From positions 1 through 64,000 of the forward strand of contig CANXME010000807.1 in the NCBI GenBank assembly GCA_948144175.1: DNA of 64,000 nucleotides, read 5' to 3'. The notes under the pieces are model-generated. The model saw only the letters and a list, made by a program, of their open reading frames with translations, was not told where the DNA came from and made no database searches. How positions within the stretch are numbered: the first letter of the stretch is position 1; each line of letters begins with the position of its first letter. The position numbers were made by a program, and so were the translations under genes. Source of the stretch: Closterium sp. NIES-65. Its lineage: Eukaryota; Streptophyta; Zygnematophyceae; Desmidiales; Closteriaceae. Positions 1-64,000 of this stretch are shown here, in pieces.

Positions 1-179
1 TTTGTAAAATATGACTGTGACATCTACGCAAACCCATCCGACGTTCGTCGAAACTTGTTATTTTAGCATTAGATGAAATAACAGTATGGTTCTTTTGAAG
101 CCTGAAGTTTAGTATTGTCAAACAATGTCATATAAGTTATCTGGGCTGTAGTGAGTTTACATCCTAGGAATTACAACAA
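1..179. other. Unassigned AT-rich flank
   Basis: This sequence lies left of Copia-B and is AT-rich, unlike the GC-rich elements beside it. I see no convincing reading frame and no family I recognise. From 126 it starts TGTCA and then reads GGGCTGTAGTGAG, which loosely resembles the LTR core in this window, so an old LTR scrap is possible but too short to call. Confidence 0.4.
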
Positions 180-312
180 TGTCAGAATCTAACGAGCACG
201 AATGAATGAACTTAGCAGCAAGATGTGTACAAGTAAGAAAGCCTAATTGGGTTGTACCCTATATAAGCTACCCCACTATAGCCTACACAATAAGCAGCAT
301 TATAATTTGACA
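180..312 (-). repeat. Copia-B LTR, 3' copy
   Basis: 133 bp, starting TGTCAG and ending TTGACA. It pairs with 14146-14277. It contains the core shared by most LTRs here (on the minus strand GTAGGCTATAGTGGGG, then GGGTACAACCC). Confidence 0.85.
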
Positions 313-543
313 CACCCCCATTGGCAAAGTGTGGAAGAACAAGACGTCACAAGACAGGTCAAGAAAAGCAAAGCAAGCTCAGGGTGGATCACGAAGTCAC
401 CATGCATTCTCAACACAAGCAAATGGCCACAAGGCCAGTTCACATGCATAGTTATATATAAAGGAGAACAAGCATTACAGTGATCACAACCTAACAAGTG
501 TAAGCATGCAGATATAAGTATATAGATCACAGTACAAGCAAAG

Positions 544-2045
544 TCAAGAAGTGAACAAGTGAGGCAAAGTAGGCACAAGGCCTAGAACAGTACAGAAACG
601 CTAATGATCACAAGGCTGAAGTGCCTTGGTGAAGATATTAGCATTGTTGGCCCGAGAGGCCACGTAAGCAAGACGAAGCTGACCACACTGCTGCAACTCC
701 TCAGCAAGGAAGTAACGCAGAGCGATGTGCTTTGTTCTGTGCTCCAATCTGTGCTCCTGACACAAGGCAATAATGGCCATGTTGTCGAGGTACAGAACTG
801 GAGGGAGAACGAGGCGGCTCTCCCAAGTCGGTCAGCAGGTAGATGAGCCAGCGTAGCTCCTGTGCAGCCATGGCCCCTGCGTAGATCTCAGCCTCACAAC
901 TAGAGCTGAGAACATTAGACGAGCGGGTAGACCGCCACGAAACAGAGCCAAAGCCAAGGCTGAAGGTGTAACCCTATGACGACCGCTGCGTAGCCAAGTC
1001 GTCAACCCAAAGAAGCGTCTGCGTGACCAGTGAGGACAACTCGAGCTCGTCCTCCAAGCACGAGCCCATGCCCGACGTACTGCACAAGTAGCCGCATCAC
1101 CCTCTTAGCGGCCTTCCAGTGCTCTGGTCGGTGTCTCCCGGGTGCAACGTAGCGTGCCAGGATGCTAAGAGGGTAAACAACGTCAGGTCGAGTGCAGGTC
1201 ATCAGATACATGAGGCAGCCCACAAGCTCTGGATACGGCCCACTCGGCTCTACGGACTCATCCGAAGGCAGAGCTGAGAGCGAGTGACTCGTAGGCTGAG
1301 GAGTGGACTGTGGTGAGGAAACTGGAAGTCGAAGTGCGGATAGACCTTCTGCATCATGTGTGACTGGGTCAAGGTAATGGTGCGCTGTGCTCTGTCCCCG
1401 ATGATCTACAAGCCAAGGTAGCTGCGCAGCTCACCCATGACTGTGCACATGTGTCTCTTCTGCAGCTCCGACTTCACGTGGGCCAGTCCAGCAGTGTCAG
1501 TAGTGGCAAAGACCAAGTCGTCGACGTACATAAGGATGTAGAATGGCGGTAGCGAAGTGTCGGTGCGTAGAAACAGCGACGGGTCAGCAATGGAAGGTGC
1601 AAACCCAAGAGCCGCAAGCATTGTGCTCAGTATGTCGTGCCACTCGCGAGGCACCTGGCGGAGACCGTAGACTAGCCGCCGGAGTCTCTACTGGGTACCT
1701 GCACGAAACGACCCAGTGAAGCCAGGTGGGCGGCGCAGCCTGATCTCCTCATGCAGGCTGCCCTGTAGGAAAGCAGTGCTGAAGTCAAGAGAGTGAAGCT
1801 CGTAGTCACGCTGAGCGGCGACGTGCAGCAGAACCCGAAGAGTGGTCATCTTTGGGGTAGAGGAGAAGGCCTGGAAGAAGTCAACTCCCTGTTGCTGACT
1901 AAAGCCTCGTGCAACGTAACGAGCCTTAACGACAGGCGGAGAACCCGGTGGCCACTTCACCCTGAAATTCCACATGCTACTGATGATGTTCGCCCCAGGA
2001 GGGGGAACCTTGTCGACGTAAGTGCCTGTGGACTTCCAGGATGCC
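544..2045 (-). pseudogene. Copia-B reverse transcriptase C-terminal part and RNase H, fossil
   Basis: This is the 3' part of the Copia-B polyprotein. Near 2040-1940 it reads the start of the copia RT block (SWKSTGTYVDK, then YVARGFSQQQGVDFFQ). Near 1530 lies the RT active-site region (YVDDLVFA), followed by the copia RNase H region up to a terminator at 544-546 that matches the ends of the other copies. In the intact family this enzyme copies the RNA genome into DNA in the virus-like particle and removes the RNA strand. The N-terminal RT part lies on the far side of the nested Copia-A. Broken. Confidence 0.8.
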
Positions 2046-2050
2046 ATCTC

Positions 2051-2183
2051 TGTGAGAATGAGAACGAGAATGCATCAACTATGAATGAAGTGAGTACATA
2101 TAGGAAACCCTAAAATGGGTTGTACCCCCTATGGGATACCCCACTATAGCCTACACAACTGCATAAGCTATAATGTTCTGACA
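2051..2183 (-). repeat. Copia-A LTR, 3' copy
   Basis: 133 bp, TGTGAGAATG to TTCTGACA on the plus strand, 131/133 identical to 9082-9214. It is flanked on the left by target duplication ATCTC. Confidence 0.93.
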
Positions 2184-2395
2184 CACCCCCATAGGCAAAG
2201 TGGGGGAGAACAAGGGGTCACAAGACCAGTGAAGGAAAGCAAAGCAAAGCAAGCTCAGGGTGGATCACAAAGTCACCACACAGTCTGAGCACAAGGTCAA
2301 GGCCACAAGGCCAGTTCACAAGCAAGAGTACACACATATATATAAAGCTAGACAAGCAAGAGCAGGTATACATATATGTGAGAGTACAAGCAAGG
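2184..2395 (-). promoter_or_regulatory. Copia-A 3' untranslated part, TA-rich box and polypurine-tract hairpin
   Basis: The stretch between the RNase H stop and the 3' LTR. At 2186-2206 a perfect 6-bp stem (CCCCCA pairing with TGGGGG, 9-nt loop) overlaps the G-rich polypurine tract that would prime plus-strand DNA. A TATATATA-like run lies near 2335-2345. Both features recur at the same place in C, D, E, G and J. Confidence 0.7.
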
Positions 2396-4514
2396 TCAAG
2401 AGGAGAGTAAGTGAGGCAAGACGGGCACAAGACCCAGCTGAGTGCAGAAGCGCTGATGATCACAAGGCGCAAGTGCCTTGGTGAAGACATCAGCAGTGTT
2501 GGCCTCAGAGGCCACGTACGCAAGCCACAACTGTCCACGCTGCTGTAGCTCACGAGCAAGGAAGTAGCGGAGAGCAATGTGCTTTGTTCTGTGCTCCAGT
2601 CGCTGCTCTCGACACAAGGCCAGCATGGCCTTGTTGTCTACGTACAGGACTGGAGGAGAACGAGGCGGCTCTCCAAGGTCGGTCAGCAGGTAGGTGAGCC
2701 AGCGAAGCTCCTTTGCAGCCATGGCCCCGGCGTAGATCTCAGCCTCATAACTGGAGCCGAGAACAGAAGACGAGCGAGTAGCCCGCCACGAAACAGAGCC
2801 GGAACCAAGGCTGAAGGTGTAACCCTGTGACGACCGCTGCGTAGCCTGGTCGTCAGCCCAAGAAGCGTCAATGAGGACCACTGGACGAGCACGAGCCCCA
2901 TGCCCGACATACTGCACAAGTAGCGCAACACCCTCTTCGCTGCAGCCATGTGCTCCGGTCTGTGTCTCCCAGGAGCAACATAGCGTGCGAGAATGCTAAG
3001 AGGGTATGCAAGGTCAGGTCGTGTGCAGGTCATCAGGTACATGAGGCAAGCCAACAAGCTCTGGGTACGGGCCACTTGACTCTACGGACTCATCCGAAGG
3101 CAGAGCTGAGAGCGAGTGGCGAGTAGGCAGAGGAGTGGCCTGAGGCGAGGAGTACGTGAAGCCGAAGCGCTGAAGGACCTGCTGCACCATGTGTGACTGA
3201 GTCAGGGTAATGGTGCGGCGTGCTCTGTCCCGGGTGATCTGCAAGCCAAGGTAGCTGCGCAGTTCACCCAGGTCTGTGCACGTGTGTCTCTTCTGCAGCT
3301 CGGACTTCACGTAGGCGAGTCCAGCAGTCTCAGCTGTGGCAAAGACCAAGTCGTCGACGTACACGAGGATGTAGAACGGCGGCAGAGAGGTGTCAGTGCG
3401 CAGAAACAGCGTCGGGTCGACAGTAGAAGGAGCAAACCCAAGAGCCGCAAGCGTAGTCCTCAGTGTGTCGTGCCACTCACGTGGCGCCTGGCGGAGACCG
3501 TAGACTTGACGACGGAGACTCCACTGGGTACCAGGAGGGAAAGACCCAGTGAAGCCAGGTGGGCGACGCAGCCAGATCTCCTCGTGCCGGCTGCCCTGCA
3601 AGAAAGCACGTGCTGAAGTCGAGAGAGTGCAGCTCGTAGTCACGGTGAGCAGCAACGTGCAGCAGTACCCGAAGAGTGGTCATCTTCGGGGTGGGGGAGA
3701 AGGTCTGAAAGTAGTCAACTCCCTGCCACTGACTGAAACCACGAGCCACGTAACGCACCTTGAAGACAGGCGGAGAACCTGGCGGCCGCTTCACCCTGAA
3801 GATCCACATGCCACTGACGATGTTCGCCCCAGGAGGGGGGAGAGCGTCAACGTAGGTGCCTGTGGACTTCCTGGAAGCCATCTCTACATCCATAGCTGCC
3901 TGCCACTGAGAGGAGTAGGGACCCTCTATCGCCTCCGCGTAAGAGCGCGGAGTCGGGATGTCAAGTGCATCCGGGTCTCCCTCAGGGGTAAGCAGTACGG
4001 ACACGAGATGAGGTGAAGCAGCTGCCAGACATTGGAACTCCTCCTGCCTGTCCTCAAGGACGTCCGTGCCAAGGGCACACTCACCCCCGACGGACGGAGG
4101 ACAGACAGACTCAGACTCAGAGACAAGACTCCCAGCGTAGTTTAAGCGGCAGCGAGCAGCAAAGTCGACAAGCTCAGCAACTAGAGCAGACGCAGCAGTA
4201 GACTCAAAAGAAGGGTTAGTGACGACAGTAGCAAGGAGACGCGTGACAGTAGGACTGGCAGCACGAAGAGAGTCCGACTCCGGGTCGGGAAGAGCAGGAA
4301 GAGAGTATTCAGGAGGAGAAGGCAAAGGGGCACGCAGAGGAGCAGTGGACGGACGCAGAGACATCCGCTGCGTGCCAGGGACAGGAGGAGGAGGCTCACG
4401 CGAACTACGACCACTAGCGCGAACAGGACGGACAGGCGACGTAGGGCGAGACGCAGGCTCACGACGCTCAGCAAGACCTCCAGTAGGACCAGTGTAGGGA
4501 GAAGGAGCAGGCAA
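2396..4514 (-). pseudogene. Copia-A reverse transcriptase and RNase H region
   Basis: The second half of pol. A Pro/Ser-rich entry (SPYTGPTGGLAERREP, about 4500-4450) is followed by the conserved pre-RT block (LVAELVDFAARCRLNYAGS), then the copia RT start (STGTYVDALPPPGANIVSG), the active-site motif YVDDLVFA (about 3340-3361) and the RNase H region with SCEAEIYAG-like and YVDNKAMLALCR segments, ending at 2396. The role is cDNA synthesis in the virus-like particle. Several breaks are present; copies D, E and G carry the same domains. Confidence 0.85.
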
Positions 4515-5076
4515 AGGGGAGGTAGGCTGCAGCTGTAACTATGGCTGGACAGGCTGCGAACACTCTAAGGGAGGAGGAGGACCAGTAGAAGGTGGAAGAC
4601 CAAGAAACTGCTGCAGGAGTGGAACGAAGTACGGTCGAGGCCGCGTGGCGACGCCAGAAGCAGTAGGGACAGCACCAGTACCCTCAGTAGGAGCACCCGC
4701 TCCAGCAGCACCTCCAGCAGCTCCAGAACCTCCAGCAGCACCAGGAGCACCTCCAGCAGGACCGCCAGCGGCAGTCTCAGCGCCAACACCCGCAGCAGCA
4801 CCAGCTCCAGTCGAACCCGCAGGCCCAGCAGCTCCAGTACTACCAGTACGAGCACCTCCGGGACCCGCGACCGTAGCACCCTCAGCAGCCGAAGAACCTC
4901 CAGCACCAGCAGCACGACGCTAGCGCCGGGCAAACCACTCGCGCAGCTCCTTTGGAGAGAGTGGCTCCCGGCGAGACGAAGCACCCGGAGAACCTCCAGG
5001 TGGAGCACCTCCACACGCAGTACCCCCAGGCGTAGCACCCCCAGGCTCAGCACCCCCCGGCTCAGTAAGCACAGGC
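4515..5076 (-). repeat. Copia-A integrase-RT linker, Ala/Pro/Gly repeats
   Basis: A low-complexity linker. At 4979-5100 are short repeats reading GAEPGG in the element sense, and at 4640-4920 there are Gly/Ala-rich triplet repeats. Between them (about 4930-4975) is the motif REPLSPKELREWFARR, a near copy of a motif in Gag at 6955-6994. Linker length varies strongly between copies. Confidence 0.7.
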
Positions 5077-8000
5077 TCAGCACCCCCAGGCTGGTACCAG
5101 GAAGAGTGGGGGTGGGGGGAGGGACAAAGTGCGGTAGGGGAAGAGGCGGTAGTAGGGGACCAACTTGTCAAACGTGACGTCCTGGGAGGACAGAACACGG
5201 CGAGAGGTGGGGTGGTAGAACTGCCACCCAGGCGCGTCAGGGGGGAACCCCAAGAAGACGCAAGGAGCAGCACGAGGGGACAGCTTGTCCGCAGACAAGT
5301 TGCGGACAAACGCCCGAGATCCCCAGACCCAGAACGCCGACGCATCGCCAACCTTCCCCGTCCACAGCAGGGCTGGGGAGGTCTCCGGCCTGGAGACCCT
5401 GGGGTGGAGGTTGAGCTGATGCGCCGCGTACCTGACCGCAAACGGCCACAGAAAATGGGGGGCAGCCGCATGCATCATAGACGTACGAGCGACGTCCATG
5501 ACCATGCCAATGCGGCGCTCAGCAGTCCCATTTTGCTGCGGTGAGTCCGGAAGCGTGAAGGTCTGACGGATGCCGTGTGCACGACAGAAGGCTCGCAGAA
5601 GGCCAGAGGAAAACTCTCCGCCTCTGTCCGAGTGCAGACGCAAAACAGGAAAGTCCGAGCCAAAGCGCTGCCTAAGCTGAAGACGAGCTGCGCGGATCCT
5701 ATCGATCAACACCTCAGTGACATCACCCTTGCTGCGCAAGGGGAAGACTGTGGTGTAACGCGAGTAGTCGTCAACAACGAGCAGAAAGTAGCACTCGTGA
5801 CCTTGTCCACGGACGCGGGCTGGGCCCCACACGTCCATGTGAAGCGTCTGCAACGGGGCCTCTGTCGGAGGAAACTGGGAGGAGTGAGGGGCAGCACGCT
5901 GGCGCCCCTCGACACAGGGGACACAGGCAGGGCCACGGCCCTGAGGAAGGGGAGGGAGGGACCGGGGGAGACCAGACACAAGAAGACGGGAGGCCATGCC
6001 TCTGAGCCGAAGCAGAGAGGGGTGGCCAAGGCGGTGGTGCCAGAGGAGAGTCTCGTGAGACAGGAGACGACACGAACAGGGGGCAGACTTAGGACCAGAC
6101 CTGGACGCCGCAGCAAACACCTGACCCGACGCAGCTACCCTACCAGACTCAGCAACTAGAGAGGACGCAGTGGTCAGAGTGTACAGGCTCCACCCCGGCT
6201 GACGGGTGAACGTAGCCAGGTGGCGGCCTGTGCCAGCCTCTGTACAGTGGGTCACTCTCCGACGCGCAGGAGTGAACTGGTGGACCCCCGCATCCTGTAG
6301 GTCAGCACCACTCACCAGGTTCGTCGAGAACGAGGGGAGGTAGAGACCAGACAGGGTGCCAGAGGGAGCCGCCGGACAAGGGAGGACTGTGGAGAAGCGA
6401 GACAGGACAGGACCCCCAGAGGGGTCAGCCAGAGACACCGCAACCGGCCGACTAAGCGACGTGAGTGTGGTGCGGTCTCGAAAGAAGGAGCGAGACGCCC
6501 CAGAGTCAAGGGTGAAGGTGAGGGAGGCCGAAGCCGACGTAGTGCCTGAGAGCGCAGACTCACCAGTACCTGAGGACGCAGACACACCAGCACCTAGAGC
6601 AGCAGCGTTGCACGCACCTAGGGCAGCAGCCGTACCAGTACCTAGAGTAGCAGTCTCAATGCCCGCATCGGGCGGAAAACACCGGTAACGGTCACCCTCA
6701 TCACTAATAGAGACAGCATACATGGCAGAAAGAATAGCATCAAAGTCAAGATCAAAGATGGCCACACCCGCCCTAGACAACTCGCCCCAGCGAGGGATCT
6801 CTGAGGCCTCCGGGAACTGGTGACGCCACGCGTCCGTCAGGCGGCCAAAGCAGCGCTGGGTGGGGTGCGCACCCCCACACTGCTCACCCGCACGGTCGCC
6901 GGTGCGCAGGACGTAGGTGCACGGACCAAAATCCCCACCCCGCTGGCGTGCAGTGTACCACTCACGGAGCTGCTGAGGGGACAGGGTCTCACGACCGCGC
7001 TGCTGCTGCTGGCGCGACCCACCACCCGAGCCACTCCTCTGCGACGACCCGCGACCAGCTCCACCGCCACCCCCACCGCCTCCGCCTCCTCCGCTGCCTC
7101 CACCACTGCCGCCGCCTCCGCCGCCGCCTCCACGGCCGCCTCCTCCGCAACCTCCGCTCCAACCGCCACCGCCGCCACCGCCTCCGCCTCCACTGCCGCC
7201 ACCGACCCCTCCACCCCCACCTCCACTCACACCGCCACCCCCACTCCCCCCACCGCCTCCACCTCCACCTCCACCGCCCGCTCCTCCAGCTCCCTTGCCC
7301 CCCTTGCCCTTGCCAGGGCGGCGTCTCCCGCTAGGGGCAGACGCCGCACCGACCGACTCAAGACCAAGGAGGTCGGCCGCAGCAGCAGAGGCAACAGAGG
7401 GCAGCAGGGGGGAGGGAGAACACCCCTCAAAGATGGGGGTGCGCGGGTCACCTCGAGAGGCTCCTACAGCGACGATGCTCTTCTCTATCGCTAGGAGGGC
7501 CTTTTCGAGGAGGTCTACGGTGAGCGTGGTGGGACAGACTGAGAGAAAGTGGTCCCTGACTACGCGAAGGGAGTTAGGGAGGCGAGTGACTAGGAAGTAC
7601 AGAGTGATGTACATGGGGGGGGGGTTCGCGGCGCAGAAGTCAGCAGGGAGTGCAGCGCGGTAGCGAGTGTCACTAGTGCGGAGGTGCGTGATGAGGTCAG
7701 CTACGGTGGGAAAAGCAGCAAGGTCAGGGAAGAGGTACGGCAGCATGAGACGGCTCAGTGCAGCAGTGGCAGGGGAGGAGTAGCGCACGACTACAGCGTC
7801 GTACAAGGTCTGAGCACTCTTGTAGTGGCTAAAGTGCGCATGCTCGGAGGTAGGGAGGTGGCGACGCACAGCAAGACGTGCAGCAGCGTCGCGCGTGGCC
7901 CACTGGGAGCGAACAGTGGCGTCAGCATTAGCAGCAGGGGCAGGGGAAGCGCCAGAGGTAAGGTCAAAGAGAGAGAGGCCGTCTGCCCTATCGCACTGTA

Positions 8001-8085
8001 AGAACAGCTGCAGGTCGTCGACCCAGACCTCAAAGTCTACGGCTCGTCCCTGAGCGTCAAACGTGAGGACACTAGGGGTAGCCAT
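5077..8085 (-). CDS. Copia-A Gag-protease-integrase polyprotein frame
   Basis: One open frame of about 1000 residues. I take the start at 8085 (MATPSVLTFDAQ) rather than the upstream Met at 8157 because E and G begin with the same peptide. In order: capsid-type Gag (residues 1-255), Gly tract (about 265-350), the PQQLREW motif (about 372), a C-X13-C-X3-H-X4-C candidate zinc site (about 388-412), the aspartic protease motif DSGAS (about 525), the pre-integrase motif HHRLGHPS (about 680), then integrase with HMDVWGP (about 747), HSDRGGEF (about 817) and QQNGTAERR (about 848) carrying the three catalytic acidic residues. It would form the particle, cut the polyprotein and insert the cDNA. It is the longest Gag-integrase frame here. 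Confidence 0.88.
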   Translation of the reverse strand: MATPSVLTFDAQGRAVDFEVWVDDLQLFLQCDRADGLSLFDLTSGASPAPAANADATVRSQWATRDAAARLAVRRHLPTSEHAHFSHYKSAQTLYDAVVVRYSSPATAALSRLMLPYLFPDLAAFPTVADLITHLRTSDTRYRAALPADFCAANPPPMYITLYFLVTRLPNSLRVVRDHFLSVCPTTLTVDLLEKALLAIEKSIVAVGASRGDPRTPIFEGCSPSPLLPSVASAAAADLLGLESVGAASAPSGRRRPGKGKGGKGAGGAGGGGGGGGGGGSGGGGVSGGGGGGVGGGSGGGGGGGGGGWSGGCGGGGRGGGGGGGGSGGGSGGGGGGGGGGGAGRGSSQRSGSGGGSRQQQQRGRETLSPQQLREWYTARQRGGDFGPCTYVLRTGDRAGEQCGGAHPTQRCFGRLTDAWRHQFPEASEIPRWGELSRAGVAIFDLDFDAILSAMYAVSISDEGDRYRCFPPDAGIETATLGTGTAAALGACNAAALGAGVSASSGTGESALSGTTSASASLTFTLDSGASRSFFRDRTTLTSLSRPVAVSLADPSGGPVLSRFSTVLPCPAAPSGTLSGLYLPSFSTNLVSGADLQDAGVHQFTPARRRVTHCTEAGTGRHLATFTRQPGWSLYTLTTASSLVAESGRVAASGQVFAAASRSGPKSAPCSCRLLSHETLLWHHRLGHPSLLRLRGMASRLLVSGLPRSLPPLPQGRGPACVPCVEGRQRAAPHSSQFPPTEAPLQTLHMDVWGPARVRGQGHECYFLLVVDDYSRYTTVFPLRSKGDVTEVLIDRIRAARLQLRQRFGSDFPVLRLHSDRGGEFSSGLLRAFCRAHGIRQTFTLPDSPQQNGTAERRIGMVMDVARTSMMHAAAPHFLWPFAVRYAAHQLNLHPRVSRPETSPALLWTGKVGDASAFWVWGSRAFVRNLSADKLSPRAAPCVFLGFPPDAPGWQFYHPTSRRVLSSQDVTFDKLVPYYRLFPYRTLSLPPPPLFLVPAWGC

Positions 8086-9069
8086 GACGACAGATGTCGA
8101 GCAGTGTAAACAGTAGGGGAGGGAGGGCCGTGCAGGGGGAGAAGGCACTGTGCTCACCAGACAGGGCAGCTCTGACGGTCCAGCTGCTGGGCGGCTCGGT
8201 GGCAGGGCGGCTCGGCGGCAGGGCGGCTCGGCGGAAGGGCGGCTCGGCGGCAGGGCGGCTCGGCGGCAGGGCGGCTCGGCGGAAGGGCGGCTCGGCGGCA
8301 GGGCGGCTCTCGTGCAGGGCGGCGCGGCGGCGCTGGTTCAGGGCGGCGCGGCTGTCGTAGGTAGGGCGGCGGGTGAGCCGCAGGTAGGGCGGCGGGTGGG
8401 GCCGCAGGTAGAGCGGCGGGTGGGCCGCAGGTATGGCGGCGGGTGAGCCGCAGTTAGGGCGGCGGGTGCGCCGCAGGTAGGTCGGCGGGTGGCCGCAGGT
8501 AGGGCGGCGGGTGCGCCGCAGGTAGGTTGGCGGGTGGCCGCAGGTAGGGCGGCGGGAAGGGCCGCAGGTAGGTAGGCGGAGGGCCGTAGGTAAGGGCGGC
8601 GACGGACCGTAGGTAAGGGCGGCGACGGGCCGTAGGTAGGGCGGCGTCGGGCCGTAGGTAAGGGCGGCGACGAGCCGGTGGAAGGGCGGCGCAAAGCCGC
8701 GGGTAAGGGCGGCGACGGGCCGGGGCGGCGCGAAGCCGCAGGTAAGGGCGGCGACGGGCCGGGGCGGCTCGAAGCCGCAGGTAGAGGCGGCGCGAAGCCG
8801 CGGGAAGGGCGGCGACGGGCCTGGGCGGCGCGAGGCCGCAGGTAGGGGCGGCGCGAAGCCGCCGGTGAGGGCGGCGCAAAGCCGCGGGTAAGGGCGGCGA
8901 CGGGCCGGGAAAAAGGGCGGCGCGCCGCAACCGCTAGGGCGGCTCGACGCGACCATAAGGGCGGCGCGACGGGCCGCTAGGTGCGACTCGACGGGCCGCT
9001 AAAAAAAAGGAAGGCGCGACTCGAGGCGCGCTTCGGTGGGCCAAAGGAACAATCCCTAGGAGGGGACCT
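8086..9069 (-). repeat. Copia-A leader, GC-rich tandem arrays
   Basis: The untranslated leader between primer site and Gag. 8180-8330 holds repeats of a unit like GGCGGCTCGGCGGCAGG. 8360-8940 holds some twenty or more diverged copies of a roughly 20-30 bp unit built on GGTAGGGCGGCGGGTG and GCCGCA. Several frames stay open only because the unit lacks stops, so I do not call a gene. Confidence 0.75.
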
Positions 9070-9081
9070 GCTCTGATACCA

Positions 9082-9214
9082 TGTGAGAATGAGAACAAGA
9101 ATGCATCAACTATGAATGAAGTGAGTACATATAGGAAACCCTAAAATGGGTTGTACCCCCTATGGGATACCCCACTATAGCCTACACAACAGCATAAGCT
9201 ATAATGTTCTGACA
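9082..9214 (-). repeat. Copia-A LTR, 5' copy
   Basis: 133 bp. It abuts the primer site (GCTCTGATACCA on the plus strand, 9070-9081) and is followed by target duplication ATCTC at 9215-9219. Confidence 0.93.
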
Positions 9215-9219
9215 ATCTC

Positions 9220-9941
9220 TACGTCCATGGATGACTGCCACTGAGAGGAGTAGGGACCCTCAATCGCCTCTGCGTAAAAGCGCGGGGTCGGGATGTCTGG
9301 TGCATCCGGGTCTCCCTCAGGTGCAATCAGCATAGACACGAGATGAGGTACAGCAGCTGCAAAGCACTCAAAGTCCTCCTGCCTGTCCTCAAAGCGTCCA
9401 TTCCAAGAGCACACTCACCCCCGATGGACGGAGGACAGACAGACTCGGACTCAGCAACAAGACTAGCGGCGTAGACTAGACGACAGGCGGCAGCAAAGTC
9501 AACAAGCTCAGCAACGAAGGCAGACGCAGTAGTGGACTCAAACGAAGGGTCAGTGACAACAGTGGCCAGAAGACGTGTTACAGTAGGACTAGCAGCAGGA
9601 ATTAAGTTAGACTCAGGGTCCGGTTCGTCAGCAAGAGAGGACGTAGGAGGAGACAGCAGAGGGACATGTAGTGGAACAGAGGAAGGACGAAGTGCCATCT
9701 GGTGCGTGCCAGGGACAGGATGAGGACGCAGGCACGGAACACGATGACCAATGCAAACAGGGCGAACAGGCGAGGCAGGACAAGACGCAGGCTCACGACG
9801 CTCTGTCAACGAGTGTGTCTTCTCAGGGTAAGGAGAACGAGCAGGCAGTGGGGAGCCAGTTGACGATGGGATGCTAAGAACCTGGCGAAGCACTGAGTTA
9901 GGCGGTGGCAGAGACGACGGTGACGGCGGAGCGAAGAGCAC
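9220..9941 (-). pseudogene. Copia-B N-terminal reverse transcriptase region, fossil
   Basis: Continues Copia-B to the right of the nested Copia-A. It reads a Pro/Ser-rich entry, the block AFVAELVDFAAACRLVYAAS, GGECALGMD and IPTPRFYAEAIEGPYSSQWQ, which leads into RT in every copia copy here. Broken. Confidence 0.75.
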
Positions 9942-10766
9942 TCGCCGCTGTGTAATACCACCAGCACCAGGACCACCAGCTCCAGCATCTCCAGTATGAG
10001 TAGCAGCAGCCCCAGCGCCTCCAGCAGCTCTAGAACCTACAGCTCCAGGGCCTCTAGCTCCAGCGCCTCCAGCCCTAGCGCCTCCAGCTCCAGTGGCTCC
10101 AGCTCCAGAGCTTACAGCCCCAGCAGCTCCAGTATCTCCAGCACCAGTAGCACCACCAACCCCAGCTGCTCCAGTACCTTCAGTATGAGCACCACCGGGA
10201 CAAGCAGCTCCAGCACCTGCAGCACCACCAGCTCCAGCAGCTCCAGTACCTCCAGCACTAGCACCTCCAGGACCAGCAACTCCAGCTCCAGGGCCGCCAG
10301 CCCTAGCGCCTCCAGCTCCAGGGTCTCTAGGACTAGTAGCCCCAGCACCCCCAGTACGAGCACCTCCGGGACTGGCAGTGCCAGCACCACCAGCAACTCC
10401 AGCACCAGCAGCACCACCAACCCCGGCAGCTCCAGTACCTCCAGTACGAGCACCTCCACGACCAGCAGTGCCAGCTCCTCCGGTACCTCCAGCTCCAGCG
10501 GCTCCAGCCGCAGTGCCTCCAGCTTCAGCAGCGCCATTCCAAAGGCGGCAGCGCTAAGCGTACCACTCGCGTAGCTACCGCGGCGAGAGAGTACCTCCAG
10601 AACCTCCAGTACGAGCACCTCCAGGACTAGTACTTGCAGCACCACTAGCACCAACAGCACCATCAGCTCCGGCAGCTCCAGTACCTCCAGTACGAGTATC
10701 TCCAAGGCCTCCCTCTCCAGCAGCGACACTCCAAAGGCAGAGCTGCTGAGCGTACCACTCGCGCGG
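9942..10766 (-). repeat. Copia-B integrase-RT linker, triplet-rich repeats
   Basis: Diverged repeats built on CCAGCTCCAGC and CCTCCAGTACGAG (plus strand), expanded relative to Copia-A. Two places (about 10560-10600 and 10745-10790) recall the LREW(Y/F)A motif. The long Ser-rich plus-strand frame over this tract is a shadow of the repeat. Confidence 0.65.
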
Positions 10767-12960
10767 CTACTGCGGTGAGAGAGGATCTCGTAGTGGAGAA
10801 GCAGTACCCCTAAGCGCAGCACCCCCAGACTCAGCAACACCAGGCTCCGCACCCGCAAACTCAGCTACCCTAGGCTCCGCACGCTTAGGCTCAGCACCCC
10901 CAGGCTCCACACACTCAGGCTCAGCACCCGCAGGCTCAGCACCCCCAAGCTCCGCACGCTCAGGCTCAGCACCCCCAGGCTCCGCACGCTCACGCTCAGC
11001 ACCCCAAGGCTCTGCACCCGCAGGCTCAGCACCCCCAGCAGCACCTGAGTCACAAGTGACCTTGACAGGCTCAACCAAGGGGAGTGGGTCTACCTGAGAC
11101 ACACCTGAGGGAGCACGATCCTGAGGGGGGAGGGGGTCTACCGGAGGGGGACCTAGAGCGAGGAAGAGCGGCGAAGGGGGGAGAGGGGCAGTGCGGTAGG
11201 GGAAGAGACGGTAAAAGGGGACTGACGCGTCAAACGTGACGTCCTGAGAGGGGAAGACACGGCGCGTGGTGGGGTGGTAAAACTGCCAACCAGACGCGTC
11301 AGGGGGAAAGCCAAGGAAGACACAGGGAACAGCGCGGGAGGAGAGCTTGTCCGCGGAAGCATCGCGGACAAAGGCACGACATCCCCAGACCCAAAACACC
11401 AACTCATCGCCAACCTCCCCCGTCCAACGCAGTGTGGGCGAGGTCTCCGACAAGGAGACACGAGGCCAGAGGTTGAGCTGATGCGTAGCGTACTGGACAG
11501 CAAACGGCCACAGAAAAATGAGGGCAGCTGCATGGATCATGGAGGTACGAGCGACCTCCATGACTAAGCCAATGCGGCGCTCAGCAACCCCATTCTGCTG
11601 CGGAGAGGCCAGAAGCGTGAACGTCTGCGGATGCCTTCCCCATGACAAAAGTCCCGCAAGAGGTCGGAGGCAAACTCACCACCTCTGTCAGAGTGCAGAC
11701 GCAGGACAGGAAAGTCCGAGTGGAACCGCTCGCGAAGCTGGAGACGGACAGCGCGGATCCAAGGGATCAAGACATCAGGGACCTCCCGCTTGCTGCGCAA
11801 GGGGAACACCGTGGTGTAACGCGAGTAGTCGTCAACAACCAGTAGAAAGTATCGCTCGCAGCCCTGTCCACGGACGCGGGCTGGGCCCCACACGTCCATG
11901 TGAAGAGTCTGCAAGGGAGCCTCTATCAGGGGAAACGAGGAGGAGTGAGGAGCGGCACGCTGCCGCCCCTCGACGCAAGGAAGACAGGGCCGCAGACGAG
12001 TGTGGGAGGGCAGGCAGAGACCTGGGAAGACCAGAGACAAGGTAGCGGGAGGGAGGGGTGGGAGGGTAGGCAGAGACCCGGGAAGACCAGAGACCTGACA
12101 AGACCAGAGACACGGAGGCGTGGCAGGGAGGGGTGACCAAGGCGGTGGTGCCAAAGGAGAGTCTGGTGCGATAGGGCGCGACACGAGCAGGGGGCCGCAA
12201 GCTGACCTGACGCGGACGCAGACGCAGCTACCTTGGGAGGCTGAGTAGTCAGTGTATACAGACTCGACCCAGGCCGACGGGTGCACGTGACCAGGTGACG
12301 GCCCATCCGTGCACACGTGCAGATCGACACACGCTGACCCCCAGGAGTAAAGGTATCAACCATCGCATCCTGGAGGGCAGCGGTACTCACCAAGTTTGTA
12401 GAGAACGAGGGGAGGTGAAGACCTGAGAGTGAGCCGGACGGAACCGCCGGACATGGGAGAACAGTGGTAGAACGGGCAAGAACTGGGGCCCCAGAGGGGT
12501 CAGCCAGTCTAACAGCAACAGGTGCAGGGAGTGGTGTGACTATGGTACTGTCACTAAAGAAGCAGCGGGAAGCACCTGAGTCAAGCGTGAAAGTGTGCAA
12601 GGCCTCAACAAGCACAGTACCAGAGAGAGCAGACTCACTAGCACCTAGAGCAGCAGCCTCTATGCCTGGGTCGGGCGGCACACACAAGTAACAGTCACCC
12701 TCAGTACTAATAGTCAATGGATACATGGCAGTAAGGATGACGTCATAGTCTAGCGCAAAGACATCGACGCCCTGCCTAAGCAGCTCTAGCGACCGGGGGA
12801 GCTCAGCCGCGTCGCCAAACTCTGCACGCCAGGTGTCGCTCAGACAGGAAAAGCAGCGAGACTGTGTGTGGCCAGGTGTCCCGCATGTCTGACCAGCCAA
12901 ATCACCTGTGTGGATGACGTACTGGCAGCGAGCACTGCTCAAAGACCCCCCACACTAAGC
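10767..12960 (-). pseudogene. Copia-B Gag tail, protease and integrase, fossil
   Basis: In element order: a Cys/His motif close to that of Copia-A (C-X13-C-X4-H-X4-C, about 12930-12851), the protease motif LDSGASRCFF, pre-integrase HHRLGHPS, then integrase with HMDVWGP, HSDRGGEF and QQNGVAERR, and the C-terminal block VFWVWGCRAFVRD. A GAEPGGAEP repeat starts the linker near 11060-10860. The role would be maturation and cDNA integration. Broken. Confidence 0.8.
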
Positions 12961-13251
12961 GTACCACTCACGAAGCTGCTGGGGCGTAAGGGTCTCGCGC
13001 GGACACGGCTGCAGCTGCAACAGGCCACCGCCAGAAACTCCCAACCGACTAACTGCACCGCGACTGCCACTACGGCCGCCGCCACGACACCTACGGGCGT
13101 ACCACTCACAAAGCTACTGGGGCATAAGGGTCTCGCTCGAACATCGCTGCAGCTGCATCTAGCCACCGCTAGAAACTCCCCACCAAACAGTTCCGAAGCG
13201 ACTGCTACTGAGGCCGCCACCACTCCCACCGCAGCCGTGAAGGGAAGTCAT
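12961..13251 (-). repeat. Copia-B Gag stub with 138-bp tandem duplication
   Basis: The element's first plausible start is at 13251 (MTS, as in Copia-C at 16130). It is followed by a short Gly-rich peptide and no capsid domain. Two direct copies of a unit of about 138 bp (12961-13098 and 13099-about 13236) each include the segment that encodes the LREW motif. Confidence 0.6.
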
Positions 13252-13259
13252 GCGACCAG

Positions 13260-14133
13260 CAGGGCAGCACGTAAGGCAGGAAAGGCGGCGAGGAGGCACT
13301 AGGTAAGTCGGGGCAGTGCACGATCAGGGCAGGGCGGCGCGCGGTCAGAGCAGGGCGGCGCGCAGCCAGAGCAGGGAGGCGCGCGGCCAGAGCAGGGCGA
13401 CGCGCGGCCAGAGCAGGGCGGCGCGTGGCCAGAGCACGGCGGCGCGTGGCCAGAGCAAGGCAGTAGCAGGCAGCAGCAGGCGGTAGCTGATAGGGTAGAA
13501 GCAAGTAGGGCCTTTTTTATTATTATTATTATTCGGGGTTTAGCAGGGCGCTGGCGCAGGGCAGGGCGCTGGCGCAGGGCAGGGCGCCAGCTCGCGCACG
13601 ACAGGGCGTTGGCGCAGGGTAGGGCGCTGGCGCAAGGCAGGGCGCTGGTGCACAGGAGGGCGCTAGCACAGGGTAGGGCGCCAGCGCGCGTAGGGCAGAG
13701 CGCTGGCGCAGGGCAGGGCGCTGGCGCAGGGCAGAGCACTGGCACATGGGCTGCAGCAGTGCGTGATGCGAGGGGCAGCAAGGCACGATGCGCAGGCTGT
13801 AGCAGGGCGCGACGTGTGGGCTGCAGTAGGGTGCGACGCGCGGGGCAGCAGGGCGCGACGCGCGGGGCAGCAGGGCGCGACGCGCGGGCTGCAGCAGAGC
13901 GCGACGCGCGGGGCAGCAGAGCGCGACGCGCGGGCTGCAGCAGGGCACGACGCGCAGGGTAGCAAGGCGCGGGGCAGGGCAGGGCGTGCACGGGGCAGCG
14001 CGACGCGGGGCAGGGCAGGGCGTGCGCGGGGCTGCGCGACGCGGGGCAGAGCAGGGCGTGGGGTAACGCGGTAACCGCAGTCGGTCACTAGGTAATGGTG
14101 GGCCCGGAAAAATAACTGTCATACGGACCTACT
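13260..14133 (-). repeat. Copia-B leader, GC-rich tandem arrays
   Basis: Three arrays: units like CGGCGCGCGGCCAGAGCAGGG (13320-13450), GGGCGCTGGCGCAGGGCAG (13550-13750) and GCAGGGCGCGACGCGCGGG (13780-14070). A TTA microsatellite (13511-13534) matches the A/T-rich spot at 15933-15978 in the leader of Copia-C. Confidence 0.7.
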
Positions 14134-14145
14134 GTTCTGATACCA

Positions 14146-14277
14146 TGTCAGAATCTAACGAGCGGGAATGAATGAACTAGCAGCAAGATGTGTACAAGTA
14201 GGAAACCCTAATTGGGTTGTACCCCATATAGGCTACCCCACTATAGCCTACACTATAAGCAGCATTATAGTTAGACA
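14146..14277 (-). repeat. Copia-B LTR, 5' copy
   Basis: 132 bp, TGTCAGAATC to TTAGACA on the plus strand. It lies next to a primer site with one mismatch (14134-14145). It is about 7% diverged from 180-312. Confidence 0.85.
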
Positions 14278-14659
14278 AAAAATACTCTTTATGTCCTTCT
14301 TGTACCCCTCCCCCCCTTACCCTAATCATCCATTATCTCTTAGCTCCTTAGTTTAAGAGATGGTATTACGAGTAGGTGAGTTCCTAGCCTAAAAACAACT
14401 TGCCCCGCCCCTTAGTACCCCATCTCGCTAACAGGCCGCACCCTGCCCGTTCGCACGCAGCTGCACGCACACGCAGTTACACGCGCACCAGCATTACGAA
14501 CAGCAGCCGCGTGCTGCAACTGCCGTCGGCACGAATGTCCGCATGCACTGTAGGAGCCACCCGCGCAACCGCCGCAGCCCGCGCAGCAACTGCCGCTCGC
14601 GCAGAAGCAGCCTGCACACGCCGAGTGCAGTTGCGCTTATCCCTAACTTAACCCCCCCC
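14278..14659. other. Unassigned stretch between Copia-B and the LINE
   Basis: A C-rich pyrimidine opening, then loosely repeated CGCACGCAGCTGCACGC-like sequence and a C-run just before 14660. No protein match recognised. It may be an eroded upstream part of the LINE. Confidence 0.35.
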
Positions 14660-14924
14660 CCCCTCTCGAACTCCTTCTAGGAGCCCCGATGACACGCACC
14701 GAAATAGATAGAGCAATCTCTTACCTCCCGAAGGGCAAGACGTCAAGCACAAACGGCCTATCCAACGAGCTATACCGCTCCTATAAAGCCCGTTTCACCC
14801 CGCTGCTGCACGCCATGTTCACCGCATCCTCCTCCCTCCACACGCCCTCCCCCATCAATGCTTCGCAGCCAAATGGTTCTCAATCCCAAGAAGGGTGATG
14901 CATCCCTTCTGGACAATCTCAACC
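14660..14924 (+). pseudogene. LINE reverse transcriptase, piece 1 of 3
   Basis: Reads MTRTEIDRAISYLPKGK, then a degenerate NGLSNELYRSYK corresponding to the LINE RT motif usually written SPGPDGLPNEFYK, and then PLLHAMF, all early RT landmarks. In another frame near the end it reads MVLNPKKGDASLLDNL, so there is a frameshift near 14865. It stops at the left LTR of Copia-C. The RT would copy its own RNA at a nicked target. The first motif has lost its usual PGPDG core (STNG here). Dead copy. Confidence 0.75.
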
Positions 14925-15046
14925 TGTCAGAACTATGCTCTAGGCTGTAGTGGGGCACTCCTTAAGGGGTACAGCCCAATTAGGTTTTGCCTATACAAAC
15001 CTTGTACTGATGTGTTTCTAGTCATTCTTCACTCCTAATTCTGACA
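14925..15046 (+). repeat. Copia-C LTR, 5' copy
   Basis: 122 bp, TGTCAGAACT to ATTCTGACA, followed at once by primer site TGGTTTCAGAGC. It contains the common core GGCTGTAGTGGGGCA. Confidence 0.88.
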
Positions 15047-15058
15047 TGGTTTCAGAGC

Positions 15059-16129
15059 AGGTTCCCTAGTGGGAACGTTTTTTTTTAGGGCCCACCACGA
15101 TAAAATATTTTTTCCTGCCCTGCCCAAAGCGCGCCTCGCGCCTGCCTCACCAGCGCCATCGCGCGCCCTTCCTTACTGCGGCCCATAGCGACCCTGCCCT
15201 TTCGCGGCCCGTCGCGGCCCTGACCTAGCCGCCCGTCGCGGCCCTGCCATGTCGCCGCCCTTCGCGGCCTGCTCTGGCCACTCGTCGCGGCCTGACCTAG
15301 CCGCCCGTCGCGGCCCTGCCCTGCCGCCCCTCGTCGTGGCCCTAACCTCGCCGCCAGTCGCGGCCCTACCCTGCCGCCACCTGTCGCGGCCCTGCCCTGC
15401 TGCCGCCCCGTCGCGGCCCTGCCCTGCCGCCGCCTCGTCTCGGCCCTACCCTACAGCCGCCCCGTTGCGGCCCTGACCTAACCGCCTGTCGCGGCCCTGC
15501 CCTGCACCCGCCCCTGGTAAGCGCCCGCCCTGCAAAGCGCGCCGTCGCGCCCGCTGCCTGCCGCCGCCGCGCCCGATGCCTGTCGCGCTGCCCCGCGCAC
15601 GCCATGCCCTGCCCCGTTAGGCCCGCCGCGGGCCCGCCCTTAGCGCCGCCCCTCCTGCCCGTTACGCCCGCTGCCACGCCCGCCCGTTAGGCCCGCCACG
15701 GGCCCTGCCTTCGCGCCGCCGCGCCTACCCGTTTGGCCCGTCACGGGCCTGTCCGCTACACCCACCGCGGGCCCGCCCCTTGCGCCCGTTGTGCCTACGT
15801 TTTGCGCCCACCGCGGGCCTGCACTCTCGCCAGCGCCCTGCCCTGCCAACGCGCTAGCGCCCTGCCCTGCGCGCACTGGCACCTTGCCCTGCCCTGCCCG
15901 AGCCGCCTCTGCAGCGCCCTGTGCGCCCTGCTAAATCCTAAAATAAAAAAAATAAATAAATTAAAAAGAAAAACTCTCGGTGCTTCTGCCCAAGAAGCTA
16001 CTGTTTGCTACTGGCCGCGCGCCGCCCTGCTCTGGTTGCATGCCGCCCTGCTTTGACCGTGCAACGCCCTGACCTACCCTAGTGCCTCCTCGCCGCCCTT
16101 TCTTCCCTACGTACTGCCCTGCTGGTCGC
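15059..16129 (+). repeat. Copia-C leader, GC-rich tandem arrays
   Basis: Repeats of GTCGCGGCCCTGCCCTGCCGC (15180-15510), then GCCCGTTAGGCCCGCCGCGG-like units (15580-15800), an A-rich patch at 15933-15978 and a tail ending at the ATG at 16130. The tail is nearly the same as in Copia-B just before its start at 13251. Confidence 0.7.
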
Positions 16130-16267
16130 ATGACTTCTCTTCACAGCAGCGGTGGGAGTGGTGGCGACGGTGGCGGCAGCAGTGGGAGTGGTGGCGGCCG
16201 TCGTAGCAGTCGCTGTGGAGCTGTTCGGTGGGGAGTTTCTGGCGGTGGCCAGATGCAGCGTAGTGGC

Positions 16268-16398
16268 TGTGAAGAAATGAGGAATGAAGAAGGAGGGATT
16301 GCACTAGCAGCAGTTGGCATACATATAGGAAACCCTACTTGGGTTGTACTCGCTATAGAGTACCCCACTGCAGGCTAGACAATTATAACATACTGACA
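16268..16398 (-). repeat. Element H LTR
   Basis: 131 bp, TGTGAAGAAATG to CATACTGACA. It has the common core (TAGCCTGCAGTGGGGTA on the minus strand) and resembles the LTR of element I. Confidence 0.85.
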
Positions 16399-17051
16399 CA
16401 CCCCCATAGCCAAAGTGGGGTGTAATCAGCACAATGAGCAAGCAAGCATAGAGCAGGAGTTCACAATAGCGAGCAAAGCTAGAGTTAATCACAGCGGGCA
16501 AATGAGGAGGAGGAGGAACTGTGGAGAGAGAGAAGATGGGAGGCAACGACTGAAGCTGCAGAGGCACGGGCACAGGAGCGGCTGACTCAGTGGCTACCGA
16601 AGCAAGGGCGACGGACTACTGGAGTAACTGGCTCCGCGGCTATAGACGAGCGGCAGGAGCAACGCACCCACTGGCGACTGGTGCAACAGGCTCACTGGCT
16701 ACCAAAGAAAGGGCGACGGACTACTGGCGCTGCAGGCGACACGACAGCTACCTTCACACAACCTCCTCCAGCTGCCCCACACCCTTCGACACACACCCCC
16801 TGCTCAAACCCTAGTTCCACTCCCACAGCACCCCCCTTGCACACACCCCTTGCTGCACCCTAGGTTCACTCACACCCCACCCCCTAGCACCACTCCGTCG
16901 ACTCCCACACACCCACCCCCCTCAGCAGCTGCTGCAGCAATGGGAGACAGAGGAGGAGGAGGAGCAGAGGAGACCACACACCCGCCACCCCCTACTCGCC
17001 ACCCCCAAACCCTAACACAGGGCAGGGCGGGACGGCGGGTTGGGAGATTAT

Positions 17052-17088
<37 letters not shown>

Positions 17089-17098
17089 AGGGGGGGGG
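17052..17098 (+). repeat. Poly-G run in element H
   Basis: 36 consecutive G, then AA, then nine G. It can form G-quadruplexes and is prone to length errors in sequencing. Confidence 0.9.
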
Positions 17099-17552
17099 CC
17101 GACGCGCGGCCTCCCAGGGCGCCAAAGCAGGCGGCAGAAGGGGCGACGCTCGTCCCCGCCCCCCCTCAGGTCGCCTTGACAGGCGACGGGAAAAGAGGGG
17201 GAGGCGGTGCACGTGCCCCTGGTGCGCCGCGACAGGCGACGGAGCATGGCCGGAGCGGGGTCGAGGCAGGGCCGAAAGGGGTGGCGACGGGGCCGCAAGT
17301 GGCGGCGACGGGGCCGCTGGAGGCGGCGACGGGGCCGATAGGGGTGGCGACAGGGCCGCTAGGGGCGGCGACGGGGCCGCTGGTGGCGGCGACGGGGCCG
17401 ATAGGGGCGGCGACGGGGCCGCAAGGGGCCTGAAAGGTCGGCGATGGGGCCGTTAGGGGCGGCGACGGGGCCGCAAGGGGCGGCGACGGGGCCGCTGGAG
17501 GCGGTGACGGGGCCGATAGGGGCGGCGACGGGGCCGCGAAGGGGCCGCGAGG

Positions 17553-17573
17553 GACAATTATAACATTCTGACA
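17553..17573 (-). repeat. Element H second LTR, remnant
   Basis: 21 bp ending CATTCTGACA that match the end of 16268-16398, followed directly by target duplication GTGGC. Confidence 0.8.
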
Positions 17574-17743
17574 GTGGCCGTAGTGGCGGTCGCGGTGCAG
17601 CTACTTAGTTGGGAGTTTTTGAAGGTGGCCCGGTGCAGCTGCAGCGGCGTCCACGTGAGACCCTTACGCCCCAGCAGCTTCGTGAGTGGTTTGCTCAGCG
17701 TTGGGCGTCTTAGGAACGTGCTGAGGGTGACTATTTCCTGTGT

Positions 17744-19260
17744 GTGCCGCCCGACCCAGCTACAGAGGATGCTGCTCTAGGTGCTAGTGGGTCTGCTCTC
17801 TCAGGTACTGGTGAGTCTGCTCGCTCAGGTAGTGCGCCTGCTGAGGCCTTGCACACTTTAACTCTTGACTCTGGTGCTTCCCGCTCTTTCTTTCGCGACT
17901 GCACCACACTCACACCGCTCAGTCAGCCGGTTGCTGCCTCCCTGGCGGACCCCTCTGGGGGCCCAGTCCTTGCGCACTCCTCTACGTTTCTGCCGTGTCC
18001 GGCGGTCCCGTCTGGCTCACTGTCGGGTCTTCACCTCCCCTCGTTCTCTACGAACTTGGTGAGTGGAGGTCTGTTGGTGACCCACTATACGTGTACTCGG
18101 ACAGGCCGCCACCTAGCCACCTTCACCCGTGAGCCTAGGTTGAGCCTGTACACACTGACTACTGCGTCCCCTCCAGCTACTGAGTCTGATCAGGTGTTTG
18201 CTGCCGCGTCCAAGTCTGGTCTGGAGTTTGCCCCCTGCTCGTGTCGTCTCTTGTCACACCAGACTCTCCTCTGGCACCACTGCCTTGGTCACCCCTCCCT
18301 GCCTCATCTTCGAGGTATGGCCTCCCGTGTACTTGTCACTTGTCTCCCCCGATCTCTCCCTCCCCTCCCACCGGGGCCTGCCCCTACCTGTGTTCCTTGC
18401 GTCGAGGGACGACAGCGCGCCGCTCCTCACTCCTCTGAGTTCCCTCCGACCGAGGCTCCTTTGTAGACTCTCCACATGGACGTGTGGGGCCCACCCCGCA
18501 TCCGTGGACAAGGTCACGAGCGTTACTTTCTGCTGGTCATTGATGACTACTCGCGTTACACCACAGTCTTCCCCTTGCGCCGCAAGGGTGAGTTCACTGA
18601 CGTGCTGATCGACTGGATCCGCGCTGCCCGTCGCCAGCTCAGCGAGAGTTTCAGCTCGGACCTTCCTGTTCTGCGTCTGCACTCCGACAGAGGTGGAGAG
18701 TTCTCCTCCGACCTTCTGCAAGCCTTCTGTCGTGCGGAGGGCATCCGCCAGACGTTCACGCTTCCAGCCTCCCCACAGCAAAATGGGATTGCCGAGCGCC
18801 GCATTGGCATGGTCATGGACGTCGCTCGTACGTCCATGATCCATGCGGCTGCTCCCCATTTTCTGTGGCCGTTCGCAGTTCAGTACGTTGTGCATCAGCT
18901 CAACCTCCAGCCCCGTGTCTCCATTCCGGAGACCGCACCTACTCTGCGGTGGATGGGGAAGGTTGGCGATGCGTCTGTGTTCCGTGTCTGGGGATCTCGA
19001 GCTTTTGTTCGCGATTCTTCCGTGGACAAGCTCTCCTCCTGTGCTGTTTCTTGCGTCTTCCTTGGCTTCCCCCTTGACGCGCCTGGCTAGCAGTTTTACC
19101 ACCCCACCTCGCGCCGTGTTCTATCCTCTCTGGACGTCACGTTTGACGAGTCGGTTCGCTTTTACCGTCTCTTCCCCTACCACACTGCCCCTCTCCCCCC
19201 CCTGCCGCTCTTCCTAGCACCAGGTCCTCCTCCGGTAGACCCCCTCCCCCCTTAGGGTCC
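17744..19260 (+). pseudogene. Copia-C protease and integrase region
   Basis: Protease motif LDSGASRSFF (about 17865-17895), the LADPSGGPVLA and SGSLSGLHLPSFSTNLV blocks, a pre-integrase HH(R/C)LGHPS region (about 18270-18300), and integrase with HMDVWGP (about 18474), HSDRGGEF (about 18680-18705), QQNGIAERR (about 18776-18802) and the C-terminal VFRVWGSRAFVRD block. In the family these cut the polyprotein and insert cDNA. One or two breaks. Confidence 0.85.
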
Positions 19261-20190
19261 TGCCCCCTTAGGTGTGTCCCAGGTAGACCCTGTCGAGCCT
19301 GTCGAGGTAGCTGCTGACTCTGGTATTGCTAGGGGTGCTGAGCCTGCGGGTGCGGGGCCTGGGGGTGCTGAGCCTGCGAGTGCGGGGCCTGGGGGTGCTG
19401 AGCCTGAGGGTGCGGAGCCTGGGGGTGCTGAACCTGGGGGTGCTGAGCCTTGGGGTGCTGAGCCTAAGCGTGCTGAGCCTGGAGGTACTTTGTCCTCTGG
19501 AGGTCCCACGGGTGTCTTGTCCCGGCGGGAGCCACTCTCTCCACCGTAGCTGCGCGAGCGGTTTGCTCGGTGCTGGAGCCGAGCTGCAGGGGCTGGTGGT
19601 GCTGCGGGAGTTAGAGCTAGAGGCGCTGGAGCTGGTCCTGCTAGAGGTGCTACTAGAGCTGGAGCTACTGGTGGTGCTGGAGCTAGTGGTGCTACAGGAG
19701 TTGGAGCTGGAGGCGCTGGAGCTGTTCCTGCTGGTGGTGCTGCAACTAGTGGTGCTGCACGAGTTGGAGCTAGAGGCGCTGGAGCTGTTCTTGCTGGTGG
19801 TGCTGCTGGTGCTGGAGCTAGTGGTGCTGCAGGAGTTGGAGCTGGAGGCGCTGGAGCTGTTCCTGTAGGTGGTGCTGCTGGTGCTGAAGCTAGTGGTGCT
19901 GCAGGAGTTGGAGCTGGAGGCGCTGGAGCTGTTCCTGCTGGTGGTGCTGCTGGTGCTGGAGCTCGTGGTGCTACAAGAAATGGAGCTGGAGGCACTGAAG
20001 CTGTTTCTGCTGGTGGTGCTGCTGGTGCTGGAGCTAGTGGTGCTGCAGGAGTTGGAGCTGGAGACCCTGGCGCTGGGGATACTGGAGCTGTCTCTACTGG
20101 TTCTGGTGGTGCTGCACGGCCGCGGCCGTACTTCGTTCCACTCCTTTAGCAGGTTCTTGGTCTCCCGCCTTCTACTGGTCCTACTCCTCC
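19261..20190 (+). repeat. Copia-C integrase-RT linker repeats
   Basis: 19326-19490 is a tandem array reading GAEPGGAEP with GAGPGG variants. Next comes REPLSPP-LRERFAR (about 19527-19570), the second LREW-like motif. 19600-20090 holds about seven diverged copies of a roughly 60-70 bp unit built on GTGCTGCAGGAGTTGGAGCT. The plus-strand Leu/Val-rich frame over it is a shadow. Confidence 0.7.
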
Positions 20191-20199
20191 CGTAGAGTG

Positions 20200-22359
20200 T
20201 CCACCGCCTGTCCAGTCGCAGTTACAGTCAGCCTTCCCATTGCCTGGTCCTTCTCCTTACACTGGACCAACCGGAGGTCTTGCACAGCGTCATGAGCCTG
20301 AGTCTCGTCCTTCATCGCCTGTTCGCGCTGCTCGCACTGGTCGTCGTGTTCCGCGTCCGCGTCCTCCTCCTTTCCCCGGCATGCACAAGATGGCATTTCG
20401 TCCTTCCACTGCTCCACTGCGTGTCCTTTTGCTTTCCTCCTCCTGCGTCCTCCCTTGCTGATGGTCCAGACCTGGAGTCTGACTCCCTTCGTGCTGCTAG
20501 TCCTACTGTCATGCGTCTCCCGGCAACTATTGTCACTGACCCTTCGTTTGAGTCCACTGTTGCGTCTGCCTTAGTTGTTGAGCTTGTCGACTTTGCTGCT
20601 CGCTGTCGTCTAGACTACGCCGCTAGTCTTGTTGCTGAGTCTAAGTCTGTCTGCCCTCCGTCCGTCGGGGGTGAGTGTGCTCTTGGCACGGACGTCCTTC
20701 AGGACAGGCAGGAGGACTTAGAGTGCTTTGCAGCTGCTGTACCTCATCTCGTGTCCAAGCTGATTGCACCTGAGGGAGACCCGGATGCACTGGACATCCC
20801 GACCCCGCGCTCTTACGCAAAGGCGATTGAGGGTCCCTACTCCTCTCAGTGGCAGTCAGCCATGGACGCAGAGATGGCATCCTTGAAGTCCACAGGCACT
20901 TACCTCAACGAGGTTCCCCCTCCAGGGGCGAACATCGTCAGTGGCATGTGGATTTTCAGGGTGAAGCGGCCGCCGGGTTCTCCGCTTGTCTTCAAGGCGC
21001 GTTACGTTGCTCGAGGCTTTAGTCAGCGACAAGGAGTTTACTTCTTCCAGACCTTCTCCCCAACCCCGAAGATGACCACTCTTCGGGTTCTGCTGCACGT
21101 CTCTGCTCAGCGTGACTTCGAGCTTCACTCTCTTGACTTCAGCACTGCTTTCCTACAGGGTAGCCTGCACGAGGAGATCTGGCTGCGCCGCCCACCTGGC
21201 TTCACTGGGTCGTTCCCTCCTGGTACCCGGTGGAGCCTCCAGCGGCCAGTCTACGGTCTCCGCCAGGCGCCTCGCGAGTGGCACGACACACTGAGGACGA
21301 CCCTTGCAGCTCTTGGCTTTGCTCCCTCTACTGCTGACCCGTCGATGTTTCTACGCACCGACACTTCGCTGCCGCCGTTCTACATTCTTGTGTACGTCGA
21401 CGACTTGGTTTTTGCCAGTGCTGACACAGAGGCACTGACTCTAGTGAAGTCGGAGCTGCAGAAGAGACACACGTGCATAGACATAGGTGAGCTGCGCAGC
21501 TATCTTGGCTTGCAGATCACCCGGGACAGAGCACGGCGCACCATTAGCTTGACTCAGTCACACATGGTCCAGCAGGTCCTTCAGCTCTTCGCCATAGGCC
21601 ACTCCTCTGCCTACTGGTCACTCGCTCTCAGCTCTGCCTTCGGATGAGTCCGTAGAGCCGAGTGGCCCGTACCCAGAGCTTGTGGGCCGCCTCATGTACC
21701 TAATGATCTGCACTCGACCTGACCTTGCTTACCCTCTTAGCGTCCTGGCACGCTTCGTTGCGCCCGGGAGACACAGACCAGAGCACTGGAAGGCCACTAA
21801 GAGGGTGATGCGCTACTTGTGCAGTACGTCGGGCAAGTGGCTCGTGCTTGGAGGACGGAGTCGAGTTGTCCTCAGTGGTCACGTAGACGCTTCTTGGGTT
21901 GACAACTTGGCTACGCAGCGGTTGTCACAGGGTTACACCTTCAGCCTTGGTTCTGGCTCTCTTTCGTGGCGGTCTACCCGCTCGTCTTCTGTTCTTAGCT
22001 CCAACTGTGAGGCTGAGATATACGCGGGGGCCATGGCTGCACAGGAATTACGCTGGCTCACCTACCTGTTGACCGGCCTGGGAGAGGCGCCTCGTTCTCC
22101 TCCAGTTCGGTACGTCGACAACAAGGCCATGATTGCCTTGTGTCGGGAGCACAGACTGGAGCACAGGACGAAGCACATCGCTCTGCGTTACTTCCTTGCT
22201 CGAGAGTTGCAGCAGCTTGGTCAGCTTCGTCTTGCTTACGTGGCCTTTCAGGCCAACACTGCTGATATCTTTACCAAGGCACTTCAGCCTTGTGATCATC
22301 AGCGGTTCTGCACTGTTCTAGGTCTTGTGCCTACTTGGCCTTACTTGCTCACTTCTTGA
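20200..22359 (+). pseudogene. Copia-C reverse transcriptase and RNase H region
   Basis: Reads PSPYTGPTGGLAQRHEP, then LVVELVDFAARCRLDYAAS, GGECALGTD, IPTPRSYAKAIEGPYSSQW, RT from STGTYLNEVPPPGANIVSG, active-site YVDDLVFAS (about 21395-21420), then RNase H with CEAEIYAGAMAAQELRW and YVDNKAMIALCREHR to the stop after LLTS at 22359. Close in length to the family norm, with about two breaks. Confidence 0.87.
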
Positions 22360-22583
22360 CTTTGCTTGTACGATGATCTATATACTTACACCTGCATGCT
22401 TACACTTGCTAGGTTGTGATCACTGTCCTGCTTGTTCTCCTTTTATATATATAGATGTCTCTGCATGTGAACTGGCCTTGTGGCCATTTGCTTGTGCTCA
22501 GAATGTGTGGTGACGTTGTGATCCACCCTGGGCTTGACTTTGCTTCGTTCTCTTGCTTGTCCCCCACTTTGCCTATGGGGGTG

Positions 22584-22689
22584 TGTCAAAAATATGGTCT
22601 AGGCTGTAGTGGGGCACTCCTTAAGGGGTATAGCCCAATTAGGTTTTGCCTATACAAACCTTGTACTGATGTGTTTCTAGTCATTCTTC
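22584..22689 (+). repeat. Copia-C LTR, 3' copy, partial
   Basis: Matches the first 106 bp of the 5' LTR with four differences. LINE sequence follows at once. Confidence 0.85.
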
Positions 22690-23150
22690 GCGTTTTTCTT
22701 CGCCAATCGTCTCCATAAGACCCTCCCCCTTCTCATCCACCCTTCATCAAACTCCACAGAACCGGGGACACCATCCACGACATCCTGTAAATCATTGATT
22801 GGGCTACATACAAACACTTTCTCCTCCTCGCCCTCACTGTAGACATCAGGAAAGCCTATGACTCCTTAGATCGTCTCTTCCTCTTCGCCTCCCTAGCGCA
22901 CCCGAGCATCCCAGACTCGTTTATCGCCTGGGTCCGTCTTGCGCATTCCCAAACATCCACTTGTATTTCAGTCAATAACCTCTCCTCCTCTGAATATCCA
23001 GTCCGCACAAGAGTTCGCCAGGCCTGCCCCCTCGCTCCCCTATTATTCATCTTCGCCATCAAAAACTTCCAGAGACAGATGTCCTGCTCCATTCTGGCTT
23101 TGTTCTGTCAAATACACAAACACCGTGTCTATGATGTTGTTTAGGTTAGT
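22690..23150 (+). pseudogene. LINE reverse transcriptase, piece 2 of 3
   Basis: Resumes with ANRLHKTLPLLIHPS, then TGDTIHDIL, then motif A, VDIRKAYDSL (about 22846), whose Asp is the first catalytic residue, then FASLAHPSIPDSFIAWVRLAHSQ and YPVRTRVRQACPLAPLLFIFA (usually GVRQGCPLSP; both Gly changed here). There is a frameshift around 22755 and an in-frame stop before IIDW. About a dozen residues are missing between piece 1 and this piece. The FADD/YADD active-site segment is not found before the sequence changes at about 23150. Confidence 0.78.
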
Positions 23151-23303
23151 TAAGTACACAACACATTGGAGCCCGGATTTCAAGTTAACACTTCGGCCTG
23201 CACCCGTGACCGTTAAGGGCGAAAATTTGGTCACCTCCCTGAAAATCAGGGTCAGAATTTCAGCAGCTGGGGGCCTCAAGTTCTGCCCCCAAGGATATCG
23301 ACA
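23151..23303 (+). repeat. Interspersed repeat fragment related to DNA transposon N
   Basis: 23170-23220 shares two perfect 17-bp blocks, 16 bp apart, with 60271-60323 in the opposite orientation. It also carries CCTGAAAATCAGGGTCAGAATTTCAG-like sequence of the type repeated in N. No coding capacity. Confidence 0.5.
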
Positions 23304-23454
23304 GCCCTGGTGGGAATGCTACCTTGGGCCCACCACTGAAAACTTCCCTTCTGACCGGAGCGCCAATCGCTCCTGCCCGAGGCGCGCTTTTTGCCGCCAT
23401 TTCCAGGCCCCTAGTGGCCCCTAGCGGCCTCGTCGTCGCCCCTCACGCGGCCCC

Positions 23455-24420
23455 TAGTCAGGGACCATTTCCTCTCAGTTTGCCCCACCACTCTCACCGT
23501 TGACCTCCTCGAGCAGCGCCTCCTAGCAGCAGAGAAGAGCATAGTAGGTGTAGGAGCCTCTCGTGGTGACCCTCGCACCCCCGTCTTTGAGGGGTGTTCC
23601 CCCTCCCCCCTCTTGCCCTCTGTTGCTTCTGCTGCTGCTGCCGACCTCATTGGTTTCTACGGAGTCGGCGTTGCGTCTGCCCCTGGCGGGAGACGCCGCA
23701 CCGGCAAGGGCAAAGGGGGCAAGGGAACTGGAGGGGCTAGCGGGGGTGGTGGAGGTGGTGGTGGAGGCAGTGGAGGGAGTGGGGGTGGTGGTGGGAGTGG
23801 TGGCGGGGGCGGAGGCAGCGGTGGCAGCAGTGGAGGCGGAGGAGGCGGCGGTGGTGGCCAAGGGAGCGGAGGCGGCGGAGGCGGCGGCGGCGGCGGCGGT
23901 GGAGCGGGTCGAGACTTTGCGCAGAGGAGTGGGTCCGGTGGTGGTCTGCGCCAGCAGCAGCAGCGCGGTCATGAGACCCTGTCCCCTCAGCAGCTTCGTG
24001 AGTGGTACGCTGCGCGTCAGCGCGGTGGGGGTACTGGTCCCTGCACTTACGTCCTCCGTACCGGCGACCGCAGTGGTGAGCAGTGCGGGGGCCCGCACTC
24101 CACCCAGCGCTGCTTCGGCCGGCTGACGGACGCGTGGCGTCACCAGTTCCCTGAGGCGTCAGAGATCCCTCGCTGGGGAGATCTGTCTAGGGCGGGGGTT
24201 GCCATATTTGATCCTGACTATGATGCTATCCTTGCTGCCATGTATGCTGTGACCACTAGTGTTGAGGGTGACTGTTACCTGTGTGTACCGCCTGACACGG
24301 GCATTGAGGCTAATGCTCTAAGTGCTGGTGAGGCTGCTGCTCTAGGTGCTAGTGCGTCTGCTGCCCCAGGTGCTAGTGCGTCTGCTGCCCCAGGTGCTGG
24401 TGAGTCTGCTCTCTCAGGTG
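23455..24420 (+). pseudogene. Copia-D Gag, latter part
   Basis: Reads DHFLSVCPTTLTVDLLE, EGCSPSPLLPSVASAAAADL, KGKGGKG, a Gly tract (23730-23905), ETLSPQQLREWYAARQ (about 23969-24017) and the C-X13-C-X3-H-X4-C motif (24042-24116), then FGRLTDAWRHQFPEASEIPRW and ILAAMYAV. A structural protein with a probable nucleic-acid-binding tail. Confidence 0.78.
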
Positions 24421-25860
24421 CTACGTCGGCTTAGGTCTTACACACCTTCACTCTTGACTCGGGTGCGTCCCGCTCCTTCTTTCAAGACCCCACCACGCTT
24501 ACGCCGCTTAGTCGGCCGGTTGCAGTCTCCCTGGCGGACCCCTCTGGGGGTCCTATCCTTGCTAGCTTCTCCACTGTCTTACCGTGCCCGGCAGCCCCCT
24601 CTAGCACCCTGTCAGGTCTCTACCTCCCCTCGTTCTCTACGAACTTGGTGAGTGGAGCGGACCTACAGGATCGGGTGGTTGACCAGTTCACTCCTGCGAG
24701 TCAGCGGGTGACCCACTGCACGTGTGCTCGGACAGGCCAACACTTGGCCACGTTCACCCGTCGGCCAAGGTCGAGCGTGTACACCCTTACTACTGAGTCT
24801 CCTCCGGCTGCTGAGTCTGGCCAGGTAGCTACGTCGAGTCAGGTGTTTGCTGCAGCGTCTAGGTCTTGTCCTGAGTCAACTCCCTGCTCGTGTCCTCTCC
24901 TATCCCACCAGACGCTCCTTTGGCACCACCGCCTTGGTCACCCCTCCCTGCCTCGTCTCCAAGGCATGGCCTCCCGTGTCCTTGTCTCTGGTCTCCCCTG
25001 GTCTCTCCCTCCCCTACCTCCGGGGCCTGGCCCTACCTGTGTCCCCTGCGTCGAGGGGCGACAGCGCGCCGCCCCTCACTCCTCCGAGTTTCATCCGACA
25101 GAGGCTCCGCTGCAGACGCTCCACATGGATGTGTGGGGCCCCGCCCACGTCCGTGGACAGGGGCACGAGCGTTACTTCCTGTTGGTGGTTGACGACTACT
25201 CGCGCTAAACCACATTCTTCCCCTTGTGCAGCAAGGCTGACGTCACTGAGGTGTTGATCGACTGGATCCGGGTGGCTCGTCTCCAGCTCAGAGAGAGTTT
25301 CGGCTCGGACTTTCCTGTTCTGCGTCTGCACTCTAACAGAGGCGGGGAGTTTTTCTCTGCCCGTCTGGGAGCCTTCTGTCGTGCACAGGGCATCCGCCAG
25401 ACCTTCACGCTTCCGGCCTCTCCACAGCAAAATGGGATTGCTGAGCGCCGCATTGGCATGGTGGACGTCGCTCGTACGTCTATGATGCATGCTGCTGCCC
25501 CCCATTTTCTGTGGCCATTTGCGGTTCAGGGTGCCGCGCATCAGCTCAACCTTCAGCCCCGGGTCTCCTTGCCAGAGACCTCCCCCACCTTGTGGTGGAC
25601 GGGGAAGGTTGGCGATGCGTCTGCGTCTCGGGCGTTTGTTAGCGACTTGTCTACGGACAAGCTGTCCCCGCGTGCTGTTCCCTACGTCTTCCTTGGCTTC
25701 CCCACTGACGCGCCTGGTTGGCAGTTTTACCACTCCACCTCGCGCCGTGTTCTGTCCTCCCAGGACGTCACCTTTGACGAGTCGATACCTTACTACCATC
25801 TCTTCCCCTACCGCACTGCGCCCCTTCCCCGGCCCCCGCTCTTCCTTGCGCCAGGTCCTC
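24421..25860 (+). pseudogene. Copia-D protease and integrase region
   Basis: Protease-type block LADPSGGPILA and SGLYLPSFSTNLVSG, pre-integrase HHRLGHPSLPRL, integrase with HMDVWGP, HS(D/N)RGGEF-type segment, QQNGIAERRIGM and the C-terminal YVFLGFPTDAPGWQFYH block. The gene order matches A, C and G. A few breaks. Confidence 0.8.
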
Positions 25861-26640
25861 CCCCGGTAGACCCCCTCCCCCCTCAGGGTCCTGCCCCGTC
25901 AGGTGTGTCCCAGGCAGACGCATTCGGGCCTGTCGAGGTAGCTGTTAACTCTGGTGCTGTTAGAGCTGTTGAGCCTGCAGGTGCCGGGTCTGGCGGTGCT
26001 GAGTCTGGGGGTGGTGAGCATGGGGGTGCTGAATCTGGGGGTGCTGAGCCTGGGGGTGCTGAGTCTGGAGGTGCTGAGCCTGGGGGTGCTGAGTCAGGGG
26101 GTGCTGAGCCTGGGGGTGCGGAGCCTGGGGGCGGTGGGTCTGCTTGTGTGGCCGCCGACGGTGCTTCGTCGAGGCGGGAGCCACTCTCTCCATAGGAGCT
26201 GCGCGAGTGGTTTGCCCGGCGCTGGAGCCGTGCTGCTGGAGCTGGAGGTAATACTGTTGCTGCTGGTCCCGGAGGTGCTCCTCTTGGAGGTACTGGAGCT
26301 ACTGGGACTGGGGGTGCTGTTGGGGCTGCTGGAGTTGGTCCTGCAGGAGCTGCTGGCGGTACTGGAGCTGCCGGTCCTGCTGGAGTTGGTGCTGCTGGAG
26401 CTACTGGAGCTGGAGCTGCTGGGGGTGTTCGCGCTGGTGTTTCTGTTGGCGCTGGTGCGTCTGAGGGTGCTGGAGTTGGCGCTGTTGGAGCTGGAGGTGC
26501 TGCTGGCGCTGGTGCTGCCGCTGGAGGTACAGGTGCTGTCCCTGTTGGTTCTGGAGGTGCTGCGCGACCGAAGCCGTACTTCGTTCCGCTCCTTGAGCAG
26601 GTTCTTGGTCTTCCGCCTTCCACTGGTCCTGCCCCTCCCT
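25861..26640 (+). repeat. Copia-D integrase-RT linker repeats
   Basis: 25975-26140 is a tandem array of a 15- to 30-bp unit (GGTGCTGAGCCTGGG and GGTGCTGAGTCTGGG) reading GAEPGGAESGG. It is followed by REPLSP-ELREWFARRW (about 26174-26220) and Gly/Ala triplet repeats to 26540. Confidence 0.72.
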
Positions 26641-26649
26641 TAGCGTATC

Positions 26650-28827
26650 CATCGCCGGTCCAGTCGCAGACACAGTTACAGCCCGCCTCCCCCCTACCTG
26701 CTCCTTCTCCCTACACTGGTCCTACTGGAGGTCTTGCTGAGCGTCGTGAGCCTGCGTCTCGTTCTGCGTCGCCTGTTCGTGCTGCTCGCACTAGTGGTCG
26801 TACTGCGCGTCCGCGTCCTCCTGCGGTCCCAGGCACACACCGGATGGCACTACGTCCTTCCACTGCTCCTCTGCGTGTCCCGTTGCCGTCTCCTCCAGAG
26901 TCCTCTCTTCCTACTCTTGCTGACCCGGAGTCTGACTCTCTTCGTGCTGCCAGTCCTTCTGTCACGCGTCTCCTGGCTACTGCTGTTACTGACCCTTCCT
27001 TTGAGTCCACTACTGCGTCGGCCCTACTTGCTCAGCTTGTCGACTTTGCTGCTCACTGTCGTCTAGACTACGCTGCTAGTTTTATTGCTGAGTCTGAGTC
27101 TGTCTGTCCTTCGTCAGTCGAGGGTGAGTGTGCTCTTAGCACGGACGTCCTTGAGGACAGGCAGGAGGAGTTCCAGTGCTTTGCTGCTGCTTTGCCCCAT
27201 CTCGTGTCCACGCTGATTTCCCCTGAGGGAGACCCGGATGCACCAGACATCCCGACTCCTCGATCGTACGCTGAGGCGATCGAGGGTCCCTACTCCTCTC
27301 AGTGGCAGCCAGCCATGGACGCAGAGATGGCTTCCTGGAAGTCCACAGGCACCTACGTTGACGAGGTTCCCCCACCTGGGGCGAACATCGTCAGTGGCAT
27401 GTGGATTTTCAGGGTGAAGCGGCCGCTGGGTTCTCCGCCTGTCTTCAAGGCGCGTTACGTGGCTCGAGGCTTCAGTCAGCGGCAGGGAGTTGACTACTTT
27501 CAGACCTTCTCTCCCACCCCGAAGATGACCACTCTTTGGGTGCTGCTGCACATAGCCGCTCAGCGCGACTACGAGCTTCACTCTCTTGACTTCAGCACGC
27601 TTTCCTGCAGGGCAGCCTACACGAGGAGATCTGGCTGTGCCTCCCACCTCGCTTCACTGGGTCGTTTCCTCCTGGTACCTAGTGGAGTCTCCGGCGTCCA
27701 GTCTACAGTCTCCGCCAGGCGCCACGTGAGTGGCACGACACGCTGAGGACTACGCTTGCGGCTCTTGGGTTTGCTCCTTCTACTGCCGACCCGTCGCTGT
27801 TTCTGCGCACCAACACCTCTCTGCCGCCGTTCTACATCCTCGTGTACGTCGACGACTTGGTCTTTGCCACTGCTGACACTGCTGGACTCGCCCACGTTAA
27901 GTCTGAGTTGCAGAAGAGACACACGTGCACAGACCTGGGTGAACTGCGCAGCTACCTTGGCTTGCAGATCACCCGGGACAGAGCACGCCGCACCATTTTC
28001 TGACTCAGTCACACATGGTGCAGCAGGTCCTTCAGCGCTTCGGCTTCACGTACTCCTCGCCTCAGGCCACTCCTCTGCCTACTCGCCACTCGCTCTCAGC
28101 TCTGCCTTCGGATGAGTCCGTAGAGTCGAGTGGCCTGTACCCAGAGCTTGTTGGCTGCCTCATGTACCTGATGACCTGCACTCGACCTGACCTTGCATAC
28201 CCTCTTAGCATTCTCGCATGCTATGTTGCTCCTGAGAGACACAGACTGGAGCACATGGCTACAGCGAAGAGGGTGTTGCGCTACTTGTGCAGTACGTCGG
28301 GCATGGGGCTAGTTCTTGGAGGGCGACGTTGAGTGGTCCTCACAGGTCACGTTGACGCTTCTTGGGCTGACGACCAGGCTCTGCAGCGGTCGTCACAGGG
28401 TTACACCTTCAGCCTTGGCTCCGGCTCTATTTCGTGGCGGTCTACCCGCTCGTCTTCTGTTCTCAGCTCCAGCTGTGAGGCTGAGATCTACGCGGGGGCC
28501 ATGGCTGCACAGGAGCTACGCTGGCTCACCTACCTGCTGTCTGACCTAGGAGAGCCGCCTCGTTCTCCTCTAGTTCTGTACGTAGACAACAAGGCCATGC
28601 TGGCCTTGTGTCGGGAGCACAGACTGGAGCACAGAACGAAGCACATTGCTCTTCGCTACTTCCTTGCTCGTGAGCTGCAGCAGCGTGGTCAGCTGCGCCT
28701 CACCTACGTGGCCTCTGAGGCCAACACTGCTGATATCTTTACCAAGGCACTTCCTCCTTGTGATCATCAGCGCTTCTGTACGATGCTAGGTCTTGTGCCT
28801 ACTTGGCCTCACTTGCTCACTTCTTGA
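26650..28827 (+). pseudogene. Copia-D reverse transcriptase and RNase H region
   Basis: PAPSPYTGPTGGLAERREP-like entry, LLAQLVDFAAHCRLDYAAS, GECALSTDVLEDRQEEFQC, IPTPRSYAEAIEGPYSSQW, RT start STGTYVDEVPPPGANIVSG, active-site YVDDLVFAT (about 27845-27870), RNase H with SCEAEIYAGAMAAQELRW and YVDNKAMLALCREHRLEHR, ending LLTS at 28827. Several breaks. Confidence 0.82.
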
Positions 28828-29024
28828 CCTTGCTTGTGCTGTGATCTTTCTATACCTGCACTTGCTTGTTTACCTTTATATATGATTTTGCATGTGAACT
28901 GGCCTTCTGGCCTTGCTCTTGTGCTAGGACTGTGTGGTGACGTTGTGATCCACCCTGAGCTTGCTTTGCTTTGCTTGACTGGTCTTGTGACCTCTTGTTC
29001 TCCCCCAATTTGCCTATGGGGGTG

Positions 29025-29149
29025 TGTCAAACTCTTATACTATAGTCTGTGTAGGCTATAGTGGGGTAGAGAATATGGGGTACAACACTTCTAGGTTTTC
29101 CTACTTGTACCCACCTGCTTGCTAGTTCATTCATTCCTCATTCTTCACA
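29025..29149 (+). repeat. Copia-D LTR, 3' copy
   Basis: 125 bp, TGTCAAACTC to CATTCTTCACA, nearly the same as both Copia-E LTRs. Core GTAGGCTATAGTGGGGTA. Confidence 0.87.
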
Positions 29150-30690
29150 CACCGAGCTTGTGACAGCCACCACAAACCTGCTAGCCTTTGCATCGACCTC
29201 CAAAGAACAACCCTATTGGGGGAAATGCTCCCTGATCCCTTTCAAAACCCCCCTATAATCCCTTTCCAATGCTGGTGCAATTTCCATTCGCTCCCCTGGG
29301 AAGCCGAACGCATCCTTGGAATCTTCGTCGAGCAAGCTGCTTCGAACTGATTGCAAATGCATCGGGCAGCCTCCGCGTTACCACCTCGCGTCGCAAATCT
29401 CTCACTAACCTCTTTCTTTACTCTTCCCTCACCTTCCCAGCCTGGTTCCAAACCGTTCCCACACCCATTCTGTCATGTCCAAGAATTTCCGTGGAGAAAT
29501 GTCCTTCCACCTGCGGCTTCAAGAAACATTGTCTTAAGTCTCGTCTAATCCCTAAAAGAATCCTATATCTTCATGTATCTCATGAGGGCCTGTCAACACA
29601 ACGGGCACTCCGACGCTTCGGCGTCTCCCAGGCCCAAACCATCGCCCGTGTCACCTCTACGCTCTCCTACGGACTACATGCCTTCTTTCCCCATCCAGAT
29701 ATCCTTATGCACAACAACCTGCCTTTGAAAACCACCCCACGTGCTCTTGCAGAACTCCACACTTTCATATCCCTCGCCCCTAATATTCCCCCCCCCCAAA
29801 ATAATTTCCGCATGCCTCTTAGAAGAACCTATGGCCTTCAACCGATTCATCGTCCGACCTGACGGCAAACCTTTTGGCGGTTCCAAGAAAGAGCGCTTCC
29901 TCCTTTCTCTGGAAAAACGCTTTGGCCACTTCGTTCGTATTACCCCCAGGTGTCGGGTTAGGTACGCGGATTGAGCTGTTACAAGACAGACCTCTGTCCC
30001 TAGCAGCCATCCGCCTGTTGCGCTACAGCCGACAGGCCCTCGACCAAAATTCACGCTGGATCCTTCTTCTCGTTCCTCCTTCACTTTTTGCTAATATGTC
30101 CTACGGCTTTCTTCGTGAACAACCAAGCCTCCAACGTAACGTCCTTTTCCGCCTCTACACCCGTTCTCTCCCCTCCGGTTCTCGCTACCCCTTTGCGAAC
30201 GACCATAGTGCTCGCCCTTGCTGCGATAGTGGAGTGTCAGAGATTATCTTTCATATTTTTTTTGAGTGTGGTGTTGAATTCGCAGTCACCATGGCGTTCC
30301 GCACGATTGCTCTTCGCCACTTGGGCCTGATTATTGACACGGCGCACTCTTTTCCCCCCTCCACTCTCAAGCCGGCCAAATAGCCCCTTAGAGCCTATTC
30401 GTCGGAGCTGCCGCCAAAGCCCTATGGAACTTTCGTTGCAAGAAAAAACCCACAACGTCCTATCTACCAACTTCGAAGCCTTACAGCTCATCCTAGCCCA
30501 ATTTCTCCTTGCCTTCAAAATCTTCCTCTAGCGCCGCTTCAAACAGGCCCCGAAGAAACAACTCGGCTCCGCCTCGCGCATCTCACGCGCCAAACACATC
30601 CGCTTCATCAACTTCTCCTCTGCAAGAAAGCCCATGATTCACGACGCTTTCTAGCCCCCATGAAAGCCCCGGCTAACACAATGCAAGCCC
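29150..30690 (+). pseudogene. LINE C-terminal part, piece 3 of 3
   Basis: After Copia-D the LINE resumes with LVTATTNLLAFASTSKEQPYWGK (the region after the RT palm), continues through about 29269-29862, and at 29874-30383 reads a C-terminal domain ending RPCCDSGVSEIIFHIFFEC. This CC-X9-H-X4-C pattern resembles the zinc-ribbon-like tail of plant LINE ORF2 proteins. Changes of frame occur between these blocks and no single frame spans the piece. The final part (30530-30690) reads RRFKQAPKKQ-like basic sequence. No endonuclease domain is seen anywhere in the window, so the LINE is 5'-truncated or eroded. Confidence 0.65.
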
Positions 30691-31062
30691 CAGTTCCCTC
30701 TGCATGATGTATAGCGTTAGTGTACGTATACATTGTATAGGTGTTGATGATGTTTGTCTCACCATATGCCTTTTAAATTGTATTACTTTGTACTTGGTTA
30801 CGACCTAAATATAAGGGAAAGTATGTGCCAGCTACTATGTTTTTGCAATTCTCTCATATTTTTTCACAAGTTCACCCAAACGGTATGACTTTCGCAGATT
30901 TCTTTCAAGTTACATCCTAACAGCCAAACAATTCTTCCACGTGTCTAACGCTTAAAAATCTGCTGAAATTCGTTTTTTATTTATTTCTTTCTTTTTTTCT
31001 TTTCCACGATATTACTGAAAGGGCAGAAAACATAAAACCCCTAGGACTACCCGGATACATTT
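30691..31062. other. AT-rich stretch, probable LINE 3' tail or old flank
   Basis: AT-rich with a pyrimidine-rich tract (TTTATTTATTTCTTTC, about 30975-31003). No reading frame or repeat family recognised. The sharp drop in GC marks it off from the copia sequence on both sides. Confidence 0.4.
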
Positions 31063-31127
31063 TGAGGAGGGATTAACCCTAAACATGAGAACCCGCCAGG
31101 TGTTTAGGGCTGCGATATGGAGAGGGT

Positions 31128-31256
31128 GTTGATGAGAGTTGGCCCTGCCCTCGCTTTGGCGAAGCCGACCGTCTGCGGGAGGTGCAGCCGGACCATATGC
31201 GGAAGGTGCAGCCGACCGTCTGCGGGAGGTGCAGCCAACCATCTGTAGTAGGTGAC
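31128..31256 (+). repeat. 24-bp tandem repeats in Copia-F
   Basis: About four copies of a 24-bp unit like GACCGTCTGCGGGAGGTGCAG, with variants GACCATATGCGGAAGG and ACCATCTGTAGTAGG. On the minus strand it reads an 8-residue repeat of LHLPQTVG type. Confidence 0.7.
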
Positions 31257-31411
31257 ACCAACTTGGGTGACTAGCAAAAAGCCCAAACTCACGTTGGCAT
31301 AGGTGTGGGGCTGCATGGTGCAGTTCATGGTTCCCGAGCAGCAGCAAGGTGGGAAGTCGGCGCCGAAGGCTCGCTGGGGGCTACACATCAGGATGTCGTT
31401 AGAGAGCAAGG

Positions 31412-31537
31412 TGACAAACTCATATGCTATAGTCTGTGTAGGCTGTAGTGGGGTAGACAATATGGGGTACAACACTTTTAGGTTTTCCTACTTGTACCCA
31501 CCTGTTTGCTAGTTCATTCATTCCTCATTTCTTCACA
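31412..31537 (+). repeat. Copia-E LTR, 5' copy
   Basis: 126 bp ending TTTCTTCACA, directly followed by the primer site. 124/126 identical to 36608-36733. Confidence 0.92.
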
Positions 31538-31548
31538 TGGTATAGAGC

Positions 31549-32442
31549 AGGTTCCCTAGTGGGAACGCTTCTTAGGGCCCACCACTGAAATTGATTTTTT
31601 TCCTGACCGGAGCGCGAGTCGCCCCTGCTCGAGGCGCGCCCCGTGGGCCGCCCTCTCGTTGCATCCCATGCCCTTAGCGGCCTGTCGCGCCCTCCTAGAG
31701 GCCCCTCTCGCGGCCCCTCGCGCCACCCTTAGCGGCCCCGTCGCCACCCCTAGCGGCCCCGACGCCACCCTATATGGCCCCGTCGCCGTCCTTTGCGGCC
31801 CCGTCGTCGCCCTTCTAGGCCCCTCGCGGCCCCTTCGCGGCCCCGTCGCCGCCCCTAGCAACCCCGTCGCCGCCATTTGACGCCCCTCGCAGCCCCTTTG
31901 CGGCCCCGTCGCCGCCCTTTGAGGCCCCTCGTGGCCACTTCGCGGCCCCGTCGCCGCCCCTAGCGGCCCTGTCGCCGCCCTTCGAGGCCCCTCGCAGCCC
32001 CTTTGCGGCCCCGTCGCCGCCCCTAGGGGCCCCGTCGCCGCCCTTCGAGGCCCCTGGCGGCCCCTCTACGGCCCAGTCGCCGCCCCTAGCGGCCCCGTCG
32101 CCGCCCCTATCGGCCCCGTCGCCCCTCCCCGGCCCCTTCACCGCCGAGCCGCCGAGCCGCCAAGCAGCCAAACCACCGAGCCGCCGAGCCGCCAAGCAGC
32201 CGAACCACCGAGCCGCTGAGCCGCCGAGCCGCCGAGCCGCCAAGCAGCCGAGCCGCCGAGCCGCCGAGCCGCCGAGGCCGCCGTCAAGCCGCCACTACCG
32301 AGCCGCTGCCGCCAAGCCGCCGTCGAGCCACTGCTGCCACTGCCGAGCCGCTGCCACCGCCGTTGCAGCCCTGTTCCTACCGGCGCGCCCCGCCCCTACC
32401 CACCCGGACTAGTGAGAGCACTCCCTGCTAGACCACTGCTGT
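31549..32442 (+). repeat. Copia-E leader, GC-rich tandem arrays
   Basis: 31680-32130 holds repeats of GCGGCCCCGTCGCCGCCCCT with GAGGCCCCTCGCGGCCCC alternating. 32145-32340 holds GAGCCGCCGAGCCGCCAAGC units. It ends at the Gag start at 32443. Confidence 0.72.
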
Positions 32443-33720
32443 CATGGCTACCCCCAGTGTCCTCACCTTTGATGCTGAGAGTCGTGCTGTTGACTTCGAG
32501 GTCTGGGTCGATGACCTACAGCTCTTCCTATAGTGCGATATGACAGACGGAATCTCCTTGTTTGATCTAACCTCTGGTGCCTCTCCTGCCCCGTCTGCTG
32601 ATGCTGACAGCACTGTTCGCTCACAGTGGGCCACACGCGATGCTGCTGCCCGTCTTGCTGTGCGTCGCCACTTACCAACCGCTGAGCGTGCGCACTTAAG
32701 TCAGTACAAGAGTGCTAAGACCTTGTACGACGCTGTAGTTGCACGCTACTCTTCCCCTGCCAGTGCTGCCCTTAGCCGCCTCATGTTGCCGTACCTGTTT
32801 CCTGACCTCGCCGCCTTTCCCACTGTCGCTGACCTTGTTATGAACCTTCGCACTAGTGACACCCGCTACCGCGCTGCGCTCCCTGCTGAGTTCTGCGCCA
32901 AGAACCCCCCCCCATGTACGTCACCCTCTACTACATAGTCACCCGGCTCCCTGACTCCCTTCGCTCGGTCAGGGACCACTTCCTCTCTGTTTGCCCCACC
33001 ATTCTCACTGTTGACCTCCTCGAGGAGCGCCTCTTGGCAGCTGAGAAGAGTAGAGTCGCTGTAGGAGCCTCTCGAGGTGACCCTCGTGCCCCTGTCTTTG
33101 AGGCGTGCTCCCCCTCCCCCCTTTTGCCCTCTGTTGCCTCTGCTGCTACCGTCGACTTCGTTGGCACCGAGTCGGTCGGCGCTGCGTCTACCCCTAGCGG
33201 GCGACACCGCACCGGCAAGGGCAAGGGGGGCAAGGGCGCTGGAGGGGCTGGCGGGGGTGATAGAGGTGGCGGTGGAGGAGGCGGAGGGAGTGGGGGTGGT
33301 GGTGGTAGTGGTGGCGGGGGTGGGGGCTTTGGTGGCGGCGGTGGCGGCGGGGGCGGCGGCGGCAGTGGCGGTGGGAGCGGAGGAGGAGGCGGTGGAGGGG
33401 GTGGCGGCGGAGGAGGTGGAGCTAGTCGGGGTGGCTCTGCGCAGCGGGGCGGCTTTGGTGGTGGTCAGCGCCAGCAGCAGCAGCGCACTCGTGAGACCCC
33501 GCCCCCCCAGCAGCTTCGTGAGTGGTACGCTTCGCGTTAGCGGGGTGGGGGTTCTGGTCCCTGTACCTACGTCCTGCTAACCAGCGACCGTACGGGTGAG
33601 CAGTGCGGGGGCCCGCACCCCACCCAGCGCTTCTTCGGCCACCTGACGGATGCCTGGCATCTCCAGTTCCCTGACGCCACTGAGATCCATCGCTTGGGAG
33701 AGCTGTAGAGGCCGGGGGTT
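32443..33720 (+). pseudogene. Copia-E Gag region
   Basis: Begins MATPSVLTFDAESRAVDFEV, the same start as Copia-A and G. The capsid-type part runs to about 33180 (ARLAVRRHLPTAERAHLSQY, LSRLMLPYLFPDLAAFPTVA, SVRDHFLSVCPTILTVDLLE), then KGKGGKG, a Gly tract (33230-33430), ETPPPQQLREWYASR (about 33500-33540) and a variant of the C-X13-C zinc-type segment (about 33565-33640). It would build the particle and bind RNA. Broken. Confidence 0.8.
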
Positions 33721-33839
33721 GCTATCTTTGATCTTGATTATGATGCTATTCTTGCTGCCATGTATGCTGTTTCTACTAGTGATGAGGGTGACTGTTACCT
33801 GTATGTTCCGCCTGACCCGGGCATTAGAGGTTGCTGCTC

Positions 33840-35010
33840 TAGGTGCTGGTGAGGCTGCTGCTCTAGGTGCTAGTGCGTCTGCTGCCCCAGCTGGCGAGTC
33901 AGCTCTCTCAGGTACCACGTCGGCTCAGGCCGTACACACCTTCACCCTTGACTCGGGTGCTTCCCGCTCCTTCTTTCGAGACCGCACCACGCTTACGCCG
34001 CTTAGTCGGCCGCTTGCGATCTCCCTGGCGGACCCCTCTGGGGTTCCTGTCCTTACTCACTTCTCCACTGTCTTACCGTGTCCGGCAGCCCCCTCTGGCA
34101 CCCTGTCAGGTCTCTACCTCCCCTCGTTCTCTACGAACTTGGTGAGTGGTGCTGATCTACAGGATGGGGGGGTTTGACCAGTTCACTCCTGCGAGTCAGC
34201 GGGTGACCCACTGTATGTGTGCTCGAAGGGGCCGACACTTGGCCACGTTTACCCATCGGCCGGGGTCGAGCCTGTACACACTGACTACTGAGTCTCCTCC
34301 GGCTGCTGCGTCTGGTCAGGTAGTTGCGTCGAGCCAGGTGTTTGCTGCAGCGTCCAGGTCTGGTCCTGAGTCTACTCCCTGCTCGTGTCCTCTCCTGTCC
34401 CACCAGACTCTCCTCTGGCACCACCGCCTTGGTCACCCCTCCCTGCCTCGTCTCCGAGGCATGGCCTCCCGTGTCCTTGTCTTTGGTCTTCCCCGGTCCC
34501 TCCCTCCCCTCCCTCCCGGGCCTGCCCCTACCTGCGTTCCCTGTGTCGAGGGGCGGCAGCGGGCCGCCCCTCACTCCTACGAGTTTCCTCCGACAAAGGC
34601 TCCGCTGCAGACTCTTCACATGGACGTGTGGGGCCCCGCCCGCGTCCGTGGCCAGGGTCACGAGCGTTACTTCCTGTTGGTGGTTGACGACTACTCGCGT
34701 TACACCACGGTGTTCCCCTTGCGCAGCAAGGTTGACGTCACTGAGGTGTTGATTGACTGGATTCGCGCAGCTCGTCTCCAGCTCAGAGAGAGTTTCGGCT
34801 CGGACTTTCCTGTTCTACGTCTGCACTCTGACACAGGCGGGGAGTTTTCCTCTGCCCTTCTGGGAGCCTTCTGTCGTGCACAGGGAATCCGCCACACCTT
34901 CACGCTTCTGGCCTCTCCACAGCAAAATGGGATTGCTGAGCGCCGCATTGGCATGGTCATGGACGTCGCTCGTACGTCCATGATCCATGCGGCTGCTCCC
35001 CATGAAGCGG
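33840..35010 (+). pseudogene. Copia-E protease and integrase region
   Basis: Protease LDSGASRSFFRDRTTL (about 33950-33985), pre-integrase HHRLGHPSLPRLRGMASRV (about 34420-34470), integrase HMDVWGPARVRGQGH (about 34617), the HSD-GGEF segment (about 34830) and QQNGIAERRIGMVMDVARTS (about 34920-34980). A few breaks. Confidence 0.82.
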
Positions 35011-36410
35011 ACGCCGGGTTCTCCGCCTGTTTTCAAGGCGCGTTATGTGGCTCGAGGCTTCAGTCAGCGGCAGGGAGTTGACTACTTTCAGACCTTCTCT
35101 CCCACCCCGAAGATGACCACTCTTTGGGTGCTGCTGCACATAGCCGCTTAGCGCGACTACGAGCTTCACTCTCTTGACTTCAGCACAGCTTTCCTGCAGG
35201 GCAGCCTGCACGAGGAGATCTGGCTACGCCGCCCACCTGGCTTCACTGGGTCGTTTCCCCCTGGTACCCAGTGGAGCCTTCGGCGGCCAGTCTACGGTCT
35301 CCGTCAGGCGCCCCGTGAGTGGCAAGACACACTGAGGACTATACTTGCGGCTCTTGGGTTTGCTCCTTCTACTGTCGACCCGTCGTTGTTTCTGTCACCG
35401 ACACCTCTTTGCCGCCGTTCTACATCCTCGTGTACGTCGACGACTTGGTCTTTGCCACTGCTGACACTGCTGGACTCGCCCACGTGAAGTCCGAGCTACA
35501 CAAGAGATACACGTGCACAGACCTGGGTGAATTGCGCAGCTACCTTGGCTTGCAGATCACCCGGGACAGAGCACAGATCACCCTGACTCAGTCACACATG
35601 GTGCAGCAGGTCCTTCAGCGCTACGACTTCACGTACTCTTCGCCTCAGGCCACTCCTCTGTCTACTCGCCACTCGCTCTCAGCTCTGCCTTTGGATGAGT
35701 CCGTAGAGCCGAGTGGCCCGTACCCAGAGCTTGTTGGCTGCCTCATGTACCTGATGACCTGCACACGACCTGACCTTGCATACCCTCTTAGCATCTTGGC
35801 ACGCTATGTTGCTCCTGGGAGACACCGACCAGAGCACATGGCTGCAGCGAAGAGGGTGTTGCGCTACTTGTGCAGTACGTCGGGCATGGAGCTAGTGCTT
35901 GGAGGGCGACGTTCAGTGGTTCTCACAGGTCACGCGGACGCTTCTTGGGCTGACGACCAGGCTACGCAGCGGTCGTCACAGGGTTACACCTTCAGCCTTG
36001 GTTCCGGCTCTGTTTCGTGGCGGTCTACCCGCTCGTCTTCTGTTCTCGGCTCCAGCTGTGAGGCTGAGATCTACGCGGGGGCCATGGCTGCACAGGAGCT
36101 ACGCTGGCTCACCTACCTGCTGACTGACCTAGGAGAGCCGCCTCGTTCTCCAGTTCTGTACGTAGACAACAAGGCCATGCCGGCCTTGTGTCGGGAGCAG
36201 CACAGACTGGAGCACAGAACGAAGCGCATTGCTCTTCGCTACTTCCTTGCTCGTGAGCTGCAGCAGCGTGGTCAGCTGCGCCTTGCTTACGTGGCCTCTG
36301 AGGCCAACACTGCTGATATCTTTACAAAGGCACTTCCGCCTTGTGATCATCAGCGCTTCTGTACGATGCTAGGTCTTGTGCCTACTTGGCCTCACTTGCT
36401 CAATTCTTGA
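35011..36410 (+). pseudogene. Copia-E reverse transcriptase and RNase H region
   Basis: RT text from PPVFKARYVARGFSQRQGVDYF, active-site YVDDLVFATADTAGLAHVK (about 35430-35480), then RNase H with CEAEIYAGAMAAQELRW, YVDNKAMPALC and the CDHQRFC end block, stop at 36410. The last 363 residues stay in one frame. Confidence 0.83.
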
Positions 36411-36607
36411 CCTTGCTTGTACTATGATCTTTCTATACCTGCACTTGCTTGTTTACCTTTATATATGATCTTGCATGTGAACTGGCCTTGTGGCCTTGAA
36501 CTTGTGCTCGGACTGTGTGGTGACGTTGTGATCCACCCTGAGCTTGCTTTGCTTTGGTTGACTGGTCTTGTGACCTCTTGTTCTCCCCCACTTTGCCTAT
36601 GGGGGTG
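36411..36607 (+). promoter_or_regulatory. Copia-E 3' untranslated part with hairpin
   Basis: A TTATATATG box (about 36460) and CCACCCTGAGCTTGCTTTGC. At 36585-36605 the CCCCCA/TGGGGG hairpin overlaps the polypurine tract directly before the LTR. Confidence 0.65.
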
Positions 36608-36733
36608 TGTCAAACTCATATGCTATAGTCTGTGTAGGCTGTAGTGGGGTAGACAACATGGGGTACAACACTTTTAGGTTTTCCTACTTGTACCCACCTG
36701 TTTGCTAGTTCATTCATTCCTCATTTCTTCACA
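36608..36733 (+). repeat. Copia-E LTR, 3' copy
   Basis: 126 bp, TGTCAAACTC to TTCTTCACA, followed by target duplication CAAGG. Confidence 0.92.
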
Positions 36734-37819
36734 CAAGGGTGGGAAGGTCCTCAACCTCACCGACAACAAGGTCGTGACCACGGTGGAGGCAATCTTTCTA
36801 CGAAACGCTGTTGCTGGAGGTGTGGAAGGTGAAGCATGGGCAGGCATCGGAACGGATGCGGACCCACTCGCCGACGGACTCGTCAACGGCGACGTTCCCG
36901 CTGCTCGCCGAAGTCGACGAGCCTGCTGGGGAGGACATCGAGGACGTTCCTCCTCCCTCTCCTCCTTTTTTTTCCTATTGTGTCACCCCTTACCGCCATA
37001 TTGTGTGAGCTAACACCTTCGTCGACCTATGGCGATGAGGGGAGCATGTGGACGTTGCCAATGGTGCCGACCAGTGGCATTGCCAGCGGCCGACGTGACG
37101 TCAAGCACGTCGACGATAGTGAGCTACCAGGCTTGCCCGTCACCGACCTCATACAATACGCTGCTCGACGATGCCCATGGCGATGTCGACGTGCCTGAGC
37201 TCGACCCCAACGTTCACGCTGACCCAGAGCACCGCTGGGACATCACGATGATGACGAGCTAGAAGGGCAAGGCAGTGAAGGCCGCCATGGACAAGGAGAT
37301 CCAGAGCCTCATCGCCAACGGCACGTAAGAACTGGTCGAGCGTCAGCGCGGTATCAAAGTGATGAAGAATCGGTTGGTGTTCATGGCGAAGTACCACGTC
37401 GAGGACACGGTCACTCGCGAAAAGGCGTGTTTTGTCGTGAAGGTATTCACGTAGGTGTACAATGTTGATTAGGACGAGACGGTGGGGAGGTACGCCACGA
37501 TAAGTATCTTCCTCAGCATCGTTAGTGTCCTTGACCTGCACCTGATGCAGCTCAATATGAAGAAAGCATTTCTGCAGAGCGAGCTCGACTATGTACTCTA
37601 CATGTACCAGCCCGAATACTACAACGACGGGGCTCGCCGCGTGTGCAAGCTGCTAAGGAGCTCGTACGGGCTGGAGCAGTAGCCGCTGCTGTGGTAATTG
37701 GCGCTCGACGCAGTGCTGCCCGGCGCCAACCGGAGCAAGAGCCAGGCCAACGAGGCTCTTCAATTCAAGGTCGCCGACGACGGAGTGGCGTGTCGGGTGC
37801 TCCTCTACGCGACAACTTG
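36734..37819 (+). pseudogene. Copia-F integrase end and first part of reverse transcriptase, fossil
   Basis: Continues from 31411. It reads VLNLTDNKVVTTVEAIF, an acidic spacer (DVPAARRSRR, DVPPPSPP), a pre-RT region (VPELDPNVHADPEHRWD) and the RT block LDLHLMQLNMKKAFLQSELDYVLYMYQPEYY ... RVCKLLRSSYGLEQ (37530-37680), matching copia RT text usually seen as QLDVKTAFLNGDLEEEIYM and the KSLYGLKQ motif. Broken. Confidence 0.7.
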
Positions 37820-37951
37820 TGTGAAGAAGTGAACGCGAATGAATGAACTATGAACGAAGTGAGTACATATAGGAAACCCTAATTGGGTTGTACCCCCTAT
37901 GGGATACCCCACTATAGCCTACACAAAAGCATAAGTTATGATGTTCAGACA
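37820..37951 (-). repeat. Copia-G LTR, 3' copy
   Basis: 132 bp, TGTGAAGAAG to GTTCAGACA, preceded by target duplication ACTTG. Confidence 0.92.
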
Positions 37952-38165
37952 CACCCCCATAGGCAAAGTGGGGGAGAACAAGGGGTCACAAGACCACTCA
38001 AGCAAAGCAAAGCAAAGCAAGCTCAGGGTGGATCACAACGTCACCACACAGTCTGAGCACAAGGTCAAGGCCACAAGGCCAGTTCACATGCAGGAGGAGA
38101 CATATATATATAAGTCTAAACAAGCAAGAGTAGGTGTATATATATATGCAAGAATACAAGTAAGG
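37952..38165 (-). promoter_or_regulatory. Copia-G 3' untranslated part with hairpin
   Basis: The CCCCCA/TGGGGG hairpin at 37954-37974 sits on the polypurine tract. ATATATATATAAG boxes lie near 38100-38150. Confidence 0.65.
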
Positions 38166-40430
38166 TCAAGAGGTGAGCAAGTGAGGCAAAACAGGGACAA
38201 GTCCCAGCTGAGTGCAGAAGCGCTGATGATCACAAGGCGGAAGTGCCTTGGTGAAAACATCAGCAGTGTTGGCCTCAGAGGCCACGTACGCAAGTCGCAA
38301 CTGACCACGCTGCTGCAGCTCATGAGCAAGAAAGTAACGGAGAGCAATGTGCTTCGTTCTGTGCTCCAGACGCTGCTCTCGACACAAGGCCAGCATGGCC
38401 TTGTTGTCTACGTACAGCACTGGAGGAGAACGATGCGGCTCTCCAAGGTCGGTCAGCAGGTAGGTGAGCCAGTGAAGCTCCTGTGCAGCCATGGCCCCGG
38501 CGTAGATCTCAGCCTCACAACTGGAGCCGAGAACAGAAGACGAGCGAGTAGCCCGCCACGAAACAGAGCCGGAACCAAGACTGAAGGTGTAACCCTGCGA
38601 CGACCGCTGAGTAGCCTGGTCGTCAGCCCAAGAAGCGTCCGCGTGCCCAGTGAGAACCACTGGACTCCGCCCTCCAAGCACTAGCCCCATGCCCGACGTA
38701 CTGCACAAGTAGCGCAACACCCTCTTCGCTGCAGCCATGTGCTCTGGTCGGTGTCTTCCAGGAGCAACATAGCGTGCCAAGACGCTAAGAGGGTATGTAA
38801 GGTCAGGTCGTGTGCAGGTCATCAGGTACATGAGGCAGCCAACAAGCTCTGGGTACGGGCCACTCGACTCTACGAACTCATCCAAAGGCAGAGCTGAGAG
38901 CGAGTGGCGAGTAGACAGAGGAGTGGCCTGAGGCGAGGAGTACGTGAAGCCGAAGCGCTGAAGGACCTGCTGCACCATGTGTGACTGAGTGAAGGTAATG
39001 GTGCGGCGTGCTCTGTCCCGAGTGATTTGCAAGCCAAGGTAGCTGCGCAGTTCACCCAGGTCTGTGCACGTGTGTCTCTTCTGCAGCTCCGACTTCACGT
39101 AGGCGAGTCCAGCAGTGTCCGCTGTGGCAAAGACCAAGTCGTTGACGTACACGAGGATGTAGAACGGCGGCAGAGAAGTGTCGGTGCGCAGAAACAACGA
39201 CGGGTCAGCAGTAGAGGGAGCAAACCCAAGAGCCGCAAGTGTAGTCCTCAGTGTGTCGTGCCACTCACGCGGTGCCTGGCGGAGACCGTAGACTGGCCGT
39301 CGGAGGCTCCACTGGGTGCCAGGAGGGAAAGTCCCAGTGAAGCCAGGTGGACGGCGCAGCCAGATCTCCTCATGCAGGCTACCCTGCAAGAAAGCTGTGC
39401 TGAATTCAAAAGAGTGGAGCTCGTAGTCGCGCTGAGCGGCTATGTGCAGCAGCACCCGAAGAGTGGTCATCTTCGGGGTGGGAGAGAAGGTCTGAAAGTA
39501 GTCAACTCCCTGCCGCTGACTGAAGCCACGAGCCACGTACCGCGCCTTGAAGACAGGTGGAGAGCCCGGCGGCCGCTTCACCCTGTAGATCCACATGCCA
39601 CTGACGATGTTCGCCCCAGGAGGGGGAACCGCGTCAACGTAGGTGCCTGTGGACTTCTAGGAAGCCATCTCTGCATCCATAGCTGCCTGCCACTGAGACG
39701 AGTAGGGACCCTCTACGGCCTCCGCGTAAGAGCGCGGAGTCGGGATGTCTAGTGCATCCGGGTCTCCCTCAGGGGTAAGCAGTACGGACGCGAGATGAGG
39801 TGAAGCAGCAGCTAGACACTGGAACTCCTCCTGCCTGTCCTCAAGGACGTCCGTGCTAAGAGCACACTCACCCCCGACGGACGGAGGACAGACAGACACA
39901 GGCTCAGCAACAAGACTGGCAGCCTAGTCTAGACGACAGCGAGCAGCAAAGTCGACGAGCTCAGCAACAAGCGCAGACGCAGCAGTGGACTCAAAAGAGG
40001 GGTCAGTGACGACAGTAGCAAGGAGACGCGTGACAGTAGGACTGGCAGCACGAAGAGAGTCCGACTCAGGGTCGGCAAGCACAAGAAGAGAGGACTCAGG
40101 AGGAGAGGGCAAAGGGGCACGCAGAGGAGCAGTGGACGGACGCAGAGACATCCGGTGCGTGCCAGGGACAGGAGGAGGACACTGACGCGAACTGCGACCA
40201 CTAGTGCGAGCAGCAGGAACAGGCAACGCAGGACGGGACGCAGGCTCACAACGCTCAGCAAGACCTCCAGTAGGACCAGTGTACGGAGAAGGAGAAGGCA
40301 GTGGGGAGGCCGGCGGTAACTGTGACTGTGACTGGACAGGCGGTGGACACCCTACAGAAGGAGAAAGACCAAGAACCTGCTCAAGGAGTGGAACGAAGTA
40401 CGGCCGAGGCCGCGCGGCAACTCCAGACAC
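38166..40430 (-). pseudogene. Copia-G reverse transcriptase and RNase H region
   Basis: Reads SPYTGPTGGLAERCEP, LVAELVDFAARCRLD, GGECALSTDVLEDRQEEFQC, RT from IYRVKRPPGSPPVFKARYVARGFSQRQ through the active-site region near 39135, LGLQITRDRARRTITFTQ, then RNase H CEAEIYAGAMAAQEL and YVDNKAMLALCREQRLEHR to the stop at 38166. The last 476 residues form one frame, the longest RT-RNase H stretch in the window. Confidence 0.86.
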
Positions 40431-41100
40431 AGCAGCGACAGCACCAGCACCCTCAGCGGCAGCACCAGGGCCAACAGCACCTCCAGCAGCAGAACCTCCA
40501 GCAGCACTAGCAGCACCCGCAGTAGGACCACCGCCAGGAAGGACAGCAGCAGTCTCAGCACCAACACCCTCAGTAGCTCCAGCGCCAGGCGGACCCGAAG
40601 AAGCTCCAGCTCGAGCAGTACACCTCCAGCGGCGAGCAAACCACTCACGCAGCTCCTTTGGAGAGAGTGGCTCCCGCCGAGACGAAGCACCCGGAGAGCC
40701 TCCAGGCCCCGCACCGCCAGACGCTAGGGGGGGAGGTCCAGTGGCTGCAGGCTCCGCAACTCTAGGCTCAGCAGCACCCCTGGCTCAGCAGCTCCTGACG
40801 TAGCACCCCCAGGCTCAGCACCCCCAGTCGCAACACCCCCAGGCTCAACACCCCCAGACTCAGCACTCCCAGGCTCAGCACCCCCAGGCTTAGCACCCCC
40901 AGGCTCAGCACCCCCACTCGCAGTACCCCCAGGCTCAGCACCCCCAGACTCAGCGCCCACACGCGCAGCACCCCCAGAGTCAGCACCCCCAGGCTCAGCA
41001 CCCACAGCAGTACCACAGTCACCAGCAACCTCGACCGGCTCGACTGCGTCTACCTGGGACACACCTGAAGGTGCAGGACCCTGAGGGGGAAGGGGGTCTA
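40431..41100 (-). repeat. Copia-G integrase-RT linker repeats
   Basis: 40765-41010 is a 15-bp array (CCCCCAGGCTCAGCA on the plus strand) reading GAEPGGAEPGG in the element. The second LREW motif (SPKELREWFARR) lies at about 40630-40675. Confidence 0.75.
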
Positions 41101-42700
41101 CCTGGGGGGGACCTGGCACAAGGAAGTGCGGTGGCGGGGGGGCGGAAGGAGTGCGGTAGGGGAAGAGGCGGTAGAAGGGGACTGACTCGTCGAACGTGAC
41201 GTCCTGGGAGGACAGAACACGACGAGACGAGGGGTGGTAGAACTGCCATCCTGGGGCGTCAGGGGGGAAGCCTAGGAAGACACAGGGAGCAGCACGAGGG
41301 GACAGCTTGTCCGCAGACAAGTCGCGGACAAACGCCCGAGATCCCCAGACACGGAACGCAGACGCATCGCCGACCTTCCCCGTCCACAGGAGAGCTGGGG
41401 AGGTCTCCGGCCGGGAGACCCTGGGGTGAAGGTTGATCTGATGCGCCGCGTACCGAACCGCAAACGGGCACAAAAAATGGGGGGCAGCCGCATGCATCAT
41501 GGACGTACGAGCGACGTCCATGACCATGCCAATGCGGCGCTCAGCAATCCCATTTTGGTGTGGAGAGTCCGGAAGCGTAAAGGTATGGCGGATGCCTCGT
41601 GAACAACAGTAGGCTCGCAGAAGGCCAGAGGAGAACTCTCCACCTCGGTCAGAGTGCAGACGCAGGACAGGAAAGTCCGAGCCAAAGCTCCTCCTGAGCT
41701 GGAGACGAGCTGCGCGGATCCAGTCCGTCAACACCTCAGTGACATCACCCTTGCTGCGCAAGGGGAAGACTGTGGTGTAACGCGAGTAGTCGTCATCCAC
41801 CAGCAGGAAGTAGCGCTCGTGACCCTCTCCACGGACGCGGGCTGGGCCCCACACGTCGATGTGAAGCGTCTGCAAAGGAGCCTCTGTCCGGGGAAACTGG
41901 GAGGAGTGAGGGGCAGCCCTGAACCGCCCCTCGACACAGGGGACACAGGAAGCTCCTGGCCCCAAAGGAAGGGGAGGGAGAGACCGGGGGAGACCAGAGA
42001 CAAGGACACGGGAAGCCATGCCCCGAAGACGAGGCAAGGACGGGTGGCCAAGACGGTGGTGCCACAGGAGAGTCTCGTGAGACAGGAGGCGACAGAAGCA
42101 GGGGGCAGACTCAGGACCAGACCTGGACGCGGCAGCAAACACCTGACTGGACGCAGCTACCTGACCAGACGCAGTGACTGGAGGAGACGCAGTGGTCAGT
42201 GTGTACAGGCTCAACCCCGGCCGACGTGTAAACGTGGCCAGGTGTCGGCCTGTCCGAGCGTCCGTGCAGTGGGTCACCCGCTGACTCGCAGGAGTGAACT
42301 GGTGAACCCCCGTATCCAGCAGGTCAGCACCACTCACCAAGTTTGTCAAGAACAAGGGTAGGTACAGACCAGACAGGGTGCCCGAGGGGGCAGCCGGACA
42401 CGGGAGGACAGTGGAGAAGTGAGAGAGGTCAGGGCCTCCAGAGGGGTCAGCCAGGGAGACTGCAACCGGCCGACCAAGCGGCGTGAGTGTGGTGCGGTCT
42501 CGAAAGAAGGAGCGAGAAGCCCCTGAGTCTAGTGTGAAGGTGAGGGAGGCCGAAGCCGACGCAGTACCTGAGAGCGCAGCCTCACCAGTACCTGAGGGTG
42601 CAGACGCACTGGCACCTAGAGCAGTAGCCTCACAAGCACCTAGCGCAGCAGTACCAATGCCCGGGTCGAGCGGGAAACACCGGTAACAGTCACCCTCATC
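41101..42700 (-). CDS. Copia-G protease and integrase, part of a 1005-residue frame
   Basis: Lies within an open frame at 40724-43741. Protease LDSGASRSFFRDRTTLTPL (about 42540-42480), pre-integrase HHRLGHPSLPRLRGMAS (about 42065-42015), integrase HIDVWGPARVRGEGH (about 41865), HSDRGGEFSSGLL (about 41660-41625), HQNGIAERRIGM (about 41565-41530) and the C-terminal PCVFLGFPPDAPGWQFYHPSSRRV block. The frame is long and undamaged here. Confidence 0.87.
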
Positions 42701-45014
42701 ACTAATAGTCACACCATACATGGCAGCAAGGATAGCATCAAAGTCAAGATCAAAGATCACTACGCCAGCCCTAGACAGCTCTCCCCAGCGGGGAATCTCA
42801 CTAGCCTCGGGGAACTGCTGACGCCAAGCAACCGTCAGGCGGCCAAAGCAATGCTGGGTGGAGTGGGCACCCCCACACTGCTCACCCGCTCGGTCGCCGG
42901 AACGAAGAACGTAGGTGCACGGGCCAAGACCCCCACCACGCTGACGCTGCGTGTACCACTCACGGAGCTGCTGAGGCGGGGGGATGTCACGAGAACGCTG
43001 CTGCTGCTGCTGCTGCTGCTGGCGCTGACCACCACTAGAGCCGCTCCGCTGCGGGGCACTACCCCGACCGGCTCCACCTCCTCCGCCACCGCCGCCTCGA
43101 CCTCCGCCACCACCGCCGCCTCCGCTACCACCGCCGCCGCCGCCACCGCCGCCACCTCCGCTGCCGCCACCACCACCACCACCCCCACCACCACTCCCAC
43201 CGCCACCCCCACTCCCTCCGCCACCGCCACTGCCACCTCCACCGCCCCCGCCAGCTCCATCCGCGCCCTTGCCCCCCTTGCCCTTGCCAGGGCGGCGTCT
43301 CCCGCTAGGGGCAGACGCCGCGCCGACTGACTCAAGACCAAGCAGGTCGGCAGCAGCAGCAGAGGCAACAGAGGGCAGCAGGGGGGAAGGAGAACACCCC
43401 TCAAAGATGGGGGTGCGCGGGTCACCACGAGAGGCTCCTACAGCGACTATGCTCTTCTCCGCCGCTAGGAGGGCCTTCTCGAGGAGGTCGACAGTGAGGG
43501 TGGTGGGACAGAGTGAGAGGAAGTGGTCCCTGACTACGCGAAGGGAGTCAGGGAGGCGAGTGACTATGTAATAGAGAGCGATGTACATGGGGGGGGGGGG
43601 GTTCCTGGCGCAGAACTCAGCAAGAAGTGCGGCGCGGTAGCGAGTGTCAGACGTGCGGAGGTGCGTGATGAGGTCAGCGACTGTAGGAAAGGTAGCAAGG
43701 TCAGGAAAGAGGTACGGTAGCATGAGGCGGCTCAAGATCAAAGATCACTACGCCAGCCCTAGACAGCTCTCCCCAGCGGGGAATCTCCCTAGCCTCGGGG
43801 AACTGCTGACGCCAAGCAACCGTCAGGCGGCCAAAGCAACGCTGGGTGGAGTGGGCACCCCCACACTGCTCACCCGCGCGGTCGCTAGAACGAAGAACGT
43901 AGGTGCACGGGCCAAGACCCCCACCACGCTGACGCGCAGCGTACCACTCACGGAGCTGCTCAGGGGGGGGGATGTCCCGAGAACGCTGCTGCTGCTGCTG
44001 CTGCTGGCGCTGACCACCACCAGAGCCGCTCCGCTGCGAGGCACCACCCCGACCAGCTCCACCTCCTCCGCCACCTCCGCTCCCACCGCTACCGCCGCCT
44101 CCGCCTCCGCCTCCACTGCCACCACCACCACCACCACCTCCGCCACCACTCCCACCGCCACCCCCACTCCCTCCGCCGCCTCCACTGCCACCTCCACCAC
44201 CCCCGCTAGCTCCACCCACGCCCTTGCCCCCCTTGCCCTTGCCAGAGCGGCGTCTCCCGCTAGGGGCAGACGCCGCACCGACCGACTCAAGACCAAGTAG
44301 GTCGGCCGCAGCAGCAGAGGCGACAGAGGGCAGCAGGAGGGAAGGGGAACACCCCTCAAAGATGGGGGTGCGAGGGTCACCACGAGAGGCTCCTACAGCG
44401 ACTATGCTCTTCTCCGCTGCTAGGAGGGCCTTCTCTAGGAGGTCAACAGTGAGAGTGGTGGGACAGATTGAGAGAAAGTGGTCCCTGACTACGCGAAGGG
44501 AGTCAGGGAGGCGGGTGACTATGTAATAGAGAGTGATGTACATGGGGGGGGGGTTCTTGGCGCAGAACTCAGCAGGCAGCGCGGCGCGGTAGCGAGTGTC
44601 ACTAGTGCGGAGGTGCGTAATGAGGTCAGCAATTGTGGGAAATGCAGCAAGGTCAGGGAAGAGGTACGGTAGCATGAGGCGGCTCAGTGCAGCAGTGGCA
44701 GGGGAAGAGTAGCGCGCAACTACAGCGTCGTACAAGGTCTGAGCACTCTTGTACTGACTAAAGTGCGCGCGCTCAGTGGTAGGCAGGTGGCGACGCACAG
44801 CAAGACGTGCAGCAGCATCGCGGGTGGCCCACTGAGAGCGAACAGTGGGGTCAGCATCAGCAGCAGGAGCAGGGGAGGCGCCAAAGGTGAGGTCAAAGAG
44901 AGAAAGACCGTCCGCCCTATCGCACTGTAAAAACATCTGCAGGTCGTCGACCCAGACCTCAAAGTCAATGGCTCGACCCTCAGCGTCAAAAGCGAGGACA
45001 CTAGGGGTAGCCAT
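42701..45014 (-). CDS. Copia-G Gag region
   Basis: Starts MATPSVLAFDAEGRAIDFEV at 45014, as in A and E. It contains the capsid-type domain (RLAVRRHLPTTERAHFSQY, LSRLMLPYLFPDLAAFP, VVRDHFLSICPTTLTVDLLE), KGKGGKG, a Gly tract, PPPEQLREWYAARQ and the C-X13-C-X3-H-X4-C motif (42848-42922 and again near 43845-43915). The second half of Gag appears twice because of the direct repeat described separately. Confidence 0.82.
42745..44684 (-). repeat. Direct repeat of about 1 kb within Copia-G Gag
   Basis: 42745-43732 (988 bp) and 43733-44684 (952 bp) are two head-to-tail copies of the same Gag segment, from LSRLMLPYLFPDL to GVVIFDL. They differ mainly in the length of the Gly tract and of a Gln run. 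Confidence 0.85.
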
Positions 45015-45988
45015 GACGACAGACTAGCAGTGCAAGCAGTGGGGGAAGGGCACGCAGTAGCAGTGGGGCTGTGCTCACCAGAAAGGGCAGGTCGGGCGGC
45101 TCGGTAGTAGTGCGGCTCGACTGCGGGGCGGCTCGGCGGTACTGCGGCTCGGCGGCCCGTTGCTTGGCGGCTGCTGCTGGGTGGCTCGGCTGTACTGCGG
45201 CTCGGCGGCCCGGCGGCTCGGCGGCTGCTGCTGGGCGGCTCGGCTGGACTGCTGCTCGGCGGCCCGGCGGCTCGGCGGCTGCTGCTGGGCGGCTCAGCTG
45301 CTCCGGTACCCGGCAGCGTGGCGGGCGGCTGCTCGGGCGGCTCGGCAGGAGGGGAGGCCGGCGGGGCCGCGAAGGTGTGGGCGGCGGGGCCGTGACGTGA
45401 GGGCGGCGGGGCCGCGTAGGAGAAGGCGGCGGGGCCACGTAGGCATGGGCGGCGAGGCCGCGAAGGTGAGGGCGGCGGGGCCGCGTAGGTGAGGGCGGCG
45501 GGGCCGCGTAGGTGAGGCGGCGGGCCCGCGACGTGAGGGCGGCGGGGCCGCGACGTAAGGGCGGCGGGGCCGCGTAGGTAAGGGCGGCGGGGCCGCGTAG
45601 GTAAGGGTAGAGGGGCCGCGAAGTTGAGGGCGGCGGGGCCGCGAAGGTGAGGGCGGCGAGGCCGCGAAGGTGAGGCGGCGGGGCCGCGATGTGAAGGCGG
45701 CGGGGCCGCGACGTAAGGGCGGCGGGGCCGCGTAGGTAAGGGCGGCGGGGCCGCGAAGGTGAGGGCGGCGGGGCCGCGTACGTGAGGGCGGCGGGGCCGC
45801 GACGTAAGGGCGGCGGGGCCGCGTAGGTAAGGGCGGCGGGGCCGCGTAGGTAAGGGCGGCGGGGCCGCGTAGGTAAGGGCGGCGTCACGAGCCGCTAGGG
45901 GCGACACGGAGGGTCGCTAAAAAAAAAGGAACGCGCGCCTCGGGGCGCGCTTCGGTGGGCCCTAGGAACAGTGCCTAGGAGGGGACCT
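45015..45988 (-). repeat. Copia-G leader, GC-rich tandem arrays
   Basis: 45075-45340 holds CGGCTCGGCGGCTGCTGCTGG units. 45360-45890 holds some twenty or more copies of a roughly 20-25 bp unit GGGCGGCGGGGCCGCGTAGG. Two frames of almost 300 and 400 residues stay open across the array, reading RPRRPYLRGPAAL-like repeats; I treat them as repeat shadows. Confidence 0.75.
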
Positions 45989-46000
45989 GCTCTGATTCCA

Positions 46001-46132
46001 TGTGAAGAAGTGAACGCGAATGAATGAACTAAGAACGAAGTGAGTACATATAGGAAACCCTAATTGGGTTGTACCCCCTATGGGATACCCCACTATAGCC
46101 TACACAAAAGCATAAGCTATGATGTTCTGACA
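46001..46132 (-). repeat. Copia-G LTR, 5' copy
   Basis: 132 bp, followed by target duplication ACTTG at 46133-46137. The primer-site complement lies at 45989-46000. Confidence 0.92.
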
Positions 46133-47014
46133 ACTTGCTCGCTGCCAGTAGTAGTCTTGCGATGCTGAGGGAGCTAAAAGAGCTATTGGAGGCCGCCTTT
46201 GAGCTGGGCGAGATCAGCACGGTCGAGAACGATCTTGGTCTAGAGATCGTGCGCAACCGACCCGCGCAGAACCTGTCGTTTCACCAGCAGGCCTATGTCG
46301 GCAAGCTGCGCATGCGCTTCATTGACGAGGAGCAGACGGGGCAGATCCTGAAGACACCTGTTTTTGTCGACACCTATGCCGACCTGACGTGTCACGACGA
46401 GGATGCTCAGTCACGCAAAGAGGAGGAAGACTGGCAGAAGGTCGGCTCGCTGCAGTTCGCGGCGATGACGATGAGGCCGGACATCGCCTTCGCGTGCAGC
46501 AAGCTGGGGAGCGGCCTGGTGTGGAGCGACAGCCACTGGCGCGAGGTCGACGCCAGCGACAAGCAGAACCGTACGAGCACAGGCGGCTACGCGTTCATCT
46601 TTAGAGGAGCCGCAGTCTCCTAGACAAGCCAGCGCATCAAGTGCGCGACGCTCTCGTCAACCGAGTCTGAGTACGTTGCCGCCACCGACGCTAGCAAGGA
46701 GGCACGCCGACCGTCGTTCGTATGGACAATCAGCCGGCCATCACGATCATAGAGGGTTGGGGTTGGAGGCAGCCTCAAGTTCATGGAGCGACGTTGCGCC
46801 TGGCTGCAATAGATGGTGAAGTGTGGAAAGATCGCATTGAAGTACATCCCAACCCAACCTCTGAGCAGCCGGTCGACTTCCTAACGAATGCGCTGCACTT
46901 TCTGGCCTTCAAATAGTGCTCCATCGCGATCGCCCAAGTGCGTCTGGCCAACGTTGGCTGCACCTCCCGTCGAGGAATTAACCCTTAACACTAGGTGGGT
47001 TCCCGTATTTACGG
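46133..47014 (+). pseudogene. Copia-F end of reverse transcriptase and RNase H, fossil
   Basis: Resumes with LAASSSLAMLRELKELLEAAFELGEIS, LGLEIVRNRPAQNLSFHQQAYVGKL, QKVGSLQFAAMTMRPDIAFACSKLG and the RNase H start (KQNRTSTGGYAFIF, STESEYVAATDASKEA), then RLHLPSRR/ELTLN near 46960-46985. This matches the order RT thumb, RNase H, 3' end of a copia. Broken. Confidence 0.72.
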
Positions 47015-47020
47015 TTGGTC

Positions 47021-47145
47021 TGTCAAAGTACAATCTTATTTGTAGGCTATAGTGGGGTACTCCTTATGGGGTACAACACTTCTAGGGTTAGTACTTGTAC
47101 CCCAACTCTTGCTAATCCAATCATTCCTGCACAGTTATTCTGACA
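47021..47145 (+). repeat. Copia-K LTR, 5' copy
   Basis: 125 bp, TGTCAAAGTAC to TTATTCTGACA, with core GTAGGCTATAGTGGGGTA and GGGGTACAACAC. The intact initiator-Met primer site follows. Confidence 0.85.
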
Positions 47146-47157
47146 TGGTATCAGAGC

Positions 47158-47845
47158 AGGACACCTGTTAAGTTTTTAGGGCCCACCGATCGTCTTGCTA
47201 GGTTCCTGCCCTAAGCGCCCTTGCGCTGTCTGGCCCTCTCGCACAGTGTCATGCTGCCCTGCAGCTACTCGCACTGCCTGCCCTAACGCGCTGCCATACT
47301 GTCACTCGTGCCCCTGCTGTCCGAAAGCAGCCCTTGCCCTGCGTGCCCCTGCTGCCCGTGTGCAGCCCCTGCCATGCGCACCCCTGCTGCTTGCGAGCAG
47401 CCCCTGCCCCATGCGCCACTGCTGCCTGTGAGCAGCCCCTGCCCCTAGCGCCCATGCTGCCCGCGAGCAGCCCCTGCCCCGCGCGCCACTGCTGCCTGCG
47501 AGCAGCTCCTGCCCCAGCGCGCCCCGTCTGCAGGGTTGCGTCTGCAGGGTTCGCGCCCTACTGCCCTATGCGTCGCGCTCTGCTGCAGCCCGCAAGTCAC
47601 GCCCTGCTGCAGCCCGCACGTCGCGCCCTACTGCAGCCCGTGCATCTCGCTCTGCTGCCCCGCGCGTCACGCTCTGCTGCAGCCCGCACATCGCGCCCTG
47701 CTGCCCCGCGCGTCGCGCTCTGCTGCAGCCCGCGTGTTGCGCCCTGCTACCCTGCACAGCATGCGCCCTGCTGCACACGCCGCCCAGTCCGAGTCGCGCC
47801 GCCCAGCCCAAGCCGCCCTGCCCAACCCAAGCCGCCCTGCTGCTT
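47158..47845 (+). repeat. Copia-K leader, GC-rich tandem arrays
   Basis: 47330-47515 holds GCCCCTGCTGCCTGCGAGCA units and 47560-47760 holds GCGCCCTGCTGCAGCCCGC units. They resemble the array types of Copia-B and C more than those of A, E and G. Confidence 0.7.
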
Positions 47846-48726
47846 GTGCTACTGCTGGTGGAGGTGCTGCTGGGAGTGCTGCTGGGGGCCCCACCAAGCT
47901 GCTCTGTTGGTACTACTGCTGCTGCTGCTGCTCCTGCTACTGCTGCTCCTTGTGGAGGTGCTGCTGGGAGTGCTGGAGGTTCTGCTGGTGCTGGAGGTGC
48001 TGGAGCTGCGACTCGGAGTGGTGGAGGTGCTGCTGGTGTTGGAGGTGCTGGACCTACTACTGACCGTCACTGCCTGTCATGGCCACTATCACGGCAGTTG
48101 CAGTGGCTAGGGGTGGACAGCAGCGGTTCACTCCCTCTCCCGGACGACCCCACCCCTCAGCAGCTTCGTGAGTGGGTTATGCACCGAACTCGTCCATGTA
48201 GTGGAGGCTTTAGTTATCTGCGTATTGCACAGAGACGGCAGCAGAGTCAGCAAGAGAACTTCTCCCCACAGCTACTTAGTGAGTTGGTTTCTCAGCGATG
48301 TGTCACTGGTTTTGCAGAGGCTGCTGCTCTAGGTGCTAGTGAGTCTGCTAACGCACTTATTACTAGTGAGTCTGCTGCCGCTCCAGGTGCTAGTGAGTCT
48401 GCTGCTGCACTCGGTGCTAGTGAGTCTACTGCTCCTCCAGATGCTAGTGAGTCTGCTGCAGCTTTAGGTGCTCGTGCGTCTACCGCCACAGGTCCTGCCT
48501 CAGCTGAGGCCTTGCACACTTTCACACTTGACTCAGGCGTGTCACGTTGCTTCTTTCGTGACTCCACCACACTCACACCTCTTGCTGCACCGGTACCAGT
48601 CTCACTGGCTGACCCCACTAGGGGCCCAGTAGTCGCACGAGCCTCCACTGTTCTCCCGTGTCCAGCAGTCCCCTCCGGTTCTCTGTCAGGTCTCCACCTC
48701 CCCACGTTCCCTACAAACTGGTGAGC
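47846..48726 (+). pseudogene. Copia-K Gly-rich Gag stub and protease
   Basis: A Gly/Ala-rich stretch (GGAGAATRSGGGAAGVGGAG), then PTPQQLREWVMHRTR (about 48148-48190) and a second similar motif FSPQLLSELVSQR (about 48260-48300). Next come repeats of ALGASESA (48320-48470) and protease TLDSGVSRCFFRDSTTLTPL (about 48525-48580) followed by VSLADPTRGPVVARASTVLP. No capsid-type Gag. Confidence 0.75.
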
Positions 48727-48731
48727 AACGC

Positions 48732-49119
48732 TGTGAGGATCTGGGATCAAGCTCAGAAAAGAGAATGAGAATTGAGTCGAATTGAATTGAATTGAATGTC
48801 CACCTGGGTACAACACGAGGCTATATATAGGCTCGACACAAGGCCCCGTAACCAGGTGTTACGCGAAGGTTCCGCGGGTCGCGAAGCGTCCCGAACAGAT
48901 CCTTACCGAATTCGGTAGAAGGCAATTCGGTGGCAACCGAAAAGCCAGAATTCGGTGCACGCAACCTAGCTCGGTGCTATAACTATAATAAAATATAGGA
49001 AAGCACCTAGCCTAGGAAATCAAGCAATTCATGCATGCATATGATTATCCTATGCTAGAAATAGCATGATAAAGTAGAGGCAAGCAAGCATAGCTGGCAT
49101 AAGCCGTCGTACTCTCACA
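48732..49119 (-). repeat. Gypsy-L LTR, 3' copy
   Basis: 388 bp. In element sense it starts TGTGAGAGTACG and ends AGATCCTCACA. A TATATATAG box (about 48820-48828) is a plausible core promoter. A G-rich polypurine tract (complement of CCCCCCCTCAAAG, about 49124-49136) adjoins. Confidence 0.95.
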
Positions 49120-49139
49120 TGTCCCCCCCTCAAAGCTGG

Positions 49140-49420
49140 GTGGCGTGAGATACACCCTGCTTGACAAGATAGTCCTTGAGAGCACGGCGTGCGTTGCCCA
49201 TATCAGCTTCTGCAACCCAACTGTCCTTAGTGGGGTCGTATCCCTTCCAGCGTATCAGGAACTCGAGAGTCTTGCCACCGCGGCGCCGATGAGAGAGAAC
49301 GCGCTCGATCTCGTACTCGGGTTCATTCTGTATGAGAACAGGTGGTGGTGGCGGTAGTTGCCGTCCCTGGAACTGTTGGTTGGGGTCCTTGTAGGGCTTC
49401 AGTAGCTGGACATGGAAAGC
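49140..49420 (-). CDS. Gypsy-L chromodomain
   Basis: Reads KPYKDPNQQFQGRQLPPPPP, then EYEIERVLSHRRRG, LEFLIRWKGYDPTKDSWV and a basic tail to the stop. This is the chromodomain fold with its aromatic and W-K-G-Y landmarks, placed after integrase as in chromoviruses, where it is thought to steer insertion to marked chromatin. Assignment rests on motif reading only. Confidence 0.8.
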
Positions 49421-49429
49421 GTTGTGAAG

Positions 49430-51546
49430 CTACCATGTATCTGGTAAGCGCAAGCGGAATGTAACTGGTGTCACCTGTGCCTCAACGAGAAAAGGACCAC
49501 AGAAGCGAGGCCGGAGTTTGGATGGAAGGTGAGACAGGTTCAAGTTGCGTGTGTCAAGAAGCACCTGATCTCCGACTGCTACTGAGTGATCACGTCGCTG
49601 ACGATCGGCATACTGCTTCTGGGAGTTCTGCATCATGGTGAGACGTCGCTGAGTCTTCTCCCATAGCTGCTGCATGGTGGTGACAAAGTCATGTGCGGCT
49701 TGGACGTGTGCCGGTGTAGTTGGCTGCTGTGGTGTGAGTGGTTCCCGTCCGTAACACAGGAAGAAAGGAGTTTTCCCTGTGGCCGCATGTGATGCGTTGT
49801 TGTAAGCGAACTCTAGGGTCGGTAACTGTGTGTCCCAGTGGCTGACGTTGTCCTTGCAAGCTGTGCGCAGTAACTGTTCAACCACTTGATTGAGTCGCTC
49901 TGTCTGTCCGTCAGTCTGGGGGGTGGTATGCTGAAGACATTCCCCAACAGTCCCATGAGCTCCTTCCAGAACTTACTCGTGAATTTGGGGTCTCTGTCTG
50001 AGATGAGTGTAGCGGGGATGCCGTGGATGGTGATGATGCGGTAGAAGAAGAGTCGAGCAGTTGCTTCAGCTGTAGCTGTGGCGTTGGTCGGTATGAAGTG
50101 ACCCATTTTGGAGAACTTATCGATCACCACGAGGATGGAATCATGTCCCCGTGAGGTCGAAGGAAGCCCTGTGATGAAGTCGAGGCTAACGACCTGCCAT
50201 GGCTGCTCCGGTACGGGTAGAGGCTGAAGTAACCCTGCTTTTTTCTGCTTGCTGCTCTTCATCCGCTGGCACGTGTCGCAAGAGGTGACGAACTGCTGCA
50301 CGTCTGCTGCCATCCCGGGCCAGTAGTAATACTTCGCTATCCCTGCTAACGTCTTGTTGCTCCCGAAATGTCCCGCGTAAGGTACGTCGTGAAACTCCTC
50401 CAATAGGATCTGCCGTAGCGGGGCGTAATTCGGTACCCAAATCTTTCCTGAACCCTTCCTTACAGCTAAGTCTTTCTCCCACTGTAATAGCTTCTTGGTC
50501 TGTGCTGTAGCAATCTCTGCGTCCACGGAGTACCCATGTTGGAATAGACCCTTGAGCAGAGGGTTCATCCCGTCGAGCTGGATGCCTGCTACATGTCCGG
50601 GGCGGCTCAACGCGTCTGCCTTGTTGTGTAGCCCGGGCTTGTAGACGATGTCGTAGTGGAAGTGAGTTTCCAGGAAGTCCACCCACCGCACCTGTCGTCG
50701 TGAGAGTGTCGGCTGTGACTTCAGGTATTTGAGACTGCAGTGGTCAGTATAGACTGTAGTCTTGGCTCCCTCTAGGTAACACCTCCACGCCTTGAAGGCT
50801 ATGACTATCGCTAAGGCTTCCTTGTCGTGAATGGGGTAGTTTAGTTCTGCTTCGTGTAGCTTCTTACTGAGGTAGGCGATGGGCTGCAAACCGCGTCCGT
50901 GATCCTGCATCAGTACTGCTCCGACTGCTTGGTCACTAGCGTCTGCTTCCACCACGTAGTCCTTGTCTAGATCCGGCAAGATGAGTACTGGCGCTGTAGT
51001 CAGTGCTGTCTGTAGCTGCTCCATGGCTTGCTGATGAAGGGTATCCCATTTGTAGGGCGTATCCTTTTTCAGTAGGCCGGTTAGTGGCGCTGCTATCTTA
51101 GCGTACTGCGGCACGAACCTGTTGTAGTAGTTGGCGAAGCCTAGGAACTGCTGCAACTCCTTCACGTTCTCTGGTACTTTCCACTTCTTGACGGCTTCGA
51201 TCTTCCGTGGGTCCACGTGTACGCCCTCGGCACTCACCATGTGCCCGAGAAACTGCACCTTCTTCAGGGCGAAGTCGCTCTTTGACAGCTTCACGTAGAA
51301 CTTGTTTTTCCGCAGGATCTCGAACACCTTCCGCAGATGCTCCACGTGCTCCTTCATGTTCTTGGAGTAGATGAGAATGTCGTCCAGGTATACCACCACG
51401 CACTCGTCCAGCAGGGGTCGTAAGATGTGATTCATCTCCGCCTGAAACGTTGCTGGTGCGTTGCAGAGTCCGAACGGCATCACCAAGTATTCGTAGGAGC
51501 CGTATCTGGTACGGAACGCTGTCTTGTGGACGGAGTTGTCTGCCAT
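49430..51546 (-). pseudogene. Gypsy-L reverse transcriptase, RNase H and integrase
   Basis: [17 protein letters not shown] and active site [13 protein letters not shown] (about 51372-51396), then [17 protein letters not shown]. RNase [39 protein letters not shown]. Integrase: HHCC zinc region ([11 protein letters not shown] ... CDTCQRMK), catalytic DFITGLP and [13 protein letters not shown], then EFAYNNASHAATGKTPF and the GDQVLLDTRNL block. The substrate is the element's own RNA and cDNA. A long frame covers most of it. Confidence 0.9.
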
Positions 51547-52950
51547 CTTGATCTGCCAGTAGCTCGATCGTAGGTCCAGCTTCGAAAATACTGTTGCTCC
51601 GCGCAGTTGATCGAGTAGGTCGTCTATGCGCGGTATGGGATATTTGTTTTTGACTGTCTATTTGTTCAGTGCGCGGTAGTCGATGCACATCCGTAGACTG
51701 CCGTCTGGTTTTGGAGTGAAGAGAACTGGTGCGCCGTAGGGAGAGGTGGATGGGCGGATCAGTTGTCTGTCCAGTAGATACTCTATCTGTTTTTTCATGT
51801 CTGTCAGTTCAGTCGGACTCAGTCGGTATGGTGCACGTGAGACGGGTTTCGCACCTGGTTCCTCCACGATCTCGTGCTCGTGGGTGCGTGCTGGAGGTAC
51901 GCCTGCAGGTAGGTCGTCGGGCATTATATCCTTGTACTGCTCCAAGACCTCTTTCACTGCTGCAGGTAGCTCGGAACTCGGCTTCTCCTCTGCTGCTGCC
52001 ATAACCAGTGCTAGGTAACCCGTGTTACTCTTGTTCACCGTCTGTTGGAACCGTGCCAGTGTCGTTTCAGGTACGTCCCCTGTATCCGTCCAGCTTCGCA
52101 GCTCCACCCGTTTCCCGTTGTTGTAGATGCACACCTTGCTGTTGACCCAATCGATCTCGGGGTTGAACTGCTTCAGGAAATCTCGCCCCAAGATAAAATC
52201 TAATCCTTTGATGTTGGTGACTGGTAGCTTTGGCTTCCACCTCAACGCACCTATATGCAGTTGCAGTGATGCTTCGCCGTGGATAGGAAGCTTCGTACCG
52301 TCCACCATGGTTGCTGAAAACTGGGTCTCTTCCGCCTTCTCTCCAATTTTCTCCAATGCTCCGCGGTCACACACCGAGTGAGATGCACCGCTGTCCACCA
52401 ATGCCTGGAGGCGTCGCCCATTGCATAACACCTCGAGGAGTAGTGGTTTCTGCTGTGCTGAGTAGCCAAAGAGGGTCTCGTTAACAGGATCATAGGGCAC
52501 ATCAAACTTAATACCTTCCCTTTTTCCTATACCTGACTCAGCGCTTTCCAACTTCACCTGGGGGGTAGGAGGATTTTTCCGAGGCTTGTATAATTTTTCC
52601 TGAGCCTGGATGTCTCCTCTAAGCCTTGGCAGTTGTGTAGGCTTTACCTGTGGGCGACGGGGAGCCTTAACAATGTGCTGCGGGGAGAGAATATTAACTC
52701 CACGGAACGCACGACCCTTCTCTACGCTCCGTAGTATTTTGCCCAACTTCTCAGGTACCTGAATAATTTCTAAAGGCTTTTTCTTGGCCTCTAGACCTCC
52801 CCTGAATTTTTTGAAGGCTTGTAAACCACGAGAAGCAATATTCTTCGTTAGAGCATCTTTATAGGATACTTTTAACGAATTCTTACTTTCGTGGGTGTTC
52901 GGCTGGAGTTTCCCGGTCAGTGCAGAGTCTTTTTTTCGCGGAGCCTCCAT
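51547..52950 (-). pseudogene. Gypsy-L protease and N-terminal reverse transcriptase
   Basis: A basic region, then aspartic protease ALVDSGASHSVCDRGAL (about 52380-52410) with partner motif FILGRDFLKQFNPEIDW, then the RT entry ELPAAVKEVLEQYKDIMPDDLPAGVPP, HEIVEEPGAKPVSRAPYRLSP and LIRPSTSPYGAPVLFTPKPDGSLRMCIDYRALN, all hallmark gypsy text. Confidence 0.9.
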
Positions 52951-53100
52951 TCGCCTCGGTGATTTCCCCTGATGTCGGCCGGTCGTGACGTTTTAAATTC
53001 GCGCAATCTTTTTCTCCTTTTTTCACCCGCTCCGAAGTCGCCACGTCGTCGCCTTTTCCTGCTTTTCGGATCTTTACGCGATCGCCAGGTCGATCCGCGG

Positions 53101-54078
53101 CTACTGGCGATTCCCGTTTTTTGACTTCGGGGGTGCTCCACTGTTTCCGTCCCGGAGTGCCGCACGTGCTTTCTTCATTTTGTAGCACGACAAAAACTGA
53201 TGTCCTGCTGCGCCGCAAAATTCGCATTTTGTCGGCTGCTGCTTCGCGTCGTATTTGTCGATATCCATCGGTTCGGTGAACGTAGGGGGTGCCGATCGCT
53301 CCGTGCCGAATGTACGGTTCGGCGTGAAGCGTCGTGTTTCGGGTTGACTTCGAGTCAGCGCGTCGTATCGCTCGGCAGCACGCACGATGTCTCTGTAGCT
53401 GTTGTAATTCGCCGCAATCACCTGCCGCCGAATCTCCATTTTTAATCCTTCGGTGTACGCCTGGATTTTTTCGCCTTCGGTCAGGTCGGTGATGCGGTTG
53501 AACAGTAACTCCATCTGCTGCGTGTACTGTGTTACACTACTGTATTGCTTGTGTCAGTGTATCTGCTGCCGCGCCATGTAGGTTGTATTAATTGGTTCGA
53601 AACGCTCGATTAAATCTGCCCGAAACTGCTGCCACGTTTTCTCCCCGCGGGCTACGTCGGTGTAGTAAATCCATTCGAGAGCCGGTCCACGTAACAGTGT
53701 CGCTGCGAGCCGAATCCTTGTTGCGTCGTGTTGCGGGGTCGAACAGCCAATGGCCTCGAAGTAAATTTCGAGGGTGGCCACGAATCGCCGGACGTCGGAT
53801 CCCTTCGCGCTTGGATCGAACGCCTCCGGGAGCCTCGGTCGTGCTGCTTCGAGGTTCGGCGACAGTGGTGCCATTGGTCCGTGAAATGTCGGTGTCGCCA
53901 CTACTGCTGGAGTTGTCGGTGCTGTAGTCGCTGTGGTCGCTGCTGCTGCGGTGGCGAACCCTGGTTGGCTTGTCAGAAAAGCCTCGAGTCGACGAAGCGT
54001 CGCCTGCGTCTGCTCCATATCGGTGCGGAGGCTCGCGATGTCGCTCGTAGTCGCGTAGTTGTCGTCTTGGCCCTCCAT
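53101..54078 (-). pseudogene. Gypsy-L Gag
   Basis: Starts MEGQDDNYATTSDIASLRTD at 54078. It has a short coiled-coil-like start, an Ala/Thr/Pro-rich spacer, then the retrotransposon Gag domain (DVRRFVATLEIYFEAIG ... ATLLRGPALEWIYYTDV ... LIERFEPIN) and a canonical CX2CX4HX4C knuckle (CEFCGAAGHQFLSC, about 53183-53227). It forms the particle and binds RNA. Confidence 0.87.
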
Positions 54079-54507
54079 TTGGTGATTTACAGGAAGATGC
54101 GCGACGAAAATAATCGAATTCTAGGTGCTAGTCGACTTACTGCGAGTCAAATTGACTGTAGAATCGACGAGCGCGAATTCTGTAGGATGCGTAAATCTCC
54201 CTTAGGCGAAATTCGCGTCCGATCTCGGCCGTTGAGGAGAAAATCGATCCGACGCTCCAAATTCCAACTTTTTTGGGCGAAATTCTCTGGGCCGTTGAGA
54301 TGAAACTCGATCAAACGGTCGAAACTCCAACCTTTCCACCAGTAAATCTGAGGGGTGTTCGAAAACCGAATCGAGGGGGACTTAGAAAAATTGCGCGGAA
54401 CTGGTTTTACATACCCGTATCGGCGCTTTCGTCGTCGCCCCCGCGGTTTTTAAAGGCCGGAACTAAGCGGTTGAAGACCTCGCGTGTAAACCCGCTCTGA
54501 TACCAAG

Positions 54508-54895
54508 TGTGAGGATCTGGGATCGAGCTCAGAAAAGAGAATGAGAATTGAGTCGAATTGAATTGAATTGAATGTCCACCTGGGTACAACACGAGGCTAT
54601 ATATAGGCTCGACACAAGGCCCCGTAACCAGGTGTTACGCGAAGGTTCCGCGGGTCGCGAAGCGTCCCGAACAGATCCTTACCGAATTCGGTAGAAGGCA
54701 ATTCGGTGGCAACCGAAAAGCCAGAATTCGGTGCACGCAACCTAGCTCGGTGCTATAACTATAATAAAATATAGGAAAGCACCTAGCCTAGGAAATCAAG
54801 CAATTCATGCATGCATATGATTATCCTATGCTAGAAATAGCATGATAAAGTAGAGGCAAGCAAGCATAGCTGGCATAAGCCGTCGTACTCTCACA
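54508..54895 (-). repeat. Gypsy-L LTR, 5' copy
   Basis: 387/388 identical to 48732-49119, followed by target duplication AACGC. The primer-site complement GCTCTGATACCA lies just left of it. Confidence 0.95.
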
Positions 54896-54900
54896 AACGC

Positions 54901-56160
54901 TACCATTCAGGATGTCTGGGTTGATACCTTTATTCCTGGAGGGCAGCGTGTGGCGATCTGTACGTGCTCCCGGACTGGCCGTCACCTTGCTACGTTCACT
55001 CGACGGCCTGATTCTAGTCTGTACACACTTACCGCTGCGTCTGCACAAGTGGCTGAGTCACGTCAGGTGGCTACGTCAAGCCAGGTGTCTGCGTTTGGTC
55101 AGCTTGCAGCGTCTTGCTCATGTCGGGTACTCTCCCACCAGACTCTCCTCTAGCACCACCGCCTCGGTCACCCGTCACTGCCGTGTCTCCGCAGCATGCA
55201 CTCCCGTCTCCTTGTCTCTGGGCTTCCTAGGTCCCTGCCCTCCCTCCCACGCTCGCTTGCACCGCCCTACCTTCCCTTCGTCTAGGGGCGGCAGTGCACC
55301 GCTCCTCACTCCTCCGAGTTTCCTCCGACTACTGCTCCTCTGCAGACTCTCCATATAAACGTTGGTGGAACGGACCAGGAGCGCTACTTCCTGCTGGTTG
55401 TTGACGACTACACATGCTACACCGTTGTCTTCCCCTTGTGGCGCAAGGCAGATGTCAATGGTGTTTTGATCCCCTGGATCCGTGCTACTCATCGCTAGCT
55501 GTGCGAGCGATTTCGTCGGGACTTGCCAGTCCTGCGTCTGCACTCTAACAAGGGCGGTGAGTTCTCTTCTGGCCTCCTTGAGGAACTGTGTCAGGACGAG
55601 GGCATCTGCCAGACGTTCACGCTTCCAGCCTCTCCTCAGCAGAATGGGATTGCTGAGCGTCGCTTTGGCTTGATCATGGAGGTTGCTCGTACCTCCATGA
55701 TCCATGCGGCTGCTTCCCATTTTCTGTGGCCGTTTGCGGTCCGATACGCTGCGCATCAGCTCAACCTCTGGCCCCGTGTCTCTGAGCCTGAGACCTCGCC
55801 CACCCTCCGGTGGACGGGGAAGGTTGGCGATGCGTCGGTGTTTCGGGTCTGGGGAGCGCTCTCCCTTGTTCGCGATGCCAAAGCGAGAAAGCTCTCCTCT
55901 CGCACTCTCCGCTCCGTCTTCCTTGGCTTCCCCACCGACGCCCCGCCGTGGCAGTTCTACTACCTGCGCAACCGTCGGGTGTTCTCCTCCCATGACGTCA
56001 CCTTTGATGAGTCAGACCGTTTCTACAGGCTACACCCGTACGCGTCCCACTCGGTCCCCCTAGCGCCTCTCTTCCTTGTACCAGTCCCCCCCCCCGGTAG
56101 ACCCCCTCCCCCCACAGAGTCCTACTCCCTCAGGTGTGTCTCAGATAGACCCACCCCCTT
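54901..56160 (+). pseudogene. Copia-K pre-integrase and integrase
   Basis: Continues from 48731 across Gypsy-L. It reads DTFIPGGQRVAICTCSRTGRH, a HHRLGHPSL-type region (about 55155-55180), the pre-catalytic LVVDDYTCYTVVFPL, catalytic HSNKGGEFSSGLL-type segment (about 55540-55575), QQNGIAERRFGLIMEVARTS and the C-terminal SVFLGFPTDAPPWQFYY block. The N-terminal text differs from A, C and G more than they do from each other, so K is the more distant family. Broken. Confidence 0.78.
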
Positions 56161-57240
56161 TGGTTGAGCCTTTGGAGATCTCTTTTGACTCCTCTGGCCG
56201 CACTAAGGGGGGTGATTCTCGCCGCTGACGACACGGCGACCACTCGCCGCTCTCCATGCTTGGAGACTCCCCCTGGTTTTCCGCCTCGGCCGTCTTCGCC
56301 ACCTTCACAGCCTGCTGCCGTGGACTTTGGAGCTGAGATTGCTGGTGCTGAGTCAAATGGTGAGGGTTCTAGGGGTGTTGCAACTGGGGGTGCTGATTCT
56401 GGGGGTGCTGCGAGTCCTTGTGGCGGTGGAGTTGTGGGTGACCCGGCTGGAGGTACTGCTGGTGCTGGAGGTACTGGAGGTACTGCTGGAGATGCTAGAG
56501 GTACTGATGGAGGTGCTGCTATTGCTGGAGGTACTAGAGGTACTGCTGGTGCTGGAGGTGCTGGAGGTACTGCTGGAGGTGCTGCTGGTCCTGGAGGTAC
56601 TAGAGGTGCTGCTGGTGCTGGAGGTGCTGGAGCTGCTAATCCTGGAGGTCCTGGAGGTGCTGCTAGTGCTGGAGGTGTCGGAGCTCCTAGTCCTGGAGGT
56701 GCTACTAGTGCTGGAGATGCTGGAGCTGCTAGTCCTGGAGGTCCAACTGGTGCTGGAGGTGCTTGTGCTGCTGGTGCTGGAGGCGCTGGGGCTAGAGGTA
56801 CTGGAGGTGCTAGAGCTGCTGGTCCTGGAGGTGCTCGTACTGGAGGTACTGGAGCTGCCGGAGCTGGTGGTGCTTCTGCTGTTGGAGGTGCTACTGGTGC
56901 TGGAGGCGCTGGAGCTGGAGGTACTAGAGGTGCTGGAGCTGCCGGAGCAGGTGGTGGTGGTGGTGTTGGAGGTGCTGGAGGTGCTATTGGAGCTGCTAGC
57001 ACTGGAGGTGCTGGAGGTACTGCTGGTGCTGGAGGCGCTGGAGCTGGAGGTACTAGAGGTACTGGAGGTGCTGGAGCTGCTGGTCCTGGAGGTGCTCGTA
57101 CTAGAGGTGCTGGAGCTGCCGGAGCAGGTGGTGCTGCTGGTGCTGGAGGTGCTAGAGATGCGACTGGAGCTGCTGGTGCTGGAGGTGCTCGAGCTGCTGG
57201 TACTGGCCTGCGCCGACTGTTTTTCTACCTGCAGTGGTAG
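56161..57240 (+). repeat. Copia-K integrase-RT linker, large Gly/Ala repeat array
   Basis: 56340-57210 is built almost wholly from a 15- to 30-bp unit GGTGCTGGAGGTACTGCTGG, reading GGAGGTAGAGGA in one frame. It is the longest linker in the window (about 0.9 kb). All three frames of either strand stay largely open through it. Confidence 0.75.
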
Positions 57241-59187
57241 TCGTCCCTGCCGCCGCATGACTCGGCCCTTCGCCAGGTTCTTAGTCTTCGTTTCCACTGG
57301 CCTCACTCCACCTATCCTGTGTCCACCGACAGACCAGTCTCAGCCACAACTACTGCCTGTCTCCCCGCTGCCTGCTCCTGCTCCTCACACTGAGGTGACT
57401 GAGTCCCTGACTGAGCGTCGTGAGCCTGAGACTTGTGCTTCCACAAATGTTCGTGCTCGTCGTGTCGCCCGTCCACGTCCTCCTGCTGTCTCAGGCACTC
57501 ACGGTATGGCACTTCGTCCTTCTGTTCCACAGCATTTTGTTCTGCCAGAGCCTCCCGCGTCCTCTCTTCCACACGTTCCTAACCCTGAGTCTGACCTTGC
57601 TCGTGCTTCCAGTCCTACTGTCTCTCGTCTCCTCGCTACTGTCGTCACTGACCCTGACTTTGAGTCTACTACTGCGTTTGCCCTAGTCACTGAGCTAGTC
57701 GACTTTGCAACTAGGAGTCGTCTCGACTACGTCGCGAGTCTTGTTACTGAGTCTGACTTTGACTGTCCTCCATTCGTCGGGGGTGAGCCTGCCCTTGGCA
57801 GTGACGTCCTTGAGGACAGGCAGTTTCAGCTTGAGTGTCTTGCGACCGCTTTACCTCGTTTCGCATCCATGGTACTTTGCCCTGAGGGAGACCCGGATGC
57901 ACTGGACATCCTGACCCCGCGCTCTTACGCTGAGGCGATCGCGGGTGAGTACTCCTCTCAGTGGCAGACAGCCATGGATGCAAAGATGGCTTCCTGGAAG
58001 TCCACATGCACCTACGTCGACGAGGTTCCTCCTTCTGGGGCGAACATAGCCGATGCCATGTGGATGTTCAGAGTGATTCGGCCGCCGTGTTCTCCGCCTG
58101 CCTTCAAGGCGCGTTACGTTGCTCGAGGCTTCAATCAGCGACTGGGGGTCGACTTCTTCCAGACCTTCTCCCCCACCCCAAAGATGACTACTCTTCAGGT
58201 ATTGCTACACGTTGCAGCACAACATGACTACGAGCTGCACTCCCTCGACTTCTCGACAACTTTCTTGCAGGGCAGCCTTCACGAGGAGATCTGGTTGCGC
58301 CGCCCACTTGGCTTCACTGGGTCGTTTCCTGCGGGTACCCAGTGGAGCCTCCGGCGACCAGTCTACGGTCTTCGCCAGGCGCCCCGCGAGTAGCACGACA
58401 CACTGAGGACTACATTTGCGGCTCTTGGGTTCGCTCCTTCCTCTGCTGGCCCGTCGATGTTTCTATGCACCAACACTATCCTGCCGCCGTTCTACATTCT
58501 CATGTATGTCGACGACTTGGTTTTTGCTACTGCTGACACTGAGGCGCTGGCCCTAGTGAAGGCGGAGCTGCAGGAGAGACACACCTGCACTGATCTAGGT
58601 AAGCTGCGTAGCTATCTTGGCTTGCAGATCATCCGGGACAGAGCACGGCGCACCATCACCCTGACTCAGTCACACATAATGCACCAGGTCCTTCAGCGCT
58701 TCGGCTTCCAGTACTCCTCGCCACAGCCCACTCCTCTGTCTATTAGCCACTCGCTCCCAGCTCCACCTTCAAACGAGTCCGTAGAGCCGAGTGGTCCGTA
58801 CCCAGAGCTTATGGGTTGCCTCACGTACCTGATGACGTGCTCACGACCTGACCTCGCGTACCCTCTCAGCTTCCTGGCTTGCTACGTGGCTCTCGGTAGA
58901 CACCGAAAGGAGCACTTTGATGTTGCGAAGAGGGTATTGCGTTGCTTGTGCAGTACATCGGGCATGGGGATCGTGCTCGGAGGACGAGGTCCAGTGGTGC
59001 TTACAGGTCACTTCGACGCTTCTTGGGTCGACGACCAGGCGACTCAGCGTTCGTCACAGGGTTACACCTTTAGTCTTTACTCTGGTTCTGTCTCGTGGAG
59101 GTCCACTCGTTCTTCTTCTGTACTTGGTTCCAGCTGTGAGGCTGAGATCTACGCTGGGGCCATGGCTGCACAGGAGCTACGCTGGCT
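57241..59187 (+). pseudogene. Copia-K reverse transcriptase and first part of RNase H
   Basis: Pre-RT blocks LVTELVDFATRSRLDYVAS, GGEPALGSDVLEDRQFQLEC, LTPRSYAEAIAGEYSSQWQ, RT from STCTYVDEVPPSGANIADAM, active-site YVDDLVFATADTEALALVK (about 58505-58560), YLGLQIIRDRARRTITLTQ, then RNase H up to CEAEIYAGAMAAQELRW, where TRIM M interrupts. About two breaks. Confidence 0.83.
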
Positions 59188-59326
59188 TGTCAGAGGTCCA
59201 CTGGTGATCCCCGATTGATCCTAGGGAAGGGTTACAGGCACGGTTGCCTGGGGGGTTATGGGCACACTGACCCGCTACTTAAACAAGCCCTTTTATCCCA
59301 ATGGTCTAGTGGTTGGGATTCTGACA
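59188..59326 (+). repeat. TRIM M LTR, 5' copy
   Basis: 139 bp, TGTCAGAGGTCC to GGATTCTGACA. It lacks the LTR core of the copias but shares the ATTCTGACA end. A TACTTAAAC box lies about 30 bp before the A box. Confidence 0.95.
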
Positions 59327-59366
59327 TGGTATCAGAGCGAAGGTCTCGGGTTCGAATCCCGGTGTA
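59302..59366 (+). promoter_or_regulatory. tRNA-like segment with pol III A and B boxes across the LTR/primer-site junction of TRIM M
   Basis: A box TGGTCTAGTGG (59302-59312) fits the consensus TRGYNNARNNG. B box GGTTCGAATCC (59349-59359) fits GGTTCGANTCC. The 36-bp gap is in the tRNA range. Around the A box the text is near the D arm of tRNA-Glu. Around the B box a 5-bp stem (TCGGG/CCCGG, one G-T pair) closes a 7-nt loop TTCGAAT, a proper T arm. The middle arm is TCTGA/TCAGA with a 7-nt loop, made from the LTR end and the primer site. No matching acceptor stem is seen, so it is not a tRNA gene. Confidence 0.75.
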
Positions 59367-59395
59367 TGCACTTCGGGCATCCCAGTGCGGGGGGG

Positions 59396-59534
59396 TGTCA
59401 GAGGTTCACTGGTGATCCCCGATTGATCCTAGGGAAGGGTTACAAGCACGGTTGCCTGGGGGGTTATGGGCGCACTGACCCGCTACTTAAACAAGCCCTT
59501 TTATCCCAATGGTCTAGTGGTTGGGATTCTGACA
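59396..59534 (+). repeat. TRIM M LTR, 3' copy
   Basis: 139 bp, 136/139 identical to the 5' copy, including the A box. Followed by TGGCT. Confidence 0.95.
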
Positions 59535-59539
59535 TGGCT

Positions 59540-59929
59540 GACCTACCTGCTGACCAAATTCTCCTCCAGTTCTGTACGTCGACAACAAGGCCATGCTTGT
59601 CTTGTATCGTGAGCAGAGAATGGAGCACAGAACGAAGCACATTGCTCTTCGCTACTTTCTTGCTCGAGAGCTGCAGCAGCGTGGTCAGCTTCGCCTTTCC
59701 TACGTGGCCTCTCGGGCCAGCACTGCTGATGTCTTCACCAAGGCTCTCAGGTCTGGTGATCTTCAACGTTTTTGCACCGCTCTTGGGCTTCTGCCCGTTC
59801 TACCTTACCTGCTTGTCTCTTGATCTTGCACTTGTTGCACACTGATATCTATATTTATACCTGCATGTTTCCTCTTGCTAGGTTGTGATCAGTGTACTGC
59901 CTTTGCTATTATAACTCTACATGTGAACA
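59540..59929 (+). pseudogene. Copia-K last part of RNase H and 3' untranslated part
   Basis: Reads SSSVLYVDNKAMLVLYREQRMEHRTKHIALRYFLARELQQRGQLRLSYVAS and DLQRFCTALGLLPVLPYLLVS to the stop near 59822, then a T/A-rich untranslated part that continues at 61862 beyond DNA transposon N. Confidence 0.8.
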
Positions 59930-59950
59930 CAGGCCTACGACAATTAGGGC
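59930..59950. repeat. Left terminal inverted repeat of N
   Basis: Starts CAGGCCTACG and ends TTAGGGC. Pairs imperfectly with 61829-61853. Confidence 0.7.
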
Positions 59951-60335
59951 AAAACAGGCTCTCAGATTCGTTTTTTGCCTGTCGGATTTATTAGACTAGT
60001 ACAAAATTTAAGGCTGAAACCCTCAGAGACGGTATAAAAAAAAAAAAGCTGAAATTTCAGAGTGCCTTAGAAAAAAAGTCTGAAACATCAATGTATCTAA
60101 TGTTTCATCAGAAATGTATTCAATGTTTCATCTGATATCGAAATGCTAGACTAGGGGGATTTTCGGGGAGAACATGCTCTGATCAGGCCTGTCGAAGTTC
60201 CTGGGGCCCATACTTGCGCTCCCCAGCTCCTCCCCATCTGACCTTGTTTTTGGTGTAGCTGAGTGTTTGGGCACCCTTAACGGTCACGGGCGCACCCCAA
60301 AGTGAAAACTTGAAATCCGGGCTTGTGAAGAGTTT

Positions 60336-60592
60336 GCACTTAGACGCTAAGGGAAAATTTGGGTGCTCGAAGCTGACTTAGACACTTTATAAACACAGGA
60401 TTGGCTAGAAAATGCAAGGGAAAAAAACTACTCCTCGCGTGCAACCTAAGGAGGAGGGGGGGGGCACTTAGGCGCTAAAGGAAAATTCAGGTTCTCCAAG
60501 CTGACTTAGACACTTTATAAACACAGGATTGGCCAGAAAACGCTAATAGGAAAAATCCACTCCTCTCGTGCAACCTAAGGAAAAAGAGGGAG
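60336..60592. repeat. Tandem duplication inside N
   Basis: Two copies of a unit of about 128 bp (60336-60463 and 60464-about 60592), each with GCACTTAG, GACTTAGACACTTTATAAACACAGGATTGG-like text and GTGCAACCTAAGG, each ending in a G run. Confidence 0.85.
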
Positions 60593-60648
60593 GGGGGGGG
60601 GGGGGGGGGGGGGGGGCAGAATTCGGGGGGGGGGGGGGGGGGGGGGGG
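60592..60648 (+). repeat. Twin poly-G runs in N
   Basis: 25 G (60592-60616), eight other bases, then 24 G (60625-60648). Candidate G-quadruplexes. The lengths may be unreliable. Confidence 0.85.
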
Positions 60649-61828
60649 TCTTACAACCAGAAACCCAAACTTTGAGACAGGGGAAGGCCTGGTTTGGGTA
60701 CTTAACGCATCCGGGGAAGGGTCGAAACTGAGGGCACTTAGTGGCACGGGGTGCTCGTGCGAATCTAACACTTATGCAGTCAAGCTGGAACGAAAGTAAC
60801 CCCGGAATGTTCAGGGCATTAAGGGCATATGCCCTTGAATCTACAGGCCTGGCTCTGATAGGGCGAATTCTGTGTCAAGGCGAATTTTGTGGTTGTGAAA
60901 GGGCGAATCTGCAATGTCAGGTGAAATTTCAAGGTGATTGGTCGAAAATTCCTTGTGCTCTGACGGCGCAAATCTGAATGTGTCAGGGCAATTTTGCTGT
61001 GATTGGGTCAAAATTCTGTGCTGTAAGGCGCAGATTGTTGTTTCAAGCCGATTTTGCATTGACTTTGGGAATCTGCTGTGACCCGTGAATTCCGAACCGA
61101 ATCACCAGTCAAGAACGCAAGCTGAAAATGGAATTGGTACGCGTTTGTACTCTGAGTGATCAGAGTACACTCCCGGAAAACTCTGAAATGTCAGAGTTAG
61201 CTTTAGAAGTTCTCTTAAAATTACAGAGTTGGGGCCCTAAAATCTCTGATTTTAACAGAGCTCACTTGAAAAAAAATCTGAATTCTCAGATTTTTTCATG
61301 CAAATCAGACAAATTTCTCTTACTTCTGGGGGCATGGGGCAAAATATCCTGATTACCCTTATTTCGGGATGATGTTTTAAGTTTGCCCTGGAATTGCAGA
61401 ATGACGCTAAAATTTACCTTGTGACGTTAGGATGATTCATGTGTTTTGCCCTGAAATTTCAGAATGGCAGTGAAATTTTGCCCTGAAGCGTTTAGGGTGA
61501 ATGTAGAGGGATGCCCTGCCTTGTGGGAAGGAAGAAGGGGTGGAGGGGGGAGAGGAGGAGAGGGGAGGAAGAGGCTAGGGGGTGTGTGTTCTAGTTTGTC
61601 CTCACCCCTCCCCTCCAAAGTTTATGCTCAGCCAATAGAAGTGAAACCACTGAAGAACCTGCTCCTTTCGTGCCTTCCCTTCCACTTAGTGGTTGTATTT
61701 TTTTGCCCTGAAATATCATATACGAATTTCTGCTGGTGCCCTGAAATTTCAGGATGGCCAGGGAAATTTGCCCTGGAAAATTAAGGCATTTCGCAAAGTT
61801 TTTCAAAGTTGCCCTGAGGGCTCAGGGT

Positions 61829-61853
61829 GCCCTAAATCCTAACACAGGCCCTG
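61829..61853. repeat. Right terminal inverted repeat of N
   Basis: Read on the minus strand it starts CAGGGCCTGTG and reaches TTTAGGGC, pairing with 59930-59950. Followed by the 8-bp duplication. Confidence 0.7.
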
Positions 61854-61965
61854 TGTGAACTAGCATTGTGGCGCTTCCTTGTGCTCGACTTGTGTGGTGT
61901 CATTGAGATCCACCCTGAGCTGTGCTTTGCTTTGCTCGTTCTCTTGTTTAAGTGGTTTTGTGACC

Positions 61966-62092
61966 TGTCAGAAATTATTCTCTAGCCTATAGTGGGTTGC
62001 TCTATAGCGAGTACAACCCTGTTAGGGTTTGCTATATGTATCCAACTGCAGCTAGTGAAACCCCTCCCCTTCTCATTCCTCATTTCTTCTCA
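61966..62092 (+). repeat. Element I LTR
   Basis: 127 bp, TGTCAGAAATTATT to TTTCTTCTCA. It aligns along its length with the minus strand of the H LTR (both have CTCTATAGCGAGTACAACCC). Confidence 0.83.
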
Positions 62093-63351
62093 TGCTATCA
62101 AAGCATCTACGCTCTGGCCTGTGGGCCCACCTAACCTGCTTCCGCTGTCTACTCTGTCTGCTGCACGCCCCGTGGCCTTGCCCCTCGCGCGACCCCTACC
62201 GGCCCCGTCGCCGCCCTTCTCGGCCCCTCGCGGCCCCTTCGCGGCCCCCGTCGCCGCCCCTTTCGCGTGCCCCGTCACCGCCCCCTAGCGGCCCGTTCGC
62301 CGCCCTTCCAGGCCCCTCGCAGCCCTTCACGGCCCCGTCGCCGCCCCTATTGGCCCCGTCGCCGCCCTCCAGCGGCCTCGTCGCCGCCCCTTCGCGGCCC
62401 CGTCGCCGCCACTAGCGGCCGCGTCGCCGCCCCTTCCAGGCCCCTCGCGGCCCCTTCGAGGCCCCGTCGCCGCCCCTATCGGCCCCGTGGCCGCCTCCAC
62501 GGCCCCGTCGCCGCCCCTTGCGGCCCCGTCGCTGCCCCTATCGGCCCCGTCGCCGCCTCCACCGGGCCCCGTCGCCGCCCCTTTGCGGCCCCGTCGCCGC
62601 CCTTTCGGCCCTGCCTCGACCATGCCCCGGCCCAGCCCCGGCCATGCTCCGTCGCCTGTCGCGGCGCACCGTGGGCACGTCCACCCCCCCCCCTCTTTTC
62701 CCGTCGCCTGTCGAGGCGACCTGGGGGGGGGGGGGGGGGGGCGAGCGTCCCCAATTCTGCCGCCTGCTTTGGCGCCCCTGGGAGGGCGCGTGTCGGCCCC
62801 CCCTTTCCCCCCCCCCCCTCGTAACCTCCCAACCCGCCGTCCCGCCCTGCCCTGCTGGTTAGGGTTTGGGGGTGGCGAGAAGGGGGTGGCGGGGTGTGGT
62901 CTCCTCTGCTCCTCCTCCTCCTCTGTCTCCCATTGCTGCAGCAGCCGCTGAGGGGGGTGGGTGTGTGGGAGTCGACGGTAAGTGGTGCTAGGGGGTGGGG
63001 TGTGATGTGAACCTAGGGTGCAGCAAGGGGTGTGTGAAAGGGGGGTGCTGTGGGAGTGGAACTAGGGTTTGAGCAGGGGGTGTGTGTCGAAGGGTGTGGG
63101 GCAGCTGGAGGAGGTTGTGTGAAGGTAGCTGTCGTGTCGCCTGCAGCGCCAGTAGTCTGTCGCCCTTGCTTCGGTAGCCAGTGAGCCTGTTGCACCAGTC
63201 GCCAGTGGGTCCGTTGCTCCTGCCGCTCGTCTATAGCGCGGAGCCACTTACTCCATTAGTCCGTCGCCCTTGCTTCAGTAGCCACTGAGTAACCCGCTCC
63301 TGTGCCCGTGCCTCTGCAGCTTCAGTCGTTGCCTCCCATCTTCTCTCCCTC
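61966..63351 (+). mobile_element. Element I, coding-free LTR retroelement of the H family
   Basis: Parts: LTR (61966-62092), degenerate primer site TGCTATCAAAGC (62093-62104), GC-rich leader (GCGGCCCCGTCGCCGCCCCT units, 62190-62630), G-rich patch (about 62725-62741) and a unique part (62750-63351) that matches the interior of element H read on the other strand, including its GCTTCAGTCGTTGCCTCCCATC end. No second LTR is seen; the sequence passes directly into Copia-J. No protein coding. Confidence 0.75.
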
Positions 63352-64000
63352 CACTATAGTATATAAGTTTGACACACCCCCATAGGCAAAGTGGGGGAGA
63401 ACAAGAGGTCAGAAGACCAGTCAAGCAAAGCAAAGCAAGCTCAGGGTGGATCATAACGTCACCACACAGTCCGAGCACAAGAGCAAGGCCAGAAGGCCAG
63501 TTCACATGCAAGATCAGATATATATAGGTAAGCAAGCAAGTGCAAGTATAAAAAGATCAGAGTACAAGCAAGGTCAAGAAGTGAGCAAGTGAGGCCAAGT
63601 AGGCACAAGACCTAACAACGTACAAAGCGCTGATGATCACAAGGCGGAAGTGCCTTGGTAAAGATATCAGCAGTGTTGGCCTCAGAGGCCACGAAAGCAA
63701 GGCGCAGCTGACACGCTGCTGCAGCTCACGAGCAAGGAAGTAGCAAAGAGCAATGTGCTTCGTTCTGTGCTCCAGTCTGTGCTCCCGACACAAGGCCAGC
63801 ATGGCCTTGTTGTCTACGTACAGATCTGGGGGAGAACGAGGCGGCTCTCCTAGGTCAGTCAGCACGTAGGTGAGCCAGCGTAGCTCCTGTGCAGCCATGG
63901 CCCCGCGTAGATCTCAGCCTCACAGCTGGAGCTGAGAACAGAAGACGAGCGGGTAGACTGCCACGAAACAGAGCCGGAGCCAAGGCTGAAGGTGTAACCC
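63352..64000 (-). mobile_element. Copia-J, 3' end of a minus-strand copia, runs off the window
   Basis: 63352-63374 is the end of an LTR of the D/E family (ACTATAGTATATAAGTTTGACA). It is followed by the polypurine-tract hairpin (63377-63397), the 3' untranslated part with a GATATATATAGG box (about 63515), and RNase H text from about 63560 to the window end (MAAQELRWLTYVLTDLGEPPRS, YVDNKAMLALCREHRLEHRTKH). The rest lies beyond 64000. At least one break. Confidence 0.8.

What the first reader, a model, noticed from the sequence alone, without database searches (positions are those of the whole stretch)
59188..59534. A 347-bp TRIM whose LTR/primer-site junction is built into a tRNA-like pol III promoter
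Seen: A box TGGTCTAGTGG at the LTR end and B box GGTTCGAATCC in the 69-bp interior, 36 bp apart. There is a T-arm stem-loop and a central hairpin formed by the LTR end TCTGA and the primer site TCAGA. The D-arm and T-arm text are close to tRNA-Glu. Known: pol III reads internal A/B boxes, and the plant TRIM Cassandra carries a 5S rRNA promoter in its LTR. Inference: M may be transcribed by pol III, starting just upstream of the A box. The next T4 run after the B box is at 59499-59502 in the 3' LTR, just before the matching site, so a pol III transcript could span nearly one full unit. A tRNA mimic could also help packaging or priming.
Basis: partly seen in the sequence, partly recalled or inferred. 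Interest (0 to 1): 0.85.

Follow-up and report, generated by a model that had tools for sequence, protein, structure and literature searches.

The report
Mini-retrotransposon with split tRNA-like promoter
A very abundant miniature retrotransposon carries tRNA-gene-like control motifs split across the junction between its terminal repeat and its primer site, so it may be copied by the enzyme that normally reads tRNA genes, but no transcript has been examined.

Summary
Window 59188-59534 is a TRIM: two 139-bp LTRs (3 differences), a 69-bp interior with an iMet-type primer site and a G-run PPT, 5-bp TSD TGGCT, inserted in a copia reverse-transcriptase gene. The LTR/PBS junction occurs at 4582 places in an 874-Mb eukaryotic assembly, with at least three LTR types. 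A box (LTR end) and B box (interior, beyond the PBS) match consensus exactly at tRNA-gene distance; the B-box surroundings read as a tRNA variable loop and T arm. The boxes are better kept than distal U3 and far better than the pol II-like TACTTAAAC text, but no better than several neighbouring segments. The A box is also the loop of a 7-bp U5 hairpin with compensatory changes genome-wide (G-C 761 places, 91 expected), and multiplied lineages altered the A box while keeping the hairpin. TRIM/copia chimeras at the PBS point to copia mobilisation. Closest known: Helenus/TRIMp3 (Kojima 2024), where both boxes lie in the LTR; here the promoter would straddle the junction, so only a 5' LTR joined to the interior could be a promoter. 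Pol III use is plausible, not shown.

The parts
59183..59187 (+). left target-site duplication TGGCT
59188..59326 (+). 5' LTR, TGTCAG...CTGACA
59276..59284 (+). TACTTAAAC, pol II TATA-like text; most variable segment measured
59285..59294 (+). AAGCCCTTTT, proposed R region (inferred) ending in a T4 run
   Evidence: R is inference
59295..59319 (+). U5 hairpin ATCCCAA / TTGGGAT with the A box as loop; compensatory changes
59302..59312 (+). A-box text TGGTCTAGTGG
59320..59336 (+). LTR-end/PBS hairpin TCTGA-CATGGTA-TCAGA
   Evidence: TTCTGACA+PBS also in copia-type elements
59327..59338 (+). PBS TGGTATCAGAGC, complementary to the 3' end of an iMet-type tRNA
59341..59362 (+). tRNA-type variable loop AGGTC plus T arm (stem 59346-59350/59358-59362, 7-nt loop)
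59349..59359 (+). B box GGTTCGAATCC
59389..59395 (+). polypurine tract GGGGGGG
59396..59534 (+). 3' LTR
59499..59502 (+). TTTT, candidate pol III terminator in the 3' LTR
59510..59520 (+). A-box copy in the 3' LTR, without a B box downstream
59535..59539 (+). right target-site duplication TGGCT
56327..59818 (+). host copia coding region (RVT_2) interrupted by the TRIM
   Evidence: for pieces 56327-58393 and 58457-59185; right limit approximate, by eye

Best explanation
A high-copy TRIM family that copia elements mobilise in trans, carrying a tRNA-derived (type 2) pol III promoter split across the LTR/interior boundary: A box in U5, B box beyond the PBS, with the LTR end and PBS in the place of the anticodon arm. 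Shown: TRIM anatomy, copy number, TSDs, iMet-matching PBS, consensus A and B boxes at tRNA distance in several LTR types, a covarying U5 hairpin round the A box, and chimeras with copia-type elements at the PBS. Inferred: pol III starts a few bases upstream of the 5' LTR hairpin, reads through interior and U3, and stops at the TTTT of the 3' LTR, giving a roughly unit-length RNA with a short R (AAGCCCTTTT). Copia reverse transcriptase and integrase then use iMet priming. Because the 3' LTR and solo LTRs have no B box, only a 5' LTR joined to the interior would be a promoter. The same stretch also works as RNA structure next to the primer site.
For: A/B pair once in the window, 0.01 expected. 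PBS followed 3-30 bases later by a B box: 3276 places in the genome, reversed pattern 0. Distance between box starts 47 (type I) and 44 (type II). The tRNA covariance model hits exactly this stretch, 15.9 and 16.4 bits; the printed E-values 2.7 and 0.69, divided by 4227 families, are about 6e-4 and 2e-4 (my division). The one lineage-level B-box change (A 46, T 6 of 52 rows) is at a consensus N position; nine B-box columns (without that N and the CpG G) diverge 1.7%, the 12 bases after the B box 6.6%. TACTTAAAC diverges 17.5%, A box 3.5%. T4 only before the matching site. PBS complement with iMet-type T arm: 23 exact places, 50 with up to 2 mismatches, reversed control 1. Two copia-type LTRs in the window end in TTCTGACA or TTCTCACA before the same PBS. 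Chimeric junctions in L062, L064, L071, L086, L092, L095, L105.
Against: No transcript data. Below the Rfam gathering score, no ARAGORN call. A box 3.5% is about the same as mid U3 3.7%, AAGCCCTTTT 3.9% and the stems 3.1% and 2.7%; B box as a whole 3.7% is the same as the spacer before it, 3.6%. In the G-C hairpin lineage (761 places) 42 of the 100 listed loops have lost a base of the A box and 18 more end in A instead of G (hand tally). B box exact in 39 of 52 rows not chosen for it, two places entered twice, so 38 of 50 places. No acceptor stem. tRNA-Glu pattern 0 places. RNA stability no better than shuffles.
Confidence: 0.5

Rival explanations
1. RNA-structure only: the U5 hairpin, the LTR-end/PBS hairpin and the post-PBS hairpin form a leader for packaging, dimerisation or primer placement of a pol II transcript; the tRNA likeness is coincidence or a relic.
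For: Hairpin covariation: A-U 8266, G-C 761, G.U 224, A.C 100 places, with 91 G-C expected under independence; pair counts on 34 distinct U5 ends: 98.1% paired, 7 two-sided cells against 1.7 shuffled, 0 of 500. The tRNA D-arm pairing shows no two-sided change. Among 28 other PBS-like sites a hairpin after the PBS scores 5.5 on average against 3.9 shuffled, 4 of 28 with p at or below 0.05. In Ty1, stem-loops at the RNA 5' end are needed for retrotransposition (PMC5454406, passages).
Against: The T stem is not kept: one pair is broken in 13 of 42 distinct interiors, no compensation in any of the 5 pairs, although the B-box letters persist. The RNA as a whole is no more stable than shuffles (z 0.03 and 0.42). 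Exact A box, exact B box, AGGTC and tRNA distance together are not needed for hairpins. The covariation counts are copies, not independent events.
Confidence: 0.33
2. The post-PBS T-arm text is an extended complement of the primer tRNA-iMet (Ty1-like extra pairing or copied tRNA), not a sense B box.
For: The PBS is exact to the iMet-type 3' end and type I pairs two further bases (GA). T arms are nearly palindromic.
Against: Beyond the PBS the iMet complement aligns only over 12 columns, with one mismatch, one gap and an offset, while the sense reading has a perfect B box plus AGGTC variable loop in sense. The A box has no counterpart.
Confidence: 0.06
3. Ordinary pol II TRIM; TACTTAAAC is the TATA box, and the boxes are kept only because copies are young and share recombined 3' LTR halves.
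For: 8 of 17 distinct 347-bp insertions among the best matches have identical LTRs, so there was little time to diverge (sample biased to copies like the window's). Different LTR types within one element (L064, L076, L078).
Against: The TACTTAAAC text reads TACTGAAAC, TACACAAAC, TACTTAACA and so on in different copies (17.5% divergence, 4 of 9 columns lineage-variable). Chance A/B pairing 0.01 per window.
Confidence: 0.11

Closest known systems
Helenus (TRIMp3), Kojima 2024, PMC10886601
   Same: TRIM, tRNA-derived A and B boxes, PBS and PPT, 5-bp TSD as in fungal and plant Helenus, thought (fungal) to depend on copia, thousands of copies possible, A/B text kept while mostly no functional tRNA is encoded.
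   Different: In Helenus the tRNA-derived sequence, boxes A and B, lies inside the LTR. Here only the A box is in the LTR; the B box is in the interior after the PBS, and the LTR end/PBS fill the anticodon-arm place. The paper lists one plant host, Selaginella moellendorffii.
Cassandra (5S rRNA TRIM), as described in PMC10886601 and passages of PMC7215508
   Same: TRIM with a pol III promoter; the RNA is said to start in the 5' LTR and end in the 3' LTR with a short (18 bp) R; tandem arrays.
   Different: 5S promoter wholly inside the LTR; here a split tRNA-type promoter. No Rfam 5S match.
Copia-type elements of the same genome (window 47021-47157 plus, 9070-9214 minus)
   Same: TGTCA...TTCTGACA or TTCTCACA LTR tips, same PBS, LTRs of about 125-133 bp.
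   Different: By eye no A box or U5 hairpin; no B box in the window outside the TRIM; LTR centres unrelated by eye.
tRNA-headed SINEs (recalled)
   Same: A and B boxes at tRNA distance.
   Different: Here LTRs, PBS, PPT and a fixed 5-bp TSD.

Membership tests
TRIM | two short LTRs with TG...CA tips, total under 1 kb | tested here: met
TRIM | PBS complementary to a cellular tRNA | tested here: met
   PBS complement next to an iMet-type T arm, 23 exact places; that these are iMet genes rests on the recalled pattern
TRIM | fixed-length TSD | tested here: met
   exact 5-bp in 21 of 24 distinct flank pairs among L001-L030, five of them after moving a match end by 2 bp; misses L022 (4 of 5) and L014/L015, overlapping parts of one tandem array; L001 and L004 look like one insertion
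Helenus | tRNA-derived sequence with boxes A and B inside the LTR | tested here: not met
   A box in LTR, B box only in interior
Helenus | 5-bp TSD (plant and fungal form) | tested here: met
Helenus | mobilised by copia (proposed for fungal Helenus) | tested here: inconclusive
   shared LTR tips and PBS, chimeras; no direct test
TRIMp3 | working pol III promoter | not testable with these tools
   sequence only; no RNA or occupancy data
Cassandra | 5S rRNA sequence in LTR | tested here: not met
   no Rfam match at gathering score in the window; no 5S among matches to E 10 in 59000-59700
Retrozyme | hammerhead ribozyme in LTR (recalled) | tested here: not met
   no hammerhead among Rfam matches
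tRNA gene or intact tRNA pseudogene | complete cloverleaf | tested here: not met
   ARAGORN none; 15.9/16.4 bits against 29; no acceptor stem

The most novel reading that the evidence does not exclude
A TRIM whose pol III promoter is split by the LTR boundary so that it exists only at the 5' LTR/interior junction and is rebuilt by each round of reverse transcription. The PBS sits in the anticodon-arm place, and the A box doubles as the loop of a conserved U5 hairpin. 3' LTRs and solo LTRs are promoter-dead by design, which solves the two-promoter problem of LTR elements.
Probability: 0.4. Interest if true: 0.68.

Novelty: new variant of a known kind. Interest (0 to 1): 0.52.

Why it matters
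If true, it adds a further layout of pol III-driven LTR elements, one where promoter, primer site and RNA leader are one structure. It makes clear predictions: no transcription from solo LTRs, a defined short R, and pol III occupancy at thousands of dispersed sites. It also shows how a small-RNA gene promoter can be fitted to an LTR element without being duplicated in both LTRs.

Tried and rejected
Extended iMet complement as source of the T-arm text: disfavoured, alignment poor and orientation sense. Hammerhead/retrozyme and 5S: no Rfam match. RNA stability as evidence: none, z 0.03 and 0.42. T-arm stem as a conserved RNA helix: rejected, no compensation. CTAG in the A-box loop as a kissing-loop palindrome: not kept in the 10-nt loops. 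tRNA-Glu of this genome as ancestor: one narrow pattern, 0 places, so untested rather than refuted. A search with the 81-bp junction as DNA returned nothing; the tool says common words are skipped. IMG/VR scan for a 26-base junction: 0. Bacterial promoter/terminator scan and tandem repeat finder: nothing. In print: searches of the held library showed Helenus, Ajax and Cassandra; in those listings and the papers opened I saw no element with boxes split across the LTR/PBS junction. Most listed papers were not opened; subscription papers and Repbase were not searched.

First conservation counts (for segments) collapsed LTR ends and interiors that were identical between places, which removes well-kept copies. 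The values moved little (A box 3.3 to 3.5%, mid U3 3.0 to 3.7%, B box 3.8 to 3.7%); the new ones are used here.

Full report
What is there. Window 59188-59534 is a complete TRIM: LTRs 59188-59326 and 59396-59534 (139 bp, 3 differences), interior 59327-59395, PBS TGGTATCAGAGC directly after the 5' LTR, seven G directly before the 3' LTR, TSD TGGCT. It interrupts a copia gene whose two pieces match RVT_2. The same insertion with the same or nearly the same left flank occurs at three more places, L001, L002 and L004.

The family. The assembly has 874 Mb in 2400 contigs; one contig carries a chlI gene in a plastid-like setting, so it is a plastid-bearing eukaryote or contains one; the species is unknown. 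The 37-base LTR/PBS junction with up to 3 mismatches occurs at 4582 places, reversed control 0. A 28-base U3 anchor of type I with up to 3 mismatches occurs at 5550 places. Places are not independent insertions: L001/L002/L003, L007/L008, L011/L012, L017/L019 and L024/L025 share flanks, the last two pairs on opposite strands, so part of the assembly is duplicated. At least three LTR types share the 3' half of the LTR, the PBS and the T-arm text but differ in distal U3 and in interior length; units are about 208 bp (type I) and about 235 bp (type II), and tandem or mixed arrangements occur (L014/L015, L064, L076, L078, L089). Among L001-L030, the copies most like the window's, TSDs are exact in 21 of 24 distinct flank pairs, five of them after moving a match end by 2 bp. 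8 of 17 distinct 347-bp insertions have identical LTRs.

tRNA likeness. A box TGGTCTAGTGG and B box GGTTCGAATCC fit the type 2 pol III consensus (consensus recalled; Kojima gives TRGCY and YGG, and GGTTC). At that spacing and up to 3 mismatches the pair is expected 0.01 times in the window and found once. The distance between box starts is 47 in type I and 44 in type II; 44 is the T8-G52 distance of a class I tRNA in standard numbering (recalled). From 59341 the text reads as variable loop AGGTC, T stem of five pairs (one G-U), 7-nt loop TTCGAAT. The Rfam tRNA model hits 59301-59363 with 15.9 bits and the type II copy L079 with 16.4 bits, gathering 29. The printed E-values, 2.7 and 0.69, count all 4227 families; for the tRNA family alone they are about 6e-4 and 2e-4 (my division). 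ARAGORN calls none in the window or in 16 loci. There is no acceptor stem. The middle arm TCTGA/TCAGA is made of the LTR tip and PBS, and a copia-type element in the window has the same TTCTGACA plus PBS, so this arm comes with the copia-type junction and only the D-side and T-side text is special to the TRIM.

Conservation. Anchors bias a sample, so I used LTRs whose boxes were not part of the search: all LTRs of L091-L110 (chosen by a U3 anchor) and those of L061-L090 that are not followed by the exact junction. That gave 69 rows after removing true duplicates; 10 partial rows were dropped, 59 used. Divergence from the majority base: rest of U3 9.1% (28 anchored positions included; 10.5% in the 29 rows without that anchor), mid U3 3.7%, TACTTAAAC text 17.5%, AAGCCCTTTT 3.9%, 5' stem 3.1%, A box 3.5%, 3' stem 2.7%, LTR tip 4.4%. 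In the 29 rows the A box is 2.8% and mid U3 2.5%. For 52 interior rows (two admitted by hand, two places entered twice): seven bases before the B box 3.6%, B box 3.7%, B box without the CpG G and the variable N 1.7%, next 12 bases 6.6%; the B box is exact (A or T at the N) in 39 of 52 rows, 38 of 50 places. So the boxes are kept, but not above all of the rest.

U5 hairpin. The A box is the loop of ATCCCAA/TTGGGAT, which RNAfold on 76 bases puts at probability 0.67-1.0 per pair, against 0 for the tRNA D-stem. On 56 U5 ends from that unbiased sample (identical ends collapsed; 6 low-scoring rows dropped; 34 distinct in the tool's count) 98.1% of cells pair and 7 cells have two-sided changes (1.7 shuffled, 0 of 500); the six slid versions give none. 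The D-arm pairing shows no two-sided change. Genome-wide the closing pair is A-U 8266, G-C 761, G.U 224, A.C 100 places, 91 G-C expected under independence. These are copies, not events, but the G-C form occurs with at least three loop types, and L106 has a second compensated pair. In the 100 listed G-C hairpins, by hand tally, 39 have the exact A box, 42 a 10-nt loop, 18 an 11-nt loop ending in A (in 17 of these the stem gains a T-A pair) and 1 another loop. Those lineages multiplied, so a perfect A box is not essential, or those lineages have a weaker promoter. This is the main evidence against a strict pol III reading. The T stem, by contrast, is not kept as a stem: one pair is broken in 13 of 42 distinct interiors and no pair shows compensation, while B-box letters persist.

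Copia link. The PBS matches GCTCTGATA plus CCA, the 3' end of an iMet-type tRNA: 23 exact places next to GGATCGAAACC, 50 with up to 2 mismatches, reversed control 1; letters were shown for one place, and iMet identity rests on the recalled pattern. In L092, L095, L105, L064 and L086 a non-TRIM LTR end abuts PBS plus TRIM interior; in L071, L086, L092 and L095 a TRIM LTR abuts PBS plus another interior; in L062 a TRIM interior is followed by a copia-type LTR (read by eye). Such joins at the PBS are what template switching in shared particles would give; that copia supplies the enzymes is inference.

How it most likely works. Pol III would assemble on A plus B at the 5' LTR/interior junction, start upstream of the hairpin, and stop at the TTTT of the 3' LTR, 208 bp downstream of the matching TTTT. 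If it starts at or just before AAGCCC, the RNA has a 10-nt R, AAGCCCTTTT, comparable with the 18-bp R that Kojima's paper reports for Cassandra. Then iMet priming, copia reverse transcription and integration follow. Start site, stop site and R are inference. A consequence is that the 3' LTR and solo LTRs lack a B box and would be silent.

Known kinds. Kojima 2024 (PMC10886601; I read parts 1-4 of 6 of the text and the figure and table section) defines Helenus as TRIMs with tRNA-derived sequence in their LTRs and groups Helenus, Ajax and Cassandra as TRIMp3; one plant host is listed, and pol III use of Helenus is itself unproven there. The present family works like TRIMp3 but fails the defining position of the B box, so I file it as a new variant. 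Cassandra tandem arrays: PMC7215508 (passages). PMC3532108 (passages) describes an ant TRIM with a leucine-tRNA PBS and 4-bp TSDs; Ty1 leader structure: PMC5454406 (passages). Other papers: search listings only.

Noticed in passing
window 59188-59534 and L001, L002, L004: The same TRIM insertion with identical or nearly identical left flank sits on four contigs; together with L017/L019 and L024/L025 (same insertions, opposite strands) this suggests duplicated or uncollapsed segments in the assembly.
   Followed up: partly
L062, L064, L071, L086, L092, L095, L105: Chimeric elements in which TRIM and copia-type LTRs or interiors are exchanged at the PBS.
   Followed up: partly
window 15045, L027, L088, L095: Some copia-type elements have a hairpin within a few bases after the PBS, with different sequence but kept pairing; 4 of 28 PBS-like sites reach p 0.05 or less. 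It could be a priming or packaging structure.
   Followed up: partly
L031-L060: Organelle-like contigs: an AT-rich type with chlI (L047), and another with many GCAAGC-type repeats and clustered tRNAs (L031).
   Followed up: partly
window 49813-52950 minus: Retroelement ORFs with RVT_1, RNase H, integrase zinc-binding and aspartic protease domains, a gypsy-like set, near the copia elements.
   Followed up: no
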